Shown here piece by piece: positions 1 to 35,050 of a DNA stretch of 35,050 bases (positions within the stretch are counted from its first letter, which is position 1; every line of letters starts with the position of its first letter). This DNA is from Alphaproteobacteria bacterium (GTDB lineage Bacteria; Pseudomonadota; Alphaproteobacteria; UBA9219). Made by a program: the position numbers and the translations under genes. The notes beneath the pieces were generated by a model. That model did not search any database. It had not been told where the DNA came from and saw only the letters and a program-made list of their open reading frames with translations. Where the stretch lies: positions 1-35,050 of the forward strand of contig WREW01000012.1 of the NCBI GenBank assembly GCA_009779135.1. Direction: 5' to 3'.

Positions 1-854
1 AGCATGGTTTCTCCGTCAACCATGGTCGCGGGCAAAAGAAAGTTCAGATACTCGAAGTTATAAACGCCTGCGGCACTTATGCCGGCGTTGTTCACGTTCA
101 GCGTGTTTCCGGTCCAAATATCGTATGATCCTACGCCACTTGAAAGACCGCCATAGAGGGTAGCGGCACTCAAGTTCGATACACCACCGATGGTGATGGT
201 GTTGTTCGTAGCGAGGCCGACAGCGGAGGGGGTCGATCCGGTGACAGTATACCCGCCCATAATATTGCCGGCCACTGTGCTGTTCATGATGTTCACATGA
301 TTATGTGTGACAATAGCAAGAGAGGACGAAGACGCATTACCCCCCTGAGCAGGACTGTTTACCGTGCTGTCTATGATATTCACCGTGTTATGAGTAGCAG
401 CAGCAGAGCTCCCCCCCCAAGCCTGCCCGCCGACTACGACGGATATTGTCGAGCTGCCGTTGATGATATTTACTGAGTTACCCGTTGCTGTGTTGGCGGA
501 AGTTATATCGTTGACGTAGGTATATGCTCCGTAAAAGAAGGCCATGGCGGATGAAGTGCTGCCGGAGAAGTTCACCGTGTTACCTGTTGCCGTGAGGCCT
601 GCGCCCGCGCCATACGCGCCGTAAACATTTGTTGCGGTGCCACTCATGGTGCCGTCAATGAAGTTAAGCGTATTGTTGCTCAAATTGTTGTTGTTATACG
701 GCGCTGCGCCGGTGGAGGGATTCCCGTTGCCGTAAATTACGTAGCTGGTCGCAACGCCTTCAAGCGTAACGACCTGTTCCGCCATGGCTGCGGATGACAG
801 CAGCGTTAGTGCCGATGTCGCCAAAATGGCCTGTATGGGCGCAATTTTTTTCAT
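1..854 (-). CDS. Secreted repeat-rich adhesin/autotransporter-like protein, N-terminal part (runs off the window)
   Basis: An open frame starts at ATG 854 and reads without a stop to the window edge (284 codons). An AGGA ribosome-binding site lies about 8 nt upstream of the start. The first residues form a clear signal peptide (MKKIAPIQAILATSALTLL..., likely cleaved after SSAAMA). The rest is rich in Gly, Ser, Thr, Ala and Asn. A short strand-like motif recurs about every 20-35 residues: NNTLNF, GNTVNF, GNSVNI, HNTVNI, HNHVNI, NNTITI, GNTLNV. Such repeats are typical of beta-helical passenger domains of autotransporters and other surface adhesins. The C-terminal part that would show a translocator domain lies outside the window, so the secretion class is inferred. 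The gene is divergent from rsmB. Confidence 0.72.
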   Translation of the reverse strand, partial: MKKIAPIQAILATSALTLLSSAAMAEQVVTLEGVATSYVIYGNGNPSTGAAPYNNNNLSNNTLNFIDGTMSGTATNVYGAYGAGAGLTATGNTVNFSGSTSSAMAFFYGAYTYVNDITSANTATGNSVNIINGSSTISVVVGGQAWGGSSAAATHNTVNIIDSTVNSPAQGGNASSSSLAIVTHNHVNIMNSTVAGNIMGGYTVTGSTPSAVGLATNNTITIGGVSNLSAATLYGGLSSGVGSYDIWTGNTLNVNNAGISAAGVYNFEYLNFLLPATMVDGETM

Positions 855-966
855 ATAGGATCCTTTTTGCGTGTAAATCTGCTGTTTGACAGTAGCAATT
901 TTTTATAAATAATTTATAACGGACAATAACACCTTTGTATGATTGCAGCTTGAGAAACCAGAGAAA

Positions 967-2271
967 ATGAAAAAAGAATCCCTCAAAGCGCGGCTTGCGG
1001 CTTTTGATATTTTGCAAAATGTCTTGCGTAAGAAACAGGCTTTGGATGAAAGCTTTGACCGACACCCTTTGATCGCCGCGCTTGAAAAGCGTGATCGCGG
1101 TTTTGTGCATGTGCTGGTGGCGACAAGCTTGCGCCATCTTGGTCAGATTGATGGGGCCATAAAATCCTGTCTTGATCGCAAGGATGATTTAAAGGCGCCT
1201 GTGATGGATTTGTTGCGTTTAGGCGCCGCTCAGCTTTTGTTTTTGGAAACGGCCAGCCATGCCGCGGTGGATACGTCTGTGCAGATCGCCGCAAGTCAGC
1301 CGCAGCTTTTGCCTTATAAAGGTCTTATCAATGCCGTTTTGCGGCGGCTTTCGCGGCAGGGCGCGGCGTTTGTTCAAAAGCAGGATGGGCCGCGCCTTAA
1401 TACGCCTGTGTGGCTTTGGGAGAGTTGGGTTGCAGCTTACGGGGCCAAGGCCGCGCGTTTGATTGCGCAGGCGCATGCGGCGCAAGCACCGCTTGATCTT
1501 AGTTTTAAGGGTGATCCGGCGGTGGGGGCTAAGCGCGTGGGCGGAATGCTTTTGCCTTCGGGGACGGTCAGGCTTGAACAACAAGTTGCGCTTGAAACAT
1601 TGGAAGGGTTTGCGGCGGGCGATTTTTGGGTTCAGGACGCGGCGGCGGCCATGATCGCAAGACTTCTTGGTGATGTGCGCGGAAAAGATGTTTTGGATTT
1701 ATGCGCTGCGCCCGGGGGGAAAACTTTGCAGCTTGCGGCGATGGGGGCGCAGGTGACGGCGCTTGATCGCGCGGACAAAAGACTTGCACGTTTGCGCGAT
1801 AATCTTGCGCGGACGAAATTGCAAGCCACCCTTATTTGCGCGGACGCGCAACAGTATAAACCGGCGCAAAAGGCGGACTTTATCTTGCTTGATGCGCCTT
1901 GCACGGCTACGGGGACGATAAGGCGTCATCCTGATATTCCTTATTTGAAAACGAAAGATGATGTGCTGCGCTTGTCAAACCTGCAGCGCGAGCTTTTGGA
2001 TTATGCGGCCACGCATCTTTTAAGTGACAAAGGCGTTTTGGTCTATGCGGTGTGTTCGCTGCAAAAGCAGGAGGCCGAGGATCAGATTGAAGCGTTTTTA
2101 GCGCGGTATCAGGATTTTGAGCGTGTGCCTACAGCCGCGCAGGATTTGGGATTTGCGGAAAGCGGTGAGCTTATTTCCAAACAGGGCGATTTACGCTGTT
2201 TGCCCTGTTTTTGGGGTAAGCAGGGCGGGATGGATGGTTTTTATGCCGCGCGGTTGAGGCGCAGAGGGTAG
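967..2271 (+). CDS. rsmB: 16S rRNA (cytosine-C5) methyltransferase RsmB
   Basis: Product of 434 residues. RsmB methylates C967 of 16S rRNA (E. coli numbering) using S-adenosylmethionine. An N-terminal NusB-like RNA-binding domain (about residues 5-135) is followed by a Rossmann methyltransferase domain. The SAM-binding motif DLCAAPGGKT is at 244-253. The two cysteines typical of RNA m5C enzymes are visible: Cys312 in DAPCTATG and Cys363 in YAVCSLQ. I chose ATG 967. A TTG eight codons upstream (943) is in frame but has no better ribosome-binding site, and family members usually start close to the ARLAAFDIL segment. The stop is one base from the stop of the convergent cold-shock gene, so no terminator fits between them. 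Confidence 0.93.
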   Translation: MKKESLKARLAAFDILQNVLRKKQALDESFDRHPLIAALEKRDRGFVHVLVATSLRHLGQIDGAIKSCLDRKDDLKAPVMDLLRLGAAQLLFLETASHAAVDTSVQIAASQPQLLPYKGLINAVLRRLSRQGAAFVQKQDGPRLNTPVWLWESWVAAYGAKAARLIAQAHAAQAPLDLSFKGDPAVGAKRVGGMLLPSGTVRLEQQVALETLEGFAAGDFWVQDAAAAMIARLLGDVRGKDVLDLCAAPGGKTLQLAAMGAQVTALDRADKRLARLRDNLARTKLQATLICADAQQYKPAQKADFILLDAPCTATGTIRRHPDIPYLKTKDDVLRLSNLQRELLDYAATHLLSDKGVLVYAVCSLQKQEAEDQIEAFLARYQDFERVPTAAQDLGFAESGELISKQGDLRCLPCFWGKQGGMDGFYAARLRRRG

Positions 2272-2272
2272 C

Positions 2273-2812
2273 CTACTCCACCAGCTCCAGCGATATTGCT
2301 TCACGTCCTTTTGATGCCGTGTGGATTTGCATCTTGACCTTTTGCATGGGCTCGAGCGTGGCAAGGCCTAAGCGTGTGAGCAGGCTTTTGTGGATGAAGA
2401 TGTCTTTGCCGCCATCATCGGGCGCGACAAAGCCGAAGCCTTTTTCGGGCTTGAACCATTTGACGGATCCCGTCATGGTTTCTGTCGGGCCTGTCGGGAC
2501 GGGCGCTTGCGTGGCGTCAATATCCGCCTGACCGAGTACAGAAATAATCTGCAGGATCTGGCGGCCCTTGGGGCCTTGGCCGATTTGGACAAGCAGTTTT
2601 GTGCCTTCGGCCACCTGTTGCAGGCCCGCGCGGGTCAGGACAGAAACATGCATGAAGGCATCAGGCGAATTGTCTGTCGGCGCCACAAAACCAAAACCTT
2701 TAGAAAGATTAAACCATTTTACAACGGCTTCAATCTGCTCACCCTCTGCTACGGGTGGATTATCAAAAGACGACAAGGCACTTTCCCCATAATTTCTGTC
2801 AAGACCAAACAC
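2273..2812 (-). CDS. Double cold-shock-domain protein (CspA family)
   Basis: Product of up to 179 residues with two complete cold-shock domains, an arrangement common in alphaproteobacteria. Each domain carries both nucleic-acid-binding motifs. Domain 1 has VKWFNLSKGFGFV and DAFMHVS; domain 2 has VKWFKPEKGFGFV and DIFIHKS. A linker of about 30 residues rich in Pro, Thr and Ala separates them. The protein should bind single-stranded RNA or DNA, acting as an RNA chaperone or antiterminator. The start is uncertain. The longest form uses GTG 2812 without a clear ribosome-binding site; TTG 2776 is preceded by GGGGAAAG and is a reasonable alternative. Nothing conserved is lost with the shorter form. 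Palindromes at 2825-2854 lie just upstream. Confidence 0.9.
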   Translation of the reverse strand: MFGLDRNYGESALSSFDNPPVAEGEQIEAVVKWFNLSKGFGFVAPTDNSPDAFMHVSVLTRAGLQQVAEGTKLLVQIGQGPKGRQILQIISVLGQADIDATQAPVPTGPTETMTGSVKWFKPEKGFGFVAPDDGGKDIFIHKSLLTRLGLATLEPMQKVKMQIHTASKGREAISLELVE

Positions 2813-2824
2813 ATCTCAATTCTT

Positions 2825-2854
2825 AACGAAGTTTTTTCGTTTTCACAATGAAAA
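2825..2854. promoter_or_regulatory. Two adjoining short inverted repeats between divergent genes
   Basis: AACGAA (2825-2830) pairs with TTCGTT (2836-2841). Immediately next to it, TTTTCA (2840-2845) pairs with TGAAAA (2849-2854) around CAA. The pair lies between the cold-shock gene (minus) and the secreted protein gene (plus). As RNA, the first repeat would form a small hairpin just before the cold-shock start. As DNA, either could be a protein-binding site. The role is inferred; only the symmetry is seen. Confidence 0.3.
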
Positions 2855-2902
2855 TATGAGGCTCTTTAGTTTTTGTTAGGCTTCCTTATTTACCATAGAA
2901 AT

Positions 2903-3430
2903 ATGCGCAGATTACAGACAGCCTTTCTGCTTTTCAGCCTGCTTTTCAGCTTTGGCCATGTGGCCTGCGCGGAAGAATCCTCGCCTGTGGGGCTTCAAGC
3001 CTCTAAAAAACAAGAATCTTTTGGAAAAGTTCTTGATCCTTCCGTGCCGGAAGTGATCGAAGGCGCGCCTTTGGGCGTAAGGTTTCCTTCGCTCCCCAAC
3101 CCTGCCATGCAGGCCGTTCCCGGGGATTCGGTTTCTCATAAACGCGCCAGCCCGCCTGCGCCCGCCAGAGTTCGCCAGCCGCCCAAAACGCATATTCATG
3201 ACAAAGACGAAGAGTGCCACACCCCTGATGAACATACGGCCTTAGAGGCCTATCGCCGCGCGGAGCTGGATGAAATGGAGAGTGACCGCCTCACGCTTCA
3301 AGCCATGCAGGAGGCTTTGGAAGAGCTTAGTTTGACCAACCGGCTGGACTTTATGCTCAATCCGGCAGCCGGAAAATTGAAGGTCATGCCGACGGATCAG
3401 GAAGAAAATAACGAAAAAACAACACCTTAG
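2903..3430 (+). CDS. Hypothetical secreted protein with signal peptide
   Basis: Product of 175 residues that I do not recognise. The N-terminus is a standard signal peptide: MRR, then a hydrophobic core LQTAFLLFSLLFSF, and a likely signal peptidase I site after ACA (about residue 24). A lipobox is unlikely because the residue at -3 of the Cys is His. The mature part is hydrophilic. It has a Pro/Arg/Lys-rich stretch in the middle (SPPAPARVRQPPKTHIHDKD) and then a predicted helical, Glu-rich segment (about residues 105-150, EAYRRAELDEMESDRLTLQ). ATG 2903 is chosen over an in-frame TTG at 2873, because it puts the basic residues directly at the N-terminus of the signal peptide. Probably periplasmic. 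Confidence 0.7.
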   Translation: MRRLQTAFLLFSLLFSFGHVACAEESSPVGLQASKKQESFGKVLDPSVPEVIEGAPLGVRFPSLPNPAMQAVPGDSVSHKRASPPAPARVRQPPKTHIHDKDEECHTPDEHTALEAYRRAELDEMESDRLTLQAMQEALEELSLTNRLDFMLNPAAGKLKVMPTDQEENNEKTTP

Positions 3431-3511
3431 ATCCCTTGCGCGGGTTATTTAGGGGATGTTAACGTGATTCATGCTAAGCTTATCTTTGTAAAAGTATGAG
3501 TGGAGTTTACC

Positions 3512-4150
3512 ATGGCTATGATCTCCGGTGCCGGCAGTAGCACTACGACGTTGGCTGATGTTCTGGCGAACACCAGCGGCGTGCAGCTTTTTACGCGCGA
3601 GTCGCGTAACCGCGTGGATGTGACGGCTTGGACAGCAGACCATATCGGCTATCTTGATAAAAACAAGAGCATGCTTCAGGTGATCGGCACGATCACGCAG
3701 GATGCGCCTGTGGCCATGCATGCTTTTATGTTCCGGCGCGGTGAGGAGCTGCAGCTCTTTTCCAACAGCAATCCGGGAACCCGCATTCAGATCATGGACA
3801 GCAACGGGCGCAAGGTCTTTGCCGACAGCCACAGCGATGATCCGGTCTTGCTTGAAAACTATGCCAAGCTTATGGCGGGCAAGCTTGATATTCCGAACGG
3901 CAATTATATTCTTAAAGTCTCGCGCGACATGAATACGGTCAGCAAGTTTGCCACTTTGAACTATGATATCAGGCTCAGCTCGGGGGATTCTTACACGCAG
4001 CGTTATCAAACCAAAGCCGGTGCCATGACCATTTTACAGCATTTGCAGGAGCAGGGCACGCTTGGCTATAACGCCGCCTCTATCACAGCCGCCGTGATGC
4101 TTTCCAACTCGGAAGGTGAGGGGCTGAATATTTTCGACTTCTTCGTCTAG
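3512..4150 (+). CDS. Hypothetical protein, beta-rich, possible PPC-like fold
   Basis: Product of 212 residues that I do not recognise. A good ribosome-binding site (GGAG, 7 nt upstream) selects ATG 3512. There is no signal peptide or membrane segment. The N-terminus is Ser/Thr-rich. The middle (about 55-150) reads like alternating strands: RRGEELQLFSNSN, then RIQIMDSNGRKVFAD, then LDIPNGNYILKVSRD. This pattern faintly resembles pre-peptidase C-terminal (PPC) beta-sandwiches; the resemblance is inference only. The end GLNIFDFFV is hydrophobic, as in some proteins exported by non-classical routes. Its TAG stop overlaps the TAG stop of pyrE on the other strand in the palindrome CTAG (4147-4150). 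Confidence 0.72.
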   Translation: MAMISGAGSSTTTLADVLANTSGVQLFTRESRNRVDVTAWTADHIGYLDKNKSMLQVIGTITQDAPVAMHAFMFRRGEELQLFSNSNPGTRIQIMDSNGRKVFADSHSDDPVLLENYAKLMAGKLDIPNGNYILKVSRDMNTVSKFATLNYDIRLSSGDSYTQRYQTKAGAMTILQHLQEQGTLGYNAASITAAVMLSNSEGEGLNIFDFFV

Positions 4151-4809
4151 GCCACATCCCCATTTTTCTTGTTCCACCAACCGTGTGGGTCATCAAGCCA
4201 TTCCATAACGGCTTGCTGTTCTTCGATGTCAAAACGGCCCATTTCAAGACCTTGCTGCATGATGATGGGGAAGGTTGTGAGCGTGTGGGCGGTGATATTT
4301 TCTTTTTCAAAGGCTTGTCCGGCCTCTTTAAAGCTGTAGGTGACGATGGCGAGGATGGTGTCCACAAGGCCGCCTTCCTGACGCAGGGCCTCTACGCCTG
4401 AAAGGGAAGAGGAACCGGTGGTGATGAGGTCTTCGATTAAAAGGATCTTTTTGCCTTCCACCGTGCCGCCTTCGACACGTTTTTCCTTGCCGTATCCTTT
4501 GGCTTCCTTGCGGACGAAAAGGGATGGGCGCTGCATAAGATAGCCCAGAGCCGAGGCATGCGGCACGCCGCCCACCGCCACGCCCGCCAGCACGTCAAAG
4601 GCGATTTTTTCTTCTTCAATCAGGGTTTGAAAGCCCTCAATCACCGTTTTCCAAGCTTTGGGGTGGTAGGGGAGTGTGCGGTTATCCACATAAACGGGCG
4701 ATATGATGCCGGATTTAAAGGTAATGGGATTTTTCGCCTTGACGCCGACAGCGCCGATTTCAACAAGCGTGCGCGCCACCTGAGCGGCAACAATCAAGGA
4801 AGAAGCCAT
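4147..4809 (-). CDS. pyrE: Orotate phosphoribosyltransferase
   Basis: Product of 220 residues. It catalyses orotate plus PRPP to orotidine 5'-phosphate in UMP synthesis. The PRPP-binding motif ILLIEDLITTGSS is at about 122-134. The N-terminal segment FKSGIISPVYVDNR (31-44) matches the orotate/PRPP loop, and RKEAKGYGKEK (100-110) the flexible catalytic loop. ATG 4809 is preceded by AAGGA at a spacing of about 9 nt. The gene stands alone and is divergent from the LD-carboxypeptidase gene. Confidence 0.95.
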   Translation of the reverse strand: MASSLIVAAQVARTLVEIGAVGVKAKNPITFKSGIISPVYVDNRTLPYHPKAWKTVIEGFQTLIEEEKIAFDVLAGVAVGGVPHASALGYLMQRPSLFVRKEAKGYGKEKRVEGGTVEGKKILLIEDLITTGSSSLSGVEALRQEGGLVDTILAIVTYSFKEAGQAFEKENITAHTLTTFPIIMQQGLEMGRFDIEEQQAVMEWLDDPHGWWNKKNGDVA

Positions 4810-4899
4810 GGTTAATATCCTTTTTTGTGAGATAGAAACAATAGGGTATTATCTTTTGGTCTGCAAGTTCGTATAAAAGGCAGCAAGGAGAAAAAAAGG

Positions 4900-5832
4900 A
4901 TGTTTCCTTTGGGACTACCCAAAAACGGATGTGTAGGGCTTGTGGCCCCTGCGCGCGCTTGTGGTCATGAGATGTTGGATCAGGCGCTTGCTGCGCTTGA
5001 AGCGCGCGGTTATCGCGCGCTTGTTCATCCGGCTTTTCATTTAAGGCACGGCGTTTTGGCGGGGGATGACAGGCAGCGCGCGGATGCGCTGATGTCTTAT
5101 TTCCTGGATCCTCAGATTGATGCTGTTTTATGCACGCGCGGCGGGGCGGGAGCTTTGATGCTTTTGGATCTGCTTGATTATGAGGCTTTGCGTTTGCATC
5201 CCAAGCCGTTTGTCGGCTCTTCCGATGTTACGGCGCTTTTAATCGCGCTTTACCAGAAAGCCGGTTTTGTGACTTTTCACGGCCCTTTGGCCACGCAGTT
5301 TGCGGCGACAGACGAAAGCAGGCGCGCGCAGGATGTTCTTTTTTCCCTTATCAGGCGGGAAGATCCGGTGCGCAGTTTTTCGCTTGCGCCGGCTTATGCC
5401 GAAAGGCCCGGAGACGCGCGCGGAGTTTTGATCGGGGGCAATCTTAGCCTGCTGGCCAGCCTGATCGGCACGGCTTACGATTTTTCAACGCAAGATACGA
5501 TTTTGTTTTTTGAGGATGTGGATGAGCCGCTTTACAAGATCGAGCGCATGCTGACCCATTTGCGTCTTGCAGGAAAGTTCAAAGGCGTGCGCGCGGTTCT
5601 GGTGGGGCAGATGGTGGGCATTCTTGATGAAAAGCCCGCGCATGAGCGGCTGGGCCATGATGTCTATGGGCAGGATTTTCGCTCGCTTGTGCTTAAACAT
5701 GTGCCGCCTTCGATCCCCTTGGCGTTTGATGTGCCTTGCGGGCATGGGGATTTTTTGACGACGTTTCCCATCGGGGCGGTGGTGGATGTGGCTTTGCGTG
5801 AAAACGCCTGCAGACTTGAGGTTGTTTCATGA
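4900..5832 (+). CDS. ldcA: LD-carboxypeptidase, peptidase family S66 (LdcA/MccF type)
   Basis: Product of 310 residues. S66 enzymes remove the terminal D-Ala from murein tetrapeptides during cell-wall recycling; the MccF branch hydrolyses other amide-linked compounds. The catalytic triad is readable: Ser108 in FVGSSDVTAL, Glu205 in LFFEDVDEP and His282 in PCGHGDF. CTRGGAG (78-84) and the HGP motif (127-129) are also conserved. No signal peptide is present, in keeping with a cytoplasmic recycling enzyme. A strong AAGGAG precedes ATG 4900. The stop overlaps the next start by ATGA, so it should be co-translated with the pentapeptide protein and mutL. The choice of LdcA over MccF rests on the housekeeping context and is moderate. 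Confidence 0.85.
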   Translation: MFPLGLPKNGCVGLVAPARACGHEMLDQALAALEARGYRALVHPAFHLRHGVLAGDDRQRADALMSYFLDPQIDAVLCTRGGAGALMLLDLLDYEALRLHPKPFVGSSDVTALLIALYQKAGFVTFHGPLATQFAATDESRRAQDVLFSLIRREDPVRSFSLAPAYAERPGDARGVLIGGNLSLLASLIGTAYDFSTQDTILFFEDVDEPLYKIERMLTHLRLAGKFKGVRAVLVGQMVGILDEKPAHERLGHDVYGQDFRSLVLKHVPPSIPLAFDVPCGHGDFLTTFPIGAVVDVALRENACRLEVVS

Positions 5833-6845
5833 CGCTTTTTGTTCTTTCCCAAGCGGCTTTGGATGATGTTTTGCAAAAACATGCCATGTTTCGCGCAGCG
5901 CGCATGGGCGGGGAGCGCGCGCAGCTTGCCCATTATGATCTGCGCGGCATGGATTTTGCCGGACGCGATCTTTGCCATGCTGATTTCAAGGGCGCTTGTC
6001 TGGATCGTGCTGATTTTTACAAGGCGCGGCTTGATTATGCGTCTTTTTCGGGGGCTTGTTTGCGGCAGGCGCAGATGACCAAAGCCTCTTTGGTGCGCGC
6101 GGATTTGAAAAATGCTGATCTGAGCGGCGCGCTTTTGCGTCAGGCCGATATGACGGATGCCGAGATGCAGAAATGTTTTTTGAATGAAGCTAATCTTCAA
6201 GGGGCCAAGCTGGTGCGCGGGCAGTTGCGGGATGCTTGTTTGCGCGGAATCTATGGCGCGGATTGTCTTTTCAGCCTTTGCGATGTAGGCGGGTGCGATT
6301 TTTCCGATAGTCTTATGGATTGCGCCGTCATCAATATGACAGCGATTGACAGGCCCTTGACCACACAAAAAATATTTGTGCTTTCGCGCGATGCTTTGCA
6401 GCAGCATGAAATATGGCTCAAAAGCACAGGCGCCAAGGGCAGACGCTTTGTTCTGGATCAAGTTTTCGGCGAAGGGCTTGCGCTGGCCAAAAGCTATCTT
6501 AGCCTTATGCATGCGCGCGGCGCCCGTCTTGCGGGGGCGGATTTTTCGGACTCGCAGCTTCAGGCTTCGCACTGGCAGGGCAGCGATCTGCGTTTTTCCT
6601 GTTTTGCGCGCGCTGATCTGCGCGGCAGTGATTTTACGGCCGCGCGTTTAAACGGCGCTGATTTTCGCGGGGCCAGACTTTCTTCTTTTGACGGTGTGGG
6701 TAAAAAAAGCGTGTTTGCGCAGGCTTCCTTGCGTTATGCGCGGTTTGAAGGGGCGGATTTGCGGCAGGCGGATTTTACGGGCGCCGACCTTACGGAGGCG
6801 CAGTTTGATGAGGCGCCAACGCAGGAAAAAAGGAAGGCCGGATGA
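5829..6845 (+). CDS. Pentapeptide-repeat protein with two repeat modules
   Basis: Product of 338 residues. Repeats of the A(D/N)LxX/ADFxx type build a right-handed quadrilateral beta-helix. Module 1 spans about 36-165 (DLRGMDFAGRDLCHADF...). Module 2 spans about 232-325 (ARLAGADFSDSQL...). Each is preceded by a similar cap. Residues 4-35 (FVLSQAALDDVLQKHAMF..GER) correspond to 183-210 (FVLSRDALQQHEIWLKSTGAKGRR), which suggests an internal duplication. A segment without repeats (about 166-230) joins them. The start codon overlaps the LD-carboxypeptidase stop and the stop overlaps the mutL start, both as ATGA. Some pentapeptide proteins (Qnr, MfpA) mimic DNA and bind gyrase. Most have no known role, so no function is assigned. 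Confidence 0.88.
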   Translation: MTLFVLSQAALDDVLQKHAMFRAARMGGERAQLAHYDLRGMDFAGRDLCHADFKGACLDRADFYKARLDYASFSGACLRQAQMTKASLVRADLKNADLSGALLRQADMTDAEMQKCFLNEANLQGAKLVRGQLRDACLRGIYGADCLFSLCDVGGCDFSDSLMDCAVINMTAIDRPLTTQKIFVLSRDALQQHEIWLKSTGAKGRRFVLDQVFGEGLALAKSYLSLMHARGARLAGADFSDSQLQASHWQGSDLRFSCFARADLRGSDFTAARLNGADFRGARLSSFDGVGKKSVFAQASLRYARFEGADLRQADFTGADLTEAQFDEAPTQEKRKAG

Positions 6846-8656
6846 GCATTCGCCGCTTGCCTGAACATCTTGTCAACCAGATTGCTGCGGGCGAGGTGAT
6901 TGAACGTCCCTCGGCTGCGCTTAAAGAGCTTTTGGAAAATGCTCTTGATGCCGGTGCGACGCAGATTGAAATCATGCTGCGCGAAGGCGGGCAGAGTTTT
7001 ATCGCCGTGACCGATAACGGCCAAGGCATGACGGCACAGGATCTGGAGCTTGCGGTTGAAAGGCATGCCACGTCAAAACTTCCTGACGGCGATCTTTGGC
7101 ATATTAAAAGCTTTGGTTTTCGCGGCGAGGCGCTGCCTTCCATCGGCGCGGTGGCGCGTCTTAAAATAACATCGCGCAAAAAAGATGCGGATGAGGCCTT
7201 TAGCATCAAGATCGAAGGCGGGCAGCTTTCTCCGCTTAAACCGGCGGCGCTTTCTTGCGGCACCATTGTGGAAGTCAGCGATTTGTTTTTCGCCACGCCG
7301 GCACGGCTGAAGTTTCTTAAATCCGTGCGCGCGGAATCACAAGCGGCGCGTGATGTGGTGGACAGGCTTGCGATGGCGCATCCTTATGTCACCTTTGTTT
7401 TAACGGAAGATGACCATAAGCCGGTGCGGTATGAAGCTGCGCCCGCTTTGCTTGAGGGAAAAGATGGGTTGCGCGCGCGTCTGGCGGGCGTTCTGGGGCA
7501 GGTCTTTGTTGAAAATGCGGTTTATTTTGATATGGAGCGCGATGGATTTTCGCTTTACGGCTATGCGGGCCTTCCCACCTACAACCGCGCCACAAACCGC
7601 CAACAATATCTTTTTGTCAATGGCCGTCCGGTGAAAGACAAGCTTCTCTTGGGAAGTTTGCGCGGCGCTTACGGGGATTTGATACCGGTGGGACGCCATG
7701 CGGCCGTGCTTTTGTTTTTGACGGTTCCTTTGGAGGAGGTGGATGTGAATGTTCATCCCACCAAGGCCGAAGTGCGTTTTCGTGATGCAAGCAAGGTACG
7801 CGGGCTTGTTGTGAGCGCGATCCGCCAAGCGCTTTCCTCAGCCGCACAATTAACGACCAGCACGCTTGCGCCGGAAATGCTGCGCAGGCTCAAACCCGAA
7901 ACCTATGCCGATTATGCGCAAAGCGGGAGTTTGCGGCCCGTTGGGGTCGAGGCCCGAGGGTTTTCGGAAAATCTGACGGGCAGCAGCAGGCAGCAGGCGT
8001 TTTTGCTCGGTGCGCAGACAGCGCCTTTGCAGCCTTTTGCGCGTTCCACGCAGAGCGTTTCTCCCGCGCAGCCTTTGGGGCGGCTGGGCGCTGCGGTGGC
8101 GCAGATTTATAAAACTTTTATCGTGGCGCAGACGGACGACAGTCTTATTCTTGTCGATCAGCATGCCGCGCATGAACGCATTGTTTATGAAGGCATGAAA
8201 AAAGAACTTTCGGTGCATGGCGTAAAGCGGCAGATCCTTTTGATTCCTGATATTATAGAAATGCCGGACGGATCAGGCGCAAGGCTTTTGGCTGTGGCAG
8301 AGGATCTTGCAAGCCTCGGGCTTGTGATTGAGCCTTTCGGCGCGTGCGATGTTCTGGTGCGCGAGGTGCCTGCTTTGCTCGGGCAGACGGACACAAGGGC
8401 CCTTTTGCATGATCTGGCCGAAGAGCTTTTGGAGCTTGAGAGCGTCAAAACGCTTGAAGACAGGCTTTTGGCTTTGTGCGCGCGCATGGCTTGTCACGGC
8501 AGCGTGCGCGCGGGACGGGTGCTTCATATAGATGAGATGAATGCCTTGCTGCGCCAGATGGAAAACACGCCTGCCGCCGGTCAATGCAATCATGGGCGAC
8601 CGACTTATGTCGCGTTGAGCTTTGAGGATTTGATGCGGTTGTTTGATCGGGGGTAG
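6842..8656 (+). CDS. mutL: DNA mismatch repair protein MutL with endonuclease motif
   Basis: Product of 604 residues. MutL links mismatch recognition by MutS to strand incision. The GHKL ATPase motifs are intact: KELLENALDAGA (28-39; Glu29 and Asn33), DNGQGM (58-63) and GFRGEALPSI (92-101). A Pro/Gln/Ser-rich linker runs from about 340 to 415. The C-terminal domain carries the metal-binding endonuclease motif DQHA(x)2E(x)4E at 439-450 (DQHAAHERIVYE). It also has CHGSVRAG (551-558) and CNHGRP (582-587). MutL should therefore nick DNA itself, as in organisms without MutH. It is translationally coupled to the pentapeptide gene by an ATGA overlap. A long palindromic element follows at 8665. Confidence 0.96.
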   Translation: MSIRRLPEHLVNQIAAGEVIERPSAALKELLENALDAGATQIEIMLREGGQSFIAVTDNGQGMTAQDLELAVERHATSKLPDGDLWHIKSFGFRGEALPSIGAVARLKITSRKKDADEAFSIKIEGGQLSPLKPAALSCGTIVEVSDLFFATPARLKFLKSVRAESQAARDVVDRLAMAHPYVTFVLTEDDHKPVRYEAAPALLEGKDGLRARLAGVLGQVFVENAVYFDMERDGFSLYGYAGLPTYNRATNRQQYLFVNGRPVKDKLLLGSLRGAYGDLIPVGRHAAVLLFLTVPLEEVDVNVHPTKAEVRFRDASKVRGLVVSAIRQALSSAAQLTTSTLAPEMLRRLKPETYADYAQSGSLRPVGVEARGFSENLTGSSRQQAFLLGAQTAPLQPFARSTQSVSPAQPLGRLGAAVAQIYKTFIVAQTDDSLILVDQHAAHERIVYEGMKKELSVHGVKRQILLIPDIIEMPDGSGARLLAVAEDLASLGLVIEPFGACDVLVREVPALLGQTDTRALLHDLAEELLELESVKTLEDRLLALCARMACHGSVRAGRVLHIDEMNALLRQMENTPAAGQCNHGRPTYVALSFEDLMRLFDRG

Positions 8657-8664
8657 GGCTGTGT

Positions 8665-8766
8665 TGTCATTGCGAGGAAAGTCGGCCGTAGCCGGCTTGA
8701 CGCGGCAATCCCTGCAACATCGCCGAGATTGCCGCGTCGGGCCTTGCGGCCCTCCTCGCAATGACA
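8665..8766. repeat. Palindromic repeat element A with cloverleaf folding
   Basis: TGTCATTGCGAGGA (8665-8678) is the perfect inverse of 8753-8766 (14 bp). Inside it, AAGTCGGC (8679-8686) pairs with GCCGGCTT (8691-8698) around CGTA, with one G-T mismatch. GACGCGGCAATC (8699-8710) is the perfect inverse of 8727-8738 (12 bp). GGGCC (8739-8743) pairs with GGCCC (8748-8752) around TTGC. The four helices make a complete four-arm fold of 102 nt. It sits between the convergent genes mutL and nadC and is followed by TTTTT on the plus strand, so it may also terminate mutL transcription. It resembles the dispersed TGTCATTGCGAGG-type palindromes seen in many proteobacteria (from memory, not checked). Confidence 0.88.
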
Positions 8767-8777
8767 GTTTTTGGGGG

Positions 8778-9620
8778 TCACAGAGCATCCAGACCAATAT
8801 CGAGGGTTTTGGCGCTGTGGGTTAGGGCGCCGATGGAGATGCGATCTACGCCGGTGGCGGCCACATCATGGACATTGTCCAGCGTGATGCCGCCTGAGGC
8901 TTCGCTGATTAAACGCTCGTTGATGCGGGTGACGGCTTTGTGGAGATTTTCGAGACTCATATTATCAAGCAGAATCATGTCCGGTTGTATGTCCGCGGGA
9001 AGGGCTAAAAGTTCATCAAGCTGCTCGAGCGTATCAACCTCAATTTCAATTTTGATTTTATCGCTTTTCATGGGGCGCACGCGGCGCAGGGCTTCTTGTA
9101 CCGAGCCTGCAAGCGCAAGGTGGTTGTCTTTGATTAAAACAGCGTCATAAAGGCCAAAACGATGATTGACGCCGCCGCCCATGCGCACCGCGTGTTTTTC
9201 AAGGGCGCGTAAATTGGGGGTGGTTTTGCGCGTGCAGCAGATGGAAGCTTTATAAGGCTTGACGGCCTGAACATAGGCGTTTGTCAGCGTGGCAATGCCG
9301 CTTAGATGGCAAAGAAAGTTTAGCGCTGTGCGCTCGGCTGCGAAAATGGCGCGCGCGTTGCCCTTGATCGTGGCGATAACGCTTGAGGGCGTAAGTTCGG
9401 CGCCGTCTTGCTGTGCGGCTTCGAATTGAATGGTGGGGTCTAAAAGAGAGAAAGCCAGCCGCGCGGCTTCAAGTCCGGCCAAGATCCCCGCTGTCCGCGC
9501 GCATAATTGGCCTTGCCAGAGCAGGGTTTCGTCAAACAGGGCTTTGGATGTAATATCGCCCTGCTGCCCGAGGTCTTCCGCAAGCGCGGCGCGGACGGTT
9601 TTTTCTATAGTGTCTGTCAT
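8778..9620 (-). CDS. nadC: Nicotinate-nucleotide pyrophosphorylase (quinolinate phosphoribosyltransferase)
   Basis: Product of 280 residues. It converts quinolinate and PRPP to nicotinate mononucleotide, CO2 and pyrophosphate, the third step of de novo NAD synthesis. Family motifs are all present: ERTALNFLCHLSGIAT, TRKTTPNLRALEK, GGGVNHRFGLYDAVLIKDNH, IEIEVDTLEQL, DMILLDN and EASGGI. These include the Arg, Lys and His residues that bind quinolinate. The start ATG overlaps the nadB stop by ATGA (9617-9620), so the two are translationally coupled. It is the last gene of nadA-nadB-nadC, with element A just beyond its stop. Confidence 0.97.
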   Translation of the reverse strand: MTDTIEKTVRAALAEDLGQQGDITSKALFDETLLWQGQLCARTAGILAGLEAARLAFSLLDPTIQFEAAQQDGAELTPSSVIATIKGNARAIFAAERTALNFLCHLSGIATLTNAYVQAVKPYKASICCTRKTTPNLRALEKHAVRMGGGVNHRFGLYDAVLIKDNHLALAGSVQEALRRVRPMKSDKIKIEIEVDTLEQLDELLALPADIQPDMILLDNMSLENLHKAVTRINERLISEASGGITLDNVHDVAATGVDRISIGALTHSAKTLDIGLDAL

Positions 9621-11107
9621 AGTGTTTCACAAGGCACGAGCGCGCCGTCACGCAAGGCATACCGGTTTGAGCGCGCAAGCTGTGGGTCGGGGTTCAGAAA
9701 ATCCGTGCGGTCATGCGCGCCGCGCGTTTCAGGACGCCAAAGGGCTGCTTGTGCGATCATATGGCCTATATGGGCGCCCGGCGTGCGCGTGGCCAGATCT
9801 TCGAGCGCGCTTAGCGCCGTTTTCAGGCCGGTTGCCGTGCGGCGCATGCCGACATGCGCAATCATCAGATTGCGCACGCGCGCGCGGTCTTCGGGCGCAG
9901 CGGCAGGATAAGGGCGCGGGCTGTCATGGGTTTCTATCTTCAGGGTTGCCGGAAGGGCAAGTCTGCCCTGCATATCCTGCGCCACGGCCATGCCCATCAC
10001 AACAGCCTCAAGCAAAGAATTGCTGGCCAGACGGTTGGCGCCGTGGAGACCTGTACAGGCGCATTCGCCGCAGGCCCATAAGCCTTCAAGCGCGGTGCGG
10101 CCACGCAGATCCGTTTCAATCCCGCCCATGTGATAATGCGCCACGGGACGCACAGGCAAACGCATCTCACGCGGATCAAGACCGTTTTTCAGGCAGATTT
10201 CAAAGACGGAAGGAAAACGCTCGCGGAGATGCGGTACATCGCGCGTGTCGAGAAATACACGCTCATCTTTTTCAATATAATCCCAAAGCGCGCGCGCGAC
10301 GATGTCGCGCGGTTGCAGGGCATCGACAATCTCCTCGCCTTTATCGTCAACCAAACGCGCGCCTTCGCCGCGCAGGGCCTCGCTTAAAAGCGGCATGGGG
10401 TCTGTGCCGATGTCAAGCGCTGTGGGGTGGAACTGGACAAACTCAAGATCGCGTAGGATGGCGCCTTTTTGCGCCGCGAGCAGCAAGCCTTCACCCCAAG
10501 AAAGCGCCGGCACTGTCGTATGGCGCCATAAAGCGCAGGCGCTTCCGGAGGCCAAGACAATATTGTTTGCCTTGATGTGATGTGTTTGCGGTTTGTCATC
10601 ACGGAAAAAAGTAATGCCGGTTACGCCATTTTCATCCGCATCTATTTGCGTCACATGGCAGGAGTCCAGAAAAGTGATCGAGGGCGTGCTGCGCACACGC
10701 GCCATCAGCGCGCGCATAATAGCCGCGCCTGTGGCATCGCCTTTGGCGTGCACAATGCGCCTGTGGCCGTGCCCGCCTTCAAGGGCAAGGTTAAGCCTGC
10801 CCTGTTCATCGCGGTCAAAGGGGACGCCCCACGGGATCAGCTGCTCAATCACGCGGGGGCCTGCGGCTGTGATGGATTGCACCGCGCGCGGATCACACAG
10901 ACCGCCGCCCGCTGCCAGCGTGTCTTGCGCGTGAAGGACGGGGTTGTCATCGGGGCCTACGGCGGCGGCAATACCGCCTTGCGCAAGTTCGCTGCTTGTC
11001 AGGAACTTTCCGGTTTTGCGGCCTAAAATCACAACCGGATAAGGTGCAAGCGCAAGCGCCGTGCTTAAAGCTGCAAGACCACCGCCGATGATGACAGGGA
11101 CATTCAT
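9617..11107 (-). CDS. nadB: L-aspartate oxidase
   Basis: Product of 496 residues. This FAD enzyme oxidises L-aspartate to iminoaspartate, the substrate of NadA. The N-terminal dinucleotide-binding motif is VIIGGGLAALSTALAL (5-20). SSELAQGGIAAAVGPDD follows, then EGGHGHRRIVHAKGDATG, where active-site residues of the succinate dehydrogenase/NadB superfamily lie. EFVQFHPTAL, LSEALRGEGARLVD and the C-terminal YHMGGIETD and GLHGANRLASNSLLEAVV signatures are also present. At 496 residues it is somewhat shorter than E. coli NadB, mainly in the C-terminal helical part. ATG 11107 lies one base after the nadA stop. Confidence 0.96.
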   Translation of the reverse strand: MNVPVIIGGGLAALSTALALAPYPVVILGRKTGKFLTSSELAQGGIAAAVGPDDNPVLHAQDTLAAGGGLCDPRAVQSITAAGPRVIEQLIPWGVPFDRDEQGRLNLALEGGHGHRRIVHAKGDATGAAIMRALMARVRSTPSITFLDSCHVTQIDADENGVTGITFFRDDKPQTHHIKANNIVLASGSACALWRHTTVPALSWGEGLLLAAQKGAILRDLEFVQFHPTALDIGTDPMPLLSEALRGEGARLVDDKGEEIVDALQPRDIVARALWDYIEKDERVFLDTRDVPHLRERFPSVFEICLKNGLDPREMRLPVRPVAHYHMGGIETDLRGRTALEGLWACGECACTGLHGANRLASNSLLEAVVMGMAVAQDMQGRLALPATLKIETHDSPRPYPAAAPEDRARVRNLMIAHVGMRRTATGLKTALSALEDLATRTPGAHIGHMIAQAALWRPETRGAHDRTDFLNPDPQLARSNRYALRDGALVPCETL

Positions 11108-11108
11108 G

Positions 11109-12068
11109 TTACGAGACCTTTATCATGCGCTCCACAGCCTTACGCGCGGGGGCGGCTATGGCGGCGGGGATGTCAATGGGGTGCGTCATGGTTTCAAGGG
11201 CGCGGCGGATGGATGCCAGCGTGATTTTTTTCATATAAGGGCAGAACTGGCAGGGTTGGATAAAGGTCAGATCGGGATGATCGATGGCGATGTTGTCGCT
11301 CATGGAGCCTTCCGTGAGAAGAACCACTTTTTCCGGTTTGTGCGTTTCAACCCATTCGATCATTTTGACGGTTGAGCCGGCAAAATCCGAAGCTTTTACC
11401 ACATCCGGCGGGCATTCGGGGTGCGCGATGATGGCAACGCCTTTGTGAGTCTGGCGGTAGTTATGGACATCTTGCGGTGTAAAGCGCTCATGCACGAGGC
11501 AGATTCCTTGCCAAGGGATGATTTCAACATCTGTTTGGGCGGCTGTGTTGGCCGCAAGGAAAGCATCGGGAACCATAATAACGCGCGGCGCGCCCAAGGA
11601 TTCAACAACTTGCTTGGCATTGCCCGAAGTGCAGCAAATATCGCATAGGGCTTTGACGGCGGCGGATGTGTTGACATAAGTCACAATCGGCACATCCGGA
11701 TAGCGCGCGCGCAAGGCAAGGATATCTTCAGGCGTGATGGATTCCGCCAAAGAGCATCCGGCTTCAAGATCCGGAATCAGCACCATGCGCGTTGGGTTCA
11801 TCAATTTGGCCGTTTCCGCCATGAAATGCACGCCGGCCATAAGGATCACATCGGCCTCAAGCGCGGCGGCTTGGCGGGCCAGCGCCAGCGAATCGCCGAC
11901 AATATCCGCAACGCCGTGGAAGATTTCAGGCGTCATGTAGTTATGGGCCAGAATAACGGCTTTCTTTTCCTTCTTCAGCGCGTGGATAGCCTCGATATCC
12001 GGCGCAAAACTGGCCCAGGCCTCGGGCGTGATGACATTTTTCAAGCGCGCATGGAGCTGATCCAGCAT
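11109..12068 (-). CDS. nadA: Quinolinate synthase A
   Basis: Product of 319 residues. It condenses iminoaspartate with dihydroxyacetone phosphate to quinolinate, using a [4Fe-4S] cluster held by three Cys. Cys105 (EAGCSLAES), Cys219 (AHPECPPDV) and Cys276 (CQFCPYMKKI) match the expected ligand positions. CDICCTSGNA (142-151) and AHNYMTPEI (41-49) are further family motifs. ATG 12068 is preceded by AAGAGG. It is the first gene of nadABC. A palindrome of 9-bp arms lies 19-39 nt upstream of the start and is the likely operator for the divergent NadQ-like regulator. Confidence 0.96.
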   Translation of the reverse strand: MLDQLHARLKNVITPEAWASFAPDIEAIHALKKEKKAVILAHNYMTPEIFHGVADIVGDSLALARQAAALEADVILMAGVHFMAETAKLMNPTRMVLIPDLEAGCSLAESITPEDILALRARYPDVPIVTYVNTSAAVKALCDICCTSGNAKQVVESLGAPRVIMVPDAFLAANTAAQTDVEIIPWQGICLVHERFTPQDVHNYRQTHKGVAIIAHPECPPDVVKASDFAGSTVKMIEWVETHKPEKVVLLTEGSMSDNIAIDHPDLTFIQPCQFCPYMKKITLASIRRALETMTHPIDIPAAIAAPARKAVERMIKVS

Positions 12069-12086
12069 GGAGAAAGGCCTCTTGAT

Positions 12087-12107
12087 TTATGCTCAGCTTG
12101 AGCATAA
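12087..12107. promoter_or_regulatory. Probable NadQ operator between nadA and the regulator gene
   Basis: TTATGCTCA (12087-12095) and TGAGCATAA (12099-12107) form a perfect 9-bp inverted repeat around GCT. It lies 19-39 nt before the nadA start and about 87 nt before the likely regulator start, so one site could control both directions. A possible plus-strand promoter, TTGATT (12083-12088), 16 nt, then TAATAA (12105-12110), has the palindrome filling its spacer. That is the layout expected for repression. Binding by the neighbouring Nudix-wHTH protein is inferred from position and family knowledge. Confidence 0.72.
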
Positions 12108-12122
12108 TAATGGACAAAAAAT

Positions 12123-12139
12123 ATGTCGGGTCACGACAT
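12123..12139. promoter_or_regulatory. Second inverted repeat in the nadA/nadQ intergenic region
   Basis: ATGTCG (12123-12128) and CGACAT (12134-12139) are inverse copies with a 5-nt spacer. They lie between the likely operator and the regulator start. The sequence differs from the first palindrome, so it is probably not a second copy of the same site. It could be a binding site for another regulator, a leader hairpin, or chance. Confidence 0.25.
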
Positions 12140-12193
12140 GGGTTTTATTATAGGCTTTGGCAGCCGGACACGCAAGAAGGAAGGAAACCGCCT

Positions 12194-13093
12194 GTGGCGA
12201 AAGCGCAACAGCAAAACATCATTCTTGAACTAAGTGCCGTGATTGTCGGGATTAAAAAGGGTCAGCCGCACATCATGGTTGCGCAAGGCAACCACCTGCC
12301 TGCCGGCCCTTTGCAGACGAATCACCGCAAGCTTGAGCAGGCTTTGCGCGTCTGGGTCAAGGCGCAGGTCGGGCTTAATCTTGGCTATGTGGAGCAGCTT
12401 TATACTTTTGCCGACAAGGACAGACTCGCAGACGGGCAGCGGGTGATTTCTATCGGTTATCTGGCGCTCACCCGTCACATGCCGACGCAGGGCACGGTGG
12501 CTTGGTATGATTTTTTGCCTTGGGAAGATCATCGGGACGGGATGGCTTCGGTTCTTCCTCTTATACAAAGCAGGTTGCGGGATTGGGAGAAACAGGCGCC
12601 CACGCCCGCCTTGCGCGCGGTGCGGCGGGCGCGGACAGGGCTTCATTTTCCTTTGCAGCCGCGTCTTTGGCATGAAGAGCTTGTTTTGCAGCGCTATGAA
12701 CTTTTATGGGAAGCGGGGCTTTTGCCGGAATCGCGTCATAAACAAAAGGGCGCTTTGCTACCTGCAGGGCTTGCCATGGCGCAGGATCACAGGCGCATTC
12801 TAGCGACAGCCATGGCGCGGCTGCGGGCCAAGATTAAATACCGGCCCGTTGTGTTTGAATTGATGGAAGATCATTTTACACTTTTGCAGCTTCAAAACAC
12901 GCTTGAGGCTTTGGCGGGCGTACGGCTTCACAAGCAGAACTTTCGGCGGTTGGTTTTGCATGAGGGATTGCTTGAGGCTTTGCCCACGCAGCTTCAGCAG
13001 GGGCGCGGGCGGCCTGCGCATTATTATGCGTTTCGGCGCGAGGTTTTGGATGCGCGCGCGATGGTGGGAACGAAGTTGCCGCGCGCGGGGTAG
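12194..13093 (+). CDS. nadQ: NadQ-like transcriptional regulator (Nudix-like sensor plus winged helix)
   Basis: Product of 299 residues. The N-terminal half (about 9-130) is Nudix-like (LELSAVIVGI, LEQALRVWVKAQVGLNLGYVEQLYTFADKDR, ISIGYLALTR). It lacks the acidic residues of the Nudix box, as expected for a ligand sensor rather than a hydrolase. The C-terminus (about 215-281) is the winged helix typical of NrtR/COG4111 regulators: FTLLQLQNTLEALAGVRL, then KQNFRR and GRGRPAHYYAF. Members control NAD biosynthesis genes, and this gene is divergent from nadABC across a palindromic operator. GTG 12194 is chosen because AAGGAAGG lies 9 nt upstream. In-frame ATGs at 12089 and 12110 lack such a site, and 12089 falls within the palindrome. 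NadQ itself, rather than a related NrtR, is inferred from context. Confidence 0.82.
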   Translation: MAKAQQQNIILELSAVIVGIKKGQPHIMVAQGNHLPAGPLQTNHRKLEQALRVWVKAQVGLNLGYVEQLYTFADKDRLADGQRVISIGYLALTRHMPTQGTVAWYDFLPWEDHRDGMASVLPLIQSRLRDWEKQAPTPALRAVRRARTGLHFPLQPRLWHEELVLQRYELLWEAGLLPESRHKQKGALLPAGLAMAQDHRRILATAMARLRAKIKYRPVVFELMEDHFTLLQLQNTLEALAGVRLHKQNFRRLVLHEGLLEALPTQLQQGRGRPAHYYAFRREVLDARAMVGTKLPRAG

Positions 13094-13110
13094 GGTGGCG
13101 TTACCTCCTT

Positions 13111-13214
13111 ATTGTCATCCTCGGGGCTTGCGAAGCAAGAACCCGGGGATCTGAAGCTGGGGCTAACGTCAGATCCCCGGCTCAACCGCTTCGCGGTTGC
13201 CCGAGGATGACAAT
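13111..13214. repeat. Palindromic repeat element B with the same cloverleaf plan as element A
   Basis: ATTGTCATCCTCGG (13111-13124) is the perfect inverse of 13201-13214 (14 bp). Inside it, CTTGC (13127-13131) pairs with GCAAG (13135-13139) around GAA. CCGGGGATCTGA (13143-13154) is the perfect inverse of 13169-13180 (12 bp). CAACCGC (13183-13189) pairs with GCGGTTG (13193-13199) around TTC. The element is 104 nt with the same order of helices as element A: outer 14 bp, left hairpin, inner 12 bp, right hairpin. Only TGTCAT near the ends is shared in sequence. It lies between the convergent regulator gene and aroA. Confidence 0.88.
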
Positions 13215-13228
13215 GGGGGGGGGAGTTT

Positions 13229-14566
13229 TTACGCGATATTGCCGCCGAGTTTTGTCATGAGCGGGATGAAGTTGGGGAAGCTGGTGGCGATGGGGCTTGC
13301 GTCGTCGATGGTGATGGGCTGGTCGGTGAGCATGCCTAGAATAAGAAAGCTCATGGCGATGCGGTGGTCGAGGGCGGCGTTGATGAGGGCGCCGCCTTTG
13401 GGGGGCATGCCATTTCCATGGATAATCAGATCATCGCCTTCAATAGCCACGTCAACGCCAGCTTGCCTAAGGCCTGCGGCGACGAGCGTCAGGCGGTCGC
13501 TTTCTTTGACGCGCAGTTCTTCAAGACCTTTGAAGCGTGAGGTTCCTTTGGCGCAGGCGGCGGCCATCGCCAAAATGGGATATTCGTCGATCATGGAAGG
13601 GGCGCGTTCTTTTTCTATGGTGATGCCGTGGAGCTTGCTGCCTTTGACATGCAGATCCGCGACTTCTTCGCCGCCATGGGTGCGTTTGTTTTCGAGCGCG
13701 ATATTTCCGCCCATTTCAAGAAGGCTGGTAATAAGCCCTGCGCGGCGTTCATTGATCCCTACATTTTGCAGCGTGATGGCCGAGCCTTCCGATAAAAGCG
13801 CGGCCACCAAAGGAAAGGCGGCGGCGCTGATGTCGCCCGGGACGTTGATCTTTTGGCCCGTCAGTTTGGGGCGGCCTTGAAGATGGATGGCGTGCGTGCC
13901 GGCCGCTGTTTTTTCAACATGGATGTCGGCGCCGAAGGCACGGAGCATGCGCTCGGTCGGATCGCGGGTCGGGATGGGCTCGATCACCGTGCTGGTGCCT
14001 TCAATGCTGAGCGCGGCCAGCAAAATCGCTGATTTCACCTGCGCTGATGCTACGGGAAGGCGGTAGTTTATGGGCCGCAAGGGGCCTTTTCCACAGACGG
14101 CCAAGGGCAGGCGGCCTTGATGGCGGGCCATGAATGTAAGGCCCATTTGCGTTAAAGGTTCGATCACGCGGCCCATGGGGCGTTTTTGCAAAGAGGCATC
14201 GCCTGCAAAAAAGCTGGTCATGGGTCTTGCGCCCAAAAGCCCGATCAAAAGCCGCGCGGATGTGCCGCTATTGCCCATGTTTAAAACCGAATCGCTCTCT
14301 TGCAGATTTTCAAGGCCCGGGCCTTCAACTGTCCAGTTTTGGGTCTGGGGATCGTGCCGGACGCTTGCGCCTACGGCTTTTAAGGCGGCCATGGTGGCCG
14401 CAATATCCTCGCTTTCAAGCAGGCCTTTTATGCTTGTCGGCCCCGTGGCGATGCCGCCCAGCATAATGGCGCGGTGCGAGATGCTTTTATCCCCGGGCAC
14501 AAGGGTCGTGCCGGAAAGGGGCGGGCCGCGTCTGGCGCGGACGCTAGGGGGCGGGGGGGCTGTCAT
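13229..14566 (-). CDS. aroA: 3-phosphoshikimate 1-carboxyvinyltransferase (EPSP synthase)
   Basis: Product of 445 residues. It joins phosphoenolpyruvate to shikimate 3-phosphate in the pathway to chorismate. Conserved motifs are GDKSISHRA near the N-terminus, NMGNSGTSARLL, GDASLQKRPMGRVIEPL, SAQVKSAIL, MIDEYPILAMAAACAKG with the catalytic Asp/Glu, and LRVKESDRL. SAQxK and NERR (NxxR) point to the class II type. The usual RDHTE motif of that class reads RDPTE here. I chose ATG 14566 (MTAPPPP...), which has AAAGGG just upstream. An ATG ten codons earlier (14596) has no ribosome-binding site. It is divergent from the TIGR02300 gene, a neighbour pairing common in alphaproteobacteria. Confidence 0.94.
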   Translation of the reverse strand: MTAPPPPSVRARRGPPLSGTTLVPGDKSISHRAIMLGGIATGPTSIKGLLESEDIAATMAALKAVGASVRHDPQTQNWTVEGPGLENLQESDSVLNMGNSGTSARLLIGLLGARPMTSFFAGDASLQKRPMGRVIEPLTQMGLTFMARHQGRLPLAVCGKGPLRPINYRLPVASAQVKSAILLAALSIEGTSTVIEPIPTRDPTERMLRAFGADIHVEKTAAGTHAIHLQGRPKLTGQKINVPGDISAAAFPLVAALLSEGSAITLQNVGINERRAGLITSLLEMGGNIALENKRTHGGEEVADLHVKGSKLHGITIEKERAPSMIDEYPILAMAAACAKGTSRFKGLEELRVKESDRLTLVAAGLRQAGVDVAIEGDDLIIHGNGMPPKGGALINAALDHRIAMSFLILGMLTDQPITIDDASPIATSFPNFIPLMTKLGGNIA

Positions 14567-14644
14567 AAGGCCCTTTATAGCAGGAAAATAGCGCATGGAC
14601 AGGGGGCGCGTGTTTTTTTTGATTTCTCCCTTAGGGTCTGCATT

Positions 14645-14683
14645 GACAGGCCGTTTATTCTATGCAACAGCCTATGGCCTGTC
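14645..14683. promoter_or_regulatory. Inverted repeat in the leader of the TIGR02300 gene
   Basis: GACAGGCC (14645-14652) is the perfect inverse of GGCCTGTC (14676-14683), with a 23-nt loop. It lies about 20 nt before the GTG start at 14704. A TTGACA hexamer (14643-14648) overlaps the left arm, but no good -10 box is found at 16-18 nt. It could be a leader hairpin or an operator; which one cannot be told from sequence. Confidence 0.35.
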
Positions 14684-14703
14684 CACAAACCAGGAGGAGA
14701 ATC

Positions 14704-15024
14704 GTGGCCAAACCAGAGTGGGGAACAAAACGAATCTGTGCTCATTGCGGCATGCGTTATTATGATATGAAGAAAAATCCTCCCGTTTGCCCGGGATGCG
14801 GCACGGCCTTTGATGCCGAACAGCTTTCACGCTCGCGCCGTGGCCGCATCAGTGCCGAAGATAAAGCGGCTCTCAAGCAGCGTCCTTTGCCCGAGGATCT
14901 GGATGATATTCCCCCCTTGCCCGATGATGATGCCGACAACCTGATTGAGGATGTCGATGAGCTTGGCGAGACCGATGTCGAAGATGTGGTTGATGTCGAA
15001 ACGGACGAAATGGATCGCAGTTAA
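14704..15024 (+). CDS. TIGR02300 family protein (zinc ribbon with acidic tail)
   Basis: Product of 106 residues. The N-terminus is a zinc ribbon, KRICAHCGMRYYDMKKNPPV followed by CPGC, giving two CxxC pairs. The YYDMKKNPPVCP stretch corresponds to the FYDLN signature of the family. The C-terminal half is strongly acidic (DDIPPLPDDDADNLIEDVDE...). The function of the family is unknown; it is found almost only in alphaproteobacteria, often next to aroA as here. GTG 14704 is chosen because AGGAGGAGA precedes it and MAKPEWGTKR is the usual N-terminus. The stop TAA overlaps the stop of the convergent glycosyltransferase gene in TTAA (15021-15024). Confidence 0.88.
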   Translation: MAKPEWGTKRICAHCGMRYYDMKKNPPVCPGCGTAFDAEQLSRSRRGRISAEDKAALKQRPLPEDLDDIPPLPDDDADNLIEDVDELGETDVEDVVDVETDEMDRS

Positions 15025-16259
15025 GCGGCTCTTTCCGAGTCTTTTGAAGAAGGTTTAAGCGCTTTGATCTCTTCCTCCGTGGCAAACGGGGAAGGTTTTG
15101 CGGACTGGATGCATTTCTTGAAAATATCGGCATAGACTTTGGCGATGGGCGGCCAGTCCCATGATAAAAGCGCATGCTCGGCCAGAAGATCCTGCGGCGT
15201 GCTTAAAGGCAGCGTTAAGGGAAAGGCTTTGAGCTTTTCAAGCCAAGCTTTAGCCGTGCGCGCGGGGTCTTTGGGCCAGACGGGGGCTGTGTGCAGATGA
15301 AGCCGCGCCATGGCGTTGCCCTGTGCTGTTTCGGGGCTGCATAAAACGGGAAGGCCGCAAGCCATGGCTTCTTGGACGACAAGGGGAAAGCCTTCGCCGT
15401 AGCTTGGCATAATCAGAAGATCCGCCGCCTGATAGAGTTCGGCCAGAGCGGGGCCTTTGCGGTTTCTTAAAACATGGACGTTTGGCAAAAACCATTTTTC
15501 CGGCACGTTTGCCCCTGAACCGGCCAGCCAAAAGCGCCAAGTGGGGAGCAACTGGGCCAGATTTTTGATGACGTCAAGGCCTTTTTTCTCCGTAAAACGT
15601 CCGACAAAAAGCAGCACGGGCTGGCTTGGTTTAAGTGCAAACTGCTCGCGCAAAAAGCGGCGGTTTTCGGCCATGGCCGGATGGAAAATGCGGATGTCCA
15701 CGCCATTGGGAATCACTTTAATAGGCCGCGTGAAGGGGATTTTTTCATAATAAAAATCGGCCACGCGGTCGCTGATAAAAATAACTTCGTCCGCCGAAGG
15801 CAAAAGACGGCTTGTGAAAAACCCGTCGGCCCAGCGCATCAAAAGGCGTTTAAGCGGGTTGCGGTAGGGAATGGGCGCGATGTGCTGGTTGACGATCACG
15901 GGCTTGCCCATGCGTTTTGCGGCGCGCAGCGCGACCATATTCCCCGGGTAGAGAAGATCGTGCAGCCAGACGATATCGGCTTTGGCGATAGCGTCTTTCA
16001 TGCGGCGAAAGCTGCGCGGACTCCAAAGCGGCAGAGGCAGACCAAAATATTTTTCGCTTATGTTCCAGCTGCGCATGGGCATCATGGCTTGGCCTTCAAT
16101 CACAGGCGGCGGATCGCTGTCGCTTGCGATCCAGACAAAATGAAGCGCAGGATCGCGGCTGATTTCCCTTATCATACGCTCCGTCACGCGCTCGATCCCG
16201 CCGCCATGGTCGGCGTAGTAATGCGTGATAACCGCAATCTCGATGGGCGAGGCGCTCAT
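15021..16259 (-). CDS. Glycosyltransferase, GT4 family (GT-B fold)
   Basis: Product of 412 residues. It should transfer a sugar from a nucleotide-sugar donor; the acceptor is unknown. N-terminal acceptor domain: HYYADHGGGIERVTE (13-27), the glycine-rich loop of GT4 enzymes. C-terminal donor domain: VLLFVGRFTEKKGLDV (215-230), then PSYGEGFPLVVQEAMACG with the EX7E pair Glu289/Glu297. No membrane segment is present, so it is cytoplasmic or peripheral. The start overlaps the upstream oxidoreductase stop by ATGA. It is the last gene of a four-gene operon with an oxidoreductase, an AAA+ ATPase and an aconitase-like protein. A glycan or glycolipid product is plausible but not shown. Confidence 0.88.
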   Translation of the reverse strand: MSASPIEIAVITHYYADHGGGIERVTERMIREISRDPALHFVWIASDSDPPPVIEGQAMMPMRSWNISEKYFGLPLPLWSPRSFRRMKDAIAKADIVWLHDLLYPGNMVALRAAKRMGKPVIVNQHIAPIPYRNPLKRLLMRWADGFFTSRLLPSADEVIFISDRVADFYYEKIPFTRPIKVIPNGVDIRIFHPAMAENRRFLREQFALKPSQPVLLFVGRFTEKKGLDVIKNLAQLLPTWRFWLAGSGANVPEKWFLPNVHVLRNRKGPALAELYQAADLLIMPSYGEGFPLVVQEAMACGLPVLCSPETAQGNAMARLHLHTAPVWPKDPARTAKAWLEKLKAFPLTLPLSTPQDLLAEHALLSWDWPPIAKVYADIFKKCIQSAKPSPFATEEEIKALKPSSKDSERAA

Positions 16260-17308
16260 GCGTAAAGATTCTCCGTGATGGCTGCAACAGCTTCACTTTG
16301 TAGTTTATGCACCTTCAACGCCTGCGCAAGGCCTATCTTGTCGTCCTCTTGATTGTTCCGGATCGATTGCGCGAAACGGTTAACCACTTGATCCTGCCCG
16401 TAATCCAGAGATCCTTTTAAAAACAAAAAACCATTTGGAATATGTGCCATCAAATGCTGCGTTATGGCACAGGCCGAACTGCGTAAAATATGATAGGCTT
16501 TATGCTGCCTGTCATTGGGCAGAACCATATAAATATCGCGGAAGATGTCAATAATCGCGGTCGCCTTTGTGCCGGTGATGCGCACATGCCACTCGCTGAG
16601 CGTGCTGTCAAACTGGCAATCTATGGTAAAGGGCGTATCATTTTGGTCTTTGTAAAGCACATGCACAAGGCGCGGCGTGCGCGCATGCTGTGCTTTAAAG
16701 CCGTGCGCGCGGCACAGGGAAAGGCCTCCCTTTGCCAGCGCGTTCAGCATGTAAAAGAAATGGGGGCTTTCATCGTAAAAAAGGCCCAAGGGAAGCGTTT
16801 CATACCATGACGGCAGGCGTCTTTGCGGGTTGCCGAGCTGCGTGGCCGCCACGCGCGTGATCGGGCCGAGTCTATCCTGCGCCAGATCGCGCCAAAGCCT
16901 TTGCGCTGCGCGACTGAATTGGAAATTATGGACAACGGCCAGCTGTTTGCCGCTGTTTTGCGCGGCCAGACTCATCGCCTCGCTTTCCTGCGTTGTGAGA
17001 GCGAAGGGTTTTTCCGTTAAAACATGTTTGCCTTGCGCCAGCGCTTGACAGGCCAGCGCGGCGTGACTGCTCGGCGGGGTGGCCAGAGTCACGGCTTCAA
17101 CCTCATCCAGCCATGGCACATTTTGAAGATCGGGACTGCAGGCGGCGCACGGCAGGTTCCATTGCTGCGCAAAAGCGCGCGCGCGGCCTTCATGCTTGTC
17201 AATCACGCCCACGAGCTTGAAGTTCTTATCGCGCAAAAGCGATGGGTTGTGGCGGTTTTGTCCAACCCAGCCAAGTCCGACAATGGCGATTTGTATAGGC
17301 TTCATCAT
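16256..17308 (-). CDS. Gfo/Idh/MocA family NAD(P)-dependent oxidoreductase
   Basis: Product of 350 residues. The N-terminal Rossmann fold has IAIVGLGWVGQNRH (GxGxxG at 11-16), VIDKHEGRARAFA and ATPPSSHAALACQAL. The family signature TEKPFALT is at 98-105, with the lysine that usually takes part in catalysis. The C-terminal alpha/beta domain carries the substrate site and is variable. These enzymes oxidise or reduce sugars, inositols and nucleotide-sugars. Next to a GT4 glycosyltransferase, a role in making an unusual sugar is a reasonable inference. ATG 17308 (or the next codon, ATG 17305) overlaps the AAA+ gene stop, so translation is coupled. Confidence 0.87.
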   Translation of the reverse strand: MMKPIQIAIVGLGWVGQNRHNPSLLRDKNFKLVGVIDKHEGRARAFAQQWNLPCAACSPDLQNVPWLDEVEAVTLATPPSSHAALACQALAQGKHVLTEKPFALTTQESEAMSLAAQNSGKQLAVVHNFQFSRAAQRLWRDLAQDRLGPITRVAATQLGNPQRRLPSWYETLPLGLFYDESPHFFYMLNALAKGGLSLCRAHGFKAQHARTPRLVHVLYKDQNDTPFTIDCQFDSTLSEWHVRITGTKATAIIDIFRDIYMVLPNDRQHKAYHILRSSACAITQHLMAHIPNGFLFLKGSLDYGQDQVVNRFAQSIRNNQEDDKIGLAQALKVHKLQSEAVAAITENLYA

Positions 17309-18180
17309 AGGGCCAGATGGTTGATGCCGGCCTCGGCAGCAACGGACACCGCGATGGATTCATCATCCAGCTGGTCTTTGACGCCGCGCAAGGAGGCGTG
17401 GGCGCAGGCCTGATCCAGACAAAGGATGGATTTGTCGGGGTTGTTGCGGTTTTTGATGTAGCGGTCTGTTAAAAGGACAACCCGTTCAATCGCGCGATCC
17501 GAGATTTGGAAACCGTAATGTTTTTCAAAATTGGGGCGCATCAATTTGATGATGTCCATCGTCAAAGGCAGATCGGGAACCTGCAGCGTGATTTTCTGGA
17601 AGCGGCGGTCGATAGCCGGTTCGGCCTTGACATATTCGTCATATTCTTCGCGCGTGGTGGCGCCGATCACAAGAAGATCGCCCGTCGTAAGATAGGGTTT
17701 GAGAATATCCGCAAGGCCGCTGTAGCTTGACGCTTTGAAAGCCAGCATCAGCTGGTGAATCTCATCAATACAAAAGATAATGGGCGGATATTGGCCTGAG
17801 GCGTTGCGCTCGGCCACGCCTTTGACGATGGGAATCAGGCGTCCTTCAAGATCTGCGCGCGAGGCGGAACCTGCGCCGATCATGGACATTTCAAGCTCGA
17901 TCAATTTTGCGCCTTTTAAAATGTCGGGGACTTCGCCTTTGTTCAGCCTTTGCGCAAAGCCTATGAAAAGCGCTGTTTTGCCGACACCTGCAGGGCCCAG
18001 AATAAGGGCGTTTTTACGCAGGCGCTGCACAAGAATAAGCGTGAGTTTTTCCACTTCCTTGTCGCGTCCCGAAATGGGATCAAAGCGGCCCGCGCGATCC
18101 TGCACCGTGAAATCGCGCGTGTAGCGATCCATAAGTGTATTGAGTTCCTGATCTGAGATCACAAAAGAAGGTTTGGTCAT
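17305..18180 (-). CDS. Stand-alone AAA+ ATPase resembling the D1 module of ClpA/ClpB
   Basis: Product of 291 residues. Walker A LGPAGVGKTA (61-70), Walker B IIFCIDEIHQ (134-143), sensor 1 VIGATTREEY (171-180) and the arginine finger AIDRRF (189-194) match the first AAA+ module of Clp/Hsp100 proteins. The Clp N-domain, D2 module and ClpP-binding loop are absent. The pore-loop tyrosine of ClpA/B (GTKYRGEFEERL) is replaced: here the segment is GAGSASRADLEGRL (102-115), with Ser at the Tyr position. ATP hydrolysis looks possible, but threading of polypeptides does not look typical. AAAGGA precedes ATG 18180, which is 11 nt after the aconitase-like gene. The stop overlaps the oxidoreductase start by ATGA. 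Partner and substrate are unknown. Confidence 0.85.
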   Translation of the reverse strand: MTKPSFVISDQELNTLMDRYTRDFTVQDRAGRFDPISGRDKEVEKLTLILVQRLRKNALILGPAGVGKTALFIGFAQRLNKGEVPDILKGAKLIELEMSMIGAGSASRADLEGRLIPIVKGVAERNASGQYPPIIFCIDEIHQLMLAFKASSYSGLADILKPYLTTGDLLVIGATTREEYDEYVKAEPAIDRRFQKITLQVPDLPLTMDIIKLMRPNFEKHYGFQISDRAIERVVLLTDRYIKNRNNPDKSILCLDQACAHASLRGVKDQLDDESIAVSVAAEAGINHLAL

Positions 18181-18191
18181 TAAAAAATCCT

Positions 18192-20846
18192 TTATGTAAC
18201 ACGTTGCTTGACAAGATTCGCCAAAGACAGGGCAAAGAGCGAGCCTTGGCGCAAAAGCTCGACCTCTTCAAGTGTTTGCATGGGGCACATCACCATATAG
18301 CGCGAAATATCATCTTCGTTTTCCACCGTCAGCATGACATCGCTTGGCTGGCGATCGGGGACGGAAAGGGAAGAAAGAGAAAGTCGCGTTTTTACGCTCA
18401 GTTTAAGATCCGCCATTTTCACGCCTGTTTTAAAGGCAAGCGGCAAAACGCCCGCGCGCAGCAGCGCAAGCCGCGCGGACGCCGTGAAGCTTTGCGCCAG
18501 AACGGCTTTAACGCCCATAAGCGCGATGGATTTGGCCATCCATTCCTTGCCGTCGCCTTTGCCGAACTGCTTGCCTGCCACAAGGAAAAGCGGGGTGTTT
18601 TCGTTTTTATAGCGCTCGGCCACATCGAAAAGCGGCAAAATCATTTCCGAAGATTCATGATAAGTGCCTTTGCGTATGCTTTGCTCTGGCGGCACAAGAA
18701 GATTAATCAGCTGATCCGCACAGAAAGCACCGCGCACCATCACATCGTGATTGCCCGTGTACCAGCTGAAGCGGCTTTGTTCGTGCAGGCTGTGGCCTTG
18801 GGCCGTAAGATAGAAACCGGCTGCCTCCTGCGGCGCTATGGCGCCGTGCGCCGCTAAGCTTGAAGCGGGGATATCATCGCCGTAAAACGCCAGAATACGC
18901 CCTTTATGCGCCGCGATGGGCCATGTTTTTTGTTGCGCGCGGGCGCTGGCGTAAAAGGGAGGCTCTTTCAAAAAGGCAGATCGCGCGGGCCATGGATAAA
19001 GGGCTTCCTGTGGTGGCGTGATGGCTTTGAAGGCTTCGTTCCCTTCAAAAAGATTTACGCGGAGAATGCGGTGGGCGTTGGCGGGCGGGTAGTTTTGGAA
19101 AAGCTCCGACACCTCGCGCGGGGAGGGCCAGAGATCTTTAATCATGACGGGATTGCCCTGCGCATCGGTACCGATGGCTTGGGTCATGTCCACAAGAAAA
19201 TTGCCCGTCATTGCGTAAAGCACCACCAAGGGCGGCGCTGCGCGATAATGGGCCTGACATAAAGCAGAAGCGGAATCCAAAGAAAGATCCCCGTGCGAAG
19301 TGAGACGAACGGCGACAATGTTTTTCTGCGCCATATCTGTTGCGTTTTCTTTGGGCGCGGGCGGCCATGGTGGCGGCTCGGCGACATGGCGGAAGCCCAG
19401 AAACTCAAGATCCTGACGCAGGCCTGCGTTTTCCAGAAAACGCAGGGTGCTCGGGCTTTGGGGTCTGAAAAGGGCGCGCACCCACGGCTTGACTTTCAGC
19501 CCGTAAAGCTGCGCTTTGCGCGCGATAAGGCCCGCAAGAGCAAGCTCGGTCAAATGGTCGTAAAAGCCGCTGGGGCCGATTTCCGCCACCAAAATGTCAC
19601 CCGTGTGCAGCGTGTCGGCGCTTGAGGTTCTGTCAGAGGCTTTGACAAAGCGTTTGGCGAAAAGGGCTTTGGCTTCTTCAAGCAAGGTCAGACGGGAAAG
19701 AAGGTCGGGGCCGGCCAAAGCGGGACGCGCCTGTTCAAGCGGCAGGAAAAGAACGTCAGAGAAGGTCTTGATTTCTTTTTCTGTTGACGCTTCTTGTTCC
19801 TCCTCTTCACTGTGGGGCGGAGGCGGATCTTGCCACAGGCCTTGTGCTTTGGCGTAGCTTTCCACCAGCGCTGTATGCGCGACGCTGTGGCCTGTTTCTT
19901 TCATATGGTCGAGCGTTGCGTCATCAAACGGGAAATAGATGCCGTGCGCGCCGGCTTCTTCGGCCACGCCAGCCAAAACGGCGCGGTCGGGAACGCTGAG
20001 CGAATCAAGGCCTTCGCCAAAAAACTCAATAATTTTGCCTGTGCAGTTGATTTGACCCAGCAAAGAAGCCAGCAAAAACCCTATATCCGAGGCATGGACA
20101 TTTTTGCGCGGCCTTCCTGTGACGTGAACGCCCAGAACAGCCGGCAAGGTCAAAAGATAGGGATGCTCAAGCGCGACACTTTCCGCCGCCAGCGTGTCGT
20201 CTTTTAAAGTGAGGGTGCCAAGGGCGCTGGCGCTGAAAAAGCCTTTCAGCGGGCTGATAACAAGCTCAGGCGCTAAAAAGAGCAGGGGGCTGTCGGGGTC
20301 TTCAAGGATCTGGATGCTTGTCGTCAGATAGTCGGTGTTCACTTGGGTGCTTTTGCCGGCATAGGGCGGGATAAGCCGCAGGTTCTTCATTCTGCCTTGG
20401 GCCCATTTCAGGAAGACAAGGCGCTCCCGCCCCTCGGGGGTGGGGATGTTGTTGTCAATGATGATGTCGCTTGGGCAGGCGGGGTTGATAAGGCTCGGCT
20501 CAAAGCCTTCGCGCGCGGCGCTGGCGCGAAAGGCGGCCATGTCGGCCATCAAAGACAGGCCTGTTTCATCATCCAAAACCATACGCGAAGGCGTCAGGGT
20601 CAAGGTCGGCGGCGTGGTTTGCAATGTGTGGTAGGTGGCAAGGCTGCGTATATCCTCCTGCCCGACATGCTCGGTGTCTTCATGGCGCAGGAGGTTTTCC
20701 AGAAGAATGCGTATGCTGCGCGGCAAATGGCTAAGATCGCCCAGAGTTTCCTGCGTGGCCTCAAGGCTGAACCAAGCGTAGTTTTTTCCCGCTATGGTTA
20801 AGGTTTGCAGAGCGCCAAGGCTGTTGAGGCTTTGTGTGGGTTGCAT
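18192..20846 (-). CDS. Aconitase A-like protein without catalytic residues (probable pseudoenzyme)
   Basis: Product of 884 residues, the full length of AcnA, with all domains recognisable: ILLENLLRHED, IIEFFGEGLDSLSVPDRA (273-290), IGTDAQGNPVMIKDLWPS (558-575) and the swivel domain GNHDVMVRGAF...AERYKNENTPLFLVAGKQFG. The active site is erased. The cluster cysteine in SCTN is gone (AEIGPSGF, 421-428), as are both in GCTTCIGN (AEPPPWPPAPKEN, 489-501). DHSV reads DNNI (131-134), GTDSHTT reads LAPELVI (191-197), NRNFEGR is lost near 517, and GSSRDW reads GDGKEW (764-769). The frame is long, open and conserved elsewhere, so this is not a decaying pseudogene. An acidic insert (about 336-358) is present. 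ATG 20846 fits the AcnA N-terminus better than ATG 20906, which lacks a ribosome-binding site. It heads the four-gene operon. Confidence 0.87.
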   Translation of the reverse strand: MQPTQSLNSLGALQTLTIAGKNYAWFSLEATQETLGDLSHLPRSIRILLENLLRHEDTEHVGQEDIRSLATYHTLQTTPPTLTLTPSRMVLDDETGLSLMADMAAFRASAAREGFEPSLINPACPSDIIIDNNIPTPEGRERLVFLKWAQGRMKNLRLIPPYAGKSTQVNTDYLTTSIQILEDPDSPLLFLAPELVISPLKGFFSASALGTLTLKDDTLAAESVALEHPYLLTLPAVLGVHVTGRPRKNVHASDIGFLLASLLGQINCTGKIIEFFGEGLDSLSVPDRAVLAGVAEEAGAHGIYFPFDDATLDHMKETGHSVAHTALVESYAKAQGLWQDPPPPHSEEEEQEASTEKEIKTFSDVLFLPLEQARPALAGPDLLSRLTLLEEAKALFAKRFVKASDRTSSADTLHTGDILVAEIGPSGFYDHLTELALAGLIARKAQLYGLKVKPWVRALFRPQSPSTLRFLENAGLRQDLEFLGFRHVAEPPPWPPAPKENATDMAQKNIVAVRLTSHGDLSLDSASALCQAHYRAAPPLVVLYAMTGNFLVDMTQAIGTDAQGNPVMIKDLWPSPREVSELFQNYPPANAHRILRVNLFEGNEAFKAITPPQEALYPWPARSAFLKEPPFYASARAQQKTWPIAAHKGRILAFYGDDIPASSLAAHGAIAPQEAAGFYLTAQGHSLHEQSRFSWYTGNHDVMVRGAFCADQLINLLVPPEQSIRKGTYHESSEMILPLFDVAERYKNENTPLFLVAGKQFGKGDGKEWMAKSIALMGVKAVLAQSFTASARLALLRAGVLPLAFKTGVKMADLKLSVKTRLSLSSLSVPDRQPSDVMLTVENEDDISRYMVMCPMQTLEEVELLRQGSLFALSLANLVKQRVT

Positions 20847-20952
20847 GGGCAGATCTCGCCTGAGAAAAAAGACAAAGAAACTTTCAACAACAGCGCCTAA
20901 AACCATCGACAGGGCAGGGCGCTTTAACGTATAGGATTAGACTTAATCGCGG

Positions 20953-21423
20953 ATGATTCGGCAACTTTTTTCCAACTCTATGATGGTTTTACGCTTTTTT
21001 TGCTTTTTGTGTGTTTTGTTTTTGGCTCTGGGCGCGGGCACGGGTGCGCACGCCGCGCTTTTGTTTTGCAATCATACGCCTGTGATCCTTGAAGCGGCTC
21101 TGGGCTACCGGCAGCAGGAGCAATGGATGTCCGAGGGTTGGTGGCAGCTGCAACCCGGCCAGTGCGCGCGCGTTTTGAACAAGAGTTTGGAGCAGCATTA
21201 TTACTTTTACTACGCCCGCGCTTTGAGCGCTGCGCCCAAGATGGCAAACGCCCCGCAGCTTTGGGAAGGGCCTTATCCTTTTTGCACGAACGGCAAGGCG
21301 TTTAAGATTCAAGGCGACAATGATTGCAAGCGCCGTGGTTTTGAGAAAAAAGGTTTTGCGGGGTTTGAAATTGACGGCAAACAAAAGAGCTATACGGTGA
21401 CGTTTGAAATGCCTAAGGCGTAA
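20953..21423 (+). CDS. DUF1036 family secreted protein
   Basis: Product of 156 residues. The signal peptide has a hydrophobic core at about 12-27 (VLRFFCFLCVLFLAL) and a likely cleavage after AHA (34). The mature part has the DUF1036 pattern: FCNHTP near the start, ALGYRQQEQWMSEGWWQLQPGQC, YYFYYARAL, PYPFCTNGKAFKIQGDNDC and RRGFEKKGF. Four spaced cysteines probably form disulfides in the periplasm. The function of the family is unknown; it is common in alphaproteobacteria. The start is ATG 20953 with only a weak GCGG upstream; ATG 20980 would shorten the basic end of the signal peptide. The miaB start follows after three bases, so the two should be co-transcribed. Confidence 0.85.
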   Translation: MIRQLFSNSMMVLRFFCFLCVLFLALGAGTGAHAALLFCNHTPVILEAALGYRQQEQWMSEGWWQLQPGQCARVLNKSLEQHYYFYYARALSAAPKMANAPQLWEGPYPFCTNGKAFKIQGDNDCKRRGFEKKGFAGFEIDGKQKSYTVTFEMPKA

Positions 21424-21426
21424 GAT

Positions 21427-22752
21427 ATGAGCAAACGATTTTTTATCAAAACTTGGGGCTGTCAGATGAATGTCTATGATTCCGGAAGGATCGCGGACGT
21501 GCTGGTGGCTGAGGGGTATGAGCGCGCGGCGGATCTTGCGCAGGCGGATGTGTTGATTTTGAACACTTGCCATATCCGCGAGAAAGCCAGTGAGAAGCTT
21601 TTTTCCGAGCTTGGGCGTATGCGGCTTTTACAGCAAAAGCGGGCGGCTTTGGGGGAAAAACTGATTTTGGGGGTGGCGGGTTGTGTGGCGCAGGCACTTT
21701 GCGCAGAGATTGCGGCGCGCGCGCCTTATGTGGCTATGATTTTCGGGCCGCAGACTTATCATCGTTTGCCGCAGATGCTTGCGCAGATTGAAAGTCAGAC
21801 TCAAAGCGTGATGGATGTGGAGTTTCCCATTCAGCCCAAATTTGATTTTCTTCCCCACGCGCAGGGGCAGCGCGGCTGCGCCGGATTTATGGCTGTGCAG
21901 GAAGGGTGCGATCGTTTTTGCAGCTATTGCGTTGTGCCTTATACGCGCGGAGCTGCTTATGCGCGGCCTGTCTCTGCGCTTTTGGATGAGGCGAAGCTTT
22001 TGGTCGATCAAGGCGTGCGGGATCTGACGCTTTTGGGGCAGGAGGTTAATGCCTACAAGGATGAAGCTTCGGGCAAGGGGCTTGCCGGTTTGATTGAGGC
22101 TTTGGCCCTCATCAAGAATCTTTTGCGGATTCGCTATACATCCTCGCATCCTTTGGGGATGGATGAGGCTTTGATGGTGGCGCACAGAGATATTCCCACC
22201 TTGATGAACTTTGTGCATCTTCCGGTGCAAAGCGGCGCGGATTGCGTTTTAAAAGCCATGAACCGCCATCATACGGCCAGAGATTACCGCGATCTTGTGG
22301 AGAAGATGCGCGGCTTTTGTCCTGATCTTGCGCTTTCTTCCGATTTTATTGTCGGATTTCCTTCTGAGAGCGATCAGGATTTTGAAGATACTCTGGCGCT
22401 TGTGCGGGATGTCGGGTTTGCACAGGCTTTTTCCTTTAAATATAGCGCGCGTCCCGGGACTCCGGCGGCGCTGATGGGAGGGCAGATTCCTGAAGAGATC
22501 AAGGAAACGCGGCTTCAAACCCTTCAAAAGCTTTTGCGGGCGCAGCAAACAAGTTTTAACAAAGATTGTTTAAAAAAAGAGATGAGCGTATTGATCGAAG
22601 GGCCAAGCCGCCGTGAAGGCTTTTTGTTCGGGCGCACGGTTTATATGCAGACGGCTTATGTGAAGGGCGATCCTTCCTTGATCGGCGCGGAAGTGACGGC
22701 GCGTGTGATTAAAGCAAGCCCCAACAGTCTTGAAGTTGAAGTGGTATCATAA
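21427..22752 (+). CDS. miaB: tRNA-2-methylthio-N6-dimethylallyladenosine synthase MiaB
   Basis: Product of 441 residues. This radical SAM enzyme adds the methylthio group to i6A37 of tRNAs reading codons that begin with U. The N-terminal UPF0004 domain holds the second cluster through Cys12 (WGCQMN), Cys48 (NTCHIREKA) and Cys86 (GCVAQ). The radical SAM triad is Cys161, Cys165 and Cys168 (EGCDRFCSYCVVPYTRG). HLPVQSGAD and DFIVGFPSESDQDF follow, and a TRAM domain forms the C-terminus (about 375-441). The N-terminus KRFFIKTWGCQMN and NTCHIREKA favour MiaB over RimO or MtaB. The stop overlaps the start of the PAP2 gene by one base. Confidence 0.96.
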   Translation: MSKRFFIKTWGCQMNVYDSGRIADVLVAEGYERAADLAQADVLILNTCHIREKASEKLFSELGRMRLLQQKRAALGEKLILGVAGCVAQALCAEIAARAPYVAMIFGPQTYHRLPQMLAQIESQTQSVMDVEFPIQPKFDFLPHAQGQRGCAGFMAVQEGCDRFCSYCVVPYTRGAAYARPVSALLDEAKLLVDQGVRDLTLLGQEVNAYKDEASGKGLAGLIEALALIKNLLRIRYTSSHPLGMDEALMVAHRDIPTLMNFVHLPVQSGADCVLKAMNRHHTARDYRDLVEKMRGFCPDLALSSDFIVGFPSESDQDFEDTLALVRDVGFAQAFSFKYSARPGTPAALMGGQIPEEIKETRLQTLQKLLRAQQTSFNKDCLKKEMSVLIEGPSRREGFLFGRTVYMQTAYVKGDPSLIGAEVTARVIKASPNSLEVEVVS

Positions 22753-23369
22753 TGGATTGGGTTTCTTTTACCGGCACTTCGCCGAATATGCTTCGCAAGG
22801 TGAATATCCTTATCACTCATTTGGGCGATGGGGCGCTGCTTTTTCCTTTGATGTTTATTCTGGCCGCTTATCTGGCTGTGCTGAAAAGCTATCGCGCCGC
22901 TTTGGGGCTTGTGCTGGCTGTCGGGGCTTGCGGTGTTGTGATGGTGGGGTTGAAGGTTTTCTTCCTCAGCTTTCAACAGCCTGTTTTTGACATACGCTCG
23001 CCAAGCGGGCATGCGACGATGGCGGCGGTCGTGTGGGGCGGGATGGCGGTTGTTCTGGCGCCGCATTTTGCGCACTGGCGGCGCTTTTTGCCTTTGGCGG
23101 CGGCTTTTTCCCTGTCCTTTGCGATCGCGGTAACGCGGGTGTTTTTGCGCGCCCATACCTTTGCCGAGGTATTTTTAGGGCTTGCGGTGGGATGGGGGTT
23201 TGTCGGGCTTTATGCTCTTGCGATGCGCGGGCAGCCCAAGGCGCCTTTGCGGCTTTGGCTGGTGTTTTTGCTTCTTTTTGTGCCGTTTATCTTTCTTTAT
23301 GACAGCTATTACATACCGGTTGAAGTTTTTGTGGCAGAAATCGTTGATAGGCTGAAGCTTTTCTTCTAA
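22752..23369 (+). CDS. PAP2-superfamily integral membrane phosphatase-like protein
   Basis: Product of 205 residues with about five hydrophobic segments (roughly 27-45, 50-72, 90-105, 113-130, 138-158 and a C-terminal stretch). PAP2 motif 2 is intact (SPSGH, 83-87). Motif 3, usually SRx5Hx3D, reads TRVFLRAHTFAE (128-139): Arg129 and His135 are kept but the final Asp is Glu. Motif 1 (Kx6RP) is not clearly present near KVFFLSFQQP. The family dephosphorylates lipid phosphates, including undecaprenyl pyrophosphate and lipid A. Its position between miaB and a Mur ligase hints at an envelope role. Reduced or altered activity is possible. TAATG overlap with miaB. Confidence 0.78.
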   Translation: MDWVSFTGTSPNMLRKVNILITHLGDGALLFPLMFILAAYLAVLKSYRAALGLVLAVGACGVVMVGLKVFFLSFQQPVFDIRSPSGHATMAAVVWGGMAVVLAPHFAHWRRFLPLAAAFSLSFAIAVTRVFLRAHTFAEVFLGLAVGWGFVGLYALAMRGQPKAPLRLWLVFLLLFVPFIFLYDSYYIPVEVFVAEIVDRLKLFF

Positions 23370-23380
23370 AGTCTTTTTCT

Positions 23381-24757
23381 ATGACGGCAGAGGAACCTTA
23401 TTTCTTTTGCGCCATCGGCGGCTCGGGGATGATGCCTTTGGCTTTGCTTTTGGCGGCGCGCGGGGCGGATGTGCGCGGCTCGGATCGCTCTTGCGATCAG
23501 GGGCGCACGGCGGAGCGTTTTGATTTTCTCAGGGCGCAAGGGATCAAGCTTTTTCCGCAGGATGGCAGCGGCGTGACAGAAGATGTGCGCAGCTTTGTTC
23601 TTTCAACAGCCGTGGAAGAAGATGTTGCCGATTATGTCAAGGCGCGGGAACTTGGGATTTCCGTTCTTCACCGTGCAGAGCTTCTTGCGCAGCTTGCGCA
23701 AGGCGCGACGCTGTCTTTGGCTGTGGCGGGCACCAGCGGGAAATCGACGACTACGGGCATGCTGGGATGGATTTTAGGCGCTGCGAGGCGCAATCCTACC
23801 ATTGTGAACGGGGCTGTGATGAAGAACTTTTCTTCAGGAACTTATGCGGGAGATCCGGATCTGTTTGTTCTTGAAGTGGATGAAAGTGACGGCTCGATCG
23901 AACATTTTTCGCCAAGCGTTGGCGTTTTGACGAATATCGCGTTCGATCACAAATCGCTTGAGGAGATTGAGGCGCTTTTTAAAGCGTTTCTTGCGCGCAG
24001 CACAAAGCGCGTTGTTAATTTTGATTGCCAGCGCGCGCGGGCTTTGGCGGAAAAATTGCCGCGCGCTTCTGTGATTTCTTATTCTCTTGAGGATGAGGGG
24101 ACGGATCTTTTCGGGCGCTATGATCCTCAAGGGCTTTTGTCTGTGCGTTATCGGGATGAAAGGCGGGATTTTCTTTTGCCTTTGGCGGGGGCGCATAATG
24201 CGTCCAATGCTTTGGCCTCTATCGGGGGCGCGCTTGCGGCGGGGGTGTCTTTGGAAACAGCGTGCAATGCTTTGGCGCAGTTTGCGGGGATTGCAAGGCG
24301 GCTTGAGCTTGTCGGCCTTGCGGGAAATATGCGCGTGATTGATGATTTTGCGCATAATCCCGACAAGATTGCGGCCAGTTTGAAAACTTTGCATCAGGGA
24401 AAAGGGCGGCTTCTGGTTTTGTTTCAGCCGCACGGCTTTGGGCCTTTGGCTTTGATGAAAGATCAAATGGCGCAGGCTTTTGCGCAAAATCTTGCGGCGG
24501 AAGATCGTGTTTTTGTATGTGATCCTCTTTATCTTGGCGGAAGTACGGAGCGCCGCGTGACAAGCGTGGATCTTGCGCAGGCCATAGGCGGGGCGGCCCA
24601 TTATGTCCCTTCGCGTGAGGATGCGGCTGTGGCCATGATGCAAGTGGCTGAGGATGGGGACACGCTGGTCGTGATGGGCGCACGGGATGATACGCTTTCC
24701 ACGTTGGCGCGGGATATTCTTTTTCATCTCAGGGTTAAAATGGGGCTTTCCTCTTGA
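23381..24757 (+). CDS. Mur ligase family protein (divergent MurC/Mpl-like)
   Basis: Product of 458 residues with the three-domain Mur ligase layout. An N-terminal Rossmann domain (AIGGSGMMPLALLL, RGSDRS) is followed by the ATP-binding P-loop GTSGKSTTTGML (117-128). VLEVDESDGS (163-172), TNIAFDHKS, AHNASNALAS (271-280) and DDFAHNPDKI (321-330) come next, then a C-terminal domain. MurC and Mpl normally have GTHGKTTT and DDYAHHP. Here Ser replaces the His of the P-loop motif, and Asn the second His. It is therefore a related but distinct ligase, possibly attaching an amino acid or peptide to a UDP-muramic acid or similar acid. It follows the PAP2 gene by 11 nt; its ribosome-binding site is weak. 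Confidence 0.82.
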   Translation: MTAEEPYFFCAIGGSGMMPLALLLAARGADVRGSDRSCDQGRTAERFDFLRAQGIKLFPQDGSGVTEDVRSFVLSTAVEEDVADYVKARELGISVLHRAELLAQLAQGATLSLAVAGTSGKSTTTGMLGWILGAARRNPTIVNGAVMKNFSSGTYAGDPDLFVLEVDESDGSIEHFSPSVGVLTNIAFDHKSLEEIEALFKAFLARSTKRVVNFDCQRARALAEKLPRASVISYSLEDEGTDLFGRYDPQGLLSVRYRDERRDFLLPLAGAHNASNALASIGGALAAGVSLETACNALAQFAGIARRLELVGLAGNMRVIDDFAHNPDKIAASLKTLHQGKGRLLVLFQPHGFGPLALMKDQMAQAFAQNLAAEDRVFVCDPLYLGGSTERRVTSVDLAQAIGGAAHYVPSREDAAVAMMQVAEDGDTLVVMGARDDTLSTLARDILFHLRVKMGLSS

Positions 24758-24782
24758 CTTTTCGGCCCATAAGCCCTAGCAA
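24754..24782 (+). promoter_or_regulatory. Likely promoter of tRNA-Leu
   Basis: TTGACT (24754-24759), a 17-nt spacer and TAGCAA (24777-24782) lie 13 nt before the tRNA. The -35 box overlaps the stop codon of the Mur ligase gene. A strong -35, ideal spacing and the right distance make it a convincing sigma-70-type promoter. It could also serve rnd and the lpt genes downstream. Confidence 0.6.
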
Positions 24783-24795
24783 AGGCTCAAGGTAA

Positions 24796-24882
24796 GCCCA
24801 GATGGCGGAATTGGTAGACGCGCAGGTTTCAGGTACCTGTGGCAGCAATGTCGTGGAAGTTCGAGTCTTCTTCTGGGCACCA
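24796..24882 (+). tRNA. tRNA-Leu (anticodon CAG)
   Basis: An 87-nt class II tRNA with encoded CCA (24880-24882). The acceptor stem GCCCAGA (24796-24802) pairs with TCTGGGC (24872-24878), with A24879 as discriminator. The anticodon stem CAGGT/ACCTG encloses the loop TTCAGGT, giving anticodon CAG, which reads CUG. A long variable arm and the T-loop GTTCGAGT follow, as expected for tRNA-Leu. The D-loop contains TTGGTAGA. No clear hairpin terminator follows, only a short T run at 24884-24888, so read-through into rnd is possible. Confidence 0.96.
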
Positions 24883-24905
24883 TTTTTTGGCAAGGACAGG
24901 CCGTG

Positions 24906-25541
24906 ATGTCAGCTTCATCTGTGACTCTTCATCAGGGGGATATTCCCGCTTCTCTTTCCTTCGGCGGGGCCGTGGCGGTGGATACCGAGTCGATGGGCCT
25001 TCACTGGGAGCGGGATCGTCTTTGCGTCATTCAGCTTTCATCCGGCGATGGGCAGGCTCATCTCGTCCAGTTCCAAAAAGATGAATATGACGCGCCCAAT
25101 CTCAAAAAACTTTTGAGCGATCCTGAAGTTGTCAAGATTTTTCATTTTGCGCGCGCTGATCTTGCGGTGCTTGCGCATTATCTGGAAGTTATGCCGCAGC
25201 CGGTTTATTGCACTAAAATCGCTTCGGTTCTTGCGCGGACTTTTACAGACCGGCATGGGCTTAAAGATTTATGCCGCGATCTTTTGGGGATTGAGCTGAC
25301 CAAGGAAATGCAGGCCTCGGACTGGGGCGCTGATACACTTTCGCCGGAGCAGTTGAATTATGCGGCTTCGGATGTGCTTTACCTTCACCGCCTGCGCGCC
25401 AGGTTGGATGAAATGCTGATACGCGAAGGGCGCGCCTATCTTGCCGATGCGGCTTTTCGCTTTTTGCCGGCGCGCGCGGCTTTGGATCTGGCCGGATGGG
25501 CGCAGACGGATATTTTCGCCCATAAGCCCGTGCGGAGCTGA
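24906..25541 (+). CDS. rnd: Ribonuclease D-type 3'-5' exonuclease (short form)
   Basis: Product of 211 residues. The DEDDy exonuclease motifs are present: Exo I AVDTESMGL (Asp and Glu), Exo II IFHFARADLAVL (Asp) and Exo III LNYAASDVLYLHRL (Tyr-x3-Asp). The HRDC domains of E. coli RNase D are absent. This short form is normal in alphaproteobacteria, where it lies before lptC as here. It likely trims tRNA or other small RNA 3' ends. AAGGA precedes both GTG 24903 and ATG 24906; I chose ATG at the 9-nt spacing. Confidence 0.9.
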   Translation: MSASSVTLHQGDIPASLSFGGAVAVDTESMGLHWERDRLCVIQLSSGDGQAHLVQFQKDEYDAPNLKKLLSDPEVVKIFHFARADLAVLAHYLEVMPQPVYCTKIASVLARTFTDRHGLKDLCRDLLGIELTKEMQASDWGADTLSPEQLNYAASDVLYLHRLRARLDEMLIREGRAYLADAAFRFLPARAALDLAGWAQTDIFAHKPVRS

Positions 25542-25564
25542 TTTACTTTTGGGTTTCTTTTGTC

Positions 25565-26212
25565 ATGCGGGAAGATCATCAAAAAAGCCGCAAGCATCAA
25601 GTTCTTGAGGCGCTCTGGCCTCGGGATACAAGCCGCGCTCAGGCGCGTAGCCTGAGTTATTCGCGCTTTGTTTTCCGCATGCGCCGCATTTTGCCGGTTG
25701 TCATTGTGCTGGTTTTGGTTTTTGTAGCGCTCTTTCCTTGGCTGAGCGGTGATAAAATCGCGGTTGAGATGGAGGCTCATGTCCCCAATTTGATGATCTC
25801 GAAACTTCATTTGACGGGGACGGATCAGCATGGGCGGCCCTACAGCGTGACGGCGGATCGCGCCTTGCAGGTGGGGAATACTCAAAACATCATTGATCTT
25901 GAACAGCCCAAGGGCGAGATCACAGACCAAAAAAATATCTGGATGGCCGTGCATGCGCAGCAGGGGCGTGTGGATCAAAATACGAAAAAGCTCTGGCTTA
26001 AAGGTCAGGTGGAAGTGTTTCATGATGCCGGTTATCGCGCGGCCTCCGAGGCCATGGCGGTGGATTTGCAGACCGGCGAGGCGGTGACAGATCAACCTAT
26101 TGTTATTCAGGGATCTTTTGGCGTTTTGCGCGGGCAGGGGCTCAAGCTTCTTGATGACGGGCAGCGCGTGATTGTTGGGGGGCCCGCGCAGGCCGAGCTT
26201 GCCTTGCGTTAG
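25565..26212 (+). CDS. lptC: LPS export protein LptC
   Basis: Product of 215 residues. One N-terminal membrane anchor (about 42-60, ILPVVIVLVLVFVALFPWL) follows a basic cytoplasmic segment. The rest is a periplasmic beta-jellyroll with the expected pattern: LMISKLHLTGTDQHGRPYSVTADRA, DLEQPKGEI, LWLKGQVEVFHDAGYRAASEAMAVDL and VIQGSFGVLRGQGLKLLDDGQRV. LptC hands lipopolysaccharide from the LptBFG transporter to LptA. It lies in the conserved order rnd-lptC-lptA-lptB. The start is ATG 25565. Confidence 0.9.
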   Translation: MREDHQKSRKHQVLEALWPRDTSRAQARSLSYSRFVFRMRRILPVVIVLVLVFVALFPWLSGDKIAVEMEAHVPNLMISKLHLTGTDQHGRPYSVTADRALQVGNTQNIIDLEQPKGEITDQKNIWMAVHAQQGRVDQNTKKLWLKGQVEVFHDAGYRAASEAMAVDLQTGEAVTDQPIVIQGSFGVLRGQGLKLLDDGQRVIVGGPAQAELALR

Positions 26213-26238
26213 CGGATCTTGTGGTTTAGGTTCAATCC

Positions 26239-27039
26239 ATGCGTTTTTTATTCTCTTTTCTTGTTGTTCTGGCCGCGCTGACGGGGGTTGCTTGTGCGCA
26301 GAATGACCAGCTGGTTATTTCGGCTGAGCAAAGCCTTGAATGGCATGAAGACCAGCAGCTTTATATTGCTCGTCAGGATGCGCGGGCTGTGCGTGGGCCT
26401 TTGACGCTTGAGGCGGATCTCCTCATGGCGCGGCGATGGGCGAAAGATAAGGGGATTTCCGAAAAAGCGGGTCAGCGCAGCGCCATTGATCTGGTGACAG
26501 CGGAAGGAAATGTCCGCATTTTTGACGACAAGCAAAAGCTTGTCGGCGACAGGGCCACTTACGATCTTGATAAGGGGTGGATTCGCGTAACGGGCGCAAA
26601 GCTGTGTTATGAAAGTCAAGGCAGCGTCATCACGGCGCGGGACAGTTTTGATTATGATGAAAAAGCACAAAAAGCCTTCGCGCATGGCAAGGTGGTGGCT
26701 TTGCATCAGGGCCATAAGGTCAAAGCGGACAAGATGGCCGTAACTTTCCGCCAAAATGAAGCAGGCCGACGTGAGCTTTCCATGATTGAGGCATGGGGAG
26801 AGGTGGATATTCTGACCAAAGACGGCGTTTTGGCGCGCGGCGATCATGCGGTTTACACGGCCCATGACGACATGGCCAATCTTGCGGGCCATGTGCGCAT
26901 CACGCGCCAAGAAGTTCATCTTGAAGGCGATCGCGCCGTGCTTCAATTCGGCAGCGGCGAGAGTCAGCTTTTAAATGAAGGCGGTGGGCGCGTGCGCGCG
27001 CTTTTGCCTTCATCGGGGAAGGGGGCGGATTCTCAATGA
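26239..27039 (+). CDS. lptA: LPS periplasmic bridge protein LptA
   Basis: Product of 266 residues. The signal peptide MRFLFSFLVVLAALTGVACA is followed by the OstA beta-jellyroll domain: LVISAEQSLEWHEDQQLYIARQDARAVRGPLTLEADLL, then IDLVTAEGNVRIFDDKQKLVGDRATYDLDKG, and ARGDHAVYTAHDDMANLAGHVRITRQEV. LptA units assemble into the filament that carries lipopolysaccharide across the periplasm. At 266 residues it is longer than E. coli LptA (about 185), as is usual in alphaproteobacteria. The stop overlaps lptB by ATGA. Confidence 0.92.
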   Translation: MRFLFSFLVVLAALTGVACAQNDQLVISAEQSLEWHEDQQLYIARQDARAVRGPLTLEADLLMARRWAKDKGISEKAGQRSAIDLVTAEGNVRIFDDKQKLVGDRATYDLDKGWIRVTGAKLCYESQGSVITARDSFDYDEKAQKAFAHGKVVALHQGHKVKADKMAVTFRQNEAGRRELSMIEAWGEVDILTKDGVLARGDHAVYTAHDDMANLAGHVRITRQEVHLEGDRAVLQFGSGESQLLNEGGGRVRALLPSSGKGADSQ

Positions 27040-27788
27040 CGGCTTTGCCTCACAAACAACCCGAAAAAAAAGGCCTTTTTGCCACGCATCTGGGCAAAAG
27101 CTACCGTGGCCGTCCTGTTGTGCATGATGTCAGCATTGCGCTTGAACGCGGCGAGGTGGTGGGGCTTTTGGGGCCTAATGGTGCCGGAAAGACAACTTGC
27201 TTTTATCTTTTAACAGGGCTTATTGCGCCGGATGTCGGGCGCGTTGTGATTGACGGGGTCGATGTTTCCTCTATGCCCATGTATCGCCGCGCGCGTCTGG
27301 GGCTGAGCTATTTGCCGCAGGAGACTTCCATTTTTCGCGGGCTTAATGTGGAAGATAATATCCGCGCCATTTTGGAAGTGATCGAGCCTGATTATGATAC
27401 GCGCGAAAACATGCTTGATGATCTTCTGGCTGAGTTCGGCATTACGCATTTAAGGCATGCGCCGTCCGTGGCGCTTTCGGGCGGGGAGCGCAGGCGGGTT
27501 GAAATTGCGCGGGCTTTGGCGGCGCGGCCTCATTTCCTTTTGCTGGATGAGCCTTTTGCCGGAATCGATCCTATCGCGCTTGGCGATATACGCGATCTTG
27601 TGGTGCATTTGCGCGATCGCGGCCTTGGCGTTTTGATTACAGATCATAATGTGCGCGCGACTCTTGAAATTGTCGATCGCGCTTCCATCATTCATGACGG
27701 GCGCGTTCTTATGGAAGGCACGCCTCAGGAGATTGTTACACATGCCGATGTGAGGCGTGTTTATCTTGGTGATGAGTTTCGCATGTAA
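27036..27788 (+). CDS. lptB: LPS export ABC transporter ATP-binding protein LptB
   Basis: Product of 250 residues. Walker A GPNGAGKTTCFYLLTG, Q-loop YLPQETSIFRGLNVEDN, the ABC signature LSGGERRRVEIARAL, Walker B FLLLDEPFAGIDPIAL and the switch His (ITDHNVRATLEIVDRA) are all intact. The YLPQE..IFR..TVEDN-type Q-loop region and the C-terminal YLGDEFRM are LptB signatures. It powers LPS extraction by LptFG, which are not in this window. The start overlaps the lptA stop. Confidence 0.96.
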   Translation: MTALPHKQPEKKGLFATHLGKSYRGRPVVHDVSIALERGEVVGLLGPNGAGKTTCFYLLTGLIAPDVGRVVIDGVDVSSMPMYRRARLGLSYLPQETSIFRGLNVEDNIRAILEVIEPDYDTRENMLDDLLAEFGITHLRHAPSVALSGGERRRVEIARALAARPHFLLLDEPFAGIDPIALGDIRDLVVHLRDRGLGVLITDHNVRATLEIVDRASIIHDGRVLMEGTPQEIVTHADVRRVYLGDEFRM

Positions 27789-27800
27789 AGGCAAACCTTA

Positions 27801-29135
27801 ATGGCGCTTTCAGCAGGTCTTGATCTTCGCGCGACAGGCGCTTTGGTAATGACGCCGCAACTCCAGCAGGCCATCAAGCTTTTACAAATGTCCAATCAGG
27901 ATTTATGCGCTTATGTCGCGCAGCAGATCGACCAGAATCCTTTTCTGGATTACGCCGATTCCATGCCAAGCACGACAGCGGAACATCATGATTACAGTGA
28001 TCCCTATGATCCTTTGCGCGCGGGCCGTCCTTTGGAAGAAACCCTAAGCCGTGCGCCGAGTTTGAGGGAGCATCTTTTGCAGCAGATTCAAGTCGATTTT
28101 CCCGATCCTAAGGATCGCATCACAGCCGTGGCTTTGGCTGAGCTTTTGGATGAGGCGGGCTATCTGCCCGCAGATCTTGATCTTGTGCGCACGCAGCTTG
28201 GTCTTGCGCCGGAAGCATTTGAAGCGATCATACAAAGATTGCAGCATCTTGATCCTTCGGGGATTTTTGCGCGCTCGCTTCAGGAAACTTTAGCCATTCA
28301 GCTGCGCGAGAAAAACAGGCTGGATCCGGCCATGCAGACACTTCTTGCGAATCTTCCCTTGCTGGCCAAGAACGATCGCGCGGCGCTTATGCGTCTGACG
28401 GGCGTTGATGGCGAGGATCTTTCCGACATGATCGCGGAAGTTCGCGCGCTTTCGCCCAAGCCCGCGATCGGGTTTGCGGCGGATGTGGCGTCGGCCCTTG
28501 TGCCGGATGTGCTTTTGACCGCTTTGCCCGGGGGGGATTGGCAGGTCACGCTCAACAATGAAACGCTGCCGCGCGTTTTGGTTCATGACTCCTTTTATGC
28601 GCAGCTTTCTGCTTCACGAACCGGCGGGGCCAAAGAGGAAAAGGCTTTTGTTGCGGAAAACTGGCAGCAGGCCAACTGGCTTATTAAAGCTCTGGCACAA
28701 CGCGCCACCACTATTTTAAAAGTGGCCACCGAAATCGTCAAAAAACAGGACAAGTTTTTCATTTACGGCGTCCAGTATTTAAAGCCTCTGGTTTTAAAAG
28801 ATATTGCAGAGGCTATCGGGATGCATGAATCCACCGTAAGCCGTGTTACGCAAAACAAATATATGGCCACACCACGGGGGATGTTTGAGCTTAAATATTT
28901 TTTCTCTCAGGCCCTTTCCTCGGCGCATGGGGGGGAGAGCGTTTCAAGCGAGGCCGCGCGTGATCGTATTCGGGACTTGATCGCGCGTGAAACGCCGCAA
29001 GACGTTCTTTCGGATGACCGGCTGGCTTTGCTTTTGCGCAGGGAAGGCATTGATATTGCACGGCGCACGGTCGCCAAATATCGAGAGTCTTTGGGTCTTG
29101 CCTCCTCGGCAGGTCGCCGCCGTCAGAAAAGCTAG
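27801..29135 (+). CDS. rpoN: RNA polymerase sigma-54 factor RpoN
   Basis: Product of 444 residues. The N-terminal region I is glutamine- and leucine-rich (MTPQLQQAIKLLQMSNQDL), the part that contacts enhancer-binding ATPases. A Pro/Ser/Asp-rich acidic linker follows, then the core-binding domain. The helix-turn-helix IGMHESTVSRVTQNK comes before the RpoN box ARRTVAKYRE (420-429), which reads the -24 element. Sigma-54 directs genes for nitrogen use, motility or envelope functions, always with an activator. It lies 12 nt after lptB, the standard proteobacterial order. Confidence 0.97.
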   Translation: MALSAGLDLRATGALVMTPQLQQAIKLLQMSNQDLCAYVAQQIDQNPFLDYADSMPSTTAEHHDYSDPYDPLRAGRPLEETLSRAPSLREHLLQQIQVDFPDPKDRITAVALAELLDEAGYLPADLDLVRTQLGLAPEAFEAIIQRLQHLDPSGIFARSLQETLAIQLREKNRLDPAMQTLLANLPLLAKNDRAALMRLTGVDGEDLSDMIAEVRALSPKPAIGFAADVASALVPDVLLTALPGGDWQVTLNNETLPRVLVHDSFYAQLSASRTGGAKEEKAFVAENWQQANWLIKALAQRATTILKVATEIVKKQDKFFIYGVQYLKPLVLKDIAEAIGMHESTVSRVTQNKYMATPRGMFELKYFFSQALSSAHGGESVSSEAARDRIRDLIARETPQDVLSDDRLALLLRREGIDIARRTVAKYRESLGLASSAGRRRQKS

Positions 29136-29186
29136 TCTTAATATCGAGCAAAAACAAAGCCTTAGAATGTTTTTTGTCTTTGGCGC

Positions 29187-29214
29187 TTGACAGGCCTGAG
29201 CAAGAGACTATCTT
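29187..29214 (+). promoter_or_regulatory. Likely sigma-70-type promoter of hpf-ptsN
   Basis: TTGACA (29187-29192), 16 nt, then TATCTT (29209-29214), in the 112-nt gap between rpoN and hpf. The -35 is a perfect match and the -10 matches four of six. It would let hpf and ptsN be transcribed apart from the lpt-rpoN genes, for example when growth slows. Confidence 0.6.
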
Positions 29215-29247
29215 GGGGGCTCTTTAACTCTCAACAACAGGTTTTTC

Positions 29248-29829
29248 ATGCAACTTTCCGTTAAAGGTAAGCAAATTGGCGTTGGGGACGCGCTTCGGCA
29301 GCATGTCGAAGAAAAGCTCAGCGAGATTGTCGGCAAATATTTCGGGGATTCTTTGGACTCAACCGTAACTTTTTCGCGGGAGGCTCATCTTTTCCGCGCT
29401 GATATTATGATCCATGCCGGACGGGGTATTGATCTTCAAAGCACGGCGGCCGCGCCGGAACCTTATCCGGCTTTTGATCAGGCGGCTGAGCGTATCGCCG
29501 AGCGTCTGCGGCGTCATAAAAACCGCTTGCGGCGCCACCACCAAAGCGGGGCCGCTGAGCATGTCGAGGCCGTTTTGGCGCAGGCTTTTGTGTTGACCCC
29601 TCAGGAGGATGAGGCGGCGCAGGATGAGGCGGACAATCCCGTCATTATTGCCGAGATGACTATGCCGATTGAACTTTTGACCGTAAGCGAGGCTGTTATG
29701 AAAATGGATCTTGCAGACCTGCCGGCCCTGATGTTCCGCAACCGCGCGCACGGTAAGCTTAACATGGTTTACCGTCGGGCCGATGGCAATATCGGCTGGG
29801 TCGATCCCGCGCAAAGCGGCAAGGGCTGA
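29248..29829 (+). CDS. hpf: Ribosome hibernation promoting factor, long form
   Basis: Product of 193 residues. The N-terminal S30AE domain (1-95: MQLSVKGKQIGVGDALRQHVEEKL...AERIAERLRRHKNRLRRH) binds the decoding region of the 30S subunit. A flexible acidic linker (about 96-130) leads to the C-terminal dimerisation domain (PIELLTVSEAVMKMDLADLPALMFRNRAHGKLNMVYRR...GWVDP). The long form joins two 70S ribosomes into 100S particles without RMF. It lies between rpoN and ptsN, the classical order. Confidence 0.95.
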   Translation: MQLSVKGKQIGVGDALRQHVEEKLSEIVGKYFGDSLDSTVTFSREAHLFRADIMIHAGRGIDLQSTAAAPEPYPAFDQAAERIAERLRRHKNRLRRHHQSGAAEHVEAVLAQAFVLTPQEDEAAQDEADNPVIIAEMTMPIELLTVSEAVMKMDLADLPALMFRNRAHGKLNMVYRRADGNIGWVDPAQSGKG

Positions 29830-29839
29830 GGGCCTTATC

Positions 29840-30316
29840 ATGACAGGCGTTGTTTCCCTCCGCGACATCCTTCAGGATGAGGATGTTATTTTGCTTGACG
29901 TTGAAGCCGGCGACAAAAAACAGCTTTTGGAGTTTATGTCGGATTATGCGGCGCAAAAGCTTGCCATGCAGGCGCACCAGCTTGCGGATGTTTTGTGGGA
30001 GCGTGAAAAACTGGGAACAACGGGCGTGGGGCGTGGGATTGCCATTCCTCACGGGCGGCTGGCCGTACTTGAGGGCGTGCGGGGATTTTTTGCGCGGCTT
30101 AAAACACCTTTGGAGTTTGATGCTGTCGATCATCAGCCGGTGGATCTTGTGTTTTTGCTGTTTTCACCGCAGGATGCGGGGGCAGATCATCTGCATGCTC
30201 TGGCCAGCGTTTCGCAGGCCATGCGGGATGAAGCTTTTTGCGCGCAACTGCGCGGTGCGCGTGATCCCAAAGACGTGTTCGGCCTTTTTGTCACGCGCAA
30301 ACCGCAGGAGTCATGA
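29840..30316 (+). CDS. ptsN: Nitrogen-type PTS enzyme IIA (PtsN)
   Basis: Product of 158 residues. The phosphorylated histidine is His71 in GVGRGIAIPHGRL. ADHLHALASVSQAMRD near the C-terminus is also conserved. In the PTS-Ntr phosphorelay (PtsP-PtsO-PtsN) it has regulatory roles in potassium, nitrogen and envelope balance and does not transport sugar. ATG 29840 is chosen, with GAGGG upstream; a longer frame from 29783 would overlap hpf deeply and adds no conserved residues. The stop overlaps the following carbamoyltransferase start by ATGA. Confidence 0.95.
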   Translation: MTGVVSLRDILQDEDVILLDVEAGDKKQLLEFMSDYAAQKLAMQAHQLADVLWEREKLGTTGVGRGIAIPHGRLAVLEGVRGFFARLKTPLEFDAVDHQPVDLVFLLFSPQDAGADHLHALASVSQAMRDEAFCAQLRGARDPKDVFGLFVTRKPQES

Positions 30317-31935
30317 ATTTTCTAGCCGTTCATTGGGGAGTCCGTGCCAGCGCCGCTTTGGTTTGCGGGGGCCGTCTTTGTGGCGTTGTCAGTGAAGAGC
30401 GTTTTTCCGGAATCAAAAATGACGCCGCGTTTCCTGAGAAAGCCATAGCGTGGCTTTTGGCGCATCATGGGCTTGCGCCGTCTTTGATTGATGGCGTGGC
30501 TTTGTGCGGACGAAGGGTTCGCATGCAAAGCGTTTCCTTAAAAGGCGATGTTTGTAAGCAAAAGGGATGGCTTCAGCAAATGCAAGCCTTTCTGGCGCAG
30601 ATGGGGCTTGCGCACGCAAAGCTGACTGTTTTTGACTGGCATGATTGTCTTTGCTATGCGCCGATTGCTTTTTCGCCCATGAAGACGCCTTGCCTTGTTG
30701 TAAGCGCGGGCTGCGTGGGCGATCATGCCAGCGCGCAGATCGCCGCGTGGGACGGGCAGGTTTTGAATGTTCTGGCGCGGCTTCCTGTGTCCTTGTCGTG
30801 GGGCTATTTTTATGCGCGGGCCTCGGCCTTTCTCGGCTTTAAAGGTGTTGAGGAAGACGGCAAGGTGATGGGGCTTTCGGCCTATCGTCCGCGCGATGCT
30901 TTTGAAGCGGTTTATGCGCGTCTTTTTCAGGATTTTGTTGCGTTTGATGACAAAGATCCTTTTGGGTTTACGTTCAAGATTGATGCGCGCCATATGGGGA
31001 CGTATCTGCTGGATGCCGCGCGCGCGCTGCGGTTTGATGATGTGGCCGCCGCGCTTCAATATGCTTTTGAGACTTTTATAACAAGTTGGCTTACGCGGGT
31101 GCTTAAACATACAGGCTTTAAGCATCTTGCGCTTAATGGCGAGGTGTTTAAAAACGTCAAGCTTAATCAGAAATTGCGCGCGCGCTTGCCGGTGCAGTCT
31201 CTTTTCTTTATGCCCTCGGCCGGTGAGGAGACTTCTGTTCTGGGCGCGGCTTTTATGCTGGCGCGCGGAAATCTTACGCCGGTGGAAATGCTCTATCAGG
31301 GGCCCGCTTTTTCTGATGAAGAGATTGCGCGGTTTTTAAAAGAGCATCCGCAAAAAGACGCTTTTCATGCGCGTTATATAGATGATGTGGACGAACATGT
31401 GGCCGGACTTTTGGCGCGGGGCGAGGTTGTCGGGCGGTTTGCGGGGGCGGCGGAGTTTGGCGCAAGAAGTCTTGGGCATCGCGCGTTGCTTGCGCATCCT
31501 TCGCAAAGTGATGCGTTTTATAGGCTTAACCATGTCATCAAACAACGCGATTTCTGGATGCCTTTTGCGCCGGCTGTGCTGGATCAGGACGCGGCCGCTT
31601 ATATGGCCCTGCCGCCGGATTTTCCTTTGACGCAGGGCGGCTTTATGATCGAGACTTTTGCCACAACGCCATCAGGGAGCAAAGCGCTTGCAGCGTGCAT
31701 CCATCCCAAAGACGGCTCAGTCCGCGCGCAGATCGTCACGCCTGAAGCGGATGGGCGTTTTTATGCGTTGATTGAAGCGTTCAAAGCCAAAACAGGTATC
31801 GGCGCGGTTTTAAACACAAGCCTGAACAAACATGGCGCGCCTTTGGCGACAAATCCGGCGCAAGCTTTGGATGTCTTTTTAGAAACAGATTTGCGAACTC
31901 TGGCGCTTGAGCATTGGGTTTTGGAGAAGATTTAG
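30313..31935 (+). CDS. NodU/CmcH-family carbamoyltransferase, divergent metal site
   Basis: Product of 540 residues. Family blocks are clear: SEERFSGIKNDAAFPEKAI, SWGYFYARASAFLGFKGVEEDGKVMGLSAY (162-191), FAGAAEFGARSLGHRALLAHPS, LNHVIKQRDFWMPFAPAVL and NTSLNKHGAPLATNP. These enzymes use carbamoyl phosphate and ATP to carbamoylate sugars or antibiotics. The N-terminal Kae1-like active site looks altered. The HHxxH-type motif reads WHDCLC (Cys114 where His is usual), the following DGxG reads SAGCVG (131-136), and PAAGDxG reads PSAGEET. Activity may be changed or lost. It is coupled to ptsN by ATGA, an unusual neighbour. The substrate is unknown. Confidence 0.83.
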   Translation: MNFLAVHWGVRASAALVCGGRLCGVVSEERFSGIKNDAAFPEKAIAWLLAHHGLAPSLIDGVALCGRRVRMQSVSLKGDVCKQKGWLQQMQAFLAQMGLAHAKLTVFDWHDCLCYAPIAFSPMKTPCLVVSAGCVGDHASAQIAAWDGQVLNVLARLPVSLSWGYFYARASAFLGFKGVEEDGKVMGLSAYRPRDAFEAVYARLFQDFVAFDDKDPFGFTFKIDARHMGTYLLDAARALRFDDVAAALQYAFETFITSWLTRVLKHTGFKHLALNGEVFKNVKLNQKLRARLPVQSLFFMPSAGEETSVLGAAFMLARGNLTPVEMLYQGPAFSDEEIARFLKEHPQKDAFHARYIDDVDEHVAGLLARGEVVGRFAGAAEFGARSLGHRALLAHPSQSDAFYRLNHVIKQRDFWMPFAPAVLDQDAAAYMALPPDFPLTQGGFMIETFATTPSGSKALAACIHPKDGSVRAQIVTPEADGRFYALIEAFKAKTGIGAVLNTSLNKHGAPLATNPAQALDVFLETDLRTLALEHWVLEKI

Positions 31936-32124
31936 GGCTTTATATCTTTAATCAAGCCGCATGGCGTGTGCTTGCGCCCAACATTTCCGTTTTTTTTCAT
32001 CAAACGCGCGAAAGGGTACAGCGGTTTTTTGTTCAAGAACATGGCGAACTTCGCGCACAGCTTTCTTGGTGGATAGCAACCCTTGAATCGGCTTCATTTT
32101 CAGCTTTTTAAGCGAAAGCATTGT
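31936..32124. other. 189-nt gap between convergent genes, with one small open frame
   Basis: The gap between the carbamoyltransferase and merR holds no clear terminator hairpin and no tRNA. On the minus strand, ATG 32097 to TAA 31948 would encode a basic 49-residue peptide (MKPIQGLLSTKKAVREVRHV...). It has no good ribosome-binding site and I do not recognise it. It could be a small gene downstream of merR or a chance frame. Confidence 0.25.
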
Positions 32125-32643
32125 TTAAACGCCAACCGCGCGAAGCGTTTCGCGCATGGCTTTAAGGTCGTTTAACAGAAGCTCCAGCTCATGACGTGTC
32201 GTGACCGACAGCGATGTGGCGCTGGCTTGCGTGGCGATCAGGGCGGCCATGGCGGAGGTGGCGCTTTCCTGCGTCAAAGAGGGCAGGGCGCAGGCGACCT
32301 TGCTTGTTGCCTGCTGCGCGGCTTTGGCGGAAGGCCTTACAATGCCTTTGCGGCCCGTTTCCTTGAGAAGCTTTTGAACACCGCGAATCGTGAAGCCCTG
32401 ATTGTAAAGCAAGTCCTTGATGTTGGACAGCAAGGTCACGTCCTCCCGCCTATAATAACGGCGACCGCCGCTGCATTTCATGGGGCGGACTTGCTGGAAC
32501 TTGCTTTCCCAGAAGCGCAGCACATGTTGCGGGACTTCAAGATAATTGGCGACTTCGCTGATCGTGCGGTAGGCGGACGAGGCTTTGCCGTCGCCCTGAC
32601 GCAGATCGTTTGTGTCGTGGGAAAGCGCTGCCTGACCACTCAT
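32125..32643 (-). CDS. MerR-family transcriptional regulator (ihfA-linked)
   Basis: Product of 172 residues. The MerR winged helix is [28 protein letters not shown] (25-52), followed by the wing [21 protein letters not shown] (59-79) and a helix ([15 protein letters not shown]). The C-terminal half (about 100-172) is Ala/Ser/Thr-rich and ends in a leucine-rich helix ([19 protein letters not shown]), perhaps for dimerisation. There are no cysteines suited to metal sensing apart from Cys57. This regulator follows ihfA in many alphaproteobacteria; its targets are not known. The start overlaps the ihfA stop by ATGA. Confidence 0.9.
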
Positions 32644-32954
32644 GAAGAAGATCCTGTTTTATGGACGCGGTTGACTTTGTCTTTCAGCACATGGCTTGCG
32701 CGAAACACCAGAACATGGCGCGGGGTGATCGGCACTTCCTCGCCCGTTTTGGGGTTGCGGCCCATGCGCTCAGCTTTGCTGCGTCTTTGGAAGCTTCCGA
32801 AAGAGGAAAGCTTGACCATGTCGCCGTTGATAAGCGCCTGACTGATTTCTTCCAGAATAACATCAACAAGCTGGGCTGAGTCATTGCGGGATAAGCCAAC
32901 TTCCTGATAAACAGCTTCGGCCAGAGCCGCGCGGGTGACGGTGTTTTCGGTCAT
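32640..32954 (-). CDS. ihfA: Integration host factor subunit alpha
   Basis: Product of 104 residues. HU/IHF fold: [62 protein letters not shown] and [20 protein letters not shown]. The Pro in GRNPKTG intercalates DNA and produces the sharp bend. ATG 32954 is chosen because GGAG lies 9 nt upstream; an ATG five codons earlier (32969) lies in the same ribosome-binding region. The order ihfA-merR is typical of alphaproteobacteria. It pairs with IhfB, which is not in this window. Confidence 0.95.
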
Positions 32955-32990
32955 GGGATAAAACTCCATTAATGATGACTGACCCTAAGA

Positions 32991-33017
32991 CTAATACAGG
33001 CGTGGCTGAGTCGTCAA
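32991..33017 (-). promoter_or_regulatory. Possible ihfA-merR promoter
   Basis: On the minus strand TTGACG (33017-33012) is followed after 15 nt by TATTAG (32996-32991), about 37 nt before the ihfA start. The -35 is near consensus. The spacing is shorter than ideal and the -10 matches four of six. Confidence 0.35.
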
Positions 33018-33150
33018 AGAGAAAACGTCATGGCAATCAAACGGATAAGGAAATACTTGTCCACAGGCCCAAAAATCCGGCAAGAGATAGACATAGAAAG
33101 CCACAAATGTTACGTTTTGTTGTCGTTCTCGGACGGGAGAGAGGCTTTTT

Positions 33151-34365
33151 ATGGACGCATCATCTCTTCCTTTTCTGCGCTTTTTGTTCGGGCCTGGCGC
33201 GCATGCGGGGCTTGCGGCCCTTTGTGATGACCGCCAGGAACGCTGGCTGCGCTATGACGCTCTTTCCCTGCAAGTTACTGAGCTTGCCCAGATTTTTAGG
33301 CCTTCCGCGCCGGAGCCTGCCGCGCGCCGGCTTGTGCTTTGCATGCTTTCGCGCACAAGCGCCGGTGTGAGGGCTTATCTTGCGGCCTGTGCCAGTGATT
33401 CGGCTGTCTTTCTTTTGGACCCTGATGTCGTGGCGGCGCGCCAGATGCAGGCTTTTGTCAGCGCTTATGAGCCGGACTGGGTTGTTTTGACCTCGCCTTG
33501 GCGGCCTTTGGGGCCTTATGCGCCTTTTTCATGGCCGCTTGAGGGGCTTTATCTGTGGCGTCGCGTGACGGCGCCTTCCCATGCGCTGCATGAGGATTTG
33601 TTTTTGCTCTTTCCCCTGCCGACCGCGCCGGCCGAGGCGGTGACGAGCGCGCGGCTTTCCTACAAGGCCGTGGCGCATAATGTGATGGCCTCGCTTGAGG
33701 CTTTGGAGCAGGGCAAGATGGTCGAAGACAAGGATGGTGGCTATCAGCTGTTTTTGGATCAAAGCGCCCGAAGGCCGCCGCGCATGCTTTGTCCTTTGCC
33801 GCTGGCTTCTTCTTATGGGCTTAGCCTTTTGCATATGATGCTTTCCTGCGGGGGAGGGATTTTTGTGAGTGAGCGCTCGCTCAAGGATCGTCAGCTTTGT
33901 ACGCAGGCGCGCGCGCGGGATGTGGACTGGTTTGCGGGCGCGCCTTATCATTATGATTATTTGACGCGTGCGGGACTTGAAAATCTGGCGTGGCCTGCAC
34001 TGAAAATGTATTTGCTCGGCGGCGGAACTTTGCCGCGCGCGCGGCTTGAATCGCTTTGGCGGCAGATCAAAGCGCGCGATGGTGCTTTCTTTACGCTCTA
34101 CGGTCTGGTTGAGGCAGCGCCGCGCATAGCCTGTCTTCCCGTTCACCGCTTCCCCGAAAAAATAATGTCCCGCGGCCTTCTTTTACGCGACGGACAGGGG
34201 AAGTTTGAAAAGGATCGTTTTTGCTATCAGGGGCCCAATGTGATGATGGGCTACGCGAATAGCCGCGCTGATCTTGCGGAAGGTGATATGCAAAAGGGCG
34301 TTTTGGTTGTTGAGGAAAAAGGGCTTTTTGATGAGGATAGGTTTTTGTTTTTGGGATACCCCTAA
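33151..34365 (+). CDS. AMP-ligase-like (acyl-CoA synthetase superfamily) protein, C-terminally truncated and divergent
   Basis: Product of 404 residues. Late adenylation-domain motifs are readable: YLLGGGTLPRARLESLW, YGLVEAAPRI (A5-like, near 320), YQGPNVMMGYANSRADLAEGD (A6-like, near 362) and GLFDEDRFLFLGY (A7-like). The phosphate-binding Ser/Thr/Gly loop (SGTTGxPKG) is not present; the matching position reads FPLPTAPAEAVTSARLSYKA (about 154-173). The protein ends at FLGYP, just before the GR hinge. The whole C-terminal subdomain with the catalytic lysine is therefore missing. The base composition shifts just after the stop, which suggests that a rearrangement cut the gene. GAGAGAGG precedes ATG 33151. 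Activity as a normal ligase is unlikely. Confidence 0.72.
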   Translation: MDASSLPFLRFLFGPGAHAGLAALCDDRQERWLRYDALSLQVTELAQIFRPSAPEPAARRLVLCMLSRTSAGVRAYLAACASDSAVFLLDPDVVAARQMQAFVSAYEPDWVVLTSPWRPLGPYAPFSWPLEGLYLWRRVTAPSHALHEDLFLLFPLPTAPAEAVTSARLSYKAVAHNVMASLEALEQGKMVEDKDGGYQLFLDQSARRPPRMLCPLPLASSYGLSLLHMMLSCGGGIFVSERSLKDRQLCTQARARDVDWFAGAPYHYDYLTRAGLENLAWPALKMYLLGGGTLPRARLESLWRQIKARDGAFFTLYGLVEAAPRIACLPVHRFPEKIMSRGLLLRDGQGKFEKDRFCYQGPNVMMGYANSRADLAEGDMQKGVLVVEEKGLFDEDRFLFLGYP

Positions 34366-34582
34366 ACATGCCCTTGAAATGGATAGTTTCAGTTCGATTT
34401 CTCTTGGAATATGATCCATTCCATATGGCACCAAAATGGCGCCATTTCGCTGTGCTCATGCACAAGAAAAGAATCTAAGCTGTTTATAAGCGCGTTGTAC
34501 AGCATGTCATGGACTATAATTTGATTACGAATTAATATAATCTAGTGGCTAATACAGGCCATTTACATTGGGGGCATACAAG
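34366..34582. other. AT-rich gap at a composition boundary
   Basis: A 217-nt stretch without a gene. It contains the 12-bp palindrome AATGGCGCCATT (34434-34445) and two TATAAT hexamers near 34514 and 34537. Neither has a convincing -35 box at standard spacing. The sequence is clearly richer in A and T than the DNA before 34350. No insertion sequence ends or tRNA fragment were recognised. Confidence 0.4.
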
Positions 34583-35050
34583 ATGAAAAGATTTGAAGGA
34601 TGGAATGTTACATCCGCAAATGGGTATAAAATTGAGGGTAGAACAGACTTTGCAGAAAAAAACCCTCTTAACAGGTGTTTTGTAATTGTTCATGGTTATT
34701 GTGGCACTATGAACGAGCATCTCCACGAAGAAGCAGCTCGCCTCTTTGTTAAGAGTGGATATGATGTCGTTCGCTTTAATTTGCAAAGTCAACAACATAA
34801 GTTACGCGACTGTACGCTTCAAACTCATGCGCATTATTTGTTGTCCGTTCTGGAAAAGCACTGCCAGCCCTATAAAAAGATATATTTATCTGGCCATAGC
34901 TATGGAGGCCCAACCATAATGATCGCGCAGCCGAAAAACATTGCAGCTATATGCTTGTGGGATCCATCTTTTAATCTTCCTGAACTATGGAATGTCATGG
35001 AGCATCAGGACTACGACGATTTCTGTATTTTAAATTTCGCAGGCAATGAA
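34583..35050 (+). CDS. Alpha/beta hydrolase, N-terminal part (runs off the window)
   Basis: Open from ATG 34583 to the window edge (156 codons, no stop). The alpha/beta hydrolase pattern is clear. FVIVHGYCGT (about 33-42) is the oxyanion-hole strand and loop. SGYDVVRFNLQSQ follows, then the nucleophile elbow YLSGHSYGGPTIM with Ser in GHSYGG, and ICLWDPSFNLPE, which may lead to the acid residue. The C-terminal half with the catalytic His lies outside. The substrate is unknown. Base and codon use (AAA, ATA, TTA) differ from the rest of the window, which suggests acquisition by transfer. Confidence 0.75.
   Translation, partial: MKRFEGWNVTSANGYKIEGRTDFAEKNPLNRCFVIVHGYCGTMNEHLHEEAARLFVKSGYDVVRFNLQSQQHKLRDCTLQTHAHYLLSVLEKHCQPYKKIYLSGHSYGGPTIMIAQPKNIAAICLWDPSFNLPELWNVMEHQDYDDFCILNFAGNE

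Follow-up and report, generated by a model that had tools for sequence, protein, structure and literature searches.

The window, by which we mean the whole stretch of 35,050 nucleotides analysed here, carries mutL on the forward strand (positions 6842 to 8656; Pfam MutL_C, 1.7e-40) and, convergent with it, nadC on the reverse strand (positions 8778 to 9620; NCBIfam TIGR00078, 1.6e-95). An element at positions 8665 to 8766 is located between the stop codons of the two genes, 8 nt from that of mutL and 11 nt from that of nadC. An earlier note, made from the sequence alone, had placed here a palindrome that starts just after mutL and forms a cloverleaf of four helices (14, 8, 12 and 5 bp); its coordinates, its position behind mutL and all four helices were right. 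The anatomy of the element as an inverted dimer of the repetitive palindrome (REP) type, and the GIY-YIG gene described below, are additions to that note.

Sequence, folding and a comparison of copies resolve the element into two TGTC-tagged palindromic units in inverted orientation, which together can form the cloverleaf. On the forward strand the order is TGTCATTGCGAGG, hairpin, GACGCGGCAATC, spacer, GATTGCCGCGTC, hairpin, CCTCGCAATGACA. The left outer arm TGTCATTGCGAGG (8665 to 8677, + strand) consists of the tag TGTC and the start of the unit stem, ATTGC, and is supported by exact genome copies of the 12-mer GTCATTGCGAGG. It is followed by apical hairpin A (8678 to 8698, + strand), of the long type and 21 nt long here, which rests on the RNA fold and on paired changes among copies, and by the inner arm GACGCGGCAATC (8699 to 8710, + strand), whose GCAAT pairs with the ATTGC of its own unit if the unit folds alone. 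A semi-conserved central spacer, CCTGCAACATCGCCGA (8711 to 8726, no strand assigned), found in both orientations among the copies, leads to the second unit on the reverse strand, with its inner arm (8727 to 8738, GATTGCCGCGTC on the + strand), apical hairpin B of the short, 15-nt type (8739 to 8753; fold and copy comparison) and right outer arm (8754 to 8766, CCTCGCAATGACA on the + strand; exact arm matches). The whole window contains only two exact arms, both in this element.

Folding the forward strand as RNA recovered the cloverleaf as the minimum-energy structure, at −73.2 kcal/mol compared with −46.4 ± 3.4 for shuffled sequences (z −7.8; 0 of 200 shuffles as good), while the reverse strand folded as DNA gave z −9.6, again with none of 200 shuffles as good. 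The outer stem has 14 bp within the element (15 with one flanking U-G pair), hairpin A 8 bp, the central stem 12 bp plus three inner pairs, and hairpin B 5 bp. The cloverleaf is not the sole fold, because a single long hairpin, the RNA centroid, is almost as stable (−72.8); cloverleaf and linear stem are both possible. Among 33 full-length copies, the named structure was paired in 93.1% of cells (91.6 in shuffles) and contained 36 double-change cells, compared with 15.0 in shuffles (reached by 0 of 500), and it scored above all six slid versions. Thirty-five of these 36 cells fall in the two apical hairpins. Covariation was uninformative for the outer stem, because 11 of its 14 pairs never vary and none shows a double change. 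Neither pairs changed on both sides nor further pair types exceeded chance among these copies, the observed values being reached by 189 and 254 of 500 shuffles, respectively.

The strong stem is followed by GTTTTT, and a terminator scan reported no site at the element, though its loop limit may have missed one. An Rfam search of the window returned tRNA only. In 29 relatives' loci (L070 to L098), no nadC match was found within up to 1.5 kb on either side of mutL; two of them (L070 and L098) carry other palindrome types behind mutL, beginning GTCATCCCCGCG and GTCATTCCCGCG. Within the first 700 bases of the window, positions 277 to 675 hold five imperfect 27-nt direct repeats at a spacing of 87–102 bp.

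A genome-wide search found 154 exact occurrences of GTCATTGCGAGG (73 + 81) in the 1.55-Mb genome and none of the reversed pattern. Because the arm is present 154 times, the element is not a single-copy terminator. A covariance model built from the 33 copies gave at least 107 hits on the two strands, corresponding to at least 55 distinct full-length places. In the stretches around the first 100 listed arms, allowing up to two mismatches, we parsed 44 paired elements, of which one nested duplicate was dropped to leave 43, together with 26 arms that stood alone; a second batch of stretches raised the number of paired elements parsed to 61 (L424 was omitted). Inverted dimers with the tags outward predominate. 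One pair of copies shares 101 identical bases although the flanks are unrelated. The earlier note had suggested a mobile palindromic element rather than only a terminator, and had named a single copy without conservation in relatives as the outcome that would refute this. That outcome is excluded by the 154 arms, the presence of the arm in relatives and the occurrence of the unit in many phyla. The mobile-element reading itself is supported, as far as sequence allows, because of the 154 arms against 0 for the reversed pattern, the at least 55 full-length places and the 101-base identical pair in unrelated flanks, although movement was not observed. A role in termination or at mRNA ends, as a side effect, is not excluded.

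Both neighbouring genes were called for 39 copies, of which 19 are flanked by convergent genes, 17 by co-directional and three by divergent ones, compared with about 16 convergent pairs among 113 other adjacent gene pairs. For 34 of 43 copies, a neighbouring gene has its called 3′ end no more than 50 bp away, and none of the 43 lies inside a called gene; these counts come from a home-made gene caller and are hence approximate. As to target-site duplications, 3-bp direct repeats were found at 0 of 43 copies, with 0.45 expected. Four of the 43 are short forms of 42–47 bp (C1:37469, C6:10644, C6:41413 and C14:109), made of the two outer arms around one hairpin.

Hairpin lengths in the 33 full-length copies combine one short (14–15 nt) with one long (20–21 nt) hairpin in 27 cases and two short ones in six, and never two long ones. 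The short-long pairing looks as if the two ends had distinct roles. Alternative arms, TCACCCGCGAGG and TGTCATTGGCAGG, occur in six stretches of the same genome (L014, L034, L038, L059, L068 and L054, on contigs C1, C4, C5, C13, C19 and C11), and in one copy the TGTCATTGGCAGG arm comes with a matching inner GGGCGCCATC, as if element types had exchanged arms. C-tracts or A-tracts often stand ahead of TGTC on both strands (CCCC in 32 of 85 flanks), which could mean that such tracts are preferred as targets or that they belong to the element without having been recognised as such.

Every copy consists of two inverted units of the form TGTC-ATTGC-GAGG-(hairpin)-GACGCG-GCAAT-C, and the same unit appears in relatives as CGTC-ATTGCGAGGAGGCC..GGCCGACGCGGCAAT-CCA. 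The arm is present in 18 of the 39 genomes of our relatives sample, own genome included, which has the most arms of all. A search of public genomes for the strict pattern TGTCATTGCGAGG..GACGCGGCAATCTC gave at least 116 stretches, and among the names in their titles are Patescibacteria, Planctomycetota, Clostridiales, Nitrospirae, Chloroflexi, Mucilaginibacter, a Rickettsia and others. Outside its hairpin, the unit is identical across many bacterial phyla.

The closest known repeats are the CGTC REPs of Di Nocera et al. (2013, PMC3733652). In the part of that paper available to us, they are described as having tags CGTC, TGTC or CCTC, stems starting with AT, unpaired tails that are mostly CCA and dimers chiefly of the HH kind, as occurring mostly in Alphaproteobacteria, as identical with dRS3 and with rickettsial RPE-4/RPE-6, and as elements that 'apparently lack a dedicated transposase', GTAG-type REPs being linked to RAYTs. 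Measured against this partial description, the element agrees in its tag (TGTC at both outer ends, CGTC in relatives), in its AT-starting stem (ATTGC/GCAAT in each unit), and in forming inverted dimers that are intergenic and lie mainly behind genes. It differs in that CGTC REPs have a stem of 8–9 bp with a loop of 4–5 nt, whereas our unit has a 5-bp basal stem, internal mismatches and an apical hairpin of 14–15 or 20–21 nt, and in that their tail is mostly CCA, whereas CTC or CCC follows GCAAT in this genome and CCA is found in several relatives. Because stem and loop sizes and tail depart in this way, we classify the unit as a CGTC REP variant and not, as far as the accessible text defines them, as a member of CGTC-1 to -4. 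A further difference is that the same text reports these repeats without a transposase association, whereas we find an association with a GIY-YIG gene.

Other systems share less with the element. GTAG REPs and REPINs are likewise palindromic, non-autonomous inverted dimers whose putative cognate enzyme, a small nuclease, is encoded at another place in the genome, but their tag is GTAG and their enzyme a RAYT (HUH), while here the tag is TGTC, the genome has no Y1_Tnp match and the enzyme is of GIY-YIG type. Rickettsial palindromic elements have many copies in frame inside genes, in contrast to 0 of 43 inside called genes here. MITEs resemble the element in being short, non-coding, dispersed and ended by inverted repeats; unlike them, it shows no target-site duplication, implicates no DDE transposase and is structured over nearly its whole length.

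Frame clustering of the first 80 of the at least 116 unit loci revealed two protein families present in four loci. One is a small GIY-YIG protein located 0–133 bp from a unit in each of the four; the other, ABC-transporter-like, lies 148–3439 bp away. The source genome has two PF01541 matches (E ≤ 0.001), a 659-aa UvrC-like frame and a stand-alone gene of 97 residues at C5:63186-63479. This stand-alone gene starts 10 nt after a full element and is directly followed by a unit ending at C5:63535. Of 92 units detected in 202,578 bases of the genome, 86 have the TGC stem, the same type that flanks this gene, although the bases analysed were chosen around TGC arms and are biased accordingly.

The stand-alone protein matches PF01541 at 7.1e-16 (58.7 bits, cut-off 22.6). 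Residues Y8, Y19, R29, H33, E66 and K70, which we take to include the GIY-YIG catalytic residues, are invariant over 41 aligned proteins, own gene included (two of the 78 subfamily genes were left out of the reference list). Its best PDB sequence match is UPF0213 (1zg2, 2.3e-5), and its predicted structure is a plain GIY-YIG domain (pLDDT 91). By VIA-align this model came closest to Slx1 chains (91–95 of 97 residues aligned, Z 6.3–7.7), with At-HIGLE (7.0), UPF0213 (6.9) and I-TevI also near. No chain reached Z 8 in VIA-align, a level below which the tool calls matches common, and Foldseek found no PDB match at E ≤ 0.001, the best being UPF0213 at 1.4e-3. The enzyme thus shares its domain with UPF0213/YhbQ, Slx1 and I-TevI, with Slx1 nearest by VIA-align; according to structure entry titles, Slx1 cleaves branched DNA.

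Since GIY-YIG genes lay near units in four loci and own gene between copies, we counted enclosure systematically. A gene was called enclosed if each of its sides had, no further than 220 bp away, an inward-facing unit of the form GTCAT-xyz ... zyx′-ATC, the two units agreeing in triplet. We used 39 genomes (own and 38 relatives) and a second set of 20 unit-bearing genomes from other groups, reached via named records and therefore selected for holding the unit. The relatives set gave 143 PF01541 matches, from which 90 loci were read and 89 counted, the rest being UvrC-type or other frames and short fragments; the unit-bearing set gave 69 matches and 30 loci read, of which 21 counted as small and nine, with L266, served as UvrC-type controls. 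A 236-aa frame (L295) was left out of the small-gene set. The loci that had first suggested the link (L119, L158, L175, L181 and L102) had been picked via units and were not counted as such; three of their genes were found again by the family searches and counted once (L301 is L119, L306 is L175, L359 is L102).

Enclosure was confined to one subfamily, which is separable by score from other small GIY-YIG genes (at least 107 compared with at most 88). Thirty of its 78 genes were enclosed by inward same-stem units (25 of 67 in own genome and relatives, five of 11 in the unit-bearing genomes), and 52 of 78 had at least one inward unit. Enclosure was found for 0 of 32 other small GIY-YIG genes (0 of 22 and 0 of 10), 0 of 30 Y1_Tnp loci, 0 of 10 UvrC-type loci and 0 of 1057 pseudo-gene windows in the same loci, with any inward unit at one, three, one and 22 of these, respectively. 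The contrast with the pseudo-gene windows is overstated, because these often lie in coding DNA, and the other small GIY-YIG genes are the fairer control. Fisher values likewise overstate certainty, because genes rather than events were counted and many are related.

A motif-free test, which asked for an exact inverted match of at least 13 nt between 160-bp flanks, was met by 51 of 77 subfamily genes (L355 had too little flank), compared with four of 30 other small GIY-YIG genes, 0 of 625 windows and 0 of 77 shuffled flanks. With longer flanks, three of 20 Y1_Tnp loci met it (eight of 30 loci were left out and two of the remaining 22 lacked enough flank). REP-like palindromes account for many of the matches, and some of these palindromes are of types without an initial GTCAT. 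The association was replicated in the best 30 loci, from 30 genomes, of a search in 299 genomes across the phylum (169 with a match): 26 of the 30 had an inward unit, 10 a same-stem pair and 16 an inverted match, compared with three pairs and no inverted match in 648 windows. No inward GTCAT-type unit was found at 26 of the 78 subfamily genes, some of which have other inverted palindromes and some none. Two loci (L272 and L348) carry differing triplets on the two sides. In five of the 10 genomes of the relatives sample with at least 10 TGC-type arms (G002, G003, G025, G033 and G036), our set, which relies on drafts, contained no TGC-flanked GIY-YIG gene.

Stem triplets tend to group with enzyme lineage. 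Six triplets occur among 52 labelled genes, and on a tree of all 78 proteins they require 18 changes, compared with 31.6 when shuffled (0 of 200 as low). The 12 TGC-stem enzymes form one side of a branch among the 52 labelled rows, with one unlabelled gene (L367) among them, although support for this grouping is only 28 and the alignment has 88 columns for 78 rows. Their sources are own genome, its genus and order, Patescibacteria, Parcubacteria, Nitrospirae, Oscillospiraceae, Pumilibacter and Mucilaginibacter. TCC and CCC also cluster above shuffles and GCC weakly so, while CCT and GCT, with three rows each, do not. Own enzyme is most similar (57–60%) to TGC-stem enzymes of Nitrospirae and Patescibacteria, and reaches at most 55% within its own genus.

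We then compared gene-bearing forms with each other and with related gene-free sites. In two gene-bearing copies from one genome (L351 and L358, 79.5% identical), the shared sequence runs from CAGGCG to CGCCTG, the outer ends of the inverted repeats; in a pair from another genome (L349 and L356), homology ends at the unit on the right and about 18 bp further on the left. In Azospirillum lipoferum 4B the GIY-YIG gene is located between sufB and sufC with inverted dimers on either side, and it is absent from this site in A. ramasamyi, A. oryzae and strain B510. Among Sphingobium records, tblastn detects the gene in six, and one more matches the whole site at the DNA level; four close records are without the gene, and two of these four show at the same place a lone palindrome composed of both outer ends of the gene-bearing form. 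In Sinorhizobium, the gene is present at the gltA-lpxB site in strain Ak57 and missing there from K101, which carries such a gene at another location. Sequence comparison alone thus shows the gene-bearing form to be present or absent at the same site among related plasmids of Sphingobium, Azospirillum and Sinorhizobium. The exact junctions could not be fixed, because the gene-free sites differ in intergenic DNA.

Four of 10 records from a plasmid collection (L388, L390, L393 and L394) have same-stem inward units within 220 bp; a Rhizobium tumorigenes record has no unit and a Photobacterium record distant units only. L388 is a Neisseria gonorrhoeae locus with TCC-stem units, which we took for dRS3. 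It proves little, because dRS3 repeats are very common in N. gonorrhoeae. The Sinorhizobium meliloti Ak57 locus (L387) also has, immediately upstream of its complete GIY-YIG gene, a second copy that is truncated, with a unit after each, and ten Rhizobium phage records (H34 to H43) have a GIY-YIG frame under a tblastn match beside a lysozyme-like annotation.

Could the element instead be a bidirectional terminator, or a stabiliser of mRNA ends, which the host has selected and which simply exists in many similar versions? The frequency of convergent neighbours, the closeness to called 3′ ends, the absence from called genes and the GTTTTT behind the stem of the window copy all fit such a role. 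The terminator scan did not detect it (within its loop limit), and dozens of copies that are alike down to spacer and hairpins, two of them over 101 bases, in a family whose unit spans many phyla would be unexpected for convergent terminators, so that we give this explanation very little credence. It is just as hard for us to believe that the repeats are spread in trans by a tyrosine transposase of the RAYT kind, or another transposase, with the GIY-YIG link due to hitch-hiking. RAYTs are tied to GTAG-type REPs (PMC3733652, as far as available), 16 of the 20 unit-bearing genomes of other groups contain a Y1_Tnp match, and three of 20 Y1_Tnp loci have inverted matches in their flanks. Against this, own genome has no Y1_Tnp match, although it has the most arms of the 39 sampled and the same search was positive in five of 14 control genomes, and none of 30 Y1_Tnp loci elsewhere is enclosed by a same-stem pair. 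We therefore rejected a RAYT as mobiliser, a rejection that does not extend to each of the other transposase families.

GIY-YIG domains occur in homing endonucleases. Alternatively, then, the GIY-YIG gene could be a parasite, a homing-type nuclease that cuts existing palindromes so that break repair places a copy of its gene there, the repeats themselves owing their spread to something else. This alternative is real, because a lone palindrome, the target or deletion scar it would lead one to expect, is present in two of the four gene-free Sphingobium plasmids and because the four short forms in own genome have the same make-up. An NCBIfam group I intron endonuclease model also matches, although its 22 bits fall short of the cut-off (56). 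Rfam, however, gave nothing at gathering score in 16 GIY-YIG loci, so that no intron was seen; the spread of the repeats is left without an enzyme, as there is no Y1_Tnp match in own genome; and homing alone does not explain the tens of dimers that share the stem type of the flanks of own GIY-YIG gene. We regard it as unlikely, though it deserves to be kept in mind.

Our preferred reading, which we think probable, is that the element is a non-autonomous CGTC-type REP whose autonomous form is a gene of about 97 residues for a GIY-YIG nuclease between inward same-stem units, the nuclease being inferred to spread the dimers. At the level of sequence, the comparisons establish the anatomy, the copy number, the subfamily-specific enclosure, the match of stems on both sides, the clustering of stems with enzymes and the presence or absence at given sites. 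The association of repeat and gene is thereby demonstrated; mobilisation by the enzyme is inferred, since no enzymatic activity or movement was observed. In the proposed mechanism, the nuclease, whose model is nearest to Slx1 and UPF0213, would recognise a hairpin or cruciform made by the units, the natural substrate being a dimer extruded as a cruciform or folded on the lagging strand. It would cut near the TGTC/CGTC tag, and host repair or replication would then copy the dimer into a new intergenic site just behind a gene. Acting in trans, the product of the stand-alone gene at C5:63186-63479 would serve all members of the TGC-stem family in this genome, the copy in the window among them.

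The element belongs, as a variant, to a repeat class already known; what is new is the GIY-YIG link. The literature searched, among the matches listed and with subscription journals and preprints outside its reach, contained no link of GIY-YIG to REPs, palindromic repeats or dRS3; a search for the arm sequence gave, among the matches listed, titles unrelated to repeats. We lean towards a new class of bacterial mobile element, in which an Slx1-like GIY-YIG gene sits between structured palindromes, its gene-free dimers are the CGTC REPs (dRS3 of Neisseria included), its lineages are matched to their stems and travel across phyla, and cruciform or hairpin cutting takes the place of a transposase reaction. 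The small GIY-YIG enzyme may be the long-missing engine that spreads this repeat class. If true, the link would provide a concrete, testable candidate for the mobilisation of CGTC REPs, a question left open in the accessible part of PMC3733652, and would explain why the repeats take the form of inverted dimers. Alongside the HUH RAYTs, the palindromic repeats abundant in bacteria would then have a second kind of enzymology, based on a structure-selective nuclease, and the many small genes that are as a rule annotated merely as 'GIY-YIG nuclease family protein' or 'excinuclease ABC subunit C' would, as a large family, acquire a meaning.

Follow-up and report, generated by a model that had tools for sequence, protein, structure and literature searches.

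A full-length AcnA orthologue with selectively replaced catalytic residues at the ancestral acnA locus of an alphaproteobacterium without a detectable oxidative TCA branch

Aconitases are textbook moonlighting proteins whose second job is not easily told apart from the enzymatic one. In bacteria, apo-aconitases bind RNA (PMC7527780, PMC4150767), and vertebrate IRP2 is cluster-free and solely RNA-binding (PMC10340119, PMC4112806). In mitochondrial aconitase (mAcn, whose numbering is used below) S642 is the general base and C358, C421 and C424 are the ligands of the cluster (PMC8184944). The equivalents of all four are absent from the AcnA orthologue described here, which we refer to as the pseudo-aconitase. 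Its gene lies in a window of 35,050 nucleotides, the whole stretch of DNA that was analyzed, from a genome (G000) rated 100% complete; all genomes compared are drafts. Evolution appears to have separated the two jobs in this lineage, with pathway and chemistry gone and the protein retained. A search of the available literature for a published description of such an aconitase found none, and a scan of named genomes with the pseudo-aconitase returned matches that were all working AcnAs at 31-33% identity.

The 884-codon open frame noted in the original prediction proved genuine. The mechanical open reading frame runs 60 bases further upstream (to 20906), and the start at 20846 is backed by homologues. 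A consensus promoter scan upstream of the gene gave no match. Pfam matches were obtained for Aconitase (4e-43) and Aconitase_C (2e-14). The NCBIfam model NF006757 covers residues 7-881 at 518 bits and TIGR01341 covers residues 22-878 at 467 bits, neither reaching its cut-off (686 and 945, respectively). The protein is an end-to-end homologue of AcnA, as had been proposed, and of IRP1, with domains 1-4, and the motifs FGEGLDSLS and IGTDAQGNPV as well as the swivel domain are all found. Nearest among solved sequences are IRP2 and IRP1, followed more weakly by mitochondrial aconitase. An AlphaFold2 model (pLDDT 87, pTM 0.88) matched, over its full length, solved IRP1 (2b3x, TM 0.83) and the AcnA chain of 9a4j (TM 0.87). 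Because the input alignment consisted mostly of working AcnAs, which biases the model toward that fold, the model speaks for fold and not for conformation; a run on the seven clade members described below gave pLDDT 59 and was set aside. With good confidence, the AcnA/IRP1 fold is predicted to be retained. Annotation that relies on Pfam would label this gene an aconitase and ascribe to the organism a TCA step beyond its means.

Table 1. Positions in the window of the pseudo-aconitase gene, its former active-site elements and the neighboring genes.
Feature	Position	Strand	Basis or remark
Pseudo-aconitase gene (acnA orthologue), 884 aa	18192..20846	-	Pfam/NCBIfam matches; orthologues at same locus in relatives
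DHS motif site (mAcn D100-H101), now D131-N-N	20448..20456	-	alignment
Cluster-side His site (mAcn H147), now T167	20346..20348	-	alignment
DSH motif site (mAcn D165-S166-H167), now L-K-G	20241..20249	-	alignment
First cluster cysteine site (mAcn C358), now S426	19569..19571	-	alignment
CxxC cluster loop site (mAcn C421, C424), shortened, Pro-rich	19368..19391	-	alignment; placement within gap uncertain
NRNFEGR substrate arginine block site, now GDLSLDS	19272..19292	-	alignment
TDHISP loop site, domain 4, now ASSLAA; Ala 661 clade-wide	18849..18866	-	alignment
Substrate Arg site (mAcn R580), now T697; Thr in 7/7 members	18756..18758	-	alignment
SSR site (mAcn S642 general base, S643, R644), now D-G-K	18546..18554	-	alignment
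DUF1036 gene, divergent, marks ancestral acnA locus	20953..21423	+	
Stand-alone AAA+ ATPase, downstream; Walker A and B kept	17305..18180	-	like first AAA domain of ClpB/TssH
GFO/IDH/MocA oxidoreductase, next downstream of AAA+ ATPase	16256..17308	-	
Family 4 glycosyltransferase, next downstream of GFO/IDH/MocA gene	15021..16259	-	

At the 16 key catalytic positions the working AcnAs compared have DHHDSHCCCNRRRSSR and the pseudo-aconitase has DNTLKGS--GDSTDGK, the first Asp (D131) being the sole survivor. It was likewise the only residue retained when the positions D100/H101, D165/H167, R447/R452/R580/R644 and S642 were tested. Where the three [4Fe-4S] cysteines would be expected, the protein has S426 and a deleted CxxC loop; read directly from the sequence, its five remaining cysteines include no CxxC. 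The original prediction had the whole active site erased. This holds for the cysteines, the Asp/His pairs, the substrate arginines and the general-base Ser, all of which are replaced, and goes too far for Asp131, Gln168 and Asn170, which persist in the window copy. Given the established mechanism and the missing residues, aconitase activity is predicted to be lost.

The loss is selective. Alignment with 37 working AcnAs yielded 307 nearly invariant columns, and the pseudo-aconitase conserves 4 of the 37 active-site columns versus 134 of the 270 others (Fisher p = 5e-6). The same selective loss was observed in G002, G013, G004 and G005 (p 6e-7 to 2e-4). A general decay of Fe-S dehydratases does not account for the change, since LeuC of the same genome has its cysteines, active-site motifs and substrate block intact. 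Nor does fast evolution alone erase the site: eleven further genomes in the class and six in the order have fast-evolving AcnAs, and all key residues covered by the fragments are kept in these.

Six relatives carry orthologues with the same active-site erasure: G001-G005, which belong to the same genus, and G013, from a neighboring genus in the same family, whose protein has one Cys left of the cluster cysteines. The seven erased AcnAs form one clade (100/100) with G012 as sister (99/95), followed by G010; the inner order of the clade is unsure owing to long branches, as the tool warned. Identity within the clade is 35-40%, and end branches reach 2.6. This rapid divergence, together with the uselessness of an aconitase once the TCA cycle is gone, would fit a relic in slow decay that is still unbroken. 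We consider that reading very improbable. None of the seven genomes has an internal stop or frameshift in the gene, despite saturated synonymous change, so the random frameshifts in relatives that would have indicated decay did not appear. Contig ends alone account for the split genes of G001 and G003; an apparent internal TAG in the G003 gene is actually its normal stop, the gene being divided across two contig ends. For the one pair in which dN/dS was usable, the remaining clade pairs being saturated (G004/G005, 82% identical), dN/dS was 0.175 (bootstrap 0.137-0.219), an interval far below 1, and windows of 100 codons showed that constraint persists in all domains. Three pairs of working AcnAs gave 0.12-0.18. 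Plain decay is unlikely because the pair is as constrained as working AcnAs. With catalytic residues lost, the fold retained and purifying selection detected in the one usable pair, the proposal that the pseudo-aconitase is a pseudoenzyme retained under selection is supported.

The pathway around the enzyme could not be found either. In G000 there was no match for citrate synthase (PF00285), no 2-oxoglutarate dehydrogenase (OGDH) E1 was detected, and a search for Icd-type isocitrate dehydrogenase (PF00180) matched only LeuB, assigned by score (about 440 bits, where the Icd type gives about 220) and because it lies beside leuC. SdhA was not detected in G000, where the match is NadB, encoded within the window. 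The citrate synthase and Icd that would accompany an active AcnA are thus both lacking from this genome. Across the clade and G012, citrate synthase, Icd-type isocitrate dehydrogenase and OGDH E1 were not found, and SdhA/FrdA over the cut-off was not found clade-wide; for the other clade members these absences hold within the completeness of their draft genomes. G012 keeps SdhA. A separate intact acnA had been expected in the window genome and is absent: the other PF00330 match, considered as a second aconitase, is LeuC, which leaves the pseudo-aconitase as the sole aconitase of G000. Two further relatives differ in their aconitase content. G006 (99% complete; L050:11787-13405) has kept citrate synthase, and any aconitase was undetected. 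The match in G008, first taken as another eroded AcnA, is an AcnB with its cysteines, although AcnA is the aconitase otherwise used by that family. In the region L048:6695-14660 the AcnB gene follows a 492-aa isocitrate-dehydrogenase-like frame and has a VirB4-like conjugation ATPase frame in its vicinity, both assigned by eye; it is perhaps on a mobile element.

The order of a divergent DUF1036 gene, acnA and an AAA+ ATPase gene is common to the clade and to relatives with working enzymes, and in the clade and G012 it is extended by the GFO/IDH and glycosyltransferase genes. Because this order matches that of the relatives, the window gene is the original acnA and not a duplicate. Removal of acnA is possible at this locus, since G006 has a clean deletion in which DUF1036 and the AAA gene face each other. 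The AAA+ ATPase itself is without an N domain and without a second AAA domain. Its same-strand adjacency to acnA in 7/7 clade genomes, at a distance of 11 bases in the window, raises the possibility that the pseudo-aconitase is a dedicated partner of the ATPase, acting as its adaptor, substrate or regulator. We judge such a dedicated partnership improbable. The adjacency is older than the loss of activity, being present also in G009, G010, G012, G029 and G031, and in other members the two genes lie about 70 to 400 bases apart, which opposes obligatory coupling. The ATPase occurs in 30 of 33 genomes of the order (52-80% identity), with or without acnA, including the acnA-less G006 and G007; its persistence in G006 means that it does not need the pseudo-aconitase. 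Elsewhere in the class, only 4 of about 140 genomes sampled carried it at the threshold applied.

An intermediate is present in the sister lineage. AcnA of G012 (L042:10050-12722) keeps the three cysteines and the arginines, whereas its SSR has become TPR, with the general-base Ser gone; the His of the DHIS loop is Gln, and the Thr-Asn that follows the first cysteine is Ala-Ser. Judged by these residues, it is apparently an early stage of the same erosion. In G012 the TCA enzymes are gone and the Ser is replaced while the cysteines are intact, which suggests that the pathway was lost first, then the general base and pocket, then the cluster ligands. The series of G010 (working), G012 (intermediate) and the G000 clade (all gone) provides both this order of steps and natural separation-of-function mutants.

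Pocket positions of the old site mostly vary among species of the G000 clade, and the old pocket therefore seems released from its former constraint. A few new residues are common to the clade and absent from working AcnAs, among them H314, R374, H431, E434, A661, T697 and R797. The old cleft might have been remodeled, without a cluster, for a different ligand, making the protein a new enzyme or small-molecule sensor. Consistent with this, H431 and E434 lie just past the first cysteine position, T697 replaces the substrate Arg, A661 and R797 are shared, and clade members have Gln at position 767, the R644 equivalent (Lys in G000). A selected pocket would not be expected to vary by species at most of its positions, and the shared new residues are not clearly concentrated there; we regard a new ligand site as unlikely.

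A permanently apo, IRP-like regulator, whose open cleft would grip mRNA stem-loops, has precedents in the RNA-binding bacterial apo-aconitases and in IRP2, and the best solved matches are IRP2 and IRP1, which reflects family membership only. The equivalents of IRP1 R269, T438, N439, N535, R728, S778 and R780 are, however, replaced and variable in the clade. The clade proteins are net acidic, and the model, biased as it is by its alignment, is closer to closed IRP1 (TM 0.83) than to RNA-bound IRP1 (TM 0.67). Several of these seven positions contact RNA in IRP1, and their loss and variability disfavor, in its known form, the IRP-like RNA binding that the original prediction had raised, leaving little probability for it. 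The list of IRP1 RNA contacts comes in part from a docking study (PMC10050399).

We favor, as the fairly probable explanation, that a vertically inherited acnA became a pseudoenzyme retained after TCA loss for a non-catalytic binding role. The comparisons show that the oxidative TCA branch disappeared in an ancestor while the aconitase remained at its locus, and that the ligands of the cluster, the pocket for the substrate and the general base were replaced, with the fold and reading frame preserved. The cluster-free protein may now work as a binding protein that scaffolds or regulates either another protein or a nucleic acid, through surfaces outside the old pocket. A binding function of the structural scaffold or its outer surfaces is suggested because the pocket is variable while 120 of the 143 columns identical in five clade members are ordinary scaffold residues. 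The binding role was probably a secondary one already present in working AcnA. With low confidence, the AAA+ ATPase neighbor is the most accessible candidate partner. Several observations count against this explanation: the fast evolution of the clade proteins also fits weak constraint, a new ligand site would equally explain the shared H431, E434, T697 and R797, dN/dS comes from one pair and the absences from draft genomes, and loss of acnA leaves the AAA gene in place. More tentatively, and with the balance slightly against it, the cluster-free aconitase of this TCA-less lineage may have a new role, essential or at least selected, that involves neither the pocket nor IRP-type RNA binding. 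Such a role, if true, would reveal that AcnA has a citrate-independent job, hidden in other bacteria.

With bacterial AcnA (TIGR01341 / NF006757) the pseudo-aconitase shares the full-length domain order, the fold and the locus of the relatives' working acnA, but it is without cluster ligands and catalytic and substrate residues and scores far under the family cut-offs. LeuC/LeuD and aconitase X belong to the same superfamily and, unlike it, are active cluster-bearing dehydratases, as the intact LeuC of G000 illustrates. A non-catalytic role would be held in common with the moonlighting apo-aconitases M. tuberculosis AcnA, B. subtilis CitB and E. coli AcnB; these switch between enzyme and RNA binder, whereas the enzyme state of the pseudo-aconitase is, judging from its residues, permanently gone. 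Vertebrate IRP2 is an aconitase fold with a non-catalytic job and no Fe-S cluster, as the pseudo-aconitase would be. IRP2 binds RNA, while the pseudo-aconitase has neither the IRP1-type RNA-holding positions nor a functional link to iron. Pseudoenzymes with an aconitase fold are already known, notably IRP2; the G000 clade and its relatives form an unusually clear evolutionary series.
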